From Duncaniella muris (GTDB lineage: Bacteria > Bacteroidota > Bacteroidia > Bacteroidales > Muribaculaceae), in the NCBI RefSeq assembly GCF_003024805.1, contig NZ_PUEC01000014.1, positions 1-64,000 of the forward strand: a DNA stretch of 64,000 bases. The letters are read 5' to 3'. The translations under genes and the position numbers were made by a program. Positions within the stretch are counted from its first letter, which is position 1. The number at the start of each line of letters is the position of its first letter. Of the stretch, positions 1 to 64,000 are shown in pieces. The notes beneath the pieces were generated by a model. It did no database searches, was not told the origin of the DNA, and saw only the letters and a list, made by a program, of their open reading frames with translations.

Positions 1-85
1 TTTGAGCCTACATTTGTGCCGACATTGTTTGAAAATTGACTACCGACGGGGCGTAAGTAATCCGCTGATAATCTGCTATATAAGC
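1..85. other. Chromosomal flank left of the element; no full gene
   Basis: The first 39 bases form an open frame ending in TGA (last residues read PTLFEN), which could be the tail of a gene lying to the left, but it is too short to judge. The rest is AT-rich spacer leading into a terminator hairpin. This is host DNA that lay downstream of tRNA-Phe before the element inserted. Confidence 0.3.
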
Positions 86-113
86 AAAAAACCCGACCGA
101 AGTCGAGTTTTTT
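86..113 (-). terminator. Original tRNA-Phe terminator, now left of the element
   Basis: A-rich and T-rich arms form a 12-bp stem with one mismatch around a CGAA loop (98-101), with T and A runs at the ends. It sits directly beside the left attachment repeat. Before integration the tRNA-Phe 3' end would have abutted it, so it is best read as the ancestral tRNA-Phe terminator stranded 13 kb away by the insertion. Confidence 0.6.
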
Positions 114-114
114 C

Positions 115-127
115 GTGGTGCCACCAG
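115..127. repeat. Left attachment-site repeat
   Basis: GTGGTGCCACCAG, identical to 13185-13197. After one mismatch the next three bases (AAT) also match the tRNA side. This is the left copy of the integrase core duplicated by insertion into the tRNA-Phe acceptor/T-arm end. Confidence 0.8.
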
Positions 128-245
128 CAATATAAATGTTAAACTATTATCAATCGGATTAAATTCAAATATATACTAATATACTGATATTAAGCCGAAT
201 TAAACAATTCTCAATTTAGGTAGATAGCGGCTATTTTAGAAATTA

Positions 246-284
246 TAGTGACTATTGTAGTGACTATTCGGGAAAAGTCACTAA
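246..284. repeat. Left cluster of TAGTGACTA repeats (probable integrase arm sites)
   Basis: TAGTGACTA occurs at 246-254 and 258-266 (12 bp apart), and an 8-of-9 inverted copy (AAGTCACTA) at 275-283. The same 9-mer recurs five times near the right border. Tyrosine integrases of this type bind short arm-type repeats at both ends of their element, so these are probable arm sites. The inverted copy touches the -7 box of the integrase promoter. Confidence 0.65.
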
Positions 285-289
285 CTTTG
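282..289 (+). promoter_or_regulatory. Integrase promoter, -7 box
   Basis: TAACTTTG fits the Bacteroidetes -7 consensus TAnnTTTG and lies about 40 bases before the integrase ATG. No good -33 TTTG is seen at the usual spacing. It overlaps the inverted TAGTGACTA copy, which suggests that integrase could repress its own transcription. Confidence 0.5.
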
Positions 290-327
290 CAGTGTCCGAT
301 TCATAAGGGAATCGAACCTTGGATTCT

Positions 328-1764
328 ATGGCAAAATCTCTTTCCCGGTTCTTCATCCGCAAGCAGGACGAGAAGAACGAAATCGCAACTCTTTTCTTTA
401 GGGTGCAGAACAAGAAACACAAAGTCGATACGCTCTTTTCCTCTCAGATACGTGTGAATGTTGCAGAGTGGAAAGAGGCTTTGTCGTGTCCTGAAAAATG
501 GATGCGACATCAAAGGGCGAACTTCAATCTACACGACTCGCTCAATAGGATTGAACTGGTAGTAAAGTCGGAAGTCGAGGGCATGTCTTTCGATAAGTCA
601 CATGTTGAGGCCGAGATCCTCTCTATCGCCAATCCGAAGAAAGCAGAAGCCATAATGAAAGCTAAGCGTGAAGAGGAGGAACGGCAACGCGAGGAAGAAC
701 GCATAAAGGAAGAGCAGGAGCGCCTGATAAAGGAGGGCATCGATGCTGAACGCGCCAAAATATGGAATTTCATAGACCGATTTTGCAATGAAATCAAGAG
801 CGGTGCCAGGCTTAATGGTCATGACAGATACGCGCCAGGCACTGTGAAGGCATGGAATAGCTTTCGGAAACTATATGACCTGTTTGACAGAAAGCATCGC
901 TACACATGGCATGATGTAGACCGTGCATTCGTCACCAAATTCCTAAACTTTATGGAGAAGAAAGATTATATGGTGACTGCGCAGAATAAATACCTGGTCG
1001 ATCTACGAGCAATCATCAGCTATGCCTATGCCGACGGAATACACAACAATGACCGCGCCCTGCAATATTTCGCAAAAAAGAAAATTGAAGAGAAAGACAA
1101 GGCTATTGAAATATACCTTACCGAAGCAGAGCTTCAGGCATTGTATGAAATGCCACTATCAGGCAAGCAGGAAGAGGTGCGCGATATATTTCTTGTCGGG
1201 TGCTACACCTGTCAACGCGTGAGCGATTACAACGACATTGACAAGGATTGTTTCACCACTACTGCCAAAGGAACACCGGTAATACGCCTCATTCAGAAGA
1301 AAACCCGCAACGAGGTAAAGATTCCTATAATGAATCCCAACCTAAAGGCTATATGCGAAAAATACAACTACAATCTCCCTTATGTTGTTGACGTGATACT
1401 CAACCGCTACATAAAGGAGATTCTGAAGGAGTTGTCCGATAAAGTGCCCGACTTAGCCAAGATGGTAGTAACCAAACTTACTCAAAAGCAGAAGAAACTG
1501 GTGGAGGACGGCAAGCTCGTTGTCGAGCACAACGAAAAGGGAGAGGTGACAATGCCTCGCTACAAGTGCGTGACAACCCACACAGCCCGCCGTAGCGGAA
1601 TCACCAACATGTACCTAACCCACAAATACTCCATCGTACAGATGATGCACGTCAGCGGACATAAGACCCAAAAGACATTTATGGACTATATCAAGCTCTC
1701 CTCGGACGAAATCGCCGACGAGATAGACGCAATCGTCAACGGAGCAAAATCCGAAGTATTTTGA
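328..1764 (+). CDS. Tyrosine-type site-specific integrase
   Basis: This 478-residue protein should catalyse integration and excision of the surrounding element at tRNA-Phe. The catalytic set of the tyrosine recombinases is visible: Arg297 in CQRVSDY, a Lys in the following beta-hairpin region (QKKTRNEVKIP), His418-x-x-Arg421 (HTAR), His445 (GHKTQKT) and the nucleophile Tyr454 in MDYIK. An N-terminal arm-binding region is followed by a long charged helix (about 110-150, rich in Glu/Arg), then the SAM-like core-binding domain (about 155-260). The ATG at 328 is preferred to an upstream TTG at 319. It lies just inside the left border, transcribed into the element, next to its probable arm sites. 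It looks complete. Confidence 0.92.
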   Translation: MAKSLSRFFIRKQDEKNEIATLFFRVQNKKHKVDTLFSSQIRVNVAEWKEALSCPEKWMRHQRANFNLHDSLNRIELVVKSEVEGMSFDKSHVEAEILSIANPKKAEAIMKAKREEEERQREEERIKEEQERLIKEGIDAERAKIWNFIDRFCNEIKSGARLNGHDRYAPGTVKAWNSFRKLYDLFDRKHRYTWHDVDRAFVTKFLNFMEKKDYMVTAQNKYLVDLRAIISYAYADGIHNNDRALQYFAKKKIEEKDKAIEIYLTEAELQALYEMPLSGKQEEVRDIFLVGCYTCQRVSDYNDIDKDCFTTTAKGTPVIRLIQKKTRNEVKIPIMNPNLKAICEKYNYNLPYVVDVILNRYIKEILKELSDKVPDLAKMVVTKLTQKQKKLVEDGKLVVEHNEKGEVTMPRYKCVTTHTARRSGITNMYLTHKYSIVQMMHVSGHKTQKTFMDYIKLSSDEIADEIDAIVNGAKSEVF

Positions 1765-1817
1765 CTATTATTACTCGGAAACAGCTACAAATCAAAATAT
1801 AAATTGTAATTTTGAAT

Positions 1818-2792
1818 ATGGAAACAAATAATTCACAGCTCGTAATCTATCAGGCGCCGGACGGAAATATGTCGATTGATGTGACAGTTCAGAATGATAC
1901 CGTATGGTTGAGCCAAGGGCAGATGGCCGAACTCTTTGACAAAGATCAGTCAGTTATTGCCCGCCACATCTCTAATGTTTTCAAGGAAGGCGAGCTGGAG
2001 AAAGAGAGTAATATGCAAATTTTGCATAATACTCTGTCGAAGTACAAACCGACTCAGGTTTACAGCCTTGATGTTATTATCTCTGTTGGCTATCGCGTTA
2101 AATCCAAACGTGGTACTCAATTCCGCATCTGGGCAAATAAGATCTTGAAGCAGTATCTTCTTCAAGGCTATGCCATAAACGAGCGGATAGCTGCACAGAA
2201 ATATGACGAGCTTAGTCAGTTGATAAAAGTGCTCGGCCGCACAATCCAAAATCAGGAAAGGCTTACGGAGGACAGCCGTTCATTGCTCGATGTTGTTGTC
2301 GATTACACATACGCCCTCGACACTCTTGACCGCTACGACTATCAGGAACTGAAGATCGAGGACACCACCGGTAAAGAGTCGTTTCATGCCACTTACGAAA
2401 ACGCCATGGAAGTCATCCGCGAGTTACATGAGAAATTCGGTGGCAGCACATTGTTCGGCAACGAAAAGGACGATTCCTTCAAAAGCTCCATCGGTCAGAT
2501 TTACCAGACCTTCGGTGGCGTTGACCTATATCCCTCAGTGGAGGAAAAAGCTGCCATGCTCCTGTACCTTGTTACCAAAAACCACTCATTCAGCGACGGC
2601 AACAAACGCATTGCCGCAACTCTATTCCTGTGGTTTCTCAACGGCAACGGCATTCTCTACAACGGAGACGGCACCAAACGCATCGCCGACAACACACTCG
2701 TTGCCCTCACCCTGATGATAGCCGAAAGCCGCACTGAGGAAAAGGACACAATGGTAAAAGTCATCGTCAACCTAATCAACAAGAACAACTGA
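1818..2792 (+). CDS. RhuM-like protein with C-terminal Fic/DOC domain
   Basis: This 324-residue protein joins an N-terminal RhuM-type domain (about 1-125, with the typical VWLSQGQMAELF and YRVKSKRGTQFRIWAN segments) to a Fic domain. The Fic active-site motif HxFxDGNKR is intact at 256-264 (HSFSDGNKR). Fic domains usually transfer AMP or a related group to a protein; the target here is unknown. RhuM-Fic genes are common beside integrases in Bacteroidales islands, and may act as toxins, defence or stability factors (inference). I chose the ATG at 1818 rather than the TTG at 1812. No inhibitory-helix partner gene is evident beside it. Confidence 0.85.
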   Translation: METNNSQLVIYQAPDGNMSIDVTVQNDTVWLSQGQMAELFDKDQSVIARHISNVFKEGELEKESNMQILHNTLSKYKPTQVYSLDVIISVGYRVKSKRGTQFRIWANKILKQYLLQGYAINERIAAQKYDELSQLIKVLGRTIQNQERLTEDSRSLLDVVVDYTYALDTLDRYDYQELKIEDTTGKESFHATYENAMEVIRELHEKFGGSTLFGNEKDDSFKSSIGQIYQTFGGVDLYPSVEEKAAMLLYLVTKNHSFSDGNKRIAATLFLWFLNGNGILYNGDGTKRIADNTLVALTLMIAESRTEEKDTMVKVIVNLINKNN

Positions 2793-2961
2793 GGATAAGA
2801 CGAAACAACCCCCGAAATATGCACGGCTTAACGACTTCATGCCGAGGATTGACCTGTCGGTGCTGAATGATTATGTAACGGCTAATCTCCGCGCTGATTT
2901 TCATACCCTGATGGGACATTTGTCACACCGAATGTCGATTATTAGTTGTAACTTTGCTTAA
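2791..2961 (+). pseudogene. Possible decayed reading frame after the RhuM-Fic gene
   Basis: A frame shifted by one base from the RhuM-Fic stop stays open for 56 codons with protein-like composition (it includes KYARLNDFMPRIDL and VLNDYVTANLRADFH) and ends at TAA 2959-2961. An in-frame ATG at 2839 would give only about 40 residues. It may be the tail of a lost gene or a frameshifted extension. I do not recognise the family. Confidence 0.25.
2949..2956 (+). promoter_or_regulatory. -7 box for the cargo operon
   Basis: TAACTTTG fits TAnnTTTG and lies 25 bases before the first cargo gene. The nearest upstream TTTG (2919-2922) is 26 bases away rather than the usual 19-21, so the -33 half is unconvincing. 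Confidence 0.4.
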
Positions 2962-2980
2962 TTACAGATAATAGACTCAA

Positions 2981-3382
2981 ATGAAACTGCTAAGAGCCTT
3001 ATTTTACCAATATTATTGGTGGCAGAAGCGCAAAGAAAATGATGAATCCTTTGTGCCTGTTTTGGCTGTGCTGTGTCTCTTGGTTCCTCTATTTGGTATA
3101 GTAGGTTTTATAGCAATTTTTGCTGACGTGATAGGGCTTGTCATTTTGCAGAAGTATGATATAAAAATGACCATTTTCGCTATGTTCATTCTCGGATTGG
3201 CGGTCTCATGGTGGCTGTTTTTGAGAAGAAAACAATATAAAACAATAGCCCAAGAGCATGATATTTATGATAAGACCATGTATCAAACGCTCGCGATTTT
3301 ATATCCAGTCCTTTCAGCAATACTTTTCTTTATTGGATTATATATCGGTTATTTACATAATACAGCAATGGTAAGGCAATAA
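2981..3382 (+). CDS. Hypothetical three-helix membrane protein (cargo gene 1)
   Basis: I do not recognise this 133-residue protein. It has a basic, aromatic N-terminus, then about three hydrophobic segments (near 25-50, 60-80 and 103-125), so it is an integral inner-membrane protein with little soluble part. It is the first of nine co-directional genes with gaps of 13 bases or less or 4-base overlaps, following a -7 box. The codons are AT-rich compared with the host genes to the right, which fits acquisition with the element. Confidence 0.6.
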   Translation: MKLLRALFYQYYWWQKRKENDESFVPVLAVLCLLVPLFGIVGFIAIFADVIGLVILQKYDIKMTIFAMFILGLAVSWWLFLRRKQYKTIAQEHDIYDKTMYQTLAILYPVLSAILFFIGLYIGYLHNTAMVRQ

Positions 3383-3392
3383 CTTTTAGCAC

Positions 3393-4106
3393 ATGAATCG
3401 CAACGGTAATAGGATTCAACGTCAAGGATTCATCATCCTTATGGTATGCTCGGCGATAATGCTTTGCATAGGAATCTTCATGTTTGTAACCGGCGTTGAT
3501 TCAACCAGCATCGTGACCGGTCGATACAGCAGTCCTACCGAGTGGACTATTACATGGCACACTCCATTCTTCGGGGCTGTTGTTTTACTGGCATTAGGCA
3601 TCATGATTCGATTTGATAAACCATCATTGCCTAAAATGGATATTCAAGAGAAGCGCAAATTTATATTTGATAAGATTGCAGATTTCCTAAAGGAGGATGA
3701 TTTCAAGAAGCGCGGCAACCATTTCTTCAAGAGCAACGGCTCGATAGGCTATTGCATGAACATTCAGAATGACAAATGGAATAATGCCCGCCAAATACGA
3801 TTCACACTCAACCTCGGCATATACACAGAGCGATTTTGGCTTGAACATGAGGATTTCAAGCACACCGGAGTCGGACCCGCTTTCCCAAAAGAATATGAGT
3901 GCGCCGTCAGGGAGAGAATCGGGGATTTATTGCCGACAAACGAAGACCGATGGTATAGTATCACTTCAGATACCGATGTGATGAATCTATGGGATGATAT
4001 AGAGCACGACCTTACGGATTATGTAATGCCATTCTTCACCGGATACAATACCGAATCAGACGTAGTACCAAATCAATGTATTTATAGGAAAGGAGGCAAG
4101 CGATGA
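3393..4106 (+). CDS. Two-helix membrane protein with DUF4304-like domain (cargo gene 2)
   Basis: This 237-residue protein has two membrane segments (about 12-33 and 57-73), then a soluble region. The soluble part starts with a helix and a KKRGNHFFKSNG...NIQNDKWNN...FTLNLGIYTE pattern that resembles the DUF4304 fold (tentative, by eye). DUF4304-type proteins are of unknown function; some sit in loci of toxin-immunity type. The gene starts 10 bases after gene 1 and overlaps gene 3 by 4 bases, so translation is probably coupled. Confidence 0.6.
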   Translation: MNRNGNRIQRQGFIILMVCSAIMLCIGIFMFVTGVDSTSIVTGRYSSPTEWTITWHTPFFGAVVLLALGIMIRFDKPSLPKMDIQEKRKFIFDKIADFLKEDDFKKRGNHFFKSNGSIGYCMNIQNDKWNNARQIRFTLNLGIYTERFWLEHEDFKHTGVGPAFPKEYECAVRERIGDLLPTNEDRWYSITSDTDVMNLWDDIEHDLTDYVMPFFTGYNTESDVVPNQCIYRKGGKR

Positions 4107-4567
4107 AGAAAGGTATTAAAATATCGTTATGGATATTGGGTGGATTGGCATGCATCTTGATTGCTTTAATTTGCCTCGTTGGAATATTCTCGTATTTCAC
4201 TCAAGATTATAAAAATAGTCAGGATAACTATTTTGCAAGAGTTGAATATTACATTGAAGGGAATGTAATTAACCTGCAGGAAGTCGGAGGCCCTTATTGC
4301 CTTATAGAGATAGTGCCAACAAGATTTGAGATATTGAGGAACGAAATTCGTTCATCGGATGATTATGTTGGCGTTTATGCCACAGATACATCCAAAGTTT
4401 TTATAATTGCTCCTTTACCTGAGAATTTTTCGTCCGCATTAGAAAGAATCGAGTTAAACTCTCGCGACAGACAATTCGTATTTAACTACACATCTGTGTC
4501 CGTATTAAGAACCGCAGCCCTTTACAAATATAAATTGCCACTTAGCAATAACTATACTCCATTCTAA
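4103..4567 (+). CDS. Single-pass membrane protein, paralogue of cargo gene 5 (cargo gene 3)
   Basis: This 154-residue protein has one N-terminal membrane helix (about 6-30) and a soluble domain likely on the periplasmic side. The domain aligns by eye with cargo gene 5: YYIEGNVINL vs YYLSGQVVSI, then FEILRNEIR vs FEIYKNDLR, then GVYATDTSKVFI vs GVYDSICNKAYI. The two look like diverged duplicates. No enzymatic motif is seen. The start ATG overlaps the stop of gene 2 by 4 bases. Markedly AT-rich. Confidence 0.55.
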   Translation: MKKGIKISLWILGGLACILIALICLVGIFSYFTQDYKNSQDNYFARVEYYIEGNVINLQEVGGPYCLIEIVPTRFEILRNEIRSSDDYVGVYATDTSKVFIIAPLPENFSSALERIELNSRDRQFVFNYTSVSVLRTAALYKYKLPLSNNYTPF

Positions 4568-4573
4568 ATTTAT

Positions 4574-5152
4574 ATGGAAGAAGTCTTAAGATACATATTA
4601 ATAGCCATTATCATCTATGTCATCGGCACGGAGATATATAAGGCTGTTCGCACTCGGACGATAGATTATACCCTTTGGGCAATAATAGGATTATTCGGGA
4701 TAGCGATATGGTTGTCGAGAGGCTTCCTTATTACTTGTCAGATGTATGATTGGACTACTTGGGCCGTTTGTTTATTGACAATCGGCAGTTTCGTAGTGCC
4801 AAAACAATCAAAGTCAAGCCGATGGGTCAAGGGTGGAACATTATCGAGCCTTTCATTGGCAGTTATCAGTTTTGCTACTCTTAATATTATTGCAAAACAG
4901 AAAGACAGCTTTGCTATTGAAACACCCTTAAACGGTTACTCAATATCTCGTATTGGTGAAATTTATTTCAGATATAATGGCAAATCATTCAGTCGGACTT
5001 TCAATCTTAGTGAATACTCTGGTGTTGAGGATTTACGAAAAGATTATAACGTGAAACTGACTTTAATCCCTATTGCCGCAGACATAGCAAAGATAGAGTT
5101 TTTAGACCTTGTGTCAAAACAAGATATGATAGATGGAAACGGAGGTAATTAA
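4574..5152 (+). CDS. Multi-pass membrane protein (cargo gene 4)
   Basis: This 192-residue protein has about four hydrophobic segments (near 6-22, 33-52, 60-76 and 90-108), then a soluble tail of about 80 residues containing IGEIYFRYNGKSFSR, a short beta-rich pattern. The general plan (helices first, small beta domain last) matches cargo gene 7. Not recognised. Six bases separate it from gene 3 and 15 from the likely ATG of gene 5, so it belongs to the same transcript. AT-rich. Confidence 0.55.
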   Translation: MEEVLRYILIAIIIYVIGTEIYKAVRTRTIDYTLWAIIGLFGIAIWLSRGFLITCQMYDWTTWAVCLLTIGSFVVPKQSKSSRWVKGGTLSSLSLAVISFATLNIIAKQKDSFAIETPLNGYSISRIGEIYFRYNGKSFSRTFNLSEYSGVEDLRKDYNVKLTLIPIAADIAKIEFLDLVSKQDMIDGNGGN

Positions 5153-5167
5153 TTATAATACTTGCAT

Positions 5168-5677
5168 ATGAAATATAAAACAAGCACATACATTATTGTT
5201 ACGTTAGCATTTTCTATAATGGGTATGCTATTGTGGGCCTCTGGCTGTCACAGGCAAATCTCAAATAATAATGACATACGGAGGATTTTTGAAATCTATC
5301 ATGCAAATTCTGAATATTATCTTTCCGGTCAGGTCGTTTCAATAGACTTACTTTACGATTATGGCACTATGTATCGTGATGTTTATGTTCTGGAAATAGA
5401 TGTTGATTCTTTTGAAATCTATAAAAATGATTTAAGGATTGGTATGCCATTTCTCGGAGTATATGACAGTATCTGTAACAAAGCATACATCCAATCACCC
5501 ATATATAATGAACAGACTAATAACGAGTATAAGAATGGAGATTCGTTGCCTACTGTTAAAATAAACTCTACTGATGGATTAATACATTTTTCCGATAAGC
5601 TTCAATTAGGGATGCTCGTTGTGGAAAAGTCAGATGTTTTGTCGGCCAAGGAGAATAGAAATACTATTCGTTTTTAA
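5168..5677 (+). CDS. Putative lipoprotein, paralogue of cargo gene 3 (cargo gene 5)
   Basis: This 169-residue protein begins with a signal peptide ending in a lipobox-like ASGC (Cys near residue 27), so it is probably a lipid-anchored envelope protein. The mature part resembles cargo gene 3 (see that entry), with the same order of strands but a different anchor: lipid here, membrane helix there. I chose the ATG at 5168 over the TTG at 5162. Function unknown; among the most AT-rich genes in the window. Confidence 0.55.
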   Translation: MKYKTSTYIIVTLAFSIMGMLLWASGCHRQISNNNDIRRIFEIYHANSEYYLSGQVVSIDLLYDYGTMYRDVYVLEIDVDSFEIYKNDLRIGMPFLGVYDSICNKAYIQSPIYNEQTNNEYKNGDSLPTVKINSTDGLIHFSDKLQLGMLVVEKSDVLSAKENRNTIRF

Positions 5678-5690
5678 GTTAAAACACTAA

Positions 5691-6668
5691 GTGAAAAGCA
5701 AGCAGATTCAGAAAATTGCAGCTGATGTGAGGCGCAGCGTGAGCCGCAAATATGGCTTTCGACAAAGTTCCTATATCAACTTTAAGGTTGATAGTGGCTA
5801 CTTCTTCTGCCTATCTTTTCTGACAGATGAAGCCCGTCTCACTGTCAAACCCTTGTATGCCGATGACTTATGGTGGGATATATGGGACGCATCTGAAAAC
5901 AAGAAAGAGCCTATGAGCCTGCGCGGAACAGGAGTATACTCTCTTTCAGGGCAAGTGCTGGCTACTTATGATATTAAAGGAACGACCGACAAGAGCAAGC
6001 TTGAAAATCAATTTGAACAGGTATTTAATGATGCAACTGCTGCAATAACAATGTTTATAGCGGATAACCCTGATGCCGACCTCTTTTATCCCGATGAATC
6101 AAAGATGGATCATGACCCCGACCGACTTCTTTATCTTATGGCTCTGATCCATAATGATAAAAAAGATGATGCTCTGGCGATAATCAGAGAAGCGCGCAAG
6201 AATAAAAACCGCTGTATGTTTCAAAGCGGAATATTCAGTGACAGCTATACTTCTATCAGTCGTTGGTGCAAACGTGAACAGGCAATCATTCAGATAAGAA
6301 ATGTATTTGTATCCATTTTCAACAACATTGTCAAGATACGTGCATACGCATTGATGGCTCTCGGTAGAAATAACAAGAAAGATACCATGCCCGGCAGTTA
6401 TGATGTCAGGCTTTTGGATGGTGGGATTGTGACGGCATTATGCCTTTCAATAATATTCCTATGGCATAATTTCACATTGGTGTGGATTATACTTGCTGTT
6501 TATTTCATATTCGTCTGGTTCACGGACTTTGGGAAATGGAGTGAACGATATTATATCCGTTTTGGGAAATTACCAGATAAAACAAGACTGAGATGGAAAA
6601 TCGGTATGTGGATTTTAGTAGTTGCACTCTATATCTTTTCATTCGCAATTATATTTTTTGAACGATGA
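5691..6668 (+). CDS. Soluble domain plus C-terminal membrane helices (cargo gene 6)
   Basis: This 325-residue protein starts with GTG. It has a soluble N-terminal region (about 1-200) with an aromatic-rich stretch (YGFRQSSYINFKVDSGYFF, then LYADDLWWDIWD). Three membrane segments follow (about 243-260, 264-281 and 303-322). The N-terminal pattern is reminiscent of the DUF4304-like part of cargo gene 2, but the match is weak. Unusually for the cluster, the membrane part is at the C-terminus. It overlaps gene 7 by 4 bases. Not recognised. Confidence 0.6.
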   Translation: MKSKQIQKIAADVRRSVSRKYGFRQSSYINFKVDSGYFFCLSFLTDEARLTVKPLYADDLWWDIWDASENKKEPMSLRGTGVYSLSGQVLATYDIKGTTDKSKLENQFEQVFNDATAAITMFIADNPDADLFYPDESKMDHDPDRLLYLMALIHNDKKDDALAIIREARKNKNRCMFQSGIFSDSYTSISRWCKREQAIIQIRNVFVSIFNNIVKIRAYALMALGRNNKKDTMPGSYDVRLLDGGIVTALCLSIIFLWHNFTLVWIILAVYFIFVWFTDFGKWSERYYIRFGKLPDKTRLRWKIGMWILVVALYIFSFAIIFFER

Positions 6669-7177
6669 AACTGACCGATAAACGATTTTGGAGTGGAGAT
6701 AAAACGGATTACTATTCGTTTTTCAAGTATGCACTATCAGACAGCGTGTTATTCTCTATCTCATGGACTTTAGCCATTAGCCTGATATTATGTTTAATCT
6801 TGCTGATTATTGGTTTGCATAATGAGGAAAGCATCTCTTGGCACACAATTTCGGTTGGTTTAATCTTTCTTTTCATAGTATTCATTATTTCAAACGGAAT
6901 GTTCCTATATGAGAATTGGATGAGGCAATATATCATTATAGGCAAGGTAAAGAAACTATTACCGGAAGGATGCGCCATGAAAAGCATCAACTTTGATGGT
7001 GTAAGAAAGGAGTACAAGATAATGTTGAAATATAAGGGTAAGATGTTCAGAGCAACAATCGAATATCCATTCTTTTATCTAAGTGAGAGTGGAACACGCG
7101 CACTCGGAGCGTTGAACATTGGAGCTCGTAAGTGTTTTGCAGAGAACAAGTCGTTAATAATGGATTATATGTCTTGA
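6665..7177 (+). CDS. Two-helix membrane protein (cargo gene 7)
   Basis: This 170-residue protein has two strong membrane segments (about 24-44 and 57-79), then a small cytosolic-looking domain ending in GTRALGALNIGARKCF. Its layout resembles cargo gene 4. The ATG overlaps the stop of gene 6 by 4 bases. No known motif is visible. Confidence 0.55.
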   Translation: MKLTDKRFWSGDKTDYYSFFKYALSDSVLFSISWTLAISLILCLILLIIGLHNEESISWHTISVGLIFLFIVFIISNGMFLYENWMRQYIIIGKVKKLLPEGCAMKSINFDGVRKEYKIMLKYKGKMFRATIEYPFFYLSESGTRALGALNIGARKCFAENKSLIMDYMS

Positions 7178-7188
7178 TTCAGTATTAT

Positions 7189-7392
7189 ATGCAAGAAAAC
7201 AACAAACAATTTTGGATTGCGCGGGGAGCGTTGCTCGTTCTCATGGTCGGGTGTTGCTTGTCCGAGGGTTGGATTGAAGATACTGCACTGCTTGTCGGAA
7301 CTTATGTGTTGTCGCTGTTATCGTTCAAAGTACTATTATCTTTTTTTGACCTTTGCGCGTTATTACTTTATGAATTAGAAATTTCACTATGA
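7189..7392 (+). CDS. Small hydrophobic protein (cargo gene 8)
   Basis: This 67-residue protein is almost entirely two membrane segments (about 9-27 and 33-58). The ATG at 7189 is 12 bases after gene 7; a longer frame starting inside gene 7 is less likely. It overlaps gene 9 by 4 bases. Its size and hydrophobicity would suit a small membrane partner of the neighbouring proteins or a small toxin; neither can be shown from sequence. Confidence 0.5.
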   Translation: MQENNKQFWIARGALLVLMVGCCLSEGWIEDTALLVGTYVLSLLSFKVLLSFFDLCALLLYELEISL

Positions 7393-8336
7393 AAAATCAG
7401 CAAGATAACTTAGGCAATCAGGATGGAAAGATTGATTTGAAGGCGTGGATGGAGGAGCATCCGCAGGAATATGGCGAGTTTGCTGCGGCGATGGGCGAAG
7501 CGGACTCGCTGGAGGTGTTTTTGTTGGGTGCAGCAGCATTTCTTTCGTCGCCGGAGTTTCAGAAGCGATTGGAGAATATGATTAACCTTGACAATCTGGA
7601 CTTGGATGAGCTTTTGAAGATTCTTCAAGAGTCGGATTTTGCTGAGAAGATATTTGGCGAACAGGCAGAAGGGAGCGAATGGGCTAAATACCGGTTGCCC
7701 TTTGCCGCATGGCTCAAATATGGACGCTCTTCTGAAATGATGATAGATAATATTGAGGAAGCGGCAGAGTCGATTGACAACAAACAGTACCAGTGGCAGC
7801 TTGCAAAGTTCATGAAGACATTTCTTGCGAGGGAGGTAGAGGATAAACGACGCTCGCGCAAGGATTTGAAGGAGCATCTTGATTATCGCATGAGTGTAGA
7901 TAACGGCAATTTGGCTGATTGGGCGTTGGAGGGCATCGACGAGTCTAAACCGACTGCTAAAATTATAGAGAACGCGGGATTTCCTCATGACCTTCTTTCC
8001 CTTTTGGCATCTCACGGCAGTGAGATTGTTAAGCGCATTGGCAAATGGATAGAAACACATATCCGTGGCGTTGACATAGCGCACTTATATGTCGCACTTG
8101 TCGAGTCTGGCGAGCTGGATCCGTCAACACCTGTCAAACGATTTGTCGAGATATTATCCGCCACATTCCCTGAATGCAAAATCGTCGGCGAGCGTCAGGT
8201 GCAGAAGAGCGTAAACACGCTACAAGACTTATCTCCCAATCGTAAGCGATTTATCAAAGACGAGCCAGAACATCGCTTCGCTATTGACTCTATAAAGACC
8301 GATGTTTTACGAATTGACCCAGATGGAGTAGACTGA
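7389..8336 (+). CDS. Helical soluble protein of unknown function (cargo gene 9)
   Basis: This 315-residue protein is the last gene of the cargo operon and the only one with no membrane segment. It is acidic and mostly helical, starting with DLKAWMEEHPQEYGEFAAAM and ending with a basic helical segment near KRFVEILSATFPECK. It resembles a Bacteroidales-restricted family of unknown function often seen on mobile elements (possibly DUF6043; I cannot confirm this). The start overlaps gene 8 by 4 bases. Base composition is closer to the mobilization genes than to genes 3-5. Confidence 0.6.
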   Translation: MKNQQDNLGNQDGKIDLKAWMEEHPQEYGEFAAAMGEADSLEVFLLGAAAFLSSPEFQKRLENMINLDNLDLDELLKILQESDFAEKIFGEQAEGSEWAKYRLPFAAWLKYGRSSEMMIDNIEEAAESIDNKQYQWQLAKFMKTFLAREVEDKRRSRKDLKEHLDYRMSVDNGNLADWALEGIDESKPTAKIIENAGFPHDLLSLLASHGSEIVKRIGKWIETHIRGVDIAHLYVALVESGELDPSTPVKRFVEILSATFPECKIVGERQVQKSVNTLQDLSPNRKRFIKDEPEHRFAIDSIKTDVLRIDPDGVD

Positions 8337-8350
8337 AATAGCCTCTTTTC

Positions 8351-8461
8351 GATTCGTTTGATTCGTTTTATAGTTCGCGAACTTAACGAACCATCAATTC
8401 TTTTTAATCCAAGAAATTACGCTATACTTTTGCGCCATCGTTCCATTTCGGAGCGGTGGCG
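8351..8461 (+). promoter_or_regulatory. Operator-like repeats, promoter and leader hairpin before the HTH gene
   Basis: In order: a tandem 9-bp repeat GATTCGTTT (8351-8359, 8360-8368), a perfect palindrome GTTCGCGAAC (8373-8382), a -7 box TACTTTTG (8425-8432), and a 12-bp hairpin (8433-8444 with 8450-8461, loop ATTTC, two G-U pairs) right after the promoter. This looks like the control region of the excisionase-DUF3987 transcript. The hairpin lies in the first bases of the mRNA and could affect its stability or early termination. Confidence 0.5.
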
Positions 8462-8496
8462 TTTCTGTCTTATGCCGCCAGTAGAAGCGTCGAACA

Positions 8497-8832
8497 ATGT
8501 CGGCAATCAAAACAAAAATGCGAGATTTATTAGATATGCTCAATGAGGGTCGGGCCCATGTCAAGGTAGAGATGAACGCCGAAGACCTCAAAGCATTTTC
8601 GGAGGACTTGATCCGCCGCGCAAAGGATGAACTCGGCTCGATGGTTGAGGCAGCCAAGAAAGAACGTATGCTCACCAAAGCCGAGGTAAAGGAACTCTTT
8701 GGCGTATGCGATGCCACACTCTGGCACTGGGCAAATAAAGGTATCCTCAAACCTGTCAAGACCGGCAACAAGATTATGTACCCGGAATATGAGGTACGCA
8801 AAGCCCTCGGACAACGTAACATCAATATCTGA
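8497..8832 (+). CDS. Helix-turn-helix protein, excisionase-like
   Basis: This 111-residue protein has a charged helical N-terminal half (about 1-60) and a MerR/excisionase-type winged HTH (about 62-108: LTKAEVKELFGVCDATLWHWANKGILKPVKTGNKIMYPEYEVRKAL). Such proteins stand next to replication/mobilization genes in Bacteroidales islands and act as recombination directionality factors or regulators. Only five bases separate it from the DUF3987 gene, so the two are co-transcribed. Confidence 0.8.
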   Translation: MSAIKTKMRDLLDMLNEGRAHVKVEMNAEDLKAFSEDLIRRAKDELGSMVEAAKKERMLTKAEVKELFGVCDATLWHWANKGILKPVKTGNKIMYPEYEVRKALGQRNINI

Positions 8833-8837
8833 GCATC

Positions 8838-10250
8838 ATGAAAGCGAATGGCTATTATAACCATCCACGTTTTCCGATGGAAGCCGGATGTGGATTGATC
8901 GAGGAGGATAGCATTGCCTTTACCAGCGATTCCGGTAAAACTACCGAAACTCCTTCTTTCCCTTTGGAGATATTTCCGAAAGCAATCCGCGACATAATAG
9001 AGGCTCTTGAGGAGTATGAGAACTATAATGTCGATTTCACTTCGGCTTCATTCCTTACAGTATTCGCGGCTGCTATGGGCAACACTTGGTCAGTCCGCTT
9101 CATGACAGGATGGGTAAGCCGACCGATAATCTACATGGTGCTTGTAGGCTCGCCGAGCTGCGGCAAGACTCCGCCATTGCAACAGGCGGTCGCACCTCTT
9201 CTCAAACTCGACGGAGAGTATGACATGATCTACTGCAAGGAGATGGAAACCTACCGCCGATGGGAACGCATGTCGGCAAAGCAGCGTGAGAGACATTCTC
9301 TTCCTGAAGAAATGAAGATGCCTAAGCGAAAATGCCATGTAGTGGTTGATTCCACCGTAGAGGCTCTTATCGGAGCTTTGCGCGACAATCCGCGCGGAGT
9401 GCTGATTTACAAGGATGAGATAGACAGCCTTCTTTCCAATTTCAACCGCTACAACGGTTCGGACGAGGGCTACTTTCTCAGTCTGTTCAGCGGTACGCCT
9501 TTCAAGTACAGCCGAAAGTCAAACAACGAGCATATCTTCCTCGCCAATCCCTATTGTTCTATTATTGGCACTACACAGCCCGGTCGTCTGGGCGAACAGT
9601 TCGGCGGCAAGCGAATGATGAATGGCTTTTCATCTCGATTCCTGAAAGTCTATCCCGAAATTGACAAGATGCCGTCGTGGAACGACACCGCCATGCCTGA
9701 CAGCGTTCTTGAAGAATGGGAGCGAATTATCCGAAAGGTGGTAGCCGCTACTCCTTCAACAGACCAAGAGGGAAAAGCAACCTCAATAGAGCTACTGTTT
9801 TCCCAAGAGTCGAAGCTCCGCATAATTCAGTGGAAAGACGAGGTCAATAACAAGGTCTATGCTGAAACGGATTCGGATGCTGTCAGGGCGTTGTGCGGCA
9901 AACTGGAAACTTATCTCGTCCGCTTCTGCCTGGTCATACAGATTATGCACTGTATCTGTGGAGAATCGGGCATGGATAAAATTGAACCGGGAACTGCCGA
10001 ACTCGCCATCAGGCTCACCGAATATTTCAGAAACATGGAGAGCCGGATTGCACCGGAGATTGAAACCGGTATCCTTGACAACCGGTTCACCGAGTTACTC
10101 GGAAACCTCAGGGATTCGTTCACCACAGCCGAGGCAGTCAGGGAAGCCCTGCAACTCGGAATCTCGGAATCTTCGGTCAAGAGATTCCTAAGAGACGGAG
10201 GCCGAGGATTCGTGAAGAAAAAGTCACACGGTTGCTATCGCAAAATATGA
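8838..10250 (+). CDS. DUF3987 protein (primase/helicase-like ATPase)
   Basis: This 470-residue protein contains a Walker A-like motif GSPSCGKT (104-111) in the DUF3987 setting and an acidic Walker B-like stretch (VLIYKDEID, about 190). The C-terminal about 60 residues form a winged-helix-like tail. DUF3987 proteins are found on mobile elements next to origin and mobilization regions and are thought to act in element replication (inference). It lies between the excisionase-like gene and the iteron-like repeats, which suits a replication initiator or helicase for the excised circle. Confidence 0.85.
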   Translation: MKANGYYNHPRFPMEAGCGLIEEDSIAFTSDSGKTTETPSFPLEIFPKAIRDIIEALEEYENYNVDFTSASFLTVFAAAMGNTWSVRFMTGWVSRPIIYMVLVGSPSCGKTPPLQQAVAPLLKLDGEYDMIYCKEMETYRRWERMSAKQRERHSLPEEMKMPKRKCHVVVDSTVEALIGALRDNPRGVLIYKDEIDSLLSNFNRYNGSDEGYFLSLFSGTPFKYSRKSNNEHIFLANPYCSIIGTTQPGRLGEQFGGKRMMNGFSSRFLKVYPEIDKMPSWNDTAMPDSVLEEWERIIRKVVAATPSTDQEGKATSIELLFSQESKLRIIQWKDEVNNKVYAETDSDAVRALCGKLETYLVRFCLVIQIMHCICGESGMDKIEPGTAELAIRLTEYFRNMESRIAPEIETGILDNRFTELLGNLRDSFTTAEAVREALQLGISESSVKRFLRDGGRGFVKKKSHGCYRKI

Positions 10251-10810
10251 CCCATGCGCTGACACTATGAACTTTTGACATTATGACATTTTCGACCGAT
10301 GTCGAACTGACTGAGATACCCCGGTTGCTCACGCCAGATTTGGAGTATCGAACTTGCTCTGCAAGATATGCCGCTTGTGTCCACAACGGCTATCCCGCCT
10401 CCCCCGAGGTGAGGGTCAATCCCGCTCGAAACTCGCAGTCTTTTATCTAATGATACATTGTCCGTGAACGATGATAGACTGAAAAATGAATGATGAAAAA
10501 CTGAAAATCTGCGGTTGATATATTATCAAGCAACACATTTATCATGAACCGTGATACTTCGGTTAATCGGTCATCGTCACATTGGATAATCGATACATTG
10601 GATAATATGATAATGAGCCATTGGACAATAAGTCATCGGGTAATGGAGCATTGGATAATCAGACAATCGAGACAACCAGATATTATATCATCAAGGTATC
10701 AGTTCATCAAATCATCAAGCAATCATTATACCAAGTCATATAGTCTTCATTGTATCAGATATTCAATCAACCAATCTATCAAACCATAATATCTTAAAAA
10801 GTTAATCTCT
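10251..10810. other. Non-coding repeat-rich region, candidate origin of transfer/replication
   Basis: These 560 bases hold no convincing gene. They contain inverted repeats such as AACCG...CGGTT (10548-10564), a CCTC...GAGG stretch near 10410-10425, five iteron-like repeats (10580-10659), and then a long ATCA/CAAT-rich run up to the mobC start. An open frame at 10544-10789 has repetitive composition and is not believed. The position directly upstream of mobC-relaxase is where oriT lies in related mobilizable elements (inference); no nick site can be assigned. Confidence 0.5.
10580..10659 (+). repeat. Five iteron-like 11-bp direct repeats
   Basis: CATTGGATAAT occurs exactly at 10580-10590, 10596-10606 and 10649-10659, with near-copies CATTGGACAAT at 10619-10629 and CATCGGGTAAT at 10634-10644. 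Start-to-start spacings are 16, 23, 15 and 15 bases. Direct repeats of this kind next to an initiator-like gene resemble plasmid iterons; they could also bind MobC. Confidence 0.6.
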
Positions 10811-11191
10811 ATGCCGGATAAAAAATCCATCACTATAAAAATACGTGTCGATTCGCAGACCCACGCAGAAATGCAGTCAAGAGCCGACCGATACACCGAC
10901 GGTAATCTGAGTGCGTTTGTACGTTGTGCCACACTCAAATATGAAGAGCAGCCGATGGCTGACCGAGACAATCCCCGTATGATTGCTTTGATCAAGTCCG
11001 CTATCAAGCTCATCGAAAGGACCGGCACCAACACCAATCAGGTTGCAAAGCACATCAACGAGCAGCAGAAAATGAATCCTTACTCGTTGCGGGCGGCAGA
11101 TCTTCTTCCCTTCGGTCTGTTTTGCGAGGGTACAGATAAAATCCAACAGATGCTGACATACCTCTATAACATGATAATATCAGGAAAATGA
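10811..11191 (+). CDS. mobC: MobC-type mobilization accessory protein
   Basis: This 126-residue protein begins with a ribbon-helix-helix-like segment (ITIKIRVDSQTHAEMQSRADRY...LSAFVR, about 5-40) and has the MobC-like GTNTNQVAKHIN stretch (about 75-86). Proteins of this family bind oriT and help the relaxase melt and nick DNA. The stop overlaps the relaxase start by 4 bases, so translation is coupled. The repeat-rich region immediately upstream is the likely binding target. Confidence 0.85.
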   Translation: MPDKKSITIKIRVDSQTHAEMQSRADRYTDGNLSAFVRCATLKYEEQPMADRDNPRMIALIKSAIKLIERTGTNTNQVAKHINEQQKMNPYSLRAADLLPFGLFCEGTDKIQQMLTYLYNMIISGK

Positions 11192-12945
11192 TAGTCAAGA
11201 AACTCAACGATGTGTCCGGCGGCGGTTTCCCCGGCGCTCGATATAACGAGAAGAAGATTGCTGATGGTGTGGCAACCCTTATGGCGATGGAGAATGTCAG
11301 CGAGGCGTTGCGCCACAATGTCGAGACGCTGCACCGCTTCGGCCTTGATGCCTCGGCTGAAGTCGAGAGGTATATGAAAGAAAACTCTAAGACCTACGGC
11401 AATACAAAGACAACACGTTTCCAGTTCCACGTGTCGGCCTCCGTGAAAGGACGCGCCATGTCGCCGGAAGAACTTACCGACTTTGCGCGTGAACTTATGG
11501 AGGGTATGGGCTATGCCCGTCAGCCGTATTTTGTTTACGCCCACCATGATACCGGCAACAACCATGTGCATATTCTCTCGACGAGAATAAAGCCTAACGG
11601 TTATGCCATTTCTGACCATCAGGACAGGCGCAGGCTTAACGAGTGCGCAAATCGCATACTCTCTCCTGACATCAAGAAAGATATCGACCGAATTCTCGGC
11701 TACGACTACGAAACGGAGGGGCAGTTTGCCAATATCGTCAAGACTCATGGTTACAAGATAGAGAAATCGCTCGATGGCTACCGACTGTTCAAGTGTGGCG
11801 GCAATGCCGGAAATATCGCCATCGGCGACATTCTCAATCGAATCACCAAAAACAGCCCGAAGCGCAAAGACCGCGCTACGCAGCTTCGCGCTATAATCCG
11901 GAAATACAAGGGCGAGATAGCCGAGGGAAAATGTCAAAATGTCGATAATGTCAAAGTGTCAAAAGGTAAGAAGCGAAAGCCAGTAAAAGCAAAACTGAAT
12001 ACCGACATCCGCAAAATACTTGACAACCACGGCAAACCGTTGAGCGAGGAGAACTGCCAGCGCATACAGACTCTTATCGATGTTCTCAAGACAAAGTTTG
12101 GTATAGACATCAGTTTTCAGAAGGACAAGGACGGCAGGGTGAGAGGCTACAGTATAATCGACCATGCCGAAAAGATTGCCTTCGACGGCAGCAAGGTGAT
12201 GAAACTGTCGGAGCTTATTGATTTCGCCATCAAACCACAAAGGAAACCATCGCCGCTTGACGTGTACCGCGACCTGTTCACTGTCGAGGTGGGCAAAGAC
12301 AGCAGAGGGAACTATATGCTCATCAATGTCAAAGACGGCTCGACGTACCGCAAACCAATCTCACCGAGGCAGTACGCATGGTATAACGGCGTGAAAGACG
12401 ACGAGCGCGAAGATGTAGGCCTGACAATAGCGGCCACGATGTTCTCCGAGGAGATACTGACCGAATATCTCATACGCTATCCTATACACAACCATCAAGA
12501 GAGGATAAAGGGCATGGCAGTTGTCAAACATAGAAACGGCAACTATTGCCTCCGCGCTGCCTTGACTGACGGCTATATACCTTTGATCGAATTAACTTCG
12601 GAGGAGGAAGCCAAGTTCCGCTCTCTACATGCCGATGAACAAGCAAGACAAGACTTCCTGATGTCAATAGCCATGCTGCATCTTACTCGAAGGGATGCCG
12701 AGGCGGTTAAAGACAGGATAAAACAGAATACCCAATCCAAAGCCGGAGTCCGTATTTTCCCTTCCCGTCCACAGGACTACTCCCCGGAAATCTCGCAAGT
12801 GTTCACATTCAATCTTGCCAACGCACTATCTTCCCTCAATGTCAGTTCCGGCTCATCCGGCTACAAGCGCGAGCACGAAGTCGGCAACCGTTCCCGCTAC
12901 GATGACATCGACGACCGTCAGTCCGGCACCCGACTTACAATGTAA
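11188..12945 (+). CDS. Relaxase/mobilization nuclease (MobA/VirD2-like)
   Basis: This 585-residue protein should nick oriT and pilot the element's single strand into a recipient. The metal-binding motif is intact: His119-His120-Asp-x-x-Asn-Asn-His126-Val-His128. A candidate active-site Tyr lies in GARYNEKKIADG near residue 20. The relaxase domain spans about 1-200; the remaining about 380 residues contain a lysine-rich linker (near 250-270) and an uncharacterised tail. The tail ends just before the right integrase arm repeats. No coupling protein or mating-pair genes are present, so transfer would depend on a helper. Confidence 0.9.
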   Translation: MIVKKLNDVSGGGFPGARYNEKKIADGVATLMAMENVSEALRHNVETLHRFGLDASAEVERYMKENSKTYGNTKTTRFQFHVSASVKGRAMSPEELTDFARELMEGMGYARQPYFVYAHHDTGNNHVHILSTRIKPNGYAISDHQDRRRLNECANRILSPDIKKDIDRILGYDYETEGQFANIVKTHGYKIEKSLDGYRLFKCGGNAGNIAIGDILNRITKNSPKRKDRATQLRAIIRKYKGEIAEGKCQNVDNVKVSKGKKRKPVKAKLNTDIRKILDNHGKPLSEENCQRIQTLIDVLKTKFGIDISFQKDKDGRVRGYSIIDHAEKIAFDGSKVMKLSELIDFAIKPQRKPSPLDVYRDLFTVEVGKDSRGNYMLINVKDGSTYRKPISPRQYAWYNGVKDDEREDVGLTIAATMFSEEILTEYLIRYPIHNHQERIKGMAVVKHRNGNYCLRAALTDGYIPLIELTSEEEAKFRSLHADEQARQDFLMSIAMLHLTRRDAEAVKDRIKQNTQSKAGVRIFPSRPQDYSPEISQVFTFNLANALSSLNVSSGSSGYKREHEVGNRSRYDDIDDRQSGTRLTM

Positions 12946-12953
12946 GAATGAAG

Positions 12954-12990
12954 TAGTGACTATCTCAGCGCACCACGCCGATAGTCACTA
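12954..12990. repeat. Inverted pair of TAGTGACTA repeats, right side
   Basis: TAGTGACTA at 12954-12962 and its reverse complement TAGTCACTA at 12982-12990 form an inverted repeat with a 19-base spacer just after the relaxase stop. It may serve both as an integrase arm site and as a hairpin ending the mob transcript. Confidence 0.6.
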
Positions 12991-13097
12991 TTATTTTGCA
13001 GAGAATTTAATGTAGAATTTAATTGGGTTTAGAATTAAACGCTACTTTTTAATACAGTTTAATCAAGCCGATTTATCGTGGTTTATAGCGATTTAGA

Positions 13098-13134
13098 TAG
13101 TGACTATTATAGTGACTACGCCCTGTAGTGACTA
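13098..13134. repeat. Right cluster of three TAGTGACTA repeats
   Basis: Exact copies at 13098-13106, 13110-13118 and 13126-13134. The first two are 12 bases apart, the same spacing as the pair at 246/258 on the left side. This mirrored layout about 50-90 bases from the right border is what arm-type integrase sites look like. Confidence 0.65.
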
Positions 13135-13140
13135 AAAGAA

Positions 13141-13171
13141 AAATCGCCAACTCTGTGAGAATTAGCGATTT
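13141..13171 (-). terminator. Element-borne terminator for tRNA-Phe
   Basis: Read on the minus strand, AAATCGC (13171-13165) pairs with GCGATTT (13147-13141), followed by TTCTTTT. It starts 15 bases after the tRNA-Phe end. The element appears to bring its own terminator, replacing the one moved to 86-113. Confidence 0.55.
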
Positions 13172-13184
13172 AATCTTTGCTTGG

Positions 13185-13197
13185 GTGGTGCCACCAG
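13185..13197. repeat. Right attachment-site repeat within the tRNA-Phe 3' end
   Basis: GTGGTGCCACCAG, identical to 115-127, and overlapping the acceptor stem and T-arm end of tRNA-Phe. The tRNA is intact because the element end restores its 3' sequence. Confidence 0.8.
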
Positions 13198-13258
13198 GAA
13201 TCGAACCGGGGACACAAGGATTTTCAGTCCTTTGCTCTACCAACTGAGCTATGGCACC
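13186..13258 (-). tRNA. tRNA-Phe (GAA)
   Basis: The 73 bases fold as a cloverleaf with acceptor GGTGCCA/TGGCACC, D-arm GCTCAGTTGGTAGAGC, anticodon loop containing GAA, and T-arm with GGTTCGATTCC. CCA is not encoded. It is the integration target of the element to its left. Confidence 0.95.
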
Positions 13259-13275
13259 GTTTTTGTTTTGCGTTG

Positions 13276-13307
13276 CAAAGGTAGGGAGTTTTTTTTATTC
13301 CTGCAAA
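13276..13307 (-). promoter_or_regulatory. tRNA-Phe promoter
   Basis: On the minus strand, TTTG (13307-13304) is followed after exactly 20 bases by TACCTTTG (13283-13276), a full match to the Bacteroidetes sigma factor consensus. The tRNA begins 17 bases further on. Confidence 0.8.
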
Positions 13308-13335
13308 TTTTTAATGAGCTTTTTTGCATTTTTTT

Positions 13336-13620
13336 AGGCAAATGGGGCGAAATGGGCATTCAAATGGGATAAAATGGGCTTGAAATGGGTAAAAATGGCT
13401 GAAAATTTGAGCTGAGAGGGTGTCGGATTATGAATTTTAGGTATGGAAGGTATGGTGATTGGCCTCGAGGTGGATGGATATTGGCTGGTATAGATAATAG
13501 TTGTATCGGGGATGGATATGGACCGGGTATAGAATAGATAGACCGGGTATAGATGGTAGGTACAAGTATAGATAGGGGCATAGATAATGGATGTATATGT
13601 ATTAAGGGGGATATGAAAGG
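13336..13620. repeat. G-run and TATAGAT repeat spacer, no gene
   Basis: The stretch from the tRNA-Phe promoter to the DUF3737 gene has no convincing gene. It starts with five AAATGGG(G) units (G runs at 13344, 13354, 13366, 13375 and 13387). Further on is a 13-bp unit GACCGGGTATAGA repeated 20 bases apart (13521-13533, 13541-13553) and several TATAGATA/GATGGATAT variants. A 386-codon minus-strand frame across this region is low-complexity and reads antisense into the next gene. Confidence 0.5.
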
Positions 13621-13900
13621 GTGTGAGATGGTGTGTGGAGATGGGCGCGGAGGTCGGGGTTGGGCTGATGTGGTAGGTGGGGTGGGATGTTGTGGCTGAT
13701 GGGTGTGAACGTGGGGAAGGGAAGGTGGGCTGTGGGCGGTGGATTTTATCGGGAATATGGGTTGTGAATTCCGTTTTTAGGGTATGGGGAGTGTGGCGGG
13801 GCGGTTGTAATTTTGCAGTGTGGCCGGCGGCGATGTGTGTTGACGAGTGGTGACCGGTCTGTGTTTTCTGACTTTTTAGTAATTTTGCAATGTAAATAAG

Positions 13901-14767
13901 ATGAATAAAGAGATTATGAATGTTATCCGTGATGAGGAATTCGGCGGTGAACGTCCGCTTTTTGCTTCGAAGGGTCTGCGGCTGGAGGGTGTGACTGTCC
14001 ATGCCGGGGAGTCGGCTTTGAAGTGTTGTTCTGATGTCGTGGCCGAGGGCTGCCGTTTTGAGGGGAAGTATCCTTTCTGGCATGTGGACGGTTTTGAGAT
14101 CAGTTTGTGTCTGTTCACTCCGGGGGCGCGTGCGGCGTTGTGGTATTCGAGGAATCTTGTGATGACCGATACGCTGGTCGAGGCTCCGAAGATGTTTCGC
14201 GAGATGGAGAATCTTTCGCTGACACGTGTGAAGATTCCGGATGCGCAGGAGACTCTGTGGCATTGCCGCGGGGTGAAGCTGCGTGATGTGGAGGTGGGGA
14301 ATGCCGATTATCTGTTCATGCATTCCGAGGATATTGATATTGACGGTTATCTGCAGAGGGGGAATTATTCGTTTCAGTATTGCCGGAATGTGGTGATCCG
14401 CAATGCGAGGATTGAGTCGAAGGATGCGTTCTGGAATACTGATAATGTGACGGTCTATGATTCGGAGCTTTCCGGTGAGTATCTTGGCTGGCATTCGCGC
14501 AATCTGCGTCTGGTGCGTTGCCGGATTTCCGGCACTCAGCCTTTGTGTTATTGCGAGGGGCTTGTGATGGAAGACTGCGAGATGGCGGATGATGCTGATC
14601 TGGCGTTTGAGGATTCATCGCTTGAGGCGACGGTGAATTCGTGCATCACGAGTGTGAAGAATCCGCGCACCGGTTCGATAAGGGCTGCGGGGATAGGAGA
14701 GACCATTATTGACGGTAATGTGCTTGCTCCTGCCGACTGCCGGATTGTTACTGAGGCCGGTTGCTGA
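13901..14767 (+). CDS. DUF3737 family protein
   Basis: This 288-residue protein is built of repeated short beta-helix-like turns (W-H/Y-S-R/E-N/D-L/I-x-L/V pattern: GWHSRNLRLVRC, FQYCRNVVIRN, LWHCRGVKLRD), the signature of the DUF3737 family, a right-handed parallel beta-helix of unknown function. No signal peptide, so probably cytosolic. A TAATTTTG box at 13880-13887 lies just upstream; an internal ATG at 13916 aligns better with the usual family start and would leave a more normal leader. It reads in the same direction as the C-S lyase gene. Confidence 0.85.
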   Translation: MNKEIMNVIRDEEFGGERPLFASKGLRLEGVTVHAGESALKCCSDVVAEGCRFEGKYPFWHVDGFEISLCLFTPGARAALWYSRNLVMTDTLVEAPKMFREMENLSLTRVKIPDAQETLWHCRGVKLRDVEVGNADYLFMHSEDIDIDGYLQRGNYSFQYCRNVVIRNARIESKDAFWNTDNVTVYDSELSGEYLGWHSRNLRLVRCRISGTQPLCYCEGLVMEDCEMADDADLAFEDSSLEATVNSCITSVKNPRTGSIRAAGIGETIIDGNVLAPADCRIVTEAGC

Positions 14768-14838
14768 TCGGTATGTAAATGGAACTTAGGCGGTGGTGTT
14801 TTGTTATTCAGATTATAATATGTATATGATTTGCCGAT

Positions 14839-16020
14839 ATGAGTATGGATTTCGATTTTGATAAGGTGGTACATCGCCGTGGCAGCGGGTGCATGAAATG
14901 GGATGAGCGTGACGATGTGTTGCCGCTCTGGGTTGCTGACATGGATTTCCGGACGGCTCCGTGTGTGGTTGAGGCGCTTCGCAGGCGTGTGGACCACGGG
15001 GTGTTCGGCTACACTCTGGTCGATGATGATTACTATGGTGCTCTTATCGATTGGTTCAGTTCGCGTCATCTTTATCCGTTCAGGCGTGAGGATGTGATCT
15101 ATGTGCCGGGTGTGGTTCCTGCCATATCGGCTATCATCAAGGCTCTTGCGCCTGCGGGGTCGGGTGTGATAGTCCAGACTCCGGTCTACAATTGTTTTTT
15201 TTCTTCGATCCGCAACAATGGCTGCCGGATTGTGGAGAGTCCTCTGCGTCGGGTCGATCTGCCGGGCGGGGAGTTTACTTATGAGATGGATTTCGAGGGG
15301 CTGGAGAGGCTGGCGGCTGATCCCTCAAACGTGCTTATGCTGCTGTGCAATCCCCACAATCCCGCCGGGCGTGTCTGGCGTAGGGAGGAGCTTGAGCGAG
15401 TGGCGGAGATCTGCCGGAGAAACGGTGTGAGAGTGGTCAGCGATGAGATTCACTGTGAGCTGACCATGCCGGGTTACCGTTATGTGCCTTATGGGACGGT
15501 TGATCCGTCGGCCGTCGTGTGTCTGTCACCGTCAAAAGCTTTCAATACTGCCGGGCTTCAGATTGCCAACATCATCGTGGCTGATCCAGGAGAGCGTAAG
15601 CTGATTGACCGTGCGGTAAATATCAACGAGGTCTGCGATGTCAATCCCTTCGGAGTCGAAGCGCTGAAGGCTGCCTATTCGCCTGAAGGGAGTGAATGGC
15701 TCGATGCTCTGAGGGCATATATTTATGAAAATTACTGTCTGTTGCGCGAATATCTCGGACGTCGGCTTCCGCAGTGTGCGGTGGCTCGGCTGGAGGGCAC
15801 TTATCTGCCGTGGGTCGATATCTCGAAGTTCGGATCTGATGCCGATGAACTTGCCGGCGGCTTGCTTGACAAGGCCGGTGTGTGGGTGAATTCCGGGTCG
15901 ATGTATGGCGACGGAGCTTATCTGCGCATCAATATTGCCTGTCCTCGCCAGATTCTTGAAGAAGGGCTCGAACGGATATGCGGGTATCTTGAGGGGGCCT
16001 GCATGAACAATATAAACTGA
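14839..16020 (+). CDS. MalY/PatB family PLP-dependent C-S lyase (aminotransferase fold)
   Basis: This 393-residue fold-type I PLP enzyme probably splits cystathionine or cysteine conjugates to pyruvate, ammonia and a thiol. The N-terminus shows the family hallmark PLWVADMDF, the Asn/Asp region CNPHNPAGRVW follows, and the PLP lysine is in SPSKAFNTAGLQ (about residue 233). C-terminal substrate arginine in YLRINIACPR. Only 8 bases separate it from the MATE exporter, suggesting a shared transcript. Confidence 0.9.
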   Translation: MSMDFDFDKVVHRRGSGCMKWDERDDVLPLWVADMDFRTAPCVVEALRRRVDHGVFGYTLVDDDYYGALIDWFSSRHLYPFRREDVIYVPGVVPAISAIIKALAPAGSGVIVQTPVYNCFFSSIRNNGCRIVESPLRRVDLPGGEFTYEMDFEGLERLAADPSNVLMLLCNPHNPAGRVWRREELERVAEICRRNGVRVVSDEIHCELTMPGYRYVPYGTVDPSAVVCLSPSKAFNTAGLQIANIIVADPGERKLIDRAVNINEVCDVNPFGVEALKAAYSPEGSEWLDALRAYIYENYCLLREYLGRRLPQCAVARLEGTYLPWVDISKFGSDADELAGGLLDKAGVWVNSGSMYGDGAYLRINIACPRQILEEGLERICGYLEGACMNNIN

Positions 16021-16028
16021 CCGGCGGC

Positions 16029-17429
16029 GTGGCAGACATTTCATTGATCAGATCAGGAGCGCCGCTGAGTTTCGGCAGTCAGCTCAGGCTGACACTCCAG
16101 TTGTCGTGGCCGGCAATGATGGCTCAGCTGTCGAGCATAATGATGCAGTATATCGACGCGGCGATGGTGGGGCGCCTTGGGGCTGACGATTCAGCGGCCG
16201 TGGGGCTTGTCTCCACGAGTCTGTGGCTCTTCTGGGGCATCTGTTCGGCGGTGACTGTTGGTTTTTCCGTGCAGGTGGCCCACCGTATAGGCGCGTCAGA
16301 CCATGATGGGGCGCGGCGGATACTGCGTCAGTCTATAGTGGCCTGTCTGCTGTTCAGCCTTGCTGTTGTGGCTGTCGGAGCGGCCATAGCGTGGCCTCTG
16401 CCCGTCTGGCTTGGAGGGACAGAGGCCGTATGCGGCAAGGCTTCGCTCTATTTTCTTGTTTTTGTACTTGCTCTTCCGCTTCTCACCATGAATTATCTCG
16501 GAGGGGCTATGCTCAGGTGTGTCGGGAATATGAAGGTGCCCGGCGGGCTTAACGTGATGATGTGTGTGCTTGACATCATCTTCAACTTTTTCCTGATTTT
16601 CCCTACACGTGAAATCGGTCTTGGCTCTGTCAGTCTGACTGTGCCCGGAGCCGGTCTCGGAGTGCTTGGCGCGGCACTTGGCACTGTGTCGGCGGAGATT
16701 GTCACAGCGGGGCTGATGATGTGGTTTCTCTGCACACGCGAGAAGACCATCAGGCTCAAGGGGCATCCGGGAAGTTTCAGGCTTACGCGCCAGGTCATCG
16801 GCAAGGCACTGCGCATATCGGCTCCGATGACGCTTGAACATGCCGTTATCTGCGGAGCGCAGATAGCGGTGACTGTCATAGTGGCTCCGCTTGGCATAAT
16901 GGCTATAGCGGCCAATGCGTTTGCCGTTACGGCAGAGAGTATATGCTATATGCCCGGCTACGGGATAGGCGATGCCGCCACAACGCTGGTGGGGCAGAGC
17001 TATGGCGCGCAGCGCATGGACGTAGCGCGCCGTTTCGGCTATATCACCGTTGGGCTGGGTATGGTGATGATGACGGTGATGGGGGTTATCATGTATGTCT
17101 GCGCGCCGTGGGTCATGGAGCTGATGACGCCCGTCGGAGCGATCCAGACGCTTGGCGTAGAGTCGTTGCGCATAGAGGCATTTGCCGAGCCTATGTTTGC
17201 GGCGGCGATAGTGAGCTATGGTGTTATGGTCGGGGTTGGTGACTCTATAGTGCCGGCCTGCATGAACTTCGGCAGCATCTGGCTTGTGCGTCTGCCATTG
17301 GCTGCGCTTTTGGCTCCGACAATGGGGCTTGCGGGGGTATGGACGGCCATGTGCATCGAACTGTGTTTCCGCGGGGCGATCTTTCTCTGGCGTCTGCTTT
17401 CAGGCGCGTGGCTTAAGAAGGGGATATGA
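16029..17429 (+). CDS. MATE family multidrug/metabolite exporter
   Basis: This 466-residue protein has about 12 hydrophobic segments and the MATE pattern of two six-helix halves. Recognisable stretches are LSWPAMMAQLSSIMMQYIDAAMVGRLG at the start and GYGIGDAATTLVGQSYGA in the second half. It would export drugs or metabolites in exchange for Na+ or H+. The start is a GTG just after the C-S lyase stop. Substrate unknown; the pairing with a C-S lyase could hint at a thiol or sulfur compound (inference). Confidence 0.9.
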   Translation: MADISLIRSGAPLSFGSQLRLTLQLSWPAMMAQLSSIMMQYIDAAMVGRLGADDSAAVGLVSTSLWLFWGICSAVTVGFSVQVAHRIGASDHDGARRILRQSIVACLLFSLAVVAVGAAIAWPLPVWLGGTEAVCGKASLYFLVFVLALPLLTMNYLGGAMLRCVGNMKVPGGLNVMMCVLDIIFNFFLIFPTREIGLGSVSLTVPGAGLGVLGAALGTVSAEIVTAGLMMWFLCTREKTIRLKGHPGSFRLTRQVIGKALRISAPMTLEHAVICGAQIAVTVIVAPLGIMAIAANAFAVTAESICYMPGYGIGDAATTLVGQSYGAQRMDVARRFGYITVGLGMVMMTVMGVIMYVCAPWVMELMTPVGAIQTLGVESLRIEAFAEPMFAAAIVSYGVMVGVGDSIVPACMNFGSIWLVRLPLAALLAPTMGLAGVWTAMCIELCFRGAIFLWRLLSGAWLKKGI

Positions 17430-17511
17430 CAGATACGGTTACAGGAGACAGCCTGTCTCAATGATCCGTGGCGGCGACTGCGGTCTGAGGCTGATCGCGG
17501 CCGACAGAAAA

Positions 17512-17545
17512 GCCCCGGTCTGGCGGAAGGCGCGCAGACCGGGGC
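17512..17545 (-). terminator. Terminator between MATE and ilvC (convergent)
   Basis: An 11-bp perfect stem, GCCCCGGTCTG with CAGACCGGGGC, around a 12-base loop. On the minus strand it is followed by TTTTCTG, so it ends the ilv operon; it may also block transcripts coming from the MATE gene. Confidence 0.75.
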
Positions 17546-17573
17546 GATACGATATGGTGACTGATGCGGATGA

Positions 17574-18617
17574 TCAGACGTTTTCGGGACGGAGTGTGCG
17601 CACGGTAGCACCGGCACGCCACATTTCGCTTTCGCGGAGAGCCTTGAGTTCTTCTTCAAGTTTCTCGCGGTAGTCGGCCTGGGTGTTGGAGTCGATGGAG
17701 CGCTGTGCCTCGCGTCCGGTCTTCACGCTCTCGTAGAGATCGTAGACCACGGGCTTGATGGCATCGTGGAACGGACCCATCCAGTCAAGAGCGCCGCGCT
17801 GTGCGGTGGTAGAGCAGTTGGCATACATCCAGTCCATACCCTTTGCTGCGAAGAGGGGCATGAGTGACTGGGTGAGTTCTTCGACGGTTTCGTTGAAGGC
17901 TTCAGAGGGAGTGTGGCCGTTTTCACGGAGCACTTCATACTGGGCGAGGAGGAGGCCCTGGATGGCGCCCATGAGCGAGCCGCGTTCGCCGGTGAGGTCG
18001 CTGACAGCTTCGCGCTGGAATGTGGTTTCGAAGAGGTAGCCTGAACCGATGCCGATGCCGAGGGCGAGTGTGCGGTCAAGCGCACGGCCAGTGGCGTCCT
18101 GGTAGACGGCGAAGCTTGAGTTGGTGCCTTTGCCTTCCTTGAAGAGGATGCGGAGCATTGTGCCTGATCCCTTGGGGGCTACCATGATGACGTCGACGTC
18201 AGCGGGAGGAACCACGCCGGTGCGGTCGCTCCAGTTGATGGCGAAGCCGTGGCTGAAATAGAGGGCTTTGCCGGGTGTGAGGTGCTCCTTTATGACAGGC
18301 CACTGTGAGATTACGGCTGCGTCGCTGAGAAGGCACATGATGATGGTGCCGCGCTTGCAGGCTTCTTCGATCGAGAAGAGTGTTTCGCCGGGAACCCAGC
18401 CGTCGGCCACTGCCTTGTCATAGGTCTTGCCTTCGCGCTGGCCTACTATCACGTTGAAGCCGTTGTCGCGGAGGTCGAGACCCTGGCCGGGGCCCTGGAC
18501 TCCGTAGCCGATCACGGCGATTGTTTCGTCCTTGAGTACTTCGCGTGCTTTTTCGAGGGGGAATTCTTCGCGGGTGATGACTGTTTCTTCAACGCCGCCG
18601 AAATTTAATTTTGCCAT
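17574..18617 (-). CDS. ilvC: Ketol-acid reductoisomerase
   Basis: This 347-residue enzyme converts acetolactate and acetohydroxybutyrate to dihydroxy acids with NADPH, the second common step of valine/isoleucine synthesis. The Rossmann motif reads AVIGYGVQGPGQGLDLRDNG (about 33-52), the form common in Bacteroidales. The knotted C-terminal domain carries EAVSDLTGERGSLMG with the metal-binding acidic residues. It is the last gene of the ilvD-ilvB-ilvN-thioesterase-ilvC run and is followed by a strong terminator. Confidence 0.96.
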   Translation of the reverse strand: MAKLNFGGVEETVITREEFPLEKAREVLKDETIAVIGYGVQGPGQGLDLRDNGFNVIVGQREGKTYDKAVADGWVPGETLFSIEEACKRGTIIMCLLSDAAVISQWPVIKEHLTPGKALYFSHGFAINWSDRTGVVPPADVDVIMVAPKGSGTMLRILFKEGKGTNSSFAVYQDATGRALDRTLALGIGIGSGYLFETTFQREAVSDLTGERGSLMGAIQGLLLAQYEVLRENGHTPSEAFNETVEELTQSLMPLFAAKGMDWMYANCSTTAQRGALDWMGPFHDAIKPVVYDLYESVKTGREAQRSIDSNTQADYREKLEEELKALRESEMWRAGATVRTLRPENV

Positions 18618-18693
18618 AATTGAATAGGTGAATTAGTATATTTTTATGAATTTGTTCCTGAATGAATCTGTGAGGGGAGAGATGAAGGGGCTG

Positions 18694-19440
18694 TCAGCGC
18701 TCGCTGAAATGCAGGCGCGCTATGCAGCAGGGAGTATCGGCCACGGCGATCTGAGCTGTGGCTGTCTCCGGTGACTCCGCATGGGCCATGCGGCTGGCTG
18801 TGGCTGTCTCTCCATAGCGGGCTTCATGTTTGAACGCCACTTCGAAGCGGCTTATGCGCATGGAGTCATAGGTCTCAAGCGGCCACAGATCGGTGATAAG
18901 GTCGATGTAGCGCCGGGTGGTGACGTGGCGGTTTACATCGATGTCGGAGACGGCAAAACGATAGCTCATCTCAAAGTCTGAGCCAGAGAGCGGCAGGAGT
19001 TTTCCGCCGTTGTCAATGCCTGACGGTGCGCCGTCCACCATGTCGAAGCCTTTCCAGATGGGTGTGAGGTCTCCTGGGCGGCGGGTTGACATGTTGACGG
19101 CCATCCATGTGGAGTGGGCGCGGATCACGATGCGTCCGGTCTCGGCATCGGTCATTTCGAAATTTCTGTCGGAGAAGAGTCGGTTGACGTTTTCAATCCA
19201 TGTGGTCATGCGGTATGTGCGGTTGACCGACGGGCTTTCGGCAATGTCGATAGTCAGCCGGCTCAGCACCCAGGATATCCCTTCGCTGATCATACGGTCG
19301 AAACCTATGCCGAGCTTGTTGGCATGGGCCGTGGCGGTGTCGATGATCGTGGTGACCAGACGTGACAGCGGCATCTCGCGCTGAGAGTTGACTTCCGCTG
19401 CCGTTAAGAAAAATTCTGTGGTATATCTTTTGTCTGCCAT
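18694..19440 (-). CDS. Acyl-ACP thioesterase
   Basis: This 248-residue protein has two hotdog domains: the first contains the long helix RLVTTIIDTATAHANKLGIGFDRM and GISWVLSRLTIDI, the second NRHVTTRRYIDLITD, which holds the Asn-x-His-x4-Tyr catalytic region seen in FatA/FatB relatives. It should release fatty acids from acyl carrier protein. Its placement inside the ilv operon is a conserved Bacteroidales arrangement and may link fatty-acid release with branched-chain precursors (inference). Confidence 0.88.
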   Translation of the reverse strand: MADKRYTTEFFLTAAEVNSQREMPLSRLVTTIIDTATAHANKLGIGFDRMISEGISWVLSRLTIDIAESPSVNRTYRMTTWIENVNRLFSDRNFEMTDAETGRIVIRAHSTWMAVNMSTRRPGDLTPIWKGFDMVDGAPSGIDNGGKLLPLSGSDFEMSYRFAVSDIDVNRHVTTRRYIDLITDLWPLETYDSMRISRFEVAFKHEARYGETATASRMAHAESPETATAQIAVADTPCCIARLHFSER

Positions 19441-19534
19441 ATGACTGTTTATGGAGAGAACTTTGGGTGTGTGGTAGGGAGGGGTGACGGAGAGTGCGGC
19501 TTTAGAGGTTTAGAGGTTGTCTAAAAACAATCTC

Positions 19535-20098
19535 TTATTCCTCGGAGGTGTCACACAGGGCCTTGCCTCGCGCTTCCTGCTCTTCGAGATAGCGGGTAAA
19601 GTGTTCGGTGGGCGACTTGGTGATGCAGATGCGGCCCGAACGGATGAACTGTAGGATGCCGTATTTGGCAAGCAGCTCGTAGAGGGCCTGGGTCTCGCTC
19701 TCGTGGCCGGTTTTTTCGAGTATGGTGTACTCGCGGGTGAGTTCGAGAATGCGGGCGTTGTGCACGCGGATGATGCGCTCGAAATCTTTCTCATCGAGAA
19801 GTTTCTGGGTGGGCACCTTGTAGAGGGCCACTTCCTGATAGACGATCTCGTCATCGGTATAGAGGAATGCGCGGAGCACGTCAATGCAGCGTTCAATCTG
19901 GCTGATGACTTTCTCCATTGTCTCACGGTCGCTGTTGCAGGTGAAGTTCATTTTGTGTATGCCGTGGACCGAGCTTGCGCTTGACGAAACACTTTCGAGG
20001 TTGAGGCCGCGGCGGGTGAAGATGATGGAGATGCGGTTGAGCAGACCCACCTGGTTTTCGGTGAATACGGATATGGTGAACAGTTGTTTCTTTTCCAT
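19535..20098 (-). CDS. ilvN: Acetolactate synthase small (regulatory) subunit
   Basis: This 187-residue protein has an N-terminal ACT domain (FTISVFTENQVGLLNRISIIFTRRGLNLESVS, about 8-38) and the C-terminal IlvN domain. It binds and activates the large subunit and confers valine feedback. It begins 45 bases after the ilvB stop in the same operon. Confidence 0.94.
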   Translation of the reverse strand: MEKKQLFTISVFTENQVGLLNRISIIFTRRGLNLESVSSSASSVHGIHKMNFTCNSDRETMEKVISQIERCIDVLRAFLYTDDEIVYQEVALYKVPTQKLLDEKDFERIIRVHNARILELTREYTILEKTGHESETQALYELLAKYGILQFIRSGRICITKSPTEHFTRYLEEQEARGKALCDTSEE

Positions 20099-20143
20099 CC
20101 TGTTATAGTGGCTTGCGGTTGAAAGTTGGGCCGACGCGGGTGG

Positions 20144-21868
20144 TCAGGCCTCGTATTTGTCTGTGGCGTTGATAAGAATGTTGTCAATGGCCGAGCCGGG
20201 GGTGACCATCGGGAAGACCATGTCAGTCGGGTCGATATTGACGTTGAGCAGATAGGCTCCGTCGTGGGCGGCCATGCGGGCTATGGCGCTGTCAAGCTCG
20301 GCACGGCAGCTGACATTTTCAGCCGGAATGCCGTAGGCGGCGGCGATCGCCACGAAGTCGGGGTTGACCATCGGGGTGGCTGAGAAGCGGTTGTTGTAGA
20401 ACATGGCCTGCCACTGGCGCACGTTGCCGAGATAGTTGTTATTGAGAAGTACCATTTTTACCCCTATGCGGTATTCAAGGATGGTTCCGAGTTCCTGCAT
20501 GGTCATCTGGAAGCCGCCGTCGCCCATGAAGGCGAGCACTTCGCGGGAGGGTTCGGCGAGTTTGGCGCCGATTGCAGCGGGAAGGCAGAAGCCCATCGTG
20601 CCGAGGCCGCCGGAGGTGATCATGCTCTTGGGCATGGTGTAGGACGAATAGCGGGCGCTCATCATCTGGTTCTGGCCCACGTCAGTGACCACGATGGCTT
20701 TGTTGCCGGTGGCCTCAGACAGTTTTCTGACCACTTCGCCCATGCGCATCGGAGATTCCGGGCCAAGGTCTTTCGGATCGGTCTCGCGTTCGATCACTTC
20801 GGCCTGTTCCACATTCTCCGGGCGTTCGAAGGTTGTGAGCCATTCCTTGCGGTCGGCTTTATTGATCTGGGGGAGGAGTGCGCGCAGGGCGGTCTTGGCA
20901 TCGGCGTGGATGGCTATGTGGGCTTTGACGTTTTTATTGAATTCGGCGCTGTCGATGTCGATGTGTATGATCTTGGCCTGTGGTGCATATGATTTGATCA
21001 CTCCGGTGACGCGGTCGTCGAAGCGCATTCCGACGGCAAGGATCACATCGGCATTGTTGGTAGCGATGTTGGGCCCGATGTTGCCGTGCATTCCGACCAT
21101 GCCTTTGTTGAGCGGATGTTCTGAAGGTATGGTCGAGAGTCCGAGCAGCGTGGTGGCCACGGGGATGTCGGCTTTCTCGGCGAGAGCAAGCAGATCGGCT
21201 TCGGCTTCAGAGAGCATTACGCCGTGACCGGAGAGTATCAGCGGTCTTTCCGAGCGGTTGATGAGTGCTGCGGCCGAGATTATTTCGCCGGGCTGCAGTT
21301 CAGGTGCCGGATTGTAGCTGCGGATATAGTTTGTCTTCTTGTAGCTCCAGTCGAGAGTTCCTACCTGGGCGTCGCGTGTGATGTCAAGCACCACGGCTCC
21401 AGGGCGGCCGGTGGTGGCTATGTAGAATGCGCGGGCCATCGCCCAGGGAATTTCTTCGGGGCGGCGGATCTGGTAGGCCCATTTGGTTATAGGCTGAGTG
21501 ATGCCGATGACGTCGGTTTCCTGAAAGGCATCGGTGCCGAGCGAGGCTACTCCTACCTGGCCGGTAATGACCACTATGGGGGTGCAGTCAATGTTGGCGT
21601 CGCCGAGTCCGGTGATGACGTTTGTGGCTGCCGGGCCGGAGGTTACTGTGACGACTCCCACACGGCCTGATGCGCGGGCATAGCCCTGGGCGGCATGGAC
21701 AGCGCCCTGTTCGTGGCGTGTCAGGATGTGGCGGAGCGAGTCTGTGAAATCATAAAGTTTGTCGTAGAAGGGCATAATCTGGCCGCCCGGATAGCCGAAG
21801 ATAGTGTCTACTCCTTCGGCAAGCAATGCGCGGCATATTGCCTCGGCTCCTGTGATGCGTTCACTCAT
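20144..21868 (-). CDS. ilvB: Acetolactate synthase large subunit
   Basis: This 574-residue thiamine-diphosphate enzyme joins two pyruvates, or pyruvate and 2-oxobutyrate, in valine/isoleucine synthesis. The catalytic Glu lies in TRHEQGAVHAAQGYARA (about 50-66) and the thiamine motif is GDGGFQMTMQELGTILEYRIGVKMVLLNN (about 448-476). Three-domain order (PYR, central, PP) and length are normal. Operon partner of ilvN. Confidence 0.96.
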   Translation of the reverse strand: MSERITGAEAICRALLAEGVDTIFGYPGGQIMPFYDKLYDFTDSLRHILTRHEQGAVHAAQGYARASGRVGVVTVTSGPAATNVITGLGDANIDCTPIVVITGQVGVASLGTDAFQETDVIGITQPITKWAYQIRRPEEIPWAMARAFYIATTGRPGAVVLDITRDAQVGTLDWSYKKTNYIRSYNPAPELQPGEIISAAALINRSERPLILSGHGVMLSEAEADLLALAEKADIPVATTLLGLSTIPSEHPLNKGMVGMHGNIGPNIATNNADVILAVGMRFDDRVTGVIKSYAPQAKIIHIDIDSAEFNKNVKAHIAIHADAKTALRALLPQINKADRKEWLTTFERPENVEQAEVIERETDPKDLGPESPMRMGEVVRKLSEATGNKAIVVTDVGQNQMMSARYSSYTMPKSMITSGGLGTMGFCLPAAIGAKLAEPSREVLAFMGDGGFQMTMQELGTILEYRIGVKMVLLNNNYLGNVRQWQAMFYNNRFSATPMVNPDFVAIAAAYGIPAENVSCRAELDSAIARMAAHDGAYLLNVNIDPTDMVFPMVTPGSAIDNILINATDKYEA

Positions 21869-21943
21869 ACTTATATGGGTCTGAAATTGATAGCGTGTGT
21901 TGTGTATGTGGCAGAGAAGAGTGTTATGAGGGGGCTGTGCGGA

Positions 21944-23776
21944 TCAGTCTTCGATGTGGCGCACACCGCCTTTGTCGGCTGATGTCACCATAGAGGCATA
22001 GGCGCGGAGCGCAAGCGAGATTTTTCGGTCGCGGTCACGGGCGGTGAATGCTTTGTTGCCGTGGGCTTCCTCTTCCTTGCGGCGGTCAGCGAGCTCGCTG
22101 TCGGAGAGGCGTACATTGATGCTGCGGGCCGGGATGTCGATCTCGATTATGTCTCCGTCACGGACGAGTCCGATGTTGCCGCCGTTGGCAGCTTCCGGCG
22201 AGATGTGGCCGATCGAGAGGCCGGATGTGCCGCCTGAGAATCGTCCGTCAGTGATGAGCGCGCACTCTTTTCCGAGATGCTTGCTCTTGATATACGAGGT
22301 GGGATAGAGCATTTCCTGCATTCCGGGTCCTCCTTTGGGGCCTTCGAAGGTGATGACTACCACATCGCCGCTCTTGACCTGGTCGCGGAGTATGCCGTCG
22401 ACTGCGGCTTCCTGCGAGGTAAACACTTTGGCGGGGCCGCTGAAACGGAAGATGCTTGGGTCTACGCCGGCGGTCTTTACCACGCAGCCGTCCTGGGCGA
22501 TGTTGCCTTTGAGCACTGCGAGGCCTCCGTCTTTTACATAGGCATGATCCATGTCGCGGATGCAGCCGTTGGTCCGGTCTGTGTCGAGTTCGCTGTAGTA
22601 GCTCATCTGTTTGCCGAGTTCGGTGGTGCGCTTCATGCCGGGGGCGCTTTTCCAGAGTTCATCGGCCTGAGCATCGAAGTTTTTGCCTCCGATAGCGTAG
22701 CGGTCCATTGCTTCAGCAAGGGTCATGCCGTCGACACGTTTCACTTCGGGGTCTACGAGTCCGGCATCGGCGAGAATCTTCATGATCGAGAGGATGCCTC
22801 CGGCGCGGTTCACGTCCTGGATGTGGTAGTGGGAGTTGGGTGCCACTTTGCAGAGCACCGGGGTCTTGCGCGAGAGCGCGTCGATGTCATCCATCGTGAA
22901 GTCGGCGCCTGCTTCATGGGCCACGGCGAGCAGATGGAGCACTGTGTTTGTCGAGCCGCCCATCGCTATGTCGAGGGTCATGGCGTTGAGCATGGCCTGG
23001 CGTATGGCTATATTGCGTGGGAGCACACCGGTGTCGCCGTCGCGGTAGTAGGCATATGTGTTGCGCACTATCATCTCGGCCGCTTTCTTGAACAGTTGCA
23101 GGCGGTTGATGTGAGTGGCCACTACGGTTCCGTTGCCGGGGAGGGCGAGGCCGATTGCTTCGTTGAGAGAGTTCATGGAGTTGGCGGTGAACATTCCGGA
23201 GCATGATCCGCATGTTGGACAGCCTTTGCGCTCAAGTTCGGTCACGGCCTCGTCGCCTACGGTAGAGTCGGCGGCATCGATCATGATGTCGATGAGGTCC
23301 ACTGCACGACCGTTGACATCGCCTGCTTCCATCGGACCGCCTGACACGAAGATGGCGGGGATGTTGAGGCGCATGGCTGCCATGAGCATTCCGGGGGTCA
23401 CCTTGTCGCAGTTCGATATGCAGACCATTGCATCGGCCTTGTGGGCGTTGACCATGTATTCGATGGAGTCGGCGATCATGTCGCGCGAGGGGAGGGAATA
23501 GAGCATCCCGTCGTGGCCCATAGCGATTCCGTCGTCAATGGCGATGGTGTTGAACTCTGCCGCGAAGCATCCGAGCTTTTCGATTTCCGCTTTGACTGTC
23601 TGGCCGATATCGTGGAGATGTGTGTGGCCGGGCACGAACTGTGTGAACGAATTGACTATGGCTATGATCGGTTTGCCGAACTGCTCTTCCTTCATGCCGT
23701 TGGCGCGCCAGAGTGCGCGGGCTCCAGCCATTCGGCGTCCTTCTGTGCTTGTCGCGCTATTTAATGGGAAACTCAT
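21944..23776 (-). CDS. ilvD: Dihydroxy-acid dehydratase
   Basis: This 610-residue Fe-S enzyme performs the third common step of valine/isoleucine synthesis. Cluster cysteines are seen in [12 protein letters not shown] and [16 protein letters not shown]. The ATG at 23776 ([20 protein letters not shown]) fits the family start better than the longer frame from 23812. It is the first gene of the operon and has a well-formed promoter. Confidence 0.96.
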
Positions 23777-23809
23777 CGAACCTTGTTGATAATTTATTGA
23801 ACTTAGCCA

Positions 23810-23841
23810 CAAAAATACGATAATATGTTGTAAAACACAAA
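23810..23841 (-). promoter_or_regulatory. Promoter of the ilv operon
   Basis: On the minus strand TTTG (23841-23838) is followed after 20 bases by TATTTTTG (23817-23810), an exact fit to TTTG-N20-TAnnTTTG, about 34 bases before the ilvD ATG. No leader peptide with repeated Ile/Val/Leu codons or attenuator is seen. Confidence 0.75.
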
Positions 23842-23913
23842 AAATGAGTGCTTATTTTCTGTTTAATGTGGCTATTTCCCGACAAAATGCCATTAAAACG
23901 GCTCTAAAGGGTA

Positions 23914-23954
23914 TAAAAAAGTAAGATCATCAACGTCTATGTCGATGATCTTAC
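23914..23954 (-). terminator. Terminator of the tRNA-Glu/rpsT unit
   Basis: On the minus strand, an 11-bp perfect stem GTAAGATCATC/GATGATCTTAC with a 12-base loop is followed by TTTTTTATAC, a classic intrinsic terminator 11 bases after the second tRNA-Glu. Confidence 0.9.
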
Positions 23955-23964
23955 TGAGATCAAG

Positions 23965-24036
23965 TAGCCCATAGGAGAATCGAACTCCTCTTTCAAGAAT
24001 GAAAATCTTGCGTCCTAACCGATAGACGAATGGGCC
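23965..24036 (-). tRNA. tRNA-Glu (TTC), copy downstream of rpsT
   Basis: A 72-base cloverleaf: acceptor GGCCCAT/ATGGGCT (first pair G-U), anticodon loop with TTC, T-arm AGGAGTTCGATTCTCCT. It differs from the copy at 24373-24444 by one base in the D-loop (GGTTAGG against GGCTAGG). CCA not encoded. Confidence 0.95.
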
Positions 24037-24086
24037 CTTTCTTAACCAAGATAGCTTGTCAGAATGGTCAAGCCTGCTGTCACCTC

Positions 24087-24341
24087 TTAGCCGAGCTTGG
24101 CGATGTGGTGAGCGAGCTTGCTCTTGAGGTTGGCAGCTTTGTTCTTAGAGATAGACTGCTTTGAAGCAAGGCGGTCGAGCATGGCGCCTACTTTGCGGAA
24201 TGCTGATTCTGCTTCTGCTTTGTCGGTCAGTTTGCGAAGGCTGCGGACGGCGTTGCGGGCAGTCTTGGCATAGTAACGGTTGCGAAGTCTACGTGATTCG
24301 GTCTGACGAATTCTCTTGATTGACGATTTATGATTTGCCAT
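24087..24341 (-). CDS. rpsT: 30S ribosomal protein S20
   Basis: This 84-residue, Lys/Arg-rich, all-helical protein starts [21 protein letters not shown], the hallmark of S20, which binds 16S rRNA early in 30S assembly. Unusually it lies between two nearly identical tRNA-Glu genes in the same direction, apparently sharing one promoter (24461-24492) and one terminator (23914-23954). If so, the tRNAs must be cut out of an mRNA-tRNA transcript. Confidence 0.96.
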
Positions 24342-24372
24342 CGGTTAATTTTATTTTCCTGATTAAGTTTAG

Positions 24373-24444
24373 TAGCCCATAGGAGAATCGAACTCCTCTT
24401 TCAAGAATGAAAATCTTGCGTCCTAGCCGATAGACGAATGGGCC
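24373..24444 (-). tRNA. tRNA-Glu (TTC), copy upstream of rpsT
   Basis: A 72-base cloverleaf, almost identical to 23965-24036, with anticodon TTC. It is the first gene of the tRNA-Glu/rpsT/tRNA-Glu unit and starts 17 bases after a strong promoter. Confidence 0.95.
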
Positions 24445-24460
24445 TTCCCAAAAGCGATTG

Positions 24461-24492
24461 CAAAGTTAAGAAGCATTTTCGGAACTTGCAAA
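24461..24492 (-). promoter_or_regulatory. Promoter of the tRNA-Glu/rpsT unit
   Basis: On the minus strand TTTG (24492-24489), 20 bases, then TAACTTTG (24468-24461): a full consensus match. I see no other good promoter before rpsT. Confidence 0.8.
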
Positions 24493-24634
24493 TATTTTAA
24501 GAAATTTTTAGTATTTATTCGCGTTTTTCCTTAATTTTGCATTGAAAATGGCCCGGAACGGACTTTTTGAGGCCATCCGGAGTGAGCCGGCTGGCTTTTA
24601 CCACCTTATTAATATATAATATAGAACCGAGGAA

Positions 24635-25354
24635 GTGAATCTACATTTCATAGCTCTGAAAGCGACAAAACACAGCGACTCCCAGATAATTCTCACGGCT
24701 TACAGCCGCGAGCTTGGGCGTGTGGCCTTTGCGTTGCCGGCCGGGACGGGCAAGAGTGCGGCGCGCATGCGGGCGCTGACAATGCCGCTCTCGCTGGTGG
24801 AATGTGCGAGTGATCCGCGACCGGGGCGAGAGATTCTTCCGATGCGGCAGGTGGTACAGTCGATTCCCTTGGTCGAACTGCATTCCGATCCTTTCAAGCA
24901 GATGATAGCCATGTTTGTGGCCGAGGTGCTTGCCGCTGTTCTCCAGAGCGGCGGAGCGGATGAAGGGATGTATGAATTCCTTGAGGCTGCGGTCAGGATT
25001 CTCGATGGCGCCGACTCGCGCCAGACCGCCAACTTCCATATCTGTTTTCTTTATAATCTCGGTAGGCGGCTCGGCATTGAACCTGATGTCTCGACCTACA
25101 CGCAGGGCAGTCTGTTTGACATGGAAGACGGCACATGGCGCATGACGGCCCCGCTCCATCGCCGCTATCTCGGAGAGGAAGCTTCGCTCCTGGCCTGGCG
25201 TCTTTCGCGGATGACCTTCGCCAATATGCACCGCTTCCGTTTCAACCGCATGGAGCGAAACGCTATTCTTGACGGTATTCTTGAATATTTTTCAATACAC
25301 TATGTGTCGATGCGCCGTCTGCATTCACTCGATATTCTGCGCTCACTGCTTTGA
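24635..25354 (+). CDS. recO: DNA repair protein RecO
   Basis: This 239-residue protein has the RecO N-terminal OB-fold (ALKATKHSDSQIILTAYSRELGRVAFALPAG) and a helical C-terminal part. RecO loads RecA onto SSB-coated DNA with RecR. The zinc-binding cysteines found in many RecO proteins are absent, as is common in Bacteroidales. Start GTG at 24635 preceded by GAGGAA. A TAATTTTG box lies at 24532-24539. Confidence 0.88.
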   Translation: MNLHFIALKATKHSDSQIILTAYSRELGRVAFALPAGTGKSAARMRALTMPLSLVECASDPRPGREILPMRQVVQSIPLVELHSDPFKQMIAMFVAEVLAAVLQSGGADEGMYEFLEAAVRILDGADSRQTANFHICFLYNLGRRLGIEPDVSTYTQGSLFDMEDGTWRMTAPLHRRYLGEEASLLAWRLSRMTFANMHRFRFNRMERNAILDGILEYFSIHYVSMRRLHSLDILRSLL

Positions 25355-25493
25355 GTCTCCACTCTTCAAGGGCCTTGCGGTGGGTACGGTGGGTGAGGTA
25401 GCGGTTGAGGAGCATCCCGGTGGTTGAAACGAGTACCACGAGTATCATTATCCCAATCCATAAAATGAGTGAGCGGTCGTCGATCGGAGCCAT
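25263..25493 (-). CDS. Possible small membrane protein overlapping the recO end
   Basis: This 76-residue frame has one membrane helix (about 10-29, LWIGIMILVVLVSTTGMLL), then a basic stretch (RTHRKALEEWRLKA). Its last 92 bases run antisense to the end of recO. It follows another short frame (25581-25730) in the same direction downstream of a plausible promoter. No family recognised; it may be real but short antisense frames are risky. Confidence 0.4.
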   Translation of the reverse strand: MAPIDDRSLILWIGIMILVVLVSTTGMLLNRYLTHRTHRKALEEWRLKAVSAEYRVNADGASTHSVLKNIQEYRQE

Positions 25494-25580
25494 AGTCGGA
25501 GGTGTGTTTTAAAGGTTTCAGACATGTTTGTTTTCTTACAACACACTTACCCCTCCGAGTGTTTGACCGTCCCAGGATTC

Positions 25581-25730
25581 TCATGGCTTTCCGTGGCGCC
25601 AGGCGCGTATCACCCGACGCCATCCTGCGGCAGAGCTGTGGATCTCGGCGCCCAGACGTATGACATTGTCAAAGATCATATCGTCTGCGCCGATGAAACC
25701 TGAATCTGTGATGGTGTTGGCTGAGGTCAT
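25581..25730 (-). CDS. Possible 49-residue protein
   Basis: A short frame from ATG at 25730 to TGA at 25581 encodes 49 residues: an acidic first half (TDSGFIGADDMIFDN) and a basic, tryptophan-bearing tail (GWRRVIRAWRHGK). It starts about 55 bases after a minus-strand promoter-like pair (25785-25818). Composition looks protein-like, but nothing known matches. Confidence 0.35.
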   Translation of the reverse strand: MTSANTITDSGFIGADDMIFDNVIRLGAEIHSSAAGWRRVIRAWRHGKP

Positions 25731-25784
25731 GTCTGAGAGACTCGTGCAGTGGTTTGCAGGCTGTTATTAGCCTTTGACGGTATG

Positions 25785-25818
25785 CAAAATTAGCGAAAAA
25801 AATCCGAAGGGGCACAAA
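25785..25818 (-). promoter_or_regulatory. Promoter-like pair for the small minus-strand frames
   Basis: On the minus strand TTTG (25818-25815), 22 bases, TAATTTTG (25792-25785). Spacing is slightly longer than usual. It lies back to back with the tRNA-Pro promoter. Confidence 0.4.
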
Positions 25819-25842
25819 AATATGCAGTCCGTTGAAAATTTT

Positions 25843-25874
25843 TTTGGTGGATATTTGGAAAATGCTTACCTTTG
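25843..25874 (+). promoter_or_regulatory. tRNA-Pro promoter
   Basis: TTTG (25843-25846), 20 bases, TACCTTTG (25867-25874): full consensus, 42 bases before the tRNA. Confidence 0.8.
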
Positions 25875-25916
25875 TGGTCGCAAAAAGATGCCACGTTACA
25901 CGCATTTTTAATTGTT

Positions 25917-25989
25917 CGGGGTGTAGCACAGTTGGCAGCGCGCCACGTTCGGGACGTGGAGGTCGGAAGTTCGAGTCTTCTCACCCCGA
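25917..25989 (+). tRNA. tRNA-Pro (CGG)
   Basis: A 73-base cloverleaf: acceptor CGGGGTG/CACCCCG, anticodon stem CCACG/CGTGG with loop TTCGGGA giving anticodon CGG, and T-arm GAAGTTCGAGTCTTC. CCA not encoded. It has its own promoter and a hairpin just downstream. Confidence 0.95.
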
Positions 25990-26000
25990 CAAAATTGCTT

Positions 26001-26040
26001 CATACAAGGTTGCCGCCCTGCAGAGCAGCAACCTTGTATG
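26001..26040 (+). terminator. Hairpin after tRNA-Pro
   Basis: A perfect 13-bp stem, CATACAAGGTTGC/GCAACCTTGTATG, with a 14-base loop, 12 bases after the tRNA. There is no clear T-run, so termination may be partial or the hairpin may protect the 3' end. Confidence 0.6.
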
Positions 26041-26092
26041 GCGTAAAACAACCGCCTGTTGCAGGGAAATGCAAGGTTTTGGAAGTCATTGT

Positions 26093-26123
26093 TTTGATTT
26101 CTGAAACTTTTTGCCTACCTTTG
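26093..26123 (+). promoter_or_regulatory. Promoter of the DUF177-rpmF-fabH operon
   Basis: TTTG (26093-26096), 19 bases, TACCTTTG (26116-26123), 26 bases before the first start codon. Confidence 0.8.
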
Positions 26124-26148
26124 CACAGTTTTTTCAATCAATACAGTC

Positions 26149-26754
26149 GTGGGAAAATTTTCAGAATTCCGCCTTCCGTTGAAAACCATACCTGAGGGAG
26201 TTCAAGAGTTTGAATATCACTTGGGCAAGCAGTTTTTTGTCAACATGGAAAGCGCTGACATACACGATGCCGACCTGCAGGTAAAGCTGACAGTCACCCA
26301 CAAGCATGACATCTATGATCTTGCTTTCAAAGTGACAGGCACCGTCACCCTGATCTGCGACCGCTGTCTTGACGACCTGATCCAGCCCATCGAGGCCGAC
26401 TATGAGATAGCCGTCAAGTATGGCGACGACTATTCGGAGACCGATGAACTCCTCATCATCCCCGAAAGCGACAACTGGCTCAACGTGTCGTATATGATCT
26501 TCGACACAGCCTCGCTCGCCATCCCGGTCAAGCACGTGCACCCGCTCGGCAAATGCAACCGCGCCATGAGCGCGCTGCTGCGCAAACACCGGGCAACGAA
26601 GATCGACGATGAAGACGCCGAACTCACAGACCAGCTCATGGACGAGATGGACTCGATGGATTCAGCTCCCGATTCGCCTGCCGACGAGCCGCAGCAAACC
26701 GACTCACGCTGGGACGCCCTCAAAAAACTGAGCACCGACAGCGCGGAAGACTAA
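26149..26754 (+). CDS. DUF177 (YceD-like) protein
   Basis: This 201-residue protein belongs to the DUF177 family linked to 23S rRNA accumulation and almost always encoded just before rpmF, as here. Visible are the cysteine pair region TLICDRCLDDLIQPIEADY (about 66-84) and the GKCNRA stretch near 140. The tail is acidic and variable. The start is GTG at 26149. Confidence 0.88.
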   Translation: MGKFSEFRLPLKTIPEGVQEFEYHLGKQFFVNMESADIHDADLQVKLTVTHKHDIYDLAFKVTGTVTLICDRCLDDLIQPIEADYEIAVKYGDDYSETDELLIIPESDNWLNVSYMIFDTASLAIPVKHVHPLGKCNRAMSALLRKHRATKIDDEDAELTDQLMDEMDSMDSAPDSPADEPQQTDSRWDALKKLSTDSAED

Positions 26755-26825
26755 AACAGCAACATAAACAGAAAAACGAGATATTTTCACATTTCATCAG
26801 CAAAACAAAAAATAATAAATAAATC

Positions 26826-27011
26826 ATGGCACATCCTAAACGCAAGCAATCAAAGACCCGCACAGCTAAACGCCGTACTCACGACAAGGCTGTAGTTCCC
26901 ACCCTGGCCCTCTGCCCCAACTGCGGCTCATGGCACCTCTATCATACCGTATGCGGTGAGTGTGGCTACTACCGCGGACGCATCGCCATCGAAAAGACCG
27001 CCGCTGTCTAA
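26826..27011 (+). CDS. rpmF: 50S ribosomal protein L32
   Basis: This 61-residue protein starts MAHPKRKQSKTRTAKRRTHDK and carries the zinc-ribbon cysteines CPNCGSW...CGECGYYRG, so this is the zinc-binding (C+) form. It lies between the DUF177 gene and fabH, the usual order. Confidence 0.97.
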   Translation: MAHPKRKQSKTRTAKRRTHDKAVVPTLALCPNCGSWHLYHTVCGECGYYRGRIAIEKTAAV

Positions 27012-27140
27012 ACGGAAAGGTAACAGAAATCTCGCACGGGATCGCTGACGCGGCCCGTGCGCAGACTTTTGTATCCCTACAGATTCAGACTCCCCAGCCT
27101 CGCTCCTCATCCTCAATTCCTATTAAAAAGAAATTTTGTT

Positions 27141-28124
27141 ATGCTTAACGCTCGCATCGCCGGACTCGCGTCCTATGCCCCTGAAGATATCCTCGACAAC
27201 GAAATGTTGTCGAAGATGGTCGACACCAACGATGAGTGGATCACTACCCGTGTCGGCATAAAGGAACGTCGAATCCTCCGTGAGCCCGGAAAAGGCTCCT
27301 CATATCTCGGCATCAAAGCTGTTGAGAAACTCCTCGAATCAACCGGTACAAAGCCTGAAGAAGTAGACCTTCTCATCTGTGCCACCTCAAACCCTGACTA
27401 TCGTTTCCCCTCCACAGGTTCTATCATAGCTCATCAGCTCGGAATGAAAAACGCATATTCCTATGACCTCCAGGCAGCCTGCGCAGGCTTCCTCGTGGCA
27501 TTGGAAGACGGCTCTGCCTACATCCGTTCCGGTCTGCGCAAAAAAGTGGTTGTAGTAGCCGCTGAAAAAATGTCGTCAATGACAAACTATCAGGACCGCG
27601 CCACCTGCCCCCTCTTCGGCGACGGTGCAGGCGCCATGCTCCTCGAACCCACTGAAGAAAACGTAGGCATTATCGACGGCGTGTTCCACGTCGACGGTGA
27701 AGGCCTCGAACACCTCTGGATGCCCGCCGGAGGCTCTGTGCTCCCCGCTTCTCACGAAACAGTCGACGCACAGCAGCACTTCGTCATCCAGGATGGCCGC
27801 AACGTCTACAAGAACGCTGTCACCGATATGCTCGACTCTTCTCTTGAAGTGATGGGCCGCAACGATCTGACTGTCGACAACATCGACTGGTTTGTCTCTC
27901 ACCAGGCCAACCTCCGCATCATCGAGGCCGTAGGCTCGCGTCTCGGCATCGACAATGACAAGGTGCTTGTCAACATCGAGAAATACGGCAACACATCGGC
28001 TGCTTCAATCCCCCTCTGCCTTGACGAGCACAAGGCCAAGCTCAAGAAAGGCGACCGCCTGATTCTCACCGCCTTCGGCGCAGGCTTCACTTGGGGCGCA
28101 ATGTATATCATCTGGGATCTCTGA
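27141..28124 (+). CDS. fabH: 3-oxoacyl-ACP synthase III (FabH)
   Basis: This 327-residue condensing enzyme starts fatty-acid synthesis by joining acyl-CoA with malonyl-ACP. The catalytic Cys is in [15 protein letters not shown] (about 113), His in [11 protein letters not shown] and Asn in [11 protein letters not shown]. The ATG at 27141 ([18 protein letters not shown]) fits the family; the longer frame reads through leader sequence. A terminator follows. Confidence 0.95.
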
Positions 28125-28160
28125 TCAGGCATCAGCCCGACAGATGAAACTTTTTAATAA

Positions 28161-28184
28161 AATAGCATCTTTTAAGGTGCTATT
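28161..28184 (+). terminator. Terminator after fabH
   Basis: AATAGCATC pairs with GGTGCTATT (one G-U) around TTTTAA, followed by TTTG. Confidence 0.7.
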
Positions 28185-28243
28185 TTTGTTTATATTTGCA
28201 GCAGGTGATATTGCCTTATACAAACTAAACAACAGAGAAATAT

Positions 28244-29128
28244 ATGGAACATAAAGCCGGATTTGTCAATATAGTCGGCAACCCGAATGTAGGAAAGTCA
28301 ACCCTGATGAACGACCTCGTCGGCGAGCGCATCAGTATCATAACCTCAAAGGCACAGACCACCCGTCACCGCATCATGGGTATCGTCAACACACCTGACT
28401 ACCAGATAGTATTTTCCGACACCCCCGGAGTGCTTCAGCCGAAATACAAACTGCAGGAAAGCATGCTCAACTTCAGCGAAGGCGCTCTGGTTGACGCTGA
28501 CGTGCTTGTCTACGTGACCGACGTGGTCGAGGACCCGTCTAAAAATGCCGACTTCCTCGCCAAGGTGGCCAAAGAAAAGATACCTGTGCTTCTGGTCATC
28601 AACAAGATCGACCTTGTGAAAGCCCAGACCGAACTTGAGGAACTCACCCAGCGCTGGCAGCAGATTCTTCCGCAGGCTGAAATCTTCCCCGTCTCGGCGA
28701 AGGAACACTTCAACGTCGACAATCTTCTGAAGCGCATCGTAGAACTGCTCCCCGTCTCCGCTCCTTACTTCGGAAAAGACGCGCTCACTGACAAACCGGC
28801 CCGATTCTTTGTCACCGAGATCATCCGCGAGAAAATCCTCACACTTTATGACAAGGAGATCCCTTACTCGGTGGAAGTCATCGTGGAGAAATTCGAGGAA
28901 AAGGAAAACTCAATCCACATCATGGCTGTGATCTACGTAGAACGTGACAGCCAGAAGGGCATCATCATCGGCCATCAGGGGAGCAAGATCAAAAAAGTTG
29001 GGATGGAAGCCCGCAAGGACATAGAAAAGTTCTTTGACAAGAGCGTGTTCCTTGAACTCTTTGTGAAAGTCGAACCCAACTGGCGTAACCGCGAGAACAA
29101 GCTCCGTTCGTTCGGCTATATGGAATAA
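28244..29128 (+). CDS. era: GTPase Era
   Basis: This 294-residue protein is the 16S rRNA-binding GTPase needed for 30S maturation. G1 is GNPNVGKST (about 12-20), G3 DTPG, G4 NKID, and the C-terminal KH domain has IIIGHQGSKIKKVG (about 239-252). The order fabH-era is common in the order; der, often next, is not here. Confidence 0.96.
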   Translation: MEHKAGFVNIVGNPNVGKSTLMNDLVGERISIITSKAQTTRHRIMGIVNTPDYQIVFSDTPGVLQPKYKLQESMLNFSEGALVDADVLVYVTDVVEDPSKNADFLAKVAKEKIPVLLVINKIDLVKAQTELEELTQRWQQILPQAEIFPVSAKEHFNVDNLLKRIVELLPVSAPYFGKDALTDKPARFFVTEIIREKILTLYDKEIPYSVEVIVEKFEEKENSIHIMAVIYVERDSQKGIIIGHQGSKIKKVGMEARKDIEKFFDKSVFLELFVKVEPNWRNRENKLRSFGYME

Positions 29129-29200
29129 TCCGCAGCTCCACGTTGGGAGAGTCTATGGCATCTGCCGTACATCCTTTCAGTGGCTGCTTCAGCATTGATT

Positions 29201-29239
29201 CCAATGGCGCGAAGTCTGATTTAGGCTTCGCGCCATTGG
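29201..29239 (+). terminator. Strong hairpin after era
   Basis: A perfect 14-bp stem, CCAATGGCGCGAAG/CTTCGCGCCATTGG, with an 11-base loop. No T-run follows, so it may act as a terminator or a 3'-end stabiliser. Confidence 0.6.
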
Positions 29240-29310
29240 CGTATAAGGCCCCGCAGGGCGTAAAATTGGATGTAAATTTACAGATAAGGAAAATATTATG
29301 CGCCTGATTG

Positions 29311-29342
29311 CTTGTAGATGCAGCCCAAATACAGTAACTTTG
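29311..29342 (+). promoter_or_regulatory. Promoter of the desulfidase-like gene
   Basis: CTTG (29311-29314), 20 bases, TAACTTTG (29335-29342), about 100 bases before the start codon. Confidence 0.6.
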
Positions 29343-29443
29343 CTCCTGTTGAACGCAACATTTCGAGGCTGATTGGAATCCTGTTTTATTCCAGGCCGCA
29401 TTAACCCATTAAATTCTGCTACCTAATTCAAGAAAAACAGTGT

Positions 29444-30727
29444 ATGGTAAACAAGTCTGAAAGAGAGAAAATCATAGCTCTCATCAATCGCGAAGTCGTG
29501 CCGGCCATCGGGTGTACCGAGCCGGTAGCAGTGGCTTTGTGTGTGGCCAAGGCCACTGAGATCCTCGGCGCAGTCCCCGCGAAGATCGAAGTGGCCCTGA
29601 GTGGCAACATGCTTAAAAATGCAATGGGAGTCGGCATCCCCGGAACAGGAATGATAGGTCTGCCGATAGCTATGGCACTTGGTGCCTTGGTCGGCAAATC
29701 ATCCTATGGGCTTGAAGTGCTCCGTGATGTCAATGACGAGGCCGTGAAGCGTGGCTGCAAGTTCATTGACGAAGGCCGCATTTCCATCAGCCATGCTGCA
29801 GACGCGCCATCGAATCTTCACATAGATGTGGTGGTGCGGGCTGAAAACGGTGACAGCGCACGTGCAGTGATCTCATGCGAGCACACTCACTTTATTCTGC
29901 TTCAGCGAAACGGCGAGACAAGCTTTGAAGAAAGCGCTGCCGGCACTGCCGCTGAAACTGCAGAGGATATCGCGCTTGACCTTGCCACAGTCTATGAATT
30001 TGCCACAGAGACTCCGCTTGACGAAATCTCCTTCATTCTTGAAGCCAAAAAACTGAACCTGGCAGCCGCGCAGACCGCACTTTCGGGTGACTACGGTCAT
30101 TCGCTGGGTGCCACAATAAAAAAATCAGGACTGAAATATTACGGCGACACCCCCGTCGCACACATGATATCCTACACCTCTGCGGCTTGCGATGCCCGCA
30201 TGGGAGGTGCCCCCGTGGCTGTTATGTCGAACTCCGGAAGCGGCAATCAGGGCATCACGGCTACAATGCCCGTGGTGAGCTTCGCCGCTGACATGGAAGC
30301 AAGCGAGGAGCAGACCATCCGCGCACTCGTGCTCAGCCATCTCACCAGCATCTACATCAAGCAGAGCCTTGGCCGCCTCTCGGCCCTCTGCGGTTGTGTC
30401 GTGGCTTCGACCGGAGCCTCGGCTGCTATAGTCTATCTGATGGGCGGAGGCTTTGCCGAAGTCTGTGCCGCAGTCAAGAACATGGTGGCCAACCTCACAG
30501 GCATGATCTGCGACGGCGCCAAACCATCATGCGCACTGAAAATCTCATCGGGAGTCTCTACCGCCATGATGTCGGCTATGCTTGCCATGAACGGCAAGTG
30601 TGTGACATCCACCGAAGGCATTATCAGCGACGATGTTGATGCCACGATTCATAATCTGACATCAATCGGACGCGAGGCCATGACAGAGACCGACCGTCTG
30701 GTGTTGCAGATCATGACTTCTAAGTAA
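29444..30727 (+). CDS. L-cysteine desulfidase family protein (UPF0597/YhaM-like)
   Basis: This 427-residue protein resembles CyuA/YhaM and the serine dehydratase alpha-chain family, with Fe-S cluster cysteines expected in GCTEPVAVALCVAKA (about 24-38) and near CGCVVASTGASAAIVYLMGGG. It would break cysteine down to pyruvate, ammonia and sulfide. Monocistronic, with its own promoter and terminator. Confidence 0.88.
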   Translation: MVNKSEREKIIALINREVVPAIGCTEPVAVALCVAKATEILGAVPAKIEVALSGNMLKNAMGVGIPGTGMIGLPIAMALGALVGKSSYGLEVLRDVNDEAVKRGCKFIDEGRISISHAADAPSNLHIDVVVRAENGDSARAVISCEHTHFILLQRNGETSFEESAAGTAAETAEDIALDLATVYEFATETPLDEISFILEAKKLNLAAAQTALSGDYGHSLGATIKKSGLKYYGDTPVAHMISYTSAACDARMGGAPVAVMSNSGSGNQGITATMPVVSFAADMEASEEQTIRALVLSHLTSIYIKQSLGRLSALCGCVVASTGASAAIVYLMGGGFAEVCAAVKNMVANLTGMICDGAKPSCALKISSGVSTAMMSAMLAMNGKCVTSTEGIISDDVDATIHNLTSIGREAMTETDRLVLQIMTSK

Positions 30728-30760
30728 GACGCTATATCTATTCTCATACTTATCTAAATG

Positions 30761-30799
30761 GTCCCTGCTTCAGCGTGGTGTTGAGGCAGGGACACCTTT
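30761..30799 (+). terminator. Terminator after the desulfidase-like gene
   Basis: GTCCCTGC (30761-30768) pairs with GCAGGGAC (30786-30793), followed by ACCTTTTT. Confidence 0.75.
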
Positions 30800-30862
30800 T
30801 TACGGCAAAATCAGCGCCTTTGCGGCAAGTCAGCGCCCGGCGCTGCGTTATAGACATAAAGC

Positions 30863-30899
30863 AAGACATCCGGCCTCCATGACGGAAGCCGGATGTCTT
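30863..30899 (-). terminator. Terminator of the glycogen genes
   Basis: A perfect 12-bp stem, AAGACATCCGGC/GCCGGATGTCTT, lies 28 bases beyond the glgP stop on the minus strand. It is followed there by GCTTTATG, so the T-tract is weak. Confidence 0.65.
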
Positions 30900-30926
30900 T
30901 CAGATATGAGATGCGGAATCGTCTGA

Positions 30927-33485
30927 TCAGATCCAGCGCACGAATGCGAAGTCCTGACGGTGGGGCAGGAGGGCGTTCGAGGGATACAGACGGTATGAGT
31001 AGCGGAACACGCCCGGATCGCGGAGCTTGTCTTCAAGCTGGAAAGTAACGGTGTTTCCTTCCTTGGCCACGACCTTGAAGGGGATAGTGTCAACGCGGTG
31101 TTCCTGATTGTCATGCACCTTGTCCACTACAAGTTCAAGGCCGAGATCGTCGGCGAGACCGTTGGCTTCGATCTTGACAGTGGTGACAAACTTCTGACCG
31201 CTGTGGTTGTTGTGGTTGAGATCTTCGTTTGTGCTGACTTCAAGAACCTGGATTCCATCCCATGCGGCAGCTACTTTTTCCTTCCATGCGGCAAGCTCTT
31301 TGGCAAGTTTGTCGCCGTCGGCTGAAAGTTTTTCGAAGCGCTTCGATTCAGGGAGATAGAAGCGGTCGATGTAGTCTTCGATCATGCGCTGCATGGTGTA
31401 CTGCGGAGCGATGTGACCGATCGAACGCTTGATATACTGAATCCATTCGGGAGAGTAGCCCTTGGAGTTCTTGGCGAAATAGAGAGGTATGATCTCGTTT
31501 TCGAGCATCGAGTAGATGGTTGCGGCATCAAGCTTGTCCTGCTGTCCCTGGTCAGTGTAGGTGCGCTTGTCAGTGAGAGCCCAGCCGGCCTTTTCGTCAA
31601 GACGGTAGCCTTCATACCACCAGCCGTCGAGCACTGAGAAGTTGAGCACACCGTTCATTTCGGCCTTTTCGCCTGATGTGCCCGATGCTTCGAGCGGACG
31701 GGTCGGAGTGTTGAGCCAGATGTCGACACCGGTGACAAGACGCTTCGCAACTACCATGTTGTAGTCTTCAAGGAAGATGATCTTGCCCTGGAACTGCGGC
31801 ATGCGTGAGATCTCGATGATGCGCTTGATCAGGCCCTGGCCTGCTCCGTCGGCGGGGTGAGCCTTGCCTGAGAAGATGAACTGCACGGGGAACTGCTCGT
31901 TGTTGACGATGCGGGCCAGACGGTCGAGGTCAGTGAAGAGAAGGTGAGCGCGCTTGTAGGTGGCAAAGCGGCGGGCGAAGCCGATGATGAGCGCGTTGGG
32001 GTTGATCTTTTCAAGGATCTTGATGACAGCCGAGGGATCTCCCTGGTTGGCGAGCCATTTGGCCTTGAAGTCACGCTTCACGAAGTTGATGAACTTGTTT
32101 TTCATCGTGGTGCGCATTTCCCAGATCTCTTCGTCTTTGGCCTTGAAGATGCCTTCCCATGCTTTGGGATCGCTCTGGTGATCGAATACCTGCTCGCCGA
32201 GCTTTTCGGTGTAGAAAGCCTTCCATTCGCTTGCGGCCCAGGTGGGCATGTGCACACCGTTGGTGACGTAGCCAACATGGCTTTCTTCCCATGAATAGCC
32301 TTTCCATACGCCGGCAAACATTTTCTTTGACACCTCGCCGTGGAGCCAGCTTACGCCGTTGGCTTCCTGGCAGGTGTTGAGAGCGAAGACGCTCATTGAG
32401 AAGCGGTCCTGGCTGTCGGGGTTCTCGCGGCCCATGTTCATGAGGTCCTGCCAGCTGATGCCCAGACGTGCGGGGAATTCGTTGAGATATTTGTGGGCGA
32501 GGCCTTCGTCGAAATAGTCGTGGCCGGCGGGCACCGGAGTGTGTACGGTATAGAGGCTTGACGAGCGGACAAGCTCAAGAGAGGTGTTGAAGTCAAGACC
32601 GCTTTCCACGTAGTCAACGAGACGCTGGAGGTTGAGCAGAGCTGCGTGGCCTTCGTTTGCGTGGTAGATAGTGTTGCTGATGCCGAGTTTCTTGAGCGCG
32701 AGCACACCGCCGATACCGAGGAGATATTCCTGCTTGATGCGGTTTTCCCAGTCACCGCCATAGAGCTGGTGGGTGATTGAGCGATCATATTCGCTGTTCA
32801 TGTCGAAGTCGGTGTCAAGCAGATAGAGCTTCATGCGGCCCACGTTCACGCGCCAGATGTGGCTGTAGATGATGCGGCCGGGATAGGGGACCTCGAGGAT
32901 GAGCGGATGGCCGTTTTCATCGGTCACCTGTTCGATTGGGAGCTGGTTGAAGTTCTGGGGCTCATAGTTGGCTATCTGCTGGCCGTCTACGCTCAGTGAC
33001 TGGGTGAAATAGCCGTAGCGGTAGAGGAAACCGATTGCGGTCATGTCTACGCAGCTGTCAGAAGCTTCCTTGATATAGTCGCCGGCAAGTACGCCAAGAC
33101 CGCCGGAGTAGATTTTGAGGCAGTTGCAGAGGCCGTATTCCATAGAGAAGTAGGAAACGGAGGGAATGTCCTTGCGCATCGGTTTGGCCATATAGCTGTT
33201 GAACATGGCGAACACGTTCTTGATGCGGTCCATCATGTCAGCATCGTTCATGACTTCTTCCAGACGCTCGGAAGAGAGCTGCTGAAGGAGCATGACGGGA
33301 TTTTCACCGGTTGCGCGCCACAGGTCGGGATCAAGATCGCGGAAGAGATTCTTGGCCGCGCTGTTCCAGACCCACCAGAGGTTGCGGGAGAGTGTTTCAA
33401 GGGGTTTCAATGCCTCAGGAAGTACGGACTTCACAGTGATGTCTCGCCATACGGGGGCATTAGTTTTGCTTACAGGCAGTTTCAT
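30927..33485 (-). CDS. glgP: Alpha-glucan (glycogen) phosphorylase
   Basis: This 852-residue GT35 enzyme removes glucose-1-phosphate from glycogen. It has the DUF3417-type N-terminal extension ([29 protein letters not shown]) of the short phosphorylase class. The PLP lysine is in [13 protein letters not shown]. It starts 38 bases after the glycogen synthase stop, so synthesis and breakdown are encoded together. Confidence 0.94.
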
Positions 33486-33523
33486 ATTTTTAGAAAATTG
33501 GTTTTTTGTTTTTGCCAGGTCTG

Positions 33524-35251
33524 TCAGTCGGCATCTGAAAGCTTACGACGTGAAGCTTTTTCGATGGCCTGCTGATAGGCTGTGTCGTAATAGCGTATAA
33601 ATTTCGACCAGGCCGCTTCAGATGCAGTGTTCATTGCGGCCTTGTGGATTTTCTTAGTTTCTTTTTCGCCGGCTTCTGTCAGATATTCAAGAGAGTGGGC
33701 TATGTTTTCGACTACGGAGCGATAGTTCGAGTCGCCGCGGCCTATGACATTGACGCCGCATTCGTCGAAATAGTTTTCGAAACTTTCAAGAACCCACTGG
33801 CCGAAGCCTGAAAGAGAGGTTGTCACAGTCGGTACTCCGAAAGCCACACTTTCAAGCGGGGTGTAGCCCCAGGGTTCATAATATGAGGGGAATACAGTGG
33901 CATCAGCGCCGGGCAGGAGGTCGTAATAGCTCATGTTGAATATGCCGTCGGTGCCGTTGAGATAGCAGGGGACGTAGATGACTTCGACACGCGGATCGAT
34001 CTCTGTGAATCCCAGCTGGTGCATGCGGCAGTTGACTGCGTCTGATTCCGGATTGTTGAGCCAGTGGGTGATCACCGGGTCATTGAGCGGGGCTTCATCG
34101 TTGACCAGCGGAGCTTTTTCAAGAGTTCCGAGTCTTTCGGCGAGGTCCGCGCGGGCTTCTTTGGGCCATGCGGGCACCATTACGAATGCTATGATATTGC
34201 GGGCAGGCTTGCAGCGCTTCAGTTCGTCGCAGACGTCAAGGAAGAGGTCGAGACCTTTGTTGCGGTATTCGCAACGGCCGCTGGTGATGACTATAAATGA
34301 GTTCGGGTCAATCTTTTTGCCGGTAAGGGCCGAAGCTACAGACAGCATTTTGTCGCGGGCAGCTTTGCTGGCAGCCGGCAGTTTAGCGGCAGCCGGCACG
34401 AAGTTCTTTTCAAAACCGTTGGGAGTGACCACGTCAGGACGGCGTTCAAGCAACTGCTCGCATTCTCTGGCAGTGATCTCGCTTACGGTAGTGAACGAGT
34501 CTGCGGCATGGGCCGCTGCCTTTTCGAGCGAATGTTTGGCCTCCATGTTCAGCTCGCGGGCCATCTGGTCGCCGTTATAGCCGTCAAGATAGTCGTAGAG
34601 AGGCTTGTTGTTGCCGCAGATGCTGCGACCGATGCTTGTGGCGTGGGTTGTGAAAACGGTGCCGACCTTCGGAAGTTTCCAGCGCACATACAGAAGCCCC
34701 ATGCCGGTGGTCCATTCGTCGAAATGGGCCACTATGCGGGTCTGTTTCTTGCGTCCGCGCTTTCCGGCGGGCTGTACCGGCTGGCCGAAGCCTGATTTTA
34801 TTATAGATTCGATGACTACTCCGGATGCATGGGCGAAAGCGCAGCCTTCGTCATAATCGCCATAGGCATGAAGCGAATCGACGCCGAAGCGCTTCCACAT
34901 TTCGCCGTAAAATTCGTCTTTTACGGCATACATGCCATCGAATTTTACAAGTACAGCGATCGGTCGTCCGGGAATTTCCCAACGGCCTACTCTTACGCTC
35001 ACTCCTTCAGGAAGTTTGGCGTTGAGTGCCCAGTCGGAAAGTCCGGTGATTTTGCATTCTGAAAACCAGGGAGAAGGTGTGTCCGTGGTCCATACGTCAG
35101 GACCGATGAAGATGGTTTTGTCTTTGAATTGTTTCTGAAGAGTCTTGGCCTTCGTGGACAAGACGGTGTAGATGCCGCCAATCTTGTTGCATACCTCCCA
35201 GCTAACTTCGAAGAGGAGATCGACCTGTGGTATGGCAGGTGTTTTGTCCAT
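33524..35251 (-). CDS. Glycogen synthase, GT3 type
   Basis: This 575-residue glycosyltransferase has the animal/fungal-like GT3 signature near the N-terminus ([18 protein letters not shown]) and the C-terminal nucleotide-sugar region ([29 protein letters not shown]). It is distinct from the GT5 GlgA type. It builds alpha-1,4-glucan from a sugar nucleotide. The first gene of the two-gene glycogen unit. Confidence 0.93.
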
Positions 35252-35288
35252 TCTTAAAAATTACTATGTTGTTTTTCGTTTCAGGCTG

Positions 35289-35322
35289 CAAAGGTAAGCA
35301 TTTTTTTCTAAATATCTGCAAG
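35289..35322 (-). promoter_or_regulatory. Promoter of the glycogen unit
   Basis: On the minus strand TACCTTTG (35296-35289) is a perfect -7 box, 37 bases before the synthase ATG. The best -33 candidate is CTTG (35322-35319), 22 bases away. The -33 half lies inside the 62-bp repeat. Confidence 0.6.
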
Positions 35323-35361
35323 ATAGACTAAAAATGGCATAGATTTTGTATTGTGGGCATT
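35300..35361. repeat. 62-bp direct repeat, left copy
   Basis: This stretch matches 36723-36784 at 59 of 62 positions (mismatches near 35334-35341). The two copies bracket the alpha/beta hydrolase and a truncated gene. In this copy the -33 TTTG of the GH28 promoter is kept, but no -7 box follows. Confidence 0.85.
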
Positions 35362-35570
35362 GAAAGCACGTTTGAAAGCATGTTCAAGCACATTCAGCTG
35401 TACGTTCAGCAAGCTGTTTTTGTAGACTGGTCCTATTGGCTCCCCTGTTCCTAATCTTCAGTCACCATGCTACAGTATGGTTCCATCAGATTATGAATAG
35501 GTTAGCTCAAAAATACATCCACTCCGGCTTCACATTTGTTATTAAACAACCTCTAATACTCACGAGTAGA

Positions 35571-36416
35571 TCACTGCCGGTTCGGGTCAAGACATATCTC
35601 GGAGTAAAGCCAATCAGATGCAAGTGAGGCTGCTTGGGCTGTGTTGCCTGTAAAGCTGTGGTCTTCGCCGTCAATGAGCCGGATAGAGGCGTTTTCAAGG
35701 TCGTGACGGAATCGCTCTCCATATGTGTATGGCACTATCCGGTCGGCTTTACCGTGTATGATGAACGTAGGGCCGGTGTAGCGGCTTGCAATCTCATAAA
35801 TGGGTAGTTCGCGGGCGGCTACAATGTAGTCGCGGCCAAGTTTCAGTCCATTTGGCATTGTTATGTATTCCGGAACATTCCACGGATCATATATGGCTCC
35901 CATAGTGTTTCCGCGCAGTGCGTCATCGCGCAATACGGCAGCAGGGGCCATCAGCACAAGTGACCTGATTTCTATGTCGCCAAGTTCTCCGGCGGTCATT
36001 GCCGCCACTACTCCGCCTTGAGAGTGTCCGAGCAATGAGATGTTTTTTGCAAAATTCTGAGTCCGGACCCATTTTATCACCGTTTTTGCGTCTTCGATTT
36101 CATTTGGCACGGTCATATTCCGGAATTCGCCGTCGCTTTTGCCGTGGCCGTTGAAATCAAATCTGACTACCCCGATGCCTTTTGCCACAAGGTCGGATGA
36201 GATGTCATCAAACAATTCTCCGTCCATGCAGCCCATAAAACCATGACAAAGTATGACTATCGGCAATTTTTGGGCTGTCTCTATCTGTGGCAGTTGCAGA
36301 TGTGTGGCGAGACGCCCTACAGAGCCCTGAATGTAGAAAACGGAATCGGTCTGTGCCGACAGGCCGAGACAACATAAGACTGTGGTTATGATTAATATAA
36401 TGTGCTTCATCTTCAT
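35571..36416 (-). CDS. Secreted alpha/beta hydrolase
   Basis: This 281-residue protein has a signal peptide (about 1-21, ending GLSAQ). The nucleophile Ser132 is in GHSQGG, the acid Asp in HGKADRIVPY, and the His in DGEDHSF; the oxyanion region is CHGFMG. It is of the dienelactone hydrolase/cinnamoyl-esterase-like type and could be an esterase for plant polysaccharide side groups, which would suit the GH28 gene nearby (inference). It stands alone between the two 62-bp repeats. Confidence 0.85.
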   Translation of the reverse strand: MKMKHIILIITTVLCCLGLSAQTDSVFYIQGSVGRLATHLQLPQIETAQKLPIVILCHGFMGCMDGELFDDISSDLVAKGIGVVRFDFNGHGKSDGEFRNMTVPNEIEDAKTVIKWVRTQNFAKNISLLGHSQGGVVAAMTAGELGDIEIRSLVLMAPAAVLRDDALRGNTMGAIYDPWNVPEYITMPNGLKLGRDYIVAARELPIYEIASRYTGPTFIIHGKADRIVPYTYGERFRHDLENASIRLIDGEDHSFTGNTAQAASLASDWLYSEICLDPNRQ

Positions 36417-36609
36417 TGTCAGATGTTTTTATTCAGTTGCAGGCGATATTCTTTAGAAGTACCGCGGAAGTGTTTTTGAAGCAGGAGATGCTTCGTGAAT
36501 TTTTATGACTGAGATCTGTTTTCGGCAAAGATAACAATAATCAGCCATTCTGACAAAGATGACAAGATTTGCATAGTGAAAACAACTCAATAACAATAAC
36601 GGTCAGATT

Positions 36610-36789
36610 ATGAACAGATATATCACATCTCTGATAATTGCATTTTCGTCATTGACAGCAATCAATGCCCAGAACATCAATATTACCAATATCCCAAGTT
36701 TGACCGGGAGTTTGACAGCTGGATTTTTTTCTAAATATCTGCAAGATAGACTAAAAAAGACACAGATTTTGTATTGTGGGCATTTCTGA
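36610..36789 (+). pseudogene. 5' remnant of a secreted-protein gene
   Basis: From ATG 36610 the frame encodes a signal peptide-like start (hydrophobic to about residue 20, ending INAQ) and about 18 further residues. It then runs into the 62-bp repeat at 36723, where it continues as unrelated codons to a stop at 36787. The gene seems to have been cut at the repeat border; the remaining body is missing. Confidence 0.55.
36723..36784. repeat. 62-bp direct repeat, right copy
   Basis: Matches 35300-35361 at 59 of 62 positions. It supplies the -33 element of the GH28 promoter and cuts off the upstream secreted-protein remnant. Confidence 0.85.
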
Positions 36790-36798
36790 GTACCTTTG
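36768..36798 (+). promoter_or_regulatory. Promoter of the GH28 gene
   Basis: TTTG (36768-36771), 19 bases, TACCTTTG (36791-36798), about 60 bases before the ATG. The -33 is within the repeated segment and the -7 just outside it. Confidence 0.75.
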
Positions 36799-36857
36799 CG
36801 GGGAAAATCACATTTCAGTCTGCTAAATTTTTTAATTTACAAATAATGTATATAACC

Positions 36858-38297
36858 ATGAAGAAAACTTTGATGGCGCTGGCATTGGCGCTGGCATTTG
36901 TCGGCATGCCTGCAGAAGCGCAGAAAAAGGGCAAGACCCCTGACGAAGCGGCCAAGGCATGGGCCGAACTGTATCCCGAAATAGAGAAATCGATCAAGGC
37001 TCCTACTTTCCGTGAGAAAGATTATCCTCTTTTCAAATATGGCAAGAAGTCAAAGACCCAGGGCTATCTCTACACTCAGCTTATTAACAAGGTGATAGAC
37101 CGCTGTTCGCGTGAAGGCGGTGGCCGAGTGGTGATTCCTGCCGGAACCTGGCTTACAGGCCCTATCACTCTCAAGAGCAATGTCAACCTCCATCTTGAAG
37201 AGGGTGCCACTCTGCTGTTCACTCCCGATCTGAAGGAGTATCCTCTGGTGCGCACTCGCTGGGAGGGCATGGACTGCTACAATTATCAGCCTATGATCTA
37301 TGCCTACGAGCAGGAAAACATTGCTATCACAGGCAAGGGCACAATCGACGGCGGTGCCGAGATCGAGAACTGGTGGCGCATGTGTGGCGCGAAGAGCTAC
37401 GGCTGGGAAGACGGCAAAGGCATCATCTCGCAGCGCATCGGACGTCCGCTTCTCATGGAGTGGAACGAAAAGGGTGTGCCTGTGGAGGAACGCCGCATGG
37501 GTGACGGTTACGGCATGCGTGTGCAGCTCGTCAATCCGGTCAAGTGCAAGAATGTGCTGATCGAGGATGTCACTCTGCTTCGCTCTCCGTTCTGGGTGAT
37601 CCATCCGCTGCTGTGTGAGAACCTTACGGTGCGTGGCGTGCATATTCAGAATGATGGCCCCAACGGTGACGGCTGTGACCCTGAGTCATGCAAGAACGTG
37701 CTGATCGAACGCTGCTATTTCGACACCGGCGATGACTGCATCGCTATCAAGAGCGGGCGTAACCGCGACGGCCGTACTGCAAACATTCCGTCAGAAAATA
37801 TCATTGTGCGCAACTGCAAGATGAAAAACGGCCACGGCGGTGTGGTTGTTGGCAGCGAGATCTCAGGCGGTTTCCGCAACCTTTTTGTGGAAGACTGCGA
37901 GATGGATAGCCCTGAACTTGACCGCGTGATCCGCATCAAGACCAATAACTGCCGCGGCGGTGTGATCGAGAACATCTATGTGCGCAACGTGGAAGTGGGC
38001 CAGTGTAAGGAAGCTGTGCTGAAGATCAACCTTGTCTACGAACAGCGCGAAATCTGTCAGCGTGACTTCAACCCGACCGTGCGCAATGTCTTCCTTGACA
38101 ACGTGAACTGCCGCAAGAGCAAATACGGTGTGCGCATCGACGGTTTCGATGATATCTGCAATGTCTACAATGTAGAGGTCAAGAACTCTGTGTTCGAAGG
38201 TGTGACCGACGGAGCTTTCATGCTCAACGGCCAGACTGCCAATGTGCGTTTCTCAAACCTCAAAATCAACAGTGGAGTGCTCAAGCCTCTGAAGTAA
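36858..38297 (+). CDS. GH28 polygalacturonase-like glycoside hydrolase, secreted
   Basis: This 479-residue protein has a signal peptide (about 1-22, ending PAEA) and a right-handed beta-helix. All GH28 catalytic segments are present: NGDG (Asp271), GDD (Asp292, Asp293), GHGG (His326) and RIK (Arg359, Lys361). It should cleave galacturonic-acid linkages in pectin or rhamnogalacturonan, in the periplasm or outside. The ATG at 36858 gives a proper signal peptide; the longer frame starts in the promoter. It faces the sus genes across a terminator. Confidence 0.92.
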   Translation: MKKTLMALALALAFVGMPAEAQKKGKTPDEAAKAWAELYPEIEKSIKAPTFREKDYPLFKYGKKSKTQGYLYTQLINKVIDRCSREGGGRVVIPAGTWLTGPITLKSNVNLHLEEGATLLFTPDLKEYPLVRTRWEGMDCYNYQPMIYAYEQENIAITGKGTIDGGAEIENWWRMCGAKSYGWEDGKGIISQRIGRPLLMEWNEKGVPVEERRMGDGYGMRVQLVNPVKCKNVLIEDVTLLRSPFWVIHPLLCENLTVRGVHIQNDGPNGDGCDPESCKNVLIERCYFDTGDDCIAIKSGRNRDGRTANIPSENIIVRNCKMKNGHGGVVVGSEISGGFRNLFVEDCEMDSPELDRVIRIKTNNCRGGVIENIYVRNVEVGQCKEAVLKINLVYEQREICQRDFNPTVRNVFLDNVNCRKSKYGVRIDGFDDICNVYNVEVKNSVFEGVTDGAFMLNGQTANVRFSNLKINSGVLKPLK

Positions 38298-38365
38298 ACT
38301 GTTGACGCATCAATAAGAGGTTGCTTTTTTAACAGCCTCAAAATATAAAACAGCCTCTAAAAATT

Positions 38366-38401
38366 CCGGACCGGATTTCCAATGATGGAAATCCGGTCCG
38401 G
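38366..38401. terminator. Hairpin between GH28 and the GH51 pseudogene
   Basis: A perfect 15-bp stem, CCGGACCGGATTTCC/GGAAATCCGGTCCGG, with a six-base loop, lies between converging genes and can serve both strands. Confidence 0.75.
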
Positions 38402-38423
38402 TGTCATTTCTGAGTGCCGGGGT

Positions 38424-39042
38424 TTATCCGGCTATGGGGATGCGGCAGACGGCGAATGTCTTGGCCGGAAGAGTTAAAGTGGCGGTGTTTCCGCTTGCCG
38501 GAAGAATGGATTCCACTGGGATAATGCGGTCTGGATTCTCCAGAGTGTTGTCGCAGTCAAGGTCCGGAGTGCCGTCGGAGCGGAGGGGGGCGGAGAGGGT
38601 GATGATACGTCCGTCGGCCAGAGAGCGGCCTTTTTTCAGTTTCTGAAAATTCAGGGTGATATCCTTCGGGCTGTCAGAGGTGTTGGCAATCTTTACAATG
38701 TAGCGTCAGCCCTGTAGCCTTGTCTTTGTGAGGAGCGGCGGAAAGTCTGACGTAGTGTGGATTGCGGTCAAAGGGTCCGTCGTCAAGCAGGGCGACTGCT
38801 CCGAAACTTTCCCAGCCCATAAGGTTCTGAGGAAATTCGAAAGAGCGGTTTTTGACCATTTCGGCGTAGAGGCCGCCGTCAGCGGCATAGTTGATGTCTT
38901 CGAAGAAGAGTCCGTACATTGTCGGTTGTATTTCGGCTCCCGGACGGTCGGTGCGGATGATGAATTCTTCGGCTTGTATTGGCAGACCGGATACGATGGC
39001 GGTGAGCATTGAGCATACGGTGGTCCTGAATCTGAGTTTCAT
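38424..39042 (-). pseudogene. GH51 alpha-L-arabinofuranosidase pseudogene (large internal deletion)
   Basis: From ATG 39042 the frame encodes a signal peptide and the N-terminal arabinofuranosidase start (RPGAEIQPTMYGLFFEDINYAADGGLYAEM, ending near KDKATGLTL). At about 38700 the frame fails and a second, shifted frame continues with what looks like the C-terminal beta-domain (YIVKIANTSDSPKDITLNF ... FAVCRIPIAG), stopping at 38424. About 200 codons remain of the several hundred usual for secreted members. The catalytic barrel, including both Glu residues, is missing, so the product cannot be an active enzyme. It sits downstream of susE. Confidence 0.8.
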
Positions 39043-39224
39043 GGTGCTGGGGAATGATGTTTTGTGGGTTAGTTTCAGGCAAAGATCCGAAAAATTCAAA
39101 AATATGGCCACCCGGCCTGTTCCCTGAATCGGGAATCAGGCCGGGTGGCGCTGAGATTGAAATAAGGGTGCGTTGTCAGTGGGTGTGGCCGGTGGCCACT
39201 TAGGGGCCGTTTTTTAACGTTCTG

Positions 39225-40493
39225 TTATTCTTCCGGAACGGAGACTGTCATTGTGCCCTCAACCGTGTCAAGGACAAAGGTCAGTTTGCCGCCTTTCCAG
39301 TTGAATGTCCAGCAGCCTTCGCCTTCCACATACTGGATGGCAGAGCCGAGAGTCATGCTGACATTGGCGTTTCCGGCAGCTGCTGCATAAGGGGTGGCAC
39401 CCCAGCCGGTGAGTCCCGGATAGATGCGGAAGTAGACCTCACTTTCAGGGATATCGAAAGTAGCTTTGTAGATGCCTGTGCCACCTCTGTCGACAAGACG
39501 CCATGCTTCAAGGGCTTTTTCATTCGTGGCTGACGGTTCGGCCCAGTTGCTGGGGGTTCCGATCAGATAGACATATGTCTCTTTGAGATACTCGCCTTTC
39601 TTTGCATAAACCTTAGGGTTCTCTTTGTCTGTAATGTCGATGGTAAAGGTTACATAGCCACCTTCCCAAGCGGCGTCAGTCATGAAGCATCCCTGGGTAT
39701 AGGCAACTTCAAGAGAGGTTTCCTCATCGGTAAACTCAATCAGTTCGTTGCCACCGGATGGAGTGCCGAGGCAGACACCATCCCAGCCTGTGAGTTCGGT
39801 GTAGAAACGGAAGTACTGTTCGCCGGCAGGGACATTGAGCGAGCCGATATAGATATTTGTGCCTACGCCGGTTTCTTCGATGCTCCATTTTTCATAGGTT
39901 GTAGCATTGGCATTGTCCGGTGTAGCCCAATCGGTGTTGGTACCTACAAGATAGCAATAGCCGGGAACCTGCGGGAAGGGATTGTAGGGAGTCACGGAGG
40001 GGAGAACCACATTGTTTGACACGCAGTTGCTCGATGCGATCGATGGAATGCGGGCATTCGCGCGTACAGTCACTTTCTGCGGCTGAACGTCAGCATCTTC
40101 AAATTCATTGAAAGTATTGATGCCGAGAAGCTGGCAGATGGCGGTTGTCACGTCCTTGTCATCAAGTTCGATTGCAGTCTTGGTGGGCTGCTTGGGGGTG
40201 AGTGTGATGTAGTTGGCCTCTGTGCCGGTTTCCTCGTTGGCTTCGATGAATTCGTCGGCGAGGGTGAGGTCTACAGAGTAGGTGGTAACAACTGGGATTC
40301 CGTAGTCAGGAGCCACGGCTGTAAGTTCTACAACCTGACCGGGGGCGAGGACAATGTTGTCGTCTTCTGCCGGAGCTGATATGCTGAATACCTTTTCGGC
40401 GGGTGCTACGTAGACCGGCTCCTTGTCAGCCTCACAAGAAGTGAGGGAGGCAGCGGCTACTGCAAGTGATGCTAAAATATATAACTTTTTCAT
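39225..40493 (-). CDS. SusE/SusF-like outer-membrane glycan-binding lipoprotein
   Basis: This 422-residue protein has a lipoprotein signal (lipobox LTSC, Cys20), an N-terminal SusE-type Ig-like domain (about 35-160), and two related carbohydrate-binding modules: about 180-305 (YCYLVGTNTDWA...YFRFYTELTGWDG) and about 308-420 (YVYLIGTPSNWA...YFRIYPGLTGWGA). It should hold glycan on the cell surface for the SusC/SusD importer. It follows susD by 21 bases. Confidence 0.88.
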   Translation of the reverse strand: MKKLYILASLAVAAASLTSCEADKEPVYVAPAEKVFSISAPAEDDNIVLAPGQVVELTAVAPDYGIPVVTTYSVDLTLADEFIEANEETGTEANYITLTPKQPTKTAIELDDKDVTTAICQLLGINTFNEFEDADVQPQKVTVRANARIPSIASSNCVSNNVVLPSVTPYNPFPQVPGYCYLVGTNTDWATPDNANATTYEKWSIEETGVGTNIYIGSLNVPAGEQYFRFYTELTGWDGVCLGTPSGGNELIEFTDEETSLEVAYTQGCFMTDAAWEGGYVTFTIDITDKENPKVYAKKGEYLKETYVYLIGTPSNWAEPSATNEKALEAWRLVDRGGTGIYKATFDIPESEVYFRIYPGLTGWGATPYAAAAGNANVSMTLGSAIQYVEGEGCWTFNWKGGKLTFVLDTVEGTMTVSVPEE

Positions 40494-40514
40494 TGATAGA
40501 ATCGTATTATGAGA

Positions 40515-42059
40515 TTAGTAGCCGGGGTTCTGTCCGAGGGTTGAGATGAACTGTGTGGGGATGCAATAGCGGTTGCGGTAGGCCTGGGTGTTGGAGCCGT
40601 CGGGAGTGCCGCCTTTCCATGACCATACGTAGTCAGAGCCGGCGAATTTGCCGAAGCGGATGAGGTCGGAACGGCGATGGCCTTCCCAGTAGAGCTCACA
40701 CATACGTTCCTTAAGGATGTTTTCGGCAGTGAGTGAGCTGACATCACCCAGATTGGCGCGACGGCGAACGCGGTTCATCATTTCAAGACCGTTGCAGCCG
40801 GTGGCGTTGTGGAGTTCGCATTCGGCAAGCATGAGATATACGTCGGCCAGACGGAAGAGGGGATAGTCGGTGGGGTTGAACACGGTGTTGCAGTAGGGCT
40901 CATCCTGGGCTTCGTTCTTGTAGTCGGTTTCAGGGGTGTAGACATACTTGACGCACATGTAGCCCTGATTCTGGTCGCCGAGGTCTTTGATTTCGGCAGT
41001 GTAGTCGCCCTCGTACATCAGACAGCGGTCGTCACCGTCGGCAAATGCCTTGGCGAGTTCTTCGCGCACACGCGGTCCGGCCCATCCTGACACCGACACG
41101 CCGAGAGTCTTGAGCAGATCGGAGTCGCCACGGTAGCTGCCTCCTGAGAGGTAGGTGGTGCCGCCGTAGGTTGTGAGGCTGGTTGCATCCTGAGGAATGC
41201 CCCATATGATCTCGCCGTTGCCTACATATTTGTCATTAGTGGCACAGAAGAGATATTTGTAAGTAGGAGCGAGATTGTCGATTGTCTTGCGGATCTCGTT
41301 GCAGGCGTTGGCGCAGTCCTGCCAGCGGGCTTCGCCGGTGTAGACTTCAGCGTTGAGGTAGAGCTTGGCGAGCAGCATATAGCCGGCTTCGCGCGAGAGG
41401 CGTCCGTAGATCTGCTGAGAGGCGGGTACGAGGCTTGGGATGGCATCTTTGAGATCTTCCACCACGGCTTCAAAAAGCTCCTTGCTGTCATAGGTGGGAG
41501 GAGTGATGCCTACCTGTGAGTTTTCAGTAGACCAGGGGCCTCTTCCGAAGATGTCGATCATGTGGTAATATGAAAGGGCGCGGATTGTGCGGGCTTCCGC
41601 TCCGAGCACTTCGGCAGAGAGGTTGCCTGATTCGGGGAGCAGGCCTGCGTGTTTTTTGAGGTCGCGCAGGAACTGGTTGGAGATGGAGATCTGGTAGTTG
41701 AAACGCGAGAAGCATTCATAGAGCCAGTGGTTGTCAGTCGACCATGTAGAGTAAATGAGCTCGCTGAGACCTGCATCGCCCCAGTTCGAGCCGATGAGTG
41801 TTTCGTCGGTGCAGAGTTCCTGGAGGTTCCAGAGCTGGCGGGTGTAGACGCCGGCGCCGCCGTCGTCAACGGTGATGCCGCCTTCGAAAACCAGACCTCC
41901 GTAGACGCCGGCAAGTTCGTTGTAGAGATCGTCGGCGCTTGTGATCTCGGTTTTTGTTGTGGGGTTTTCCGGTTCTACATCAAGGTCGCCGACGCAGGCT
42001 GTGAAAGCAGGCGCAGAGAGGGCGATGGCACCGAAAAGTATATATTTTGAAAATGTCAT
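40515..42059 (-). CDS. SusD/RagB family nutrient-binding lipoprotein
   Basis: This 514-residue protein has a lipoprotein signal (FTAC, Cys21) and the SusD helical TPR-like scaffold (LGAEARTIRALSYYHMIDIFGRGP, and C-terminal MNRVRRRANLGDV and LYWEGHRRSDLIRFGKF). It forms the hinged lid of the SusC transporter. The gene lies 32 bases after susC. Confidence 0.94.
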   Translation of the reverse strand: MTFSKYILFGAIALSAPAFTACVGDLDVEPENPTTKTEITSADDLYNELAGVYGGLVFEGGITVDDGGAGVYTRQLWNLQELCTDETLIGSNWGDAGLSELIYSTWSTDNHWLYECFSRFNYQISISNQFLRDLKKHAGLLPESGNLSAEVLGAEARTIRALSYYHMIDIFGRGPWSTENSQVGITPPTYDSKELFEAVVEDLKDAIPSLVPASQQIYGRLSREAGYMLLAKLYLNAEVYTGEARWQDCANACNEIRKTIDNLAPTYKYLFCATNDKYVGNGEIIWGIPQDATSLTTYGGTTYLSGGSYRGDSDLLKTLGVSVSGWAGPRVREELAKAFADGDDRCLMYEGDYTAEIKDLGDQNQGYMCVKYVYTPETDYKNEAQDEPYCNTVFNPTDYPLFRLADVYLMLAECELHNATGCNGLEMMNRVRRRANLGDVSSLTAENILKERMCELYWEGHRRSDLIRFGKFAGSDYVWSWKGGTPDGSNTQAYRNRYCIPTQFISTLGQNPGY

Positions 42060-42091
42060 GATGATTCTTCTTTATATGGGTGATGAACTGT

Positions 42092-45000
42092 TTAGAATGA
42101 AGCCACGATACCAAAAGAGAAGGTCACGGGGTGGGGGTAGACATTGTTGTCGATACCGGAGAAGATTTCCGGGTCAAGGCCTTTGTATTTGGTGATCACG
42201 AACGGGTTCTGGCATGCACCGTAGAGACGGAGGCGGAGATTGTTGTTGAGGAGATTGTCCCAGGTGTAGCCGAGAGTGATGTTGTCACAGCGGAGGAATG
42301 ATGCGTTCTGCACAAAGTAGCTGCTGCAGGCGAGTTCGTTGGTTGTCTTTTCGAACAGATAAGAGGTGTTGTTGAGATTGGCGAGAGGCAGGGTGTTGTT
42401 GATCTCTTTCACGGAAGTGGTTGCCTGGGCGTCGTTGTAGACCCAGTTGCCGAGGCTTGAGCGGAGAGTGATGCCGAAGTCCCAGTTCTTGTAGTTGAAG
42501 GTGTTTGACCAGTTCATTGTTACTTTCGGGTCTCTGCTGTGGTAGAGGATCTTGTCAGAGGCGTTGATTTCGCCGTCGCCGTTCTGGTCAACGTAGACTC
42601 CTTCAAGGGGATTGCCGTCGGCGTCATAGACCTGTTCGTAGACGTAGAAGCTGAACGCGGGGTGGCCTACCTGGTGTTTCTGGATCTTGTTGCCTTTGCC
42701 GAGCGAGATGCCTGAATCATCGACCACGGTGTCGGCACCGTCGGCGAGACGGGTGATCTTGTTTTTGTTCCATGCCACGTTGAATGATGATGTCCAGCGG
42801 AAATCCTTGGTCACCACGGGGCGGGCTGTGATGTTGAATTCGATACCGGTGTTCTCAAGGTCGCCGAGGTTCATGTTGCCGGCGTTGGAGATGTTTGATC
42901 CGGCGGGATAGGGCGACTTGGTGAGAAGGTCTTTGGTCTTGCGCTTGTAGTAGTCGAGGCTACCGAGGATGCGGTTGTTGAGGAATGCGAAGTCAACGCC
43001 TGCGTTCCAAGTGTGGGTCTCTTCCCATTTGATCTCAGTGTTGTAGGCCGAGGGATAGAGAGGATAGGAGCCTGTTTCGGGGTTGCCTGTGATTGAGGGA
43101 TAGACTGAGCCGCTGCCGGTCCACTGGTTGTAGACGGGGAGATAGGGGAAGTAGTCGTCACCGAGATCCTGCTGGCCGGTCACGCCGTAGCCTGCGCGGA
43201 GCTTGAGTTCGTTCATGTAGCCGCGGGCCGGTTCCATGAAGCTTTCTTCAAGAATCTTCCAGCCGAGGGCCACGGAGGGGAAGGTGCCCCAGCGGTGGTC
43301 TTTGGAGAAGCGTGAGGTTCCGTCCTGACGCACGGTGGCTGTCACGAGATATTTGTCGAGGAATGTGAAGTTGACACGACCGAAGAACGAAACGAGCTGA
43401 TGCGGGTGTATGCTGATTTCGGTCGGGTTGGCCTGGTTGCCGAGGTATTTTTCGTTTTCAGGGTCTACAACCTCATATACGCGGCTGTATTTGCGGTATT
43501 TGTTGTGGAACTTCTGCCATGAGTAACCTGCGGTCACGTCGAGGGTCGAGCTGATGTCCTTGAAGTTGTGGTTGTAGTTGAGGTAGAAGTCAAGAAGCAG
43601 GTTGGTGCGGGTCTGGAATTCATAGGTGCGTGAAACGCCGCCGTCCTTGATTATGCGTGTTGAGCCGTCTTCACGCACTGAGTAGCCGTCGTTCCAGGCT
43701 TTAGGGGTGTTCACAAAGGGGTTGTTGTAGTTTTCACCGTGCTGATAGTCGTAGCCGAGGTTGAGGTTGGCGCGGAGGTCGGTGAGGAAGGGCATCCTGA
43801 AGTCGAGCTGGAGGTTGCCGACAGACTGATAGGCCTTGCCTTTTGAGATGGCGCCCTGGTTGTCGGCTATCGGGTTGAGCGGAGCATCGGTGGAGTTGAT
43901 TGTCTCGCCTGCGTCATCGGGGCCTGCGAGCACACCGCCGTTGACAAATGAGGTCCAGTAGCCGAAGAGGGGAGATCCGTCAGGGTCCTTGATGGGCAGT
44001 GTGGGGTTCATGGCTGCTGCCGCACGGAGGGTGTTGGCGCCGTAGGTGTTGGTGATGTATGCGCCTTTGAGGTTGGCGTTGACAGAGAGAAGGTCGTTGA
44101 AGAACTTGGGAGTGAGGTTGATTGACGCTGACACGCGGTCCATGTCGGTGTTCTTGACTATACCGTTGTTGTCGGTGTAGGAAACGGCCACACGGTAAGG
44201 GAGCCATTTGGCAGTGCCGCCTACGCTGAGGCTGTAGTCAGAAGAGAATGTGGTGCGAGTGAGGGCTTTCTGCCAGTCGGTGTCATAGTCGCGGATCTGT
44301 CCGTACTGAGCTGATTCTACTCCGTACTCATCGGCTATGAAGTTGCTGAACTGGCTTGCGCTCATCATGTCGAGATATTTGCGTGTGGTGTTGACATAGC
44401 CGTTCATGGTGAAGTTGATCTGCGGCTTGCCTTTTGAGCCGGTCTTGGTGGTGATGATGATGACACCGTTTGAGGCGCGGCTACCGTAGATGGCTGTTGC
44501 CGATGCGTCTTTGAGGATGGTCATCGACTCCACGTTTTCAGGCGATACGAGTGCGAGGGGGTTGGATGAACCGGTGATGCCTTTGGTGTCCATAGGCACA
44601 CCGTCGATTACAATGAGAGGTGCATTTGATGCTGCGAGCGAGGCTCCGCCGCGGATCTGGATGTTGCCGCCTTCGGAGGGGTTGCCTGAAGTGGTGACAA
44701 CCACACCGGGAGATGCGCCTACCAGAAGGTCTTGGGCTGAAGTGGCGAGGCCGGCTTCGATTTCCGAGGGTTTGATTGTGGCAACCGATCCGGTGGCGTC
44801 ACTTTTCTTGACAACACCGTAGCCGATAGCTACGACTTCGCCGAGGAGAACTGAGTTGTCAGCTAATGTGATGTTGATTTCAGTGCGTCCGTTGACGGGG
44901 ACTTCCTGGGTTTCGTAGCCCACGTAAGATACCACGAGGGTGCCGTCTGAGGGGGCGCTGATGGTGAAAAGTCCGTCAAAGTCAGTGGCTGTTCCGAGGG

Positions 45001-45166
45001 TTTCGCCCTTGACCACTACACTTGCGCCGATCAGAGGCTCTCCCTCTTTGTCAACTACGGAACCTTTGACCGTAATTGTCTGCGCTAAAGCGGGGAAAGC
45101 GGCGCAGAGTACCATAAAGGCTACTAACCACGCTTTCCGAGTCATTTGAAAACAAATGTTCTTCAT
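42092..45166 (-). CDS. SusC/RagA family TonB-dependent outer-membrane transporter
   Basis: This 1024-residue protein has a signal peptide (ending AALA/FPALAQ), a carboxypeptidase-like N-terminal domain (VKGSVVDKEGEPLIGASVVVKG), a plug domain (ATGSVATIKPSEIE...VLKDASATAIYGSRASNGVIIITTK) and a 22-strand barrel ending in VTFSFGIVASF. It imports oligosaccharides using TonB energy, probably from the exbB-exbD-tonB genes in this window. It heads a susC-susD-susE unit whose last member is now a broken GH51 gene. Confidence 0.96.
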   Translation of the reverse strand: MKNICFQMTRKAWLVAFMVLCAAFPALAQTITVKGSVVDKEGEPLIGASVVVKGETLGTATDFDGLFTISAPSDGTLVVSYVGYETQEVPVNGRTEINITLADNSVLLGEVVAIGYGVVKKSDATGSVATIKPSEIEAGLATSAQDLLVGASPGVVVTTSGNPSEGGNIQIRGGASLAASNAPLIVIDGVPMDTKGITGSSNPLALVSPENVESMTILKDASATAIYGSRASNGVIIITTKTGSKGKPQINFTMNGYVNTTRKYLDMMSASQFSNFIADEYGVESAQYGQIRDYDTDWQKALTRTTFSSDYSLSVGGTAKWLPYRVAVSYTDNNGIVKNTDMDRVSASINLTPKFFNDLLSVNANLKGAYITNTYGANTLRAAAAMNPTLPIKDPDGSPLFGYWTSFVNGGVLAGPDDAGETINSTDAPLNPIADNQGAISKGKAYQSVGNLQLDFRMPFLTDLRANLNLGYDYQHGENYNNPFVNTPKAWNDGYSVREDGSTRIIKDGGVSRTYEFQTRTNLLLDFYLNYNHNFKDISSTLDVTAGYSWQKFHNKYRKYSRVYEVVDPENEKYLGNQANPTEISIHPHQLVSFFGRVNFTFLDKYLVTATVRQDGTSRFSKDHRWGTFPSVALGWKILEESFMEPARGYMNELKLRAGYGVTGQQDLGDDYFPYLPVYNQWTGSGSVYPSITGNPETGSYPLYPSAYNTEIKWEETHTWNAGVDFAFLNNRILGSLDYYKRKTKDLLTKSPYPAGSNISNAGNMNLGDLENTGIEFNITARPVVTKDFRWTSSFNVAWNKNKITRLADGADTVVDDSGISLGKGNKIQKHQVGHPAFSFYVYEQVYDADGNPLEGVYVDQNGDGEINASDKILYHSRDPKVTMNWSNTFNYKNWDFGITLRSSLGNWVYNDAQATTSVKEINNTLPLANLNNTSYLFEKTTNELACSSYFVQNASFLRCDNITLGYTWDNLLNNNLRLRLYGACQNPFVITKYKGLDPEIFSGIDNNVYPHPVTFSFGIVASF

Positions 45167-45597
45167 GCACGAATTGTTTTGAAAATTAAGTAATATGATA
45201 AATCTCTAAAATTTGTTCTACGGGGTGAGTTCCGGAAGTCAGGAAAGACGCCGTCTCGTTCGCGGGCTGATGCGGGGAGCGATAAAATAAGGGGGGATGG
45301 TGATGATTTAAGGCACACTTTTTAGGATTGTAGGTTTCTTTCAATGTGTGTGCACGTAAGATTTCAGTGCCCCGGCGCAGAAAAACGGGGTGCTTTCTAA
45401 AAAATTAAAATCAAAATCCTTATTTCAATATCTCTCTACATTTAAATCATTGCATCGGTGGTATTTCCTTTATGCAATGTCCCGGAAAGGGAGGTGAAAA
45501 CCGACTGTCGGAATTCGGAGGCAAATATAAGTAAAAAAATTACCCCCCCCAATTTATTAACTAAAATTAACAGATTTTGTGTTGGCCTTCCTTAATT
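45167..45597 (-). promoter_or_regulatory. Long susC leader with promoter containing homopolymer tracts
   Basis: On the minus strand ATTG (45553-45550) and TATATTTG (45529-45522) are 20 bases apart. The spacer is made of a G8 tract (shared with the -33), TAA and a T7 tract. Transcription from here would give a leader of about 350 bases containing small hairpins such as CCGACTGTCGG (45501-45511). No gene is seen in it. Confidence 0.5.
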
Positions 45598-46332
45598 TCA
45601 GCGGTCAACAGGCCAGCTGAACGAGCGCAAACGTCTGAGCAATACGGTTTCACGGCCGTTGCAGTAACTGTCGCAGAGGCGGTGGAAGGCTGGAGTGTGG
45701 CCCGGTTCGGTCAGATGGGCGAGTTCGTGGCAGATGATGTAGTTGCGGAGTTCCGGATCAAGAAAGACGCAGAGGTATGACAGGCGGATGCGCCTTTGTG
45801 TAGGGAAACAGGTGCCGAGCGTGGATTTGCCGTGGGCTATTTCCCATTTGTCTACTCTCAGTCCGAAGCGCTCGGCCAGCCGACGGGCTTCAGGCAGAAG
45901 AATGTGGGGCGCGAGATGCCGTGCGGCTGTGTGCAGGCAGCGTGAGATGGCCTGCTGCAGCTCCGGCTCTTCGGGATTTCTGCCGTCAGGCAGGGTTATG
46001 ATGAAGCGCAGATCTGATGCCGATGCACCTGCTGCAAGGTTTATGGCGGGGGTTGTCTGTCCGGGATTCCCGCGGGCTATGGTGGCGGTAAAGTTGTGGC
46101 AGTCGATTGTCTGTCCTACCGCATAGCGGGGCTTGGGACGGATCGCTTCAAAGTCTGCCTTGTGCTGCTCGATGGCTCTGACTATCTCATTTTCGGTGGC
46201 ATAGGCCGGTATGTTGACACGTAGTCTGCCGTTGATCCAGCGTGCTGAGAGCTTGCCTGATCCGGTGCGCCTGATCACTTTGATTTCACCGAGGGTGGGG
46301 TGTGATATTCTGAAAGTTGCCAAGTCGGGCAT
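45598..46332 (-). CDS. YgjP-like M48-family metallopeptidase domain protein
   Basis: This 244-residue protein of the DUF45/YgjP group has a zinc-protease motif His202-Glu203-Leu-Ala-His206 followed by EPGHTPAFHRL, and the KSTLGTCFPTQRRIRLSYLCVF stretch typical of the family. No signal peptide, so cytosolic. Its substrate is unknown; relatives are SprT-like. Confidence 0.88.
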   Translation of the reverse strand: MPDLATFRISHPTLGEIKVIRRTGSGKLSARWINGRLRVNIPAYATENEIVRAIEQHKADFEAIRPKPRYAVGQTIDCHNFTATIARGNPGQTTPAINLAAGASASDLRFIITLPDGRNPEEPELQQAISRCLHTAARHLAPHILLPEARRLAERFGLRVDKWEIAHGKSTLGTCFPTQRRIRLSYLCVFLDPELRNYIICHELAHLTEPGHTPAFHRLCDSYCNGRETVLLRRLRSFSWPVDR

Positions 46333-46381
46333 GGTTACTGGGCTTGATGGACAAAATTGGCTTTCGGTCTTTCACTGCATT

Positions 46382-47269
46382 TCAATCGCGCTTTGAAATG
46401 CCCCAGAGGAGTTTGGTGCGCAGGGTGTCAATGAAATTGTGGTCAGGAGTGTGGATGATCTTCGTCACGAATGGCGCTCGGCGCAGACGGAGTTTCACGT
46501 CGATCGGCAGGATGAGCGACCGACCGTCGAGGGTGACGCGGTAGGTGTCGGTCCTTGACTCCACCTCTATATCTATAATGTGGCTGTCGGCCACCACAAG
46601 CGGGCGCATGGTCAGCGAGTGAGGGGCGATGGGTGAGAGCACCCAGCAGGGGGCGGTGGGCTGTACGATAGGCCCTCCGACTGACAGGTTGTAGGCCGTG
46701 GATCCGGTAGGGGTTGAAACTATGAGTCCGTCACCCTGATAAGATGCTACAGGCATGCCGTCGAGGCGGGTGTTGACGGTGATCATCGAGGCTGTGTCCT
46801 GGCGCAGGATGGCTATCTCGTTGAGTGCGAACCCCCAGCCTGAGACTCCGGCTTTCATGCCTTCGCCTATGCCTTTGCCTTCAAGCAGAGAGCGTGATTC
46901 GACGGTGTACTCGCCGGCGGCGAGTCTGCGGACCATTTCGGGACCTTCGGAAATAGAGTGCTCGGCAAGGAAACCGAGATGGCCGGTGTTGAAACCGAGT
47001 ATCGGTATTTCTTTGGTGGCCACACGACGGGCGGTGCGCAGAAAAGTGCCGTCGCCTCCGATGCTCAGACAGAAGTCGGCAGAGAAATCGTCATTTTCAA
47101 AGACATCGTCGGCCGGAAGCGGGTTGCCGGTTGCCCGCGACATGGCTTCGAAGAAATGGCGGTCGATGCAGATGAAGGCGTTTTCATCTTCGAGAGCTTT
47201 CAGCAGAGCGAGGATGTGGGGGATATCTTCGGAACTTTGGCGGCGTTTGCCGAAAACGGCGACTTTCAT
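46382..47269 (-). CDS. nadK: NAD kinase
   Basis: This 295-residue enzyme makes NADP+ from NAD+. The kinase motif is GGDGTFLRTARRV (71-83), then NTGHLGFLAE and the conserved GSTAYNLSVGGPIV. Length is normal. It is divergent from pdxJ, with the small ACT-type gene in between. Confidence 0.95.
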   Translation of the reverse strand: MKVAVFGKRRQSSEDIPHILALLKALEDENAFICIDRHFFEAMSRATGNPLPADDVFENDDFSADFCLSIGGDGTFLRTARRVATKEIPILGFNTGHLGFLAEHSISEGPEMVRRLAAGEYTVESRSLLEGKGIGEGMKAGVSGWGFALNEIAILRQDTASMITVNTRLDGMPVASYQGDGLIVSTPTGSTAYNLSVGGPIVQPTAPCWVLSPIAPHSLTMRPLVVADSHIIDIEVESRTDTYRVTLDGRSLILPIDVKLRLRRAPFVTKIIHTPDHNFIDTLRTKLLWGISKRD

Positions 47270-47305
47270 AGGCTTGAAGTGTGGATGGGGAATGATGGTT
47301 GAATG

Positions 47306-47695
47306 TCAGATCTGGAGATAGCGCATCAGCTCGTCATAGCGGCTGCGCATAAGCGAGTCGTCGTCGGCATAGGCCGAGCCTTCAAGGCCTATGATTTCAA
47401 AACCATAGCGTTCGAGCGACCGTGCGGCGGCCTCAGGATCGCGGTGGCTGATGCGGAGCTCGGCCACTATGCGGCTGTCGCTGCGCTCGCTGTCGGCAGT
47501 GACGTTGAGATTAAGCAGATGTGCGTCGGCATCCTCGACCGCACGGGCTATTCTCGATGCGCTGTAGTCACCGCGGCGGCAGGTGAGCACCAAAGTGCTG
47601 CTCTCTTCCATTTTCGGGAAAAGCCGCTCAAGAGTGGCCTCTGCGCCTGCTGCAAAGGCGAGGTTTTGGACGGATGTGCTGTCTTTTCGGAGCAA
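47306..47695 (-). CDS. Short ACT-like protein, CBS domain pair missing
   Basis: This frame of 129 residues (TTG start at 47695; an ATG at 47611 would give 101) matches the C-terminal ACT-like part of a CBS-domain protein usually encoded next to nadK in Bacteroidales (TLVLTCRRGDYSASRIARAVEDADAHLLNLNV ... RYGFEIIG ... RYDELMRYLQI). The two CBS domains that normally precede it are not encoded in any upstream frame; the region before it is the intergenic space shared with pdxJ. It may be a reduced protein or a truncated remnant. Confidence 0.7.
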   Translation of the reverse strand: MLRKDSTSVQNLAFAAGAEATLERLFPKMEESSTLVLTCRRGDYSASRIARAVEDADAHLLNLNVTADSERSDSRIVAELRISHRDPEAAARSLERYGFEIIGLEGSAYADDDSLMRSRYDELMRYLQI

Positions 47696-47827
47696 AATAT
47701 TTCTATTTTTTAGTTTTTCTGACTAATTTTGCGGGCAAAATCGGTCGGAATGAGCCACAAAATTACAAATAATCATCTATATAATGAACTGCCCGGACCG
47801 ACAAAAAGATTACAGAGCTATTAAAAA

Positions 47828-48544
47828 ATGACAAATCTCAGTGTAAATATCAACAAGATCGCCACTTTGCGCAATGCGCGCGGAGAGAATGTGCCCGATC
47901 TGCTGAAAGTGGCCGCCGACTGTGAAGCTTTCGGCGCCGACGGTATTACTGTGCATCCGCGCCCTGACGAGCGCCACATACGTCGTGAAGATGTCTACCG
48001 TCTGCGCCCGCTGGTGAAGACTGAGTTCAACATCGAGGGCTATCCTTCGCCGGAATTCATTGATCTGGTGCTGAAAGTGAAGCCGGAGCAGGTGACACTG
48101 GTGCCTGACGCTCCTGACGCTCTCACGTCAAGCGCCGGATGGAACGTAGGCGCCAATATGGACTTTCTGACATCGGTGGTCGACCGTCTGCGCGAGGCCG
48201 GAATCCGCTCGTCGATTTTCGTGGGTACCGAAACTGACAACATCCAGCTTGCAGCCCGCACAGGCGCTGACCGTGTGGAGCTCTACACCAAGCCTTATGC
48301 CGATCTCTATCCGAAAGATCCGGAGGCTGCGGTGGCTCCTTTTGTCGAGGCCGCCCAGGCTGCGTTTTCAGCCGGACTCGGTGTCAATGCCGGCCATGAC
48401 CTGAGCCTTGTGAATCTTGAGTTTTTCCATCGTCACATCCCGCGGCTGAGCGAGGTCTCGATAGGCCATGCCCTGATCTGCGACGCTCTCTATCTTGGAC
48501 TTGAAGAGACAATACGCCGCTACAAGGACTGCCTGAAAGGCTGA
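47828..48544 (+). CDS. pdxJ: Pyridoxine 5'-phosphate synthase
   Basis: This 238-residue TIM-barrel enzyme closes the ring of vitamin B6 in the DXP-dependent pathway. Visible: [21 protein letters not shown], the loop [14 protein letters not shown] and the C-terminal [23 protein letters not shown] box lies at 47724-47731. It precedes exbB, a common Bacteroidales order. Confidence 0.95.
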
Positions 48545-48615
48545 CGCGGACTGTCACAGTTTTGGCCTGTCCCCACATTTTAAAAGTTAAAATCCTCAAA
48601 CAATCATCTCCCAAT

Positions 48616-49323
48616 ATGTTTCAACAAGAATTCGTAGATACGGTAGCCACTGCTGCCATGAGTTATAATGAAGCGGCACAGGCCCAGGCTGCAGATATGG
48701 TACAGGAACTCTCCGTGTGGGATCTGACCATGCGTGGCGGCTGGATCATGATTCCGCTTGCCGTGCTTTCGATTGTGTGTGTCTATATCTTCATCGAGCG
48801 TTGTCTCGTGATCAGACGTGCGCAGAAAGAAGACCGCTCGTTCATGGAGCGCATCCGTGAATACATCCATGAGGGAGAGATTGAGAGCGCCCGCCGTCTC
48901 TGCCAGAAGACCGATACTCCTTATGCACGTCTGATCGGCAAAGGTATCAGCCGCATAGGCCGCCCGATGAACGACGTGCTCGTTACCATAGAGAACACGG
49001 GCAATATCGAGATCGCAGCCTTGGAAAAAGGTCTGGCCTGGCTTGCCACAACGGCTGCCGGAGGTCCGATGATCGGCTTCCTCGGGACGGTGATCGGCAT
49101 GGTCAACGCATTCTATAATCTCGCTTCGGCCGGGAGCAGCGCCAACATCGCTGTGCTCGCCGACGGTATCTACGCCGCTCTCGTGACCACGGTGGCCGGT
49201 CTGATAGTGGGTATTATAGCGCTGTTTGCCTACAACTATCTGGTGGCGCGTATCAACAAGGTGATGAATGCCCTTGAGGCCCGCACTATGGAGTTCATGG
49301 ACCTTCTCAACGAGCCCGCATAA
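48616..49323 (+). CDS. exbB: MotA/TolQ/ExbB proton channel protein
   Basis: This 235-residue protein has three membrane helices (about 38-57, 142-165 and 185-210). The conserved TTAAGGPMIGFLGTVIGMVNAFYNLA stretch lies in the second and DGIYAALVTTVAGLIVGIIALFAY in the third. With ExbD it uses the proton gradient to energise TonB. The ATG at 48616 is preferred over an upstream in-frame start. Confidence 0.92.
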   Translation: MFQQEFVDTVATAAMSYNEAAQAQAADMVQELSVWDLTMRGGWIMIPLAVLSIVCVYIFIERCLVIRRAQKEDRSFMERIREYIHEGEIESARRLCQKTDTPYARLIGKGISRIGRPMNDVLVTIENTGNIEIAALEKGLAWLATTAAGGPMIGFLGTVIGMVNAFYNLASAGSSANIAVLADGIYAALVTTVAGLIVGIIALFAYNYLVARINKVMNALEARTMEFMDLLNEPA

Positions 49324-49337
49324 AAAACTTTAAGCTT

Positions 49338-49790
49338 ATGGCTCTTAAACGTCAAAACACCATGATGGCGGCTTTCTCGATGGCGTCGATGACCGACGTT
49401 ATCTTCCTGCTGCTCATCTTCTTTATGGTGACTTCCACATTCGTGTTCCCGACCGCTCTTGAGGTCAATCTACCTGAAAGTTCCAAGCAGACGGCACTGA
49501 AACCCTCCACTCGCGTCTATATAGACAAGGAGGGAGTCATCTATGCCACGGCCGACCAGTCTGAGCCGGTGGCGATGGATGAGAACACGCTTCTCGGCTT
49601 TCTCCAGTCCATGTCAGCCAATGCCGCTGACGGTGGTGACAACTACATAGCGGTCTATGCCGATGAGGAGGTCACCTATGGCGCGCTTGTCAGGGTGCTT
49701 GATCTCGGTGCGCAGAACAATCTGAAAATGGTGCTTGCCACCAAGCCCGCCCCTGCATCGGCCCGCCCGTCGGCGCAGCAGGCCAGGTGA
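49338..49790 (+). CDS. exbD: ExbD/TolR family protein
   Basis: This 150-residue protein has one N-terminal membrane helix (about 17-38) bearing the functional Asp in SMTDVIFLLLIFFMVTSTF, then a periplasmic domain. Fourteen bases after exbB. Many Bacteroidales encode two ExbD proteins here; only one is present. Confidence 0.92.
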   Translation: MALKRQNTMMAAFSMASMTDVIFLLLIFFMVTSTFVFPTALEVNLPESSKQTALKPSTRVYIDKEGVIYATADQSEPVAMDENTLLGFLQSMSANAADGGDNYIAVYADEEVTYGALVRVLDLGAQNNLKMVLATKPAPASARPSAQQAR

Positions 49791-49841
49791 TCAATATTCC
49801 AAATAGTCTCCACACTCAATCCCTACAATCAATAAACACAG

Positions 49842-50657
49842 ATGTCCACTGACGATTCAGGGCGTTCACGCCGAAATCAGCTGATAGCTCTCCTTGCCAC
49901 GGTGCTGTTTCATGCCGCGGTGGCGGTTGTGTTGCTCACACTCTGTCTCCGCTATTCCGGATCCGAGTCAAACGAGCGCGTGTGGCCTCCGGTTGATTCT
50001 TCCGAGGTGCTGTTTGGCGGAGAGTATGTGATGGTAGGCGACCGTCAGGAGATAGCTGCCAGCACAAATGAACCCGCCCCGGCTGAGGCAGAGGCTCAGG
50101 AAGCTCCTGCCCCGGAGGCAGAGGCGCTTGTCAATTCTGGCGAACCGGCCCAGCCGGCCCCGGTGGTGAGCAGCGAGCGTCCGTCGCCGGCCAAGGTCGA
50201 GAAGAAGCCGGCTCCGGAGAAGACCGGTCCGACTAAGGCCGAGATCGAGGCTGCCGAACGGGCCAAGCGTGAGCAGGAAGCCCGTCAGGCTATAGCCAGC
50301 AAGGTGCAGTTCGGCCAGAAGAGCACCGGCGGCAATGGATCAGGAAAGGCAGGAAGTGCTGACGGTAATGCAACGGTAGGAGCCGTGAGCGGAAGCCCCG
50401 GTTTCAATCTGAAAGGTCGTTCGCTGGCCGACTGGCACACACCTCCGGCCGGACCGCTCGGCACTATAACTGTCCGTGTGACTGTCAACCGTCAGGGCAA
50501 GGTGACCTCGGCGTCATATTCGTCAGGTACAGGAGCAGCGGCAGCAAGCCAGTCGACTCGTCAGAGCTGCATAAATGCTGCGAAAATGTCGCAGTTCTCG
50601 GTCGATAATGATGCTCCGGTATCACAGACCGGCACCATCACCTATAATTTCAAGTGA
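49842..50657 (+). CDS. tonB: TonB family energy transducer
   Basis: This 271-residue protein has one N-terminal membrane helix (about 12-36), a long Ala/Pro/Glu/Lys-rich span (about 75-150) to cross the periplasm, and a C-terminal TonB-like domain (GTITVRVTVNRQGKVTSASYSSGTG...NAAKMSQFSV). It would pass energy to SusC-type receptors. A strong terminator follows. Confidence 0.85.
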   Translation: MSTDDSGRSRRNQLIALLATVLFHAAVAVVLLTLCLRYSGSESNERVWPPVDSSEVLFGGEYVMVGDRQEIAASTNEPAPAEAEAQEAPAPEAEALVNSGEPAQPAPVVSSERPSPAKVEKKPAPEKTGPTKAEIEAAERAKREQEARQAIASKVQFGQKSTGGNGSGKAGSADGNATVGAVSGSPGFNLKGRSLADWHTPPAGPLGTITVRVTVNRQGKVTSASYSSGTGAAAASQSTRQSCINAAKMSQFSVDNDAPVSQTGTITYNFK

Positions 50658-50706
50658 CGATATTTGCCAATGTGCTGTAAAGGCGGCACACAGGTAGTAG
50701 AAATAG

Positions 50707-50760
50707 AAGCGACACAGTTTTCATTTGCCGGATCAAGGCTGAAAACTGTGTCGCTTTTTT
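50707..50760 (+). terminator. Terminator after tonB
   Basis: A 17-bp perfect stem (50707-50723 with 50740-50756, core GACACAGTTTTCA) within a run ending TTTTTT. One of the strongest intrinsic terminators in the window. Confidence 0.9.
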
Positions 50761-50812
50761 ACGTTTTGGATGTCTGCTTTGGATAGTAGCTCCGGATTGT
50801 GCTGTCAGGAGG

Positions 50813-51391
50813 CTATTCGGCAGGAGTGTCATCGAAGGTTGCGGCCTCGGACTCTTCCGGGATTTCGAAAATAGAGAAGTTGACAGATCCGTAGGCGCGG
50901 TGTTCGGTAAAGTGAGGAAGTGAGGAAAAATCGTACTTTTTGGAGTGCTCTATGATGAAGATACTGCCGGGGTGGAGCAGGTGTGAGCCAAGCACCATTG
51001 AAGGAATATCGCCAAAGTCGTCAAGATCGTAGGGGGGATCGGCAAACACAAAGTCAAAGGCCGTCGACGAGTCGCGGATGAAGCGCAGCGCATCGGTGCG
51101 CAGAAGATGCAGATTGCGGTCGCCGAGCTCCTGCTTTACTTTTTCGATGAAGCGGGCCTGGGTGGCTGATTTCTCGACCGATGTGACAGAGGCAGCCCCG
51201 CGTGATAGCAGTTCGAAGCTGACAGCACCGGTTCCGGCAAAGAGGTCGAGGCAGCGCAGGCCTTCGATGTCGACCATGTTTTCGATCACGTTGAAAATGT
51301 TCTCGCGGGCAAAGTCAGTGGTAGGCCGCGCGGTGATATTGGTCGGGACGTTGAAGCGGCGGCGTCCGTATTTTCCTCGTATTATTCGCAT
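50813..51391 (-). CDS. rsmD: 16S rRNA (guanine966-N2)-methyltransferase RsmD
   Basis: This 192-residue SAM-dependent enzyme starts MRIIRGKYGRRRF, has RPTTDFARENIFNVIEN, motif I LDLFAGTGAVSFELLSRGA and the catalytic DPPYDL. It overlaps the upstream DUF3822 gene by 10 bases, so translation is coupled. Confidence 0.93.
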   Translation of the reverse strand: MRIIRGKYGRRRFNVPTNITARPTTDFARENIFNVIENMVDIEGLRCLDLFAGTGAVSFELLSRGAASVTSVEKSATQARFIEKVKQELGDRNLHLLRTDALRFIRDSSTAFDFVFADPPYDLDDFGDIPSMVLGSHLLHPGSIFIIEHSKKYDFSSLPHFTEHRAYGSVNFSIFEIPEESEAATFDDTPAE

Positions 51392-52212
51392 ATGGGAGTT
51401 ACAATAAGATCAAAAGGTGCAATCATGGCGTCTCGGCCCGCCTTGAACATCTGCGGAGGGAATATCACGGGCATGACGCGGGAAATGTAGGTGCGCAGTA
51501 TCGGGGTGATTGCTTCGCGGACAGTCTGGTCACCGGCAAGCAGCAGCTCGTCGGAGTGCGGGTCGAGACCGAGCCGCTGACGGCAGGCAAGAATATAATA
51601 AGCTGCGTTGTCGGGCGTATCGGCCCGGAAAGTGTTGGCCATCAGCAGCCGGTGGCCATCGAGCACAATGACATCGAGTGACTTCTGACGGGCATTCACC
51701 ACCATCTTCAGATTGTTGCCCTGCGCCCCCTTCGAGGCGAAATAGCGGCTGAGGGCTCCGAGGTGGCTCATGATTCTGATGCGGTGGAATGTGCGGTTGA
51801 GAAATCCGCGCAGGTCAGTCTCCAGCCCCATGAGTATGGTCGCGTTTCGGGTTCCGGTTTCATCGGCCTCCATTACGAGGGATGAATTAGGGAAGGCGGC
51901 GTTGAAAAGCAGCTGCCGGTCTGATTCGGAACTGCATTCCGACGGAACCACGGTCAGCTCTTCAGTCTCTATGACGCATGTCACCTGCCTGAAGTCGCTC
52001 AGAAGTATAGGGTTGTCATAGATGACGCTTTCGATTGCCTGGAGCCTCGAAGACGCATTAGGATCGAGGACAATCCGCCGGTAGATCAGCGAATTGTCCT
52101 CGACTATAGAGTAGATTGCCACATGGATCTCATCCCTGCTTATGCGGAGCAGGAGGTTGCATATTTCAGGCTTTTCAATCCGTTGGCTGTCAAAAGATCC
52201 GTTTGTCATCAA
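51382..52212 (-). CDS. DUF3822 family protein
   Basis: This 276-residue protein belongs to a Bacteroidetes family of unknown function, normally found just before rsmD as here. It contains TVVPSECSSESDRQLLFNAAFP and an actin-like-fold-style stretch (LDVIVLDGHRLLMANTF). No membrane segment. The coupling to rsmD suggests, but does not show, a ribosome-related role. Confidence 0.85.
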   Translation of the reverse strand: MMTNGSFDSQRIEKPEICNLLLRISRDEIHVAIYSIVEDNSLIYRRIVLDPNASSRLQAIESVIYDNPILLSDFRQVTCVIETEELTVVPSECSSESDRQLLFNAAFPNSSLVMEADETGTRNATILMGLETDLRGFLNRTFHRIRIMSHLGALSRYFASKGAQGNNLKMVVNARQKSLDVIVLDGHRLLMANTFRADTPDNAAYYILACRQRLGLDPHSDELLLAGDQTVREAITPILRTYISRVMPVIFPPQMFKAGRDAMIAPFDLIVTPICE

Positions 52213-52245
52213 GTTGATAAAGCAGAGTGTGGAAAGGGGTGTGTA

Positions 52246-52629
52246 TTACTGCTTGACGATGTTGGGAACATCGCCCCACTTGTTGGGTACGGGTTCGCTT
52301 TCCTTGACGGTGAACACGAGGTAGATGATACCGCCCACCAGAGGAATGAAGTTAATGAGGAGCCACCAGCCCGAACGGCCGATGTCGTGCATGCGTCTTA
52401 CCGACAGGCCGAGTGCGGGAAGCAGTATGCCGAGATAGACTATTCCGAGAGCGATGGAAGAGAGTGTTTCGCTCCAGCAGAAAATGACGGAGACAGCAAT
52501 CATCGCGATGAAAATGAAAAGCATGAACCACCAGTATTCAGAACGTGACGCACGACCTTTGAAATTGCAGTAGTTCACAGTGAGTGCGCGCTTTACGGCC
52601 TCACCGAAAGGAAGTTGAAGCTGATACAT
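52246..52629 (-). CDS. DUF805 family inner-membrane protein
   Basis: This 127-residue protein has about four membrane segments and the DUF805 signature FKGRASRSEYWWFMLF near residue 23 and LSVRRMHDIGRSGWWLLINFIP in the middle. Function unknown. It has its own promoter and is not coupled to DUF3822. Confidence 0.9.
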   Translation of the reverse strand: MYQLQLPFGEAVKRALTVNYCNFKGRASRSEYWWFMLFIFIAMIAVSVIFCWSETLSSIALGIVYLGILLPALGLSVRRMHDIGRSGWWLLINFIPLVGGIIYLVFTVKESEPVPNKWGDVPNIVKQ

Positions 52630-52685
52630 TGTAAGAAGGTATTAATGTTAAGTTTATGTAATGATATAACCTTGACGGTATAATG

Positions 52686-52717
52686 CAAAGGTAACAAAAA
52701 TTCACAAATGAGTCAAA
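52686..52717 (-). promoter_or_regulatory. Promoter of the DUF805 gene
   Basis: On the minus strand TTTG (52717-52714), 20 bases, TACCTTTG (52693-52686): full consensus, 57 bases before the ATG. Confidence 0.75.
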
Positions 52718-52838
52718 TATGGTGAATAAAAATATTCGTGGCGTGAATTCTTTTTAGGCCGGAGTGGGAAAGCTCACGGATTTTGACTAATTTTGCATGA
52801 ATAATGTATAAAGAACAAAATATAAATATCTGACAAAA

Positions 52839-53291
52839 ATGGCAAACTGGTTTGAGACGAAAGTCCGCTACGATAAGACAATGGAAAATGGCTCGATCAA
52901 AAAAGTGACTGAAGCCTATATGGTTGATGCTCTCTCGTTCACAGAGGCAGAAGCCCGTATCTCCGAAGAAATCGCTCACTTCACTTCTGATTTTTCGGTG
53001 TCGGCTGTAAAGCGCACCAAGATCGCCGAGATTTTCCGTGAAAGAACCGGTGACAAATGGTATCTTGTCAAAGTGGCGTTCATCACGCTTGACGAAAAGA
53101 CCGCTGTAGAGAAGAAATCTATTTCGCAGATTCTTGTCGCAGCCGACAGCTTCAAGGAGGCCTATGACAACTTCATGGAGGGCATGAAAGGCACAATGGC
53201 CGATTTCGAAATCAATACCATCCAGGAGACTCTGATCATGGATGTATATGACGCTGACCTCTCAGGCGACAGCAAGCCTGCCGATGCATAA
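52839..53291 (+). CDS. DUF4494 family protein
   Basis: This 150-residue cytosolic protein begins MANWFETKVRYDKTMENGSIKKVTEAYMVDALSFTEAEARI, the hallmark of DUF4494, a Bacteroidetes-only family commonly paired with yggS as here. Function unknown. A TAATTTTG box is at 52788-52795. Confidence 0.9.
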   Translation: MANWFETKVRYDKTMENGSIKKVTEAYMVDALSFTEAEARISEEIAHFTSDFSVSAVKRTKIAEIFRERTGDKWYLVKVAFITLDEKTAVEKKSISQILVAADSFKEAYDNFMEGMKGTMADFEINTIQETLIMDVYDADLSGDSKPADA

Positions 53292-53335
53292 TCCAAGCAC
53301 AATCATCTTTGAATTCAACCTTTGAAACTTCGCTT

Positions 53336-54010
53336 ATGGCAGGACACGTCACGGAAAATCTTCAAAGACTGCGCGCCACTCTTCCCGACGGAGTGGTCCT
53401 TGTGGCCGTCTCAAAATTTCATCCGTCCGAAGCTTTGGCCGAGGCTTACGAGGCCGGCCAGAGGGTGTTCGGCGAGAGCCGTGCGCTTGAGCTTGAAGCA
53501 AAGGCGGCTGAATTGCCTGGGGATATAGAGTGGCATTTCATAGGCCATCTTCAGACCAACAAGGTGAAGAAGGTGGTGGCCGCTGCATCGATGATCCACA
53601 GCGTGGATTCAGACCGTCTGCTCCGGACCATCGATACCGAAGCGCGCAAAGCCGGGCGCTGTCCCGGAGTCCTGCTGCAGCTCCATGTGGCCCGTGAGGA
53701 AACAAAATTCGGTTTTACACCTGCCGAACTCCTTGAATTTGTCACTCCCCAGCTTGTTGCTTCGCTTGAAGGAGTTGAATTCAGGGGAGTGATGGGCATG
53801 GCCTCCAATGTGGATGACGAAGAGCGCATCCGCGCTGACTTCCGTGAGATCCGCAGGGTTTTCGACAGACTGAAATCTACGGTATTTGCTTCTTCACCGC
53901 GATTTGACACCGTCAGCATGGGCATGAGCCATGACTGGCCGGTGGCAGTGCAGGAGGGGAGCACGATGGTGCGCGTCGGGACTTCGATTTTCGGCGAAAG
54001 AGAATATTGA
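53336..54010 (+). CDS. YggS family PLP homeostasis protein
   Basis: This 224-residue PLP-binding protein keeps free pyridoxal phosphate in balance. The PLP lysine is in VAVSKFHPSEAL, with IEWHFIGHLQTNKVK and the C-terminal SMGMSHDWPVAVQEGSTMVRVGTSIFGER. The ATG at 53336 is preferred to a TTG at 53309. Confidence 0.93.
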   Translation: MAGHVTENLQRLRATLPDGVVLVAVSKFHPSEALAEAYEAGQRVFGESRALELEAKAAELPGDIEWHFIGHLQTNKVKKVVAAASMIHSVDSDRLLRTIDTEARKAGRCPGVLLQLHVAREETKFGFTPAELLEFVTPQLVASLEGVEFRGVMGMASNVDDEERIRADFREIRRVFDRLKSTVFASSPRFDTVSMGMSHDWPVAVQEGSTMVRVGTSIFGEREY

Positions 54011-54057
54011 ATTCAATAACAGAGAGGGAGAGGAGACATAAGCAGAGCAGTGACACT

Positions 54058-55221
54058 ATGGCAGAAATCAGGAAAATAGCTATTGCGACAGGCACTCGTG
54101 CCGACTGGGGGCTTCTCAGCGGGATTGCGCGGGCTCTGGCCGCACGTGCCGACTGTGAGGTCACAATCCTTGCCACCAACATGCACCTTTCCCCGCGCTA
54201 CGGCAATACGATTTCCGAGATCGTGGCCGACGGCTTTGCCGATCCGGTCAGAGTAGAGATGCCGTTGTCGGCTGATACAGACTGCTCGACAGTCGAAGCT
54301 ATGGCCGTGTGTATGTCAGGCATGGCCCGTGAACTCTCGCGTCTGCGCCCTGACCTCATAGTCATTCTCGGCGACCGTTTTGAAATGCTCGCCACCGCCA
54401 CGGCTGCTCTGATGCTGAGAGTGCCGATAGTGCATATTGCCGGCGGCGAAATTTCAGAAGGCGCCATTGACGACAGCATCCGCCATTCGATCACCAAAAT
54501 GGCATCTCTCCACCTGACGGCCACAGAGCCTTACCGCCGGCGCGTAATAGCGATGGGCGAGGCTCCGGACCGTGTCATCAATACAGGAGCCATCGGCGTC
54601 TATAACATTCTTCATGAGCCCCTGCTGACACGCCGGGAACTTGAAGAGTCGATAGACTTCGATCTGACAGACAAGTCTGTTCTGGTCACATATCATCCGG
54701 CTACTCTTGACGATGAAGATCCGGCAGTGCGCTGCAAGGCTCTTCTTGATGCTCTTGACCGTTTTGAGGACCACAAGGTGCTGATGACCTATCCGAACAA
54801 CGATCCGAGAGGCCGCTTAATCATTGATCTCATTGAAGCCTATGCCGCCGCGAGGCCCGGCAGGGTCAGAGTAGTGCCCTCGCTCGGCAAGCTGCGCTAT
54901 CTTTCCGCATTGCGCTGCGTAAGCGCTGTTGCCGGCAACTCATCGAGCGGAATAGTTGAAGTTCCGTCAATGCACATTCCGACTGTGGATATAGGTATGC
55001 GTCAGCGCGGCCGGTTGTGCGGTAAGAGCGTGATCCATTGCGGCGACAGCACGCAGGAGATCGCCGACGCTCTTTCATATGCTCTCAGTGACGACGGCCG
55101 GCGTCTTGCGCGTGAGGCTGAAAATCCGTATTACCGTCCCGACACTCTTGATGTCATTGTAAAGGCAATCGCCGAGACTCCACTGCAAACCCTTCAGACA
55201 AAGAAATTTTATGACCGATAA
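54058..55221 (+). CDS. Hydrolysing UDP-GlcNAc 2-epimerase (NeuC/LegG-like)
   Basis: This 387-residue GT-B-fold enzyme starts IAIATGTRADWGLLSGIARAL, has the catalytic-loop region AGGEISEGAIDDSIRHSITKMASLHL and the UDP-site GNSSSGIVEVPSM. Members open a UDP-sugar to give ManNAc or a diacetyl analogue, the first committed step to sialic or legionaminic acid. The start ATG at 54058 follows a GAGAGGAGA run. It overlaps the CMP-sugar synthetase gene by 11 bases. Confidence 0.88.
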   Translation: MAEIRKIAIATGTRADWGLLSGIARALAARADCEVTILATNMHLSPRYGNTISEIVADGFADPVRVEMPLSADTDCSTVEAMAVCMSGMARELSRLRPDLIVILGDRFEMLATATAALMLRVPIVHIAGGEISEGAIDDSIRHSITKMASLHLTATEPYRRRVIAMGEAPDRVINTGAIGVYNILHEPLLTRRELEESIDFDLTDKSVLVTYHPATLDDEDPAVRCKALLDALDRFEDHKVLMTYPNNDPRGRLIIDLIEAYAAARPGRVRVVPSLGKLRYLSALRCVSAVAGNSSSGIVEVPSMHIPTVDIGMRQRGRLCGKSVIHCGDSTQEIADALSYALSDDGRRLAREAENPYYRPDTLDVIVKAIAETPLQTLQTKKFYDR

Positions 55222-55906
55222 CCAAGCGCTCGTCATCATTCCGGCCCGTGGCGGCAGCAAGGGAATTCCGCGTAAGAACATAAAGGAATTCTGCGGACGT
55301 CCTCTGATCCACTATTCCATTGAGGTGGCCAAGGCCGTTGCGCCTGATTCCCATATCATCCTTTCGACTGACGATGACGAGATTCGTCACTGCGCCACTC
55401 TTGCCGGTCTGCCGGTCAGCTACCGCCGCCCCGCGGAGCTCGGCGGTGACAAAGTTGGATCGCGTGAGGTGATACTCGATGCGATGGACTGGGCCGACAG
55501 CGAGGGGCTTATATATAATAAGGTGGTGCTGCTTCAGCCCACCTCTCCGCTGCGGACTGTCGGTGACGTGGAAGAGTGTCTGAAACTCTATACTCCTGAC
55601 TGCGATATGGTGGTCAGTGTGGCCGAGGCAGCCTGCAATCCGTATTATGACTGTTTTGAGACACAGCCTGACGGCACACTCCGGGTCTCGAAGGGTGACG
55701 GACGGATCACCCGGCGCCAGGATGCTCCGAAAGCATGGCAGTTCAACGGCGCGGTCTATGTGATCAATCCTGAGTCAGTCAGACGGATGGCTCTCGGCGA
55801 ATTTCCGCGACGCATCCCATATGAGATGCCCCGTTCGAGATCAGTGGATCTTGACACGCCTCTTGACTGGACAATAGCAGAAACAATAATCCGAAACACC
55901 CATTGA
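55211..55906 (+). CDS. CMP-nonulosonate (acylneuraminate) cytidylyltransferase
   Basis: This 231-residue enzyme has the signature ALVIIPARGGSKGIPRKNIKEFCGRPLIHYSIE at the N-terminus and FNGAVYVINPESV plus SVDLDTPLDWTIAE near the end. It activates a nine-carbon acid sugar with CMP (NeuA/LegF type). The synthase (NeuB/LegI) that would make the substrate is not in this window. Confidence 0.9.
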   Translation: MTDNQALVIIPARGGSKGIPRKNIKEFCGRPLIHYSIEVAKAVAPDSHIILSTDDDEIRHCATLAGLPVSYRRPAELGGDKVGSREVILDAMDWADSEGLIYNKVVLLQPTSPLRTVGDVEECLKLYTPDCDMVVSVAEAACNPYYDCFETQPDGTLRVSKGDGRITRRQDAPKAWQFNGAVYVINPESVRRMALGEFPRRIPYEMPRSRSVDLDTPLDWTIAETIIRNTH

Positions 55907-55911
55907 GAGCC

Positions 55912-56961
55912 ATGCAGATCGACAGACATATAATATCTGAAAATGCCACTCTGTCAGAGGCACTCCGTATGCTCAACGACCTTTCAGGCGGAGTAATGAC
56001 TCTGATAGCGGTAAATGACGGAAACCGGATGACCGGCACGCTGACCGACGGAGACGTGCGCCGGGCTTTGCTTTCAGGCATCGGACTTGATGCTCCGGTG
56101 GCATCTGCCATGTTCCGCAGGTTTCATGCTCTGAAGGAGGACTGTATAGATCCGGCAGAGGTCCGCGCGATCCGCCGTCGGGGCATAAGACTGATTCCGG
56201 TGCTTGACAATGAGGGCCGGGTGGTCAGAATGATTGACACATGTCTGACCCGGACTGTGCTTCCGGTGCGCGCTGTGCTGATGGCCGGAGGCAAGGGTGA
56301 ACGCCTGCGCCCTATGACACTGACAACTCCGAAACCGCTTCTCGAAATCGGAGGCAAGGCAATCATTGACTACAATATAGAAGCTCTGGCCGCAGTCGGT
56401 GTGAATGACATCAGCGTGACGGTCAACTATCTCGCCGAACAGCTTGAAGAGCATTTCGCCACTCCGGTTGCCGGAGTCTGTGTGAAATGCGTCAGAGAGA
56501 CAAAAGCGCTTGGTACCATCGGCTCCGTGGCGCTTGTCGATCTGCCGGAAGAGGGTGAGACTATAGTGATGAACTCAGATCTGCTGACCACAGTGTCATT
56601 CGAAGACCTGTATCTCCGGCACACATCCGAACAGGCCGATGTCACGATTGCAGTCGTGTCATACAACGTCACTGTCCCTTATGCTATTCTTGCCACCGAA
56701 GGCGAGCGGGTGTTGAGTCTGGAAGAGAAACCTTCATACAGCTATTACGCCAACGCCGGCATATATCTATTCTCCAACCGCCTGCTCAGGCGTCTTGACC
56801 GTGAAAGCCGCATGGATGCCCCCGATCTAATCGGGCAGGCCATTGCCGAAGGTCTGAAAGTGACCTATTATCCTATCAACGGCACCTGGATCGACATCGG
56901 CTCTCCGGCCGATTTCGCCCATGCCCGCGAACTGATGGCTCATGTCCGTCAGACACGTTAA
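55912..56961 (+). CDS. CBS-domain sugar nucleotidyltransferase (PtmE-like)
   Basis: This 349-residue protein joins two N-terminal CBS domains (about 1-118) to a sugar-phosphate nucleotidyltransferase domain (VLMAGGKGERLRPMTLTTPKPLLEIGGKAIIDYNIE). This architecture is that of PtmE, a glucosamine-1-phosphate guanylyltransferase of legionaminic acid synthesis in Campylobacter; the same role here is an inference. It is 5 bases after the cytidylyltransferase. Confidence 0.82.
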   Translation: MQIDRHIISENATLSEALRMLNDLSGGVMTLIAVNDGNRMTGTLTDGDVRRALLSGIGLDAPVASAMFRRFHALKEDCIDPAEVRAIRRRGIRLIPVLDNEGRVVRMIDTCLTRTVLPVRAVLMAGGKGERLRPMTLTTPKPLLEIGGKAIIDYNIEALAAVGVNDISVTVNYLAEQLEEHFATPVAGVCVKCVRETKALGTIGSVALVDLPEEGETIVMNSDLLTTVSFEDLYLRHTSEQADVTIAVVSYNVTVPYAILATEGERVLSLEEKPSYSYYANAGIYLFSNRLLRRLDRESRMDAPDLIGQAIAEGLKVTYYPINGTWIDIGSPADFAHARELMAHVRQTR

Positions 56962-57011
56962 ACGATATATCAGAAAGATTGTTAAGTAAATAAATAAAAT
57001 ATTCCATCGTC

Positions 57012-58199
57012 ATGGCTGATTCAAACTTCATAGACTATGTAAAAGTCCTCTGCCGATCAGGCAAGGGTGGCGCCGGTTCGCGTCATTTCTACCGAGCAAA
57101 ATATGTTCCCAAAGGAGGTCCTGACGGGGGTGACGGCGGCCGTGGCGGTCATATAATACTCCGTGGCAACAGTCACATGTGGACCCTTCTGCCGCTCCGA
57201 TACCGCCGCCACATTTTTGCCGGCAACGGCCAGAGCGGTTCCGGTGGCCGCTCGTTTGGCAAGGACGGAGAGGACGTGATTGTCGACGTGCCCTGCGGAA
57301 CTGTTGTTTTCGATGCCGAAACCGGCGAATTCCTCTGCGAGGTGACATCTGACGGCGAAGAGGTGAAGCTGCTTCGCGGCGGCCGAGGCGGTCTTGGCAA
57401 CTGGCACTTCAAAAGCGCCACAAACCGCACTCCCCGCTATGCCCAGCCCGGAGAACCGGCTATAGAGAAGAGCATTATACTTGAACTGAAACTTCTTGCC
57501 GATGTGGGTCTTGTCGGTTTCCCTAATGCCGGAAAATCGACCCTGCTGTCATCCATCTCCGCCGCCCGTCCCAAGATTGCCGACTATCCTTTCACCACTA
57601 TGGAGCCACAGTTGGGCATAGTATCCTATCGTGGCGACAGTTCTTTTGTGATGGCCGATATTCCCGGTATCATCGAAGGTGCGAGCGAGGGCAAGGGCCT
57701 TGGACTGCGTTTCCTGCGCCATATAGAGCGCAACGCCGTGCTTCTATTCATGGTGCCCGCTGACGCTGACGACATAAAGGCGCAATACGATATCCTTGTC
57801 GGCGAACTCGAACGGTTCAACCCCCAGCTGTCAGACAAGCCACGTGTGCTTGCCGTGTCAAAGAGCGATATGCTTGATGAGGAACTCATGGCTGAGATCG
57901 AGGCAACCCTGCCTGAAGGAGTGCCCCACATCTTCATTTCCGCAGTGACAGGCATGGGCCTCACGGAGTTGAAAGATATACTTTGGCGCGAGATCACTGA
58001 CGAACGCAACCGCATAGACACGGCACCGATCACTCATAGGCCGCTTGACGGGCATCACCGTGTGCGTGAGGAAGATGAATTCATCTTCGAAAACGTACCT
58101 GCTCCGGCTGATGACGAAGAGGAATTCATTGACGATGAGGATTTCGAGGGTGAGGACTACGGCTATGAGATGCTCGACGAAGATGACTATGATGTCTGA
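57012..58199 (+). CDS. obgE: GTPase Obg
   Basis: This 395-residue ribosome-associated GTPase has the Gly-rich Obg fold ([19 protein letters not shown]), G1 [11 protein letters not shown] (about 166-176), G3 DIPGIIEGA, and an acidic C-terminal tail ([20 protein letters not shown]). Length and order of domains are normal. Confidence 0.96.
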
Positions 58200-58223
58200 T
58201 CTGTAAAACGTTGACTGAAACCG

Positions 58224-58592
58224 GTGGCCGGGCATAATGAATTAGGCAGATGGGGTGAGGTGATAGCGCGTGAGCTGCTTCTCACCCAAGGCTATGCCAT
58301 ATGTGGCGAGAACATTCGTATCAGCGGCGTGGAGATTGACTTCATCGCCACGAAAGACGATGTGATCTGCTTTGTCGAGGTGAAGACCCGGTCGACTGAC
58401 TTTGTGGACCCGGTCGAAGCCATTGACCGGCGTAAGCGCAGCCGCCTTGTCAAAGCCGCCGATTCCTATATGCGTCAGTATGAGATTCCTCTCGAACCGC
58501 GTTTTGACATAGTCATCATCATCGGATCGCCGGAATCATATACAATCGAGCATATACCAGACGCCTTTCTTCCCTCGCTCAACAACCGTTGA
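58224..58592 (+). CDS. YraN family (UPF0102) endonuclease-like protein
   Basis: This 122-residue protein has a restriction-endonuclease-like fold: LGRWGEVIARELL, then GVEIDFIATKDDVICFVEVKTR with the Asp...Glu-x-Lys metal site. Role unknown, possibly in DNA processing. GTG start at 58224, 24 bases after obgE. Confidence 0.88.
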   Translation: MAGHNELGRWGEVIARELLLTQGYAICGENIRISGVEIDFIATKDDVICFVEVKTRSTDFVDPVEAIDRRKRSRLVKAADSYMRQYEIPLEPRFDIVIIIGSPESYTIEHIPDAFLPSLNNR

Positions 58593-58871
58593 ACAGGCTT
58601 TTTGAAACTTTTTTGTGTGTCTCCGCATTATCGCACTAAACCGGTTTGCAGAGGCACTATTTTTGTGTCAGGTTTTTTCATAGCAAGTATCCAGACACAC
58701 TCTCAAAAAAATTTTTATGGCGACAACGGTTTTAAAAGCACTATTTCACGGCATCAGACACAGTAAAAAGACAACGGCATCGGGTTCGGGCGCAATCTGC
58801 GGTCCCTGAGTCCGATACCGTTTGAAAATTCAGTAGATTGTATGGATTCAATATCTGTGCGGTCCGCTTTG

Positions 58872-60110
58872 TCAGGCTTCGACCTCGCGGCCTTTGAGCC
58901 ACACGCGGCTTATGAGCGGAGTGGCGTAGGCATAGGGGAAGAAGTCGAGCGATGACATCGGCTTTGTGAGATAGAAGCTGGCAATCTTGCCGGGGGCAAT
59001 CGAGCCGTAGTCGCGGCTTTCGTTCATGGCGTAGGCTCCGTTGATGGTAGTGGCGTTTATAGCCTCGGCCGGAGTCATTTTCATTTTGATGCATCCGAGC
59101 GACATGACCATGCGCATGTTGCCTGATGGCGATGAGCCGGGATTGTAGTCTGAGGCGAGGGCAACGATGGCTCCGCTGTCAATGGCTTTGCGGGCCGGAC
59201 CATAAGGCATTCCGAGGAAGAAAGAGGCTCCGGGGAGCATAGTGGCTACGGTCTGACCGGCGGCCAGAATTTCGATTTCCTCTTCTCCGATGCGTTCGAG
59301 GTGGTCGACAGACAGAGCCTTGTGGGCCACTCCGACCTGCACTCCGCCTGAGACAGCGAGCTCATTGGCATGGATCTTCGGGCGCAGGCCGTAGCGGGCT
59401 CCTGCTTCAAGAATGCGGTCAGTCTCTTCGATAGTGAAGAATCCGGTGTCGCAGAAAACATCTACGAAGTCTGCCAGACCTTCGGCTGCCACGGCGGGAA
59501 TCATCTCCTTGCAGACAAGATCCACATACTCGCCCTGGCGTCCCGAATAGGCACGTCCTACGGCATGTGCGCCCAGAAACGTCGCCTTTACCTTCAGCGG
59601 TGTGCTTTCGGCTATGCGCTTTATGACGCGGAGCATTTTCATCTCGTCGGCGGTGGTCAGGCCGTAGCCGCTTTTGATTTCTACGCATCCGGTGCCCATT
59701 GCCATGATCTCGTGCACTCGCGTCATAGCCTGGCGGTAGAGTTCCTTTTCCGGAGTTTCATGAAGCAGATCAGCGGAGTTGAGTATGCCGCCTCCGCGTT
59801 TTGCGATCTCCTCGTAGCTCAGACCGTTGATCTTGTCAATAAACTCGCGTTCACGGCTGCCGGCATAGACTATATGGGTGTGGGAGTCGCAGAACGCCGG
59901 GAATATATATCCGCCCTTGGCGTCGATACACAGTTCTCCCGGTTCTGCCTCAGGACATGAATCCATTGAGCCGAAAGCGCTGAAGCGGTCTTTTTCGGTG
60001 CGGAGCCAGGCGTTTTCGATCAGACCGATAGTGCTCATCTCTTTTCCGCGGAGGAAAAGGGTGTCCCCGCCGTCACTGCCGACGAGGACTCCGATATTGG
60101 TGATCAGCAT
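58872..60110 (-). CDS. hutI: Imidazolonepropionase
   Basis: This 412-residue amidohydrolase opens imidazolonepropionate to formiminoglutamate, step 3 of histidine breakdown. The metal site HTHIVYAGSRE is near residue 76, followed by VEIKSGYGLTTADEMK and the conserved Asp region SDYNPGS. It is the last gene of the hut run in this window and follows hutH by 8 bases. Confidence 0.95.
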   Translation of the reverse strand: MLITNIGVLVGSDGGDTLFLRGKEMSTIGLIENAWLRTEKDRFSAFGSMDSCPEAEPGELCIDAKGGYIFPAFCDSHTHIVYAGSREREFIDKINGLSYEEIAKRGGGILNSADLLHETPEKELYRQAMTRVHEIMAMGTGCVEIKSGYGLTTADEMKMLRVIKRIAESTPLKVKATFLGAHAVGRAYSGRQGEYVDLVCKEMIPAVAAEGLADFVDVFCDTGFFTIEETDRILEAGARYGLRPKIHANELAVSGGVQVGVAHKALSVDHLERIGEEEIEILAAGQTVATMLPGASFFLGMPYGPARKAIDSGAIVALASDYNPGSSPSGNMRMVMSLGCIKMKMTPAEAINATTINGAYAMNESRDYGSIAPGKIASFYLTKPMSSLDFFPYAYATPLISRVWLKGREVEA

Positions 60111-60118
60111 TGTGAGAA

Positions 60119-61600
60119 TCAGGGATTGGTGCGTAGGAATTCAACGGAGGCAGCGATGTAGGGCGACATGACGGTGTCATTGTCAATGAACGGCACGACT
60201 TTGCGGTATGCCTTGTGCCAGGCTTCGAGTTCCGGCGATGACTTGAGCGGACGCCGCAGGTCAAGTGCCTGGGCTGCGTTGAAAAGTTCGATGGCAAGCA
60301 CGCGTTCGGTGTTGTCGACCACGCGGCAAAGTTTTGTGGCCGAGTTGCCGCCCATCGAGACGTGGTCTTCCTGCCCCTGCGAGGAGGGGATCGAGTCGCA
60401 GCTCGTGGGCCAGCAGTAGCCTTTTGACTGGTTGACAATCGAGGCTGCCGCATACTGCGGAATCATGAATCCGCTGTTGAGGCCGGGGTTGGCCACAAGG
60501 AATGGCGGCAGGTTGCGGGCTCCGGAGATCAGACGGTAGATGCGGCGTTCGGAAATGCTGCCGAGCTCGGCTATGGCAAGGGCGAGATAGTCCATCGGCA
60601 GGGCTATGGGTTCGCCGTGGAAATTTCCGGCAGAGACTATGATGTCTTCTTCAGGGAAGATAGTGGGATTGTCAGTCGGAGAGTTGATTTCTGTCTCGAT
60701 CACGTTGCCTGCATAAGCGAGAGCGTCTTTGACTGCTCCGTGGACCTGAGGCATGCAGCGGAATGAATAGGGGTCCTGCACATGCTTTTTGGGCTGGCTG
60801 ATGAGTTCGCTGCCTTCGAGATGGCTGCGTACGGCACGGGCGGTGGCAAGCTGGCCCGGATGAGGACGCACGGCGTTGACCGAATCGCCGAACGGTTCGA
60901 TGCGGCCGTCAAATGCATCGAGTGACATTGCGCCGATTTTGTCAGCGAGCGCGCTCAGGCGGCGAGCGCGGAGGATGGCATGGACAGCGTGTGACGACAT
61001 GAACTGGGTGCCGTTCAGAAGTGCGAGCCCCTCTTTGGACACGAGTCTTACCGGCTGCCATCCTTTTTCGGCAAGTACTTCGGCCGCCGGACGGATCTCA
61101 CCTTTATATAATACTTCGCCGAGTCCGAGCAGAGGAAGGCACATGTTGGCAAGTGGCGCGAGGTCGCCTGAGGCTCCTAAGGAGCCGAGCTGATAGATGA
61201 CCGGGAGGATATCGTCATTGAAGAAGTCGACAAGGCGCTGCACTGTTGACAGTTGTACGCCTGAATTGCCGAATGACAGAGACATGATCTTGGTGAGAAG
61301 CATGATCTTGACAATCTGCGGGTCGACTTTTTCGCCGCAGCCGCAGGCATGTGACTTTACCAGGTTTTCCTGTAGCTTTGAAAGGTCCTGGCTGTCAATG
61401 GATATGTTGCAGAGCGAGCCGAAACCGGTGGTGATGCCGTAGATTGGATGGTCACATTCGCTGATTTTGTCATCGAGATATTGACGGCAGCGGGTTATGC
61501 GGCTTACGGCTTCGTCGCTGAGCGCTATTTTCAGTTTGTTTTCGATTATTTCGCCTACGCGCTGGATGGTGAGGCGTTCGGGGCTGATATAATGGATCAT
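60119..61600 (-). CDS. hutH: Histidine ammonia-lyase
   Basis: This 493-residue enzyme converts histidine to urocanate and ammonia. The Ala143-Ser144-Gly145 triad that forms the MIO cofactor is intact in GSLGASGDLAPLA, with YGITTGFGSL at about 54-63 and the C-terminal SQGQEDHVSMGGN. It lies between hutU and hutI. Confidence 0.96.
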   Translation of the reverse strand: MIHYISPERLTIQRVGEIIENKLKIALSDEAVSRITRCRQYLDDKISECDHPIYGITTGFGSLCNISIDSQDLSKLQENLVKSHACGCGEKVDPQIVKIMLLTKIMSLSFGNSGVQLSTVQRLVDFFNDDILPVIYQLGSLGASGDLAPLANMCLPLLGLGEVLYKGEIRPAAEVLAEKGWQPVRLVSKEGLALLNGTQFMSSHAVHAILRARRLSALADKIGAMSLDAFDGRIEPFGDSVNAVRPHPGQLATARAVRSHLEGSELISQPKKHVQDPYSFRCMPQVHGAVKDALAYAGNVIETEINSPTDNPTIFPEEDIIVSAGNFHGEPIALPMDYLALAIAELGSISERRIYRLISGARNLPPFLVANPGLNSGFMIPQYAAASIVNQSKGYCWPTSCDSIPSSQGQEDHVSMGGNSATKLCRVVDNTERVLAIELFNAAQALDLRRPLKSSPELEAWHKAYRKVVPFIDNDTVMSPYIAASVEFLRTNP

Positions 61601-61633
61601 GGATGAGTAGTAGATTTGGGTGGGTGGAGATTT

Positions 61634-63652
61634 TTAGAGTTCACTGAATGCCTGGGCTATGAGGCTGTCATCTGCGATGTTGGGGAGGGTTACTTTCAGC
61701 AAGGGGGTGCGTTCCATTTCGCGCTTGATTGCCGAGATAGCACCTTTGTTTCGGGCCCAGCTGCGACGGGCTATGCCGTTGTTGACGTCCCATAGGAGCA
61801 TTTCGTCAATGTGGCGGCGGGAGTCTTCCGAGCCATCGATCACCATGCCGAATCCTCCGTTGATCACTTCGCCCCAGCCTACACCGCCGCCGTTGTGGAT
61901 CGAAACCCAGGTGGCTCCGCGGAATGAATCGCCGATGACGTTGTGGACTGCCATGTCGGCTGTGAACTGTGATCCGTCGTAGATATTGGATGTCTCGCGA
62001 TAAGGAGAGTCGGTGCCTGACACGTCATGATGGTCGCGGCCAAGCACTATGGGGGCCGAGATTTCTCCGCGGGCTATCGCGTCATTGAACGCCTGGGCTA
62101 TCTTGGTGCGGCCTTCAGAGTCGGCGTAGAGAATGCGGGCCTGTGAACCGACCACGAGTCTGTTTGGTCCGGCTTCGCGGATCCAGTGGATGTTGTCGCG
62201 GAGCTGGCCTTTGATCTCTTCAGGGACATCTTTGAGTATCTCTTCGAGTACTTCGGCTGCAATGGCATCGCTCTTGGCGAGGTCTTCGGCTTTGCCTGAT
62301 GTGCAGACCCAGCGGAATGGTCCGAAGCCATAGTCGAAGAAGCTCGGTCCCATGATGTCCTGGACATATGAGGGGTAGCGGAAGGTGCCGTCGGCTTTCA
62401 TGATGTCAGCGCCGGCGCGTGATGATTCAAGCAGGAAGGCATTGCCGTAGTCGAAGAAATACATGCCGTTTTCCGTCAGACGGTTGATGGCTGCAACCTG
62501 CCTGCGCAATGATTCGCGGACTTTGGATTTGAATTCTTCAGGATTTTCAGCCATCATGGTCTTGGCTTCCTCGAAACTCAGACCTGCCGGGTAGTATCCG
62601 CCGGCCCAGGGATTGTGGAGAGAGGTCTGGTCGGAACCGAGGTCAACGCTGACTCCGTCAGCGGCGAGGCGTTCCCAGAGGTCTACCACATTGCCCTGAT
62701 AGGCGAGCGATACGGCCTCGCGGTTTTTGCGGGCTTCGGCGGTGCGAGTCATGAGATCGTCAAGCGAGGTGTAGACTTCGTCCACCCAGCCCTGGCTGTG
62801 GCGGGTCTCTACGGCCTTGGGGTTGACTTCTGCTATGATACTGACAACTCCGGCAATGTTGCCGGCTTTTGGCTGTGCGCCTGACATGCCGCCGAGTCCG
62901 GCAGATACGAAAAGCATACCGCCGAGGTCTTGCTCGCCTTCTTTGAGACGTTTGCGCCCGGCGTTGAGCACTGTGATGGTGGTGCCGTGGACAATGCCCT
63001 GAGGACCGATGTACATGTAGGAGCCGGCCGTCATCTGGCCGTATTGCGATACGCCCATAGCGTTGAAGCGTTCCCAGTCATCGGGTTTGGAATAGTTGGG
63101 GATCACCATGCCGTTTGTGACGATGACGCGCGGAGCGTCGGGGTGGGAGGGGAAAAGACCGAGCGGATGGCCGGAATACATCACCAGTGTCTGCGAGTCG
63201 GTCATCTCCGAGAGATATTTCATAGTGAGCAGATACTGTGCCCAGTTCTGGAAAACGGCACCGTTGCCGCCGTAGGTGATCAGTTCGTGGGGATGCTGGG
63301 CCACCCGCGGATCGAGATTGTTCTGGATCATCATCATGATCGCGGCGGCCTGACGTGAACGGGCCGGATAATCTTCGATGGGGCGTGCATACATTTCATA
63401 TGAAGGACGGAAGCGGTACATGTAGATGCGTCCGTAGGTCTCAAGTTCTCCGGCGAATTCGCGGGCCAGTTCGGCATGCAGATGTTCGGGGAAGTAGCGG
63501 AGGGCGTTTTTCACGGCCAGCCGTTTTTCAGCCGGCGTGAGTATGTCTTTGCGTCTGGGAGCGTGGTTGACGCTCGTATCATAGGGCTGTGCGGCAGGGA
63601 GGCTGTCGGGGATGCCGGCGCCTACGGCAGCACGAAATTCTTCTTTAGTCAT
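61634..63652 (-). CDS. hutU: Urocanate hydratase, long form
   Basis: This 672-residue NAD+-dependent enzyme makes imidazolonepropionate from urocanate. Hallmarks: QNNLDPRVAQHPHELITYGGNGAVFQNWAQ, YMYIGPQGIVHGTT, and DHHDVSGTDSPYRETSNIYDG. It is about 110 residues longer than the enterobacterial type, as is usual in Bacteroidales. Confidence 0.95.
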   Translation of the reverse strand: MTKEEFRAAVGAGIPDSLPAAQPYDTSVNHAPRRKDILTPAEKRLAVKNALRYFPEHLHAELAREFAGELETYGRIYMYRFRPSYEMYARPIEDYPARSRQAAAIMMMIQNNLDPRVAQHPHELITYGGNGAVFQNWAQYLLTMKYLSEMTDSQTLVMYSGHPLGLFPSHPDAPRVIVTNGMVIPNYSKPDDWERFNAMGVSQYGQMTAGSYMYIGPQGIVHGTTITVLNAGRKRLKEGEQDLGGMLFVSAGLGGMSGAQPKAGNIAGVVSIIAEVNPKAVETRHSQGWVDEVYTSLDDLMTRTAEARKNREAVSLAYQGNVVDLWERLAADGVSVDLGSDQTSLHNPWAGGYYPAGLSFEEAKTMMAENPEEFKSKVRESLRRQVAAINRLTENGMYFFDYGNAFLLESSRAGADIMKADGTFRYPSYVQDIMGPSFFDYGFGPFRWVCTSGKAEDLAKSDAIAAEVLEEILKDVPEEIKGQLRDNIHWIREAGPNRLVVGSQARILYADSEGRTKIAQAFNDAIARGEISAPIVLGRDHHDVSGTDSPYRETSNIYDGSQFTADMAVHNVIGDSFRGATWVSIHNGGGVGWGEVINGGFGMVIDGSEDSRRHIDEMLLWDVNNGIARRSWARNKGAISAIKREMERTPLLKVTLPNIADDSLIAQAFSEL

Positions 63653-63703
63653 GTTGCTGTATGGGGGGTGTATTGTTCGTGGTATTTTCTTTGCGGAGAG
63701 GCA

Positions 63704-64000
63704 TCAGTCGGCCGAGAGCACATCATTGACAAGCTCAAGCACTCTAGCTTCAGCTTCCATTGATTTTGCCGCTATTTCGGCGGCGCGGGTGGTTAGACGG
63801 GCAGCTTCCTCGCGGTTTTTGAGCGAAGCGGCATTGATGCGGACATTGAGCTGTGCGCCGAGGACAGCCGAACGTGCGGCCAGTGCGCCTACACCGGCAT
63901 CGCTGACAGATGCGGGATTGCCTGTGCGGGCCATTGATTCAAGAAGCGGGAATGTCTCGGCTGCGGCTTCCATAGTCGACAGCGGAATGCGGGTGGCATA
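63704..64000 (-). CDS. Cyclodeaminase/cyclohydrolase family protein (partial)
   Basis: Only the last 98 codons are present; the frame runs off the right edge. It matches the C-terminal part of formimidoyl-tetrahydrofolate cyclodeaminase (FTCD-C/FchA type): RIPLSTMEAAAETFP, NPASVSDAGVGALAARSAVLGAQLNVRINA. It would handle the formimino group freed by histidine breakdown, which agrees with its place just before hutU. Confidence 0.88.
   Translation of the reverse strand, partial: YATRIPLSTMEAAAETFPLLESMARTGNPASVSDAGVGALAARSAVLGAQLNVRINAASLKNREEAARLTTRAAEIAAKSMEAEARVLELVNDVLSAD

Follow-up and report, generated by a model that had tools for sequence, protein, structure and literature searches.

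Structure of the glycogen synthase–GH28 locus

The window, a stretch of 64,000 nucleotides of Duncaniella muris (genome G000), carries a glycogen synthase (GS) gene and a GH28 glycoside hydrolase gene in divergent orientation, between which a 62-bp segment occurs twice as a direct repeat (59 of 62 positions identical, with a spacing of 1,423 bp). Repeat pairs this good are expected by chance in 64 kb about 1e-22 times, and a third copy of the 62-mer was not found in the genome. Both the repeat and what lies between its copies, a secreted hydrolase reading frame and the 5' stump of a second gene running up to the right copy, had been described in the initial annotation and were recovered as described; the stump begins with an ATG at 36610. 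From left to right, the features are the following:

33524-35251, minus strand: glycogen synthase (GS), the left flanking gene
35289-35296, minus strand: predicted -7 element of the GS promoter, TACCTTTG, just left of the left repeat copy
35300-35361: left copy of the 62-bp repeat, on the GS side, carrying the GS -33 element
35319-35321, minus strand: predicted GS -33 TTG, inside the left repeat, spacing 22
35362-35429: 68-bp segment with a single open frame (ESTFESMFKHIQLYVQQAVFVDWS), at the left end of the insert
35430-35550: right half of a MITE-like dispersed repeat, 121 bp, ending ...TTCACATTTGTTATTAAACAACCTCTAA
35571-36416, minus strand: intact secreted alpha/beta-hydrolase of 281 aa (Pfam Hydrolase_4/Abhydrolase_1)
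36419-36502, minus strand: C-terminal tail of an AraC-type regulator (KFTKHLLLQKHFRGTSKEYRLQLNKNI, then stop), body missing
36526-36556, minus strand: promoter-like site (TATCTTTG, TTG, spacing 20), now upstream of the hydrolase
36568-36591, plus strand: relic of the divergent promoter region that precedes the acetyltransferase gene (21 of 24 positions match L233)
36610-36722, plus strand: 5' stump of a second gene for a secreted hydrolase, ending where the right repeat begins
36723-36784: right copy of the 62-bp repeat, on the GH28 side, carrying the predicted GH28 -33 TTTTG at 36767-36771
36791-36798, plus strand: predicted -7 element of the GH28 promoter, TACCTTTG, outside the repeat and just right of the right copy, spacing 19
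36858-38297, plus strand: GH28 glycoside hydrolase, the right flanking gene

Bacteroides promoters follow a consensus of TAnnTTTG at -7 and TTTG near -33 (PMC7366714). The promoters at this locus were called by sequence match to that consensus; a TAnnTTTG element stands at the matching GS spacing in five congeners, and in all genomes compared, promoters were predicted both for GS (TTG, spacing 22) and for GH28 (spacing 19-20). As the 62 bp contain both -33 elements, that of GS and that of GH28, each flanking gene still has a full predicted promoter, and both promoters are probably complete in the window despite the insertion. The left copy had been thought to have lost its -7 box, a claim that does not hold, since the repeat does not include the -7 box of GH28 and it is GS that the left copy serves.

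Contents of the insert and their relatives

The DNA between the two copies is a mosaic remnant with one intact gene. For the 68-bp segment at its left end, the search for an identity gave a single weak match (E 0.16, 43% over 21 residues), which is not believed. The adjoining MITE half is 93-94% identical to full copies of ~345 bp in G008 and G014. MITE-like elements of this size, with two inverted arms of ~100 bp, are scattered through several genomes of this genus and occur in other genera as well (L010, L011, L031). A multi-copy IS-like repeat breaks the G000 assembly at many contig ends (L002, L004-L008); its own ends (TTAGAGCTTGTTTAAAAACAAATGTGAA) are similar to the MITE ends in the insert. 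A search of the same genome for a donor copy of the insert gave nothing beyond IS/MITE ends, and no known RNA family was found between 35000 and 37000.

The intact hydrolase scores 80.2 bits against Hydrolase_4 and 68.1 bits against Abhydrolase_1 (cut-offs 27 and 25.8). The AraC tail, which ends 2 bp ahead of the hydrolase start, matches the end of the AraC gene of G008 (L235:3460-4635), and the promoter-like site at 36526-36556 resembles the region upstream of AraC in that genome. What is left of the second hydrolase is its signal peptide and ~15 further codons, ~35 codons in all; its relatives, of the S15/DLH type and ~355 aa in length, are found in G008, G143, and G158.

The first hydrolase shares 83% amino acid identity with a copy in another genus (G284) and 43-60% with others, and its distribution is patchy: at E <= 1e-60, relatives occur in 34 of the 397 genomes of the family, and their contexts differ. 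In G284, the 83%-identical hydrolase is preceded by an AraC remnant; G332 has a relative of the first hydrolase with AraC and acetyltransferase genes close by; and in G008 the gene order is AraC, acetyltransferase (frame-broken), and second hydrolase. To judge from these matches, the insert is most likely the remnant of a recurring accessory neighbourhood. The earlier suggestion that a divergent promoter region was duplicated around foreign or rearranged DNA is supported in that the pieces of the insert have their counterparts in genes found clustered at other places in other genomes.

Mobile-element features occur at some loci in other genomes. Tyrosine recombinase genes adjoin the relatives of the second hydrolase in G008 (L235:6666-8015) and G158 (L234:3130-4314), and in G032 a MITE/IS-type end (L137:4720-4742) follows shortly after the stop codon of a related hydrolase gene, as it does in the window.

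The site in related genomes

In five congeners (G008, G020, G005, G017, and G025), whose GS and GH28 orthologues are 78-82% identical, the two genes are divergent and roughly 220-290 bp apart, without the hydrolase; public records agree for four of the five loci, with gaps of 252-273 bp. By this comparison, the 1,361 bp between the repeat copies is an insertion relative to an ancestral short GS-GH28 intergenic region. The initial annotation had expected relatives to have a single copy of the segment between GS and GH28. This is true of the five congeners for the GS-side part (GCATTTTTTTGTAAATATCAGCAAGATA), which is conserved and single, but the sequence of the GH28-side part is not conserved in them, so that only half of the segment is recognisable. 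Two copies and an uncut gene throughout the relatives would have spoken against an insertion, and this layout was not observed.

The filled site is carried by only two genomes, at least one of which is a metagenome-assembled genome (MAG). Besides G000, the insertion is found with exactly the same two junctions in G019 (CAMXAZ01), an uncultured Muribaculaceae MAG. The repeat copies differ from each other at three sites in G000 and at two sites in G019, and thus the duplication need not be very recent.

Another difference between the two genomes lies to the right of GH28. An arabinofuranosidase-like gene for a secreted protein, assigned by reading the sequence, is reduced in the window to a 145-aa stump at 38674-39111 (minus strand) with no Pfam match; its counterpart in G019 is 737 aa long, and G000 lacks about 1.39 kb from inside the gene.

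Divergence between the two carriers

Between G000 and G019, the synonymous divergence (dS) is 0.015 in the hydrolase, 0.20 in the distal part of GS, and 0.21 in GH28, with an intermediate value of 0.05 in the first 152 codons of GS. The non-coding DNA of the insert is only ~1.6% different, and the windows in the insert are the least diverged within 38 kb. Given a dS of 0.015 against about 0.2 in the flanks, the insertion would have reached one or both lineages after their divergence, and a recent passage between two related species appears to have taken place.

The best-fitting tract of low divergence spans 34796-36756 (~2 kb), reaching ~0.45 kb into GS and stopping near the right repeat copy; a block limited to the insert fits worse by 7 log units. 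The left edge falls at 34736-35100, resting on few substitutions, and the right edge at 36660-36900, compatible with an end at the right repeat. The 5' end of GS shows no unusual conservation against the other congeners. As recent homologous recombination would leave it, the low-divergence tract takes in flanking core DNA (GS), and the spread of the insertion is most simply read as homologous recombination through the shared flanks. Nothing specific was found in the literature on transfer in Duncaniella.

Proposed origin and alternative explanations

We consider it probable that a fragment of an accessory cluster was inserted between the GS and GH28 promoters with duplication of 62 bp, that the insert decayed, and that it was later passed on by homologous recombination. 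The fragment, comprising the AraC regulator, the secreted alpha/beta-hydrolase, the acetyltransferase, and the second secreted hydrolase, would have entered between the divergent promoters in a Duncaniella-like ancestor. This first insertion may have been illegitimate. A staggered break with fill-in, or else template switching, would then have duplicated 62 bp or more of the DNA lying between the two -7 boxes; this is the most economical guess. The right gene of the insert is cut off where the repeat begins, so the duplication may at first have exceeded 62 bp and then been trimmed by deletion. Deletions, before or after arrival, would have removed the acetyltransferase altogether, the second hydrolase for the most part, and the body of AraC; a donor locus with the matching order and an intact second hydrolase was not found. 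With the promoters of both neighbours left unbroken, the arrangement would have been tolerated. The completed insertion would then have moved from one of the two lineages to the other, or have entered both, on a homologous-recombination tract of ~2 kb.

Several other explanations have been weighed. It is unlikely that a transposon, its transposase and ends since lost, left the 62-bp repeat as a target-site duplication of unusual length. There is precedent for such lengths, as variable target duplications of 8-514 bp are documented for IS1549 and IS1634 (PMC2266710); moreover, the direct repeats adjoin both ends of the insert, and the GS-side half is single in congeners. However, nothing connects the insert with these elements. 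It has no transposase reading frame and no terminal inverted repeat at its ends, where the best match is below the shuffled average. The internal MITE half has its own end at 35550 and not at a junction; with this end inside the insert, the MITE was rejected as the source of the duplication.

It is quite improbable that the repeats are the attL and attR of an integrase-less integrative element or genomic island that entered twice at one site. Direct repeats flanking an insert far younger than its flanks, as well as a tyrosine recombinase gene beside the second-hydrolase gene in G008 and G158, would fit such an element, but no flanking att-like repeat is present at the G008 or G158 loci (~10 kb read), and the 91.7-kb contig (C6) has no match to the integrase family PF00589, of which the genome has 29. 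Furthermore, a tract reaching into GS is predicted by homologous recombination and not by site-specific entry, and the first half of the repeat is an ordinary conserved GS promoter.

Vertical inheritance from a common ancestor of G000 and G019, with the low divergence due to strong constraint on the hydrolase, is very unlikely. The junctions are identical in both genomes and the hydrolase is intact, as this explanation would have it, but synonymous divergence is 13-fold below that of the flanks and the non-coding part of the insert is similarly little changed. Strong constraint as the cause was rejected, the synonymous and non-coding sites being low too.

There is a very slim chance that the 1,361 bp and one 62-bp copy form a cassette that leaves and enters by recombination between the 62-bp promoter copies; if so, the divergent promoter would be a re-usable landing site at which both promoters are restored each time. 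Finally, a metagenome-assembly chimera is hardly credible: G019 is a MAG, but the same junctions recur in two assemblies between which both the insert and the repeats show substitutions.

Significance and comparison with known systems

Insertion of an accessory fragment followed by homologous recombination, the preferred explanation, is an ordinary kind of genome rearrangement, and no new mechanism is shown. The locus illustrates, on a small scale and with good resolution, how accessory genes may settle in gut Bacteroidales: the insertion was presumably tolerated because the duplicated core left both promoters complete, the cargo is down to one gene, and a recent transfer between related species is probable. 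It also offers a testable case for the survival of insertions between divergent promoters.

Three known systems bear comparison. The first is the MITE related to an IS with TTAGAGSTTGTTTAA... ends. The right half of such a MITE makes up 35430-35550, and the genome also contains a multi-copy IS whose ends are very similar; the MITE is truncated here, however, and its end coincides with neither junction, so it did not make the duplication. The second is the target duplication of the IS1549/IS1634 type, which is alike in that direct repeats of tens of bp adjoin the insertion, and differs in that the insert here is without transposase or terminal inverted repeats. The third, additive horizontal transfer into an intergenic region with later homologous recombination, resembles the present case in the patchy accessory gene, the empty site in relatives, the closest relative in another genus, and the low-divergence tract into one flank. 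The difference is that here the site is marked by a 62-bp duplication of shared promoter DNA, and that the right end of the tract falls at or near the repeat.
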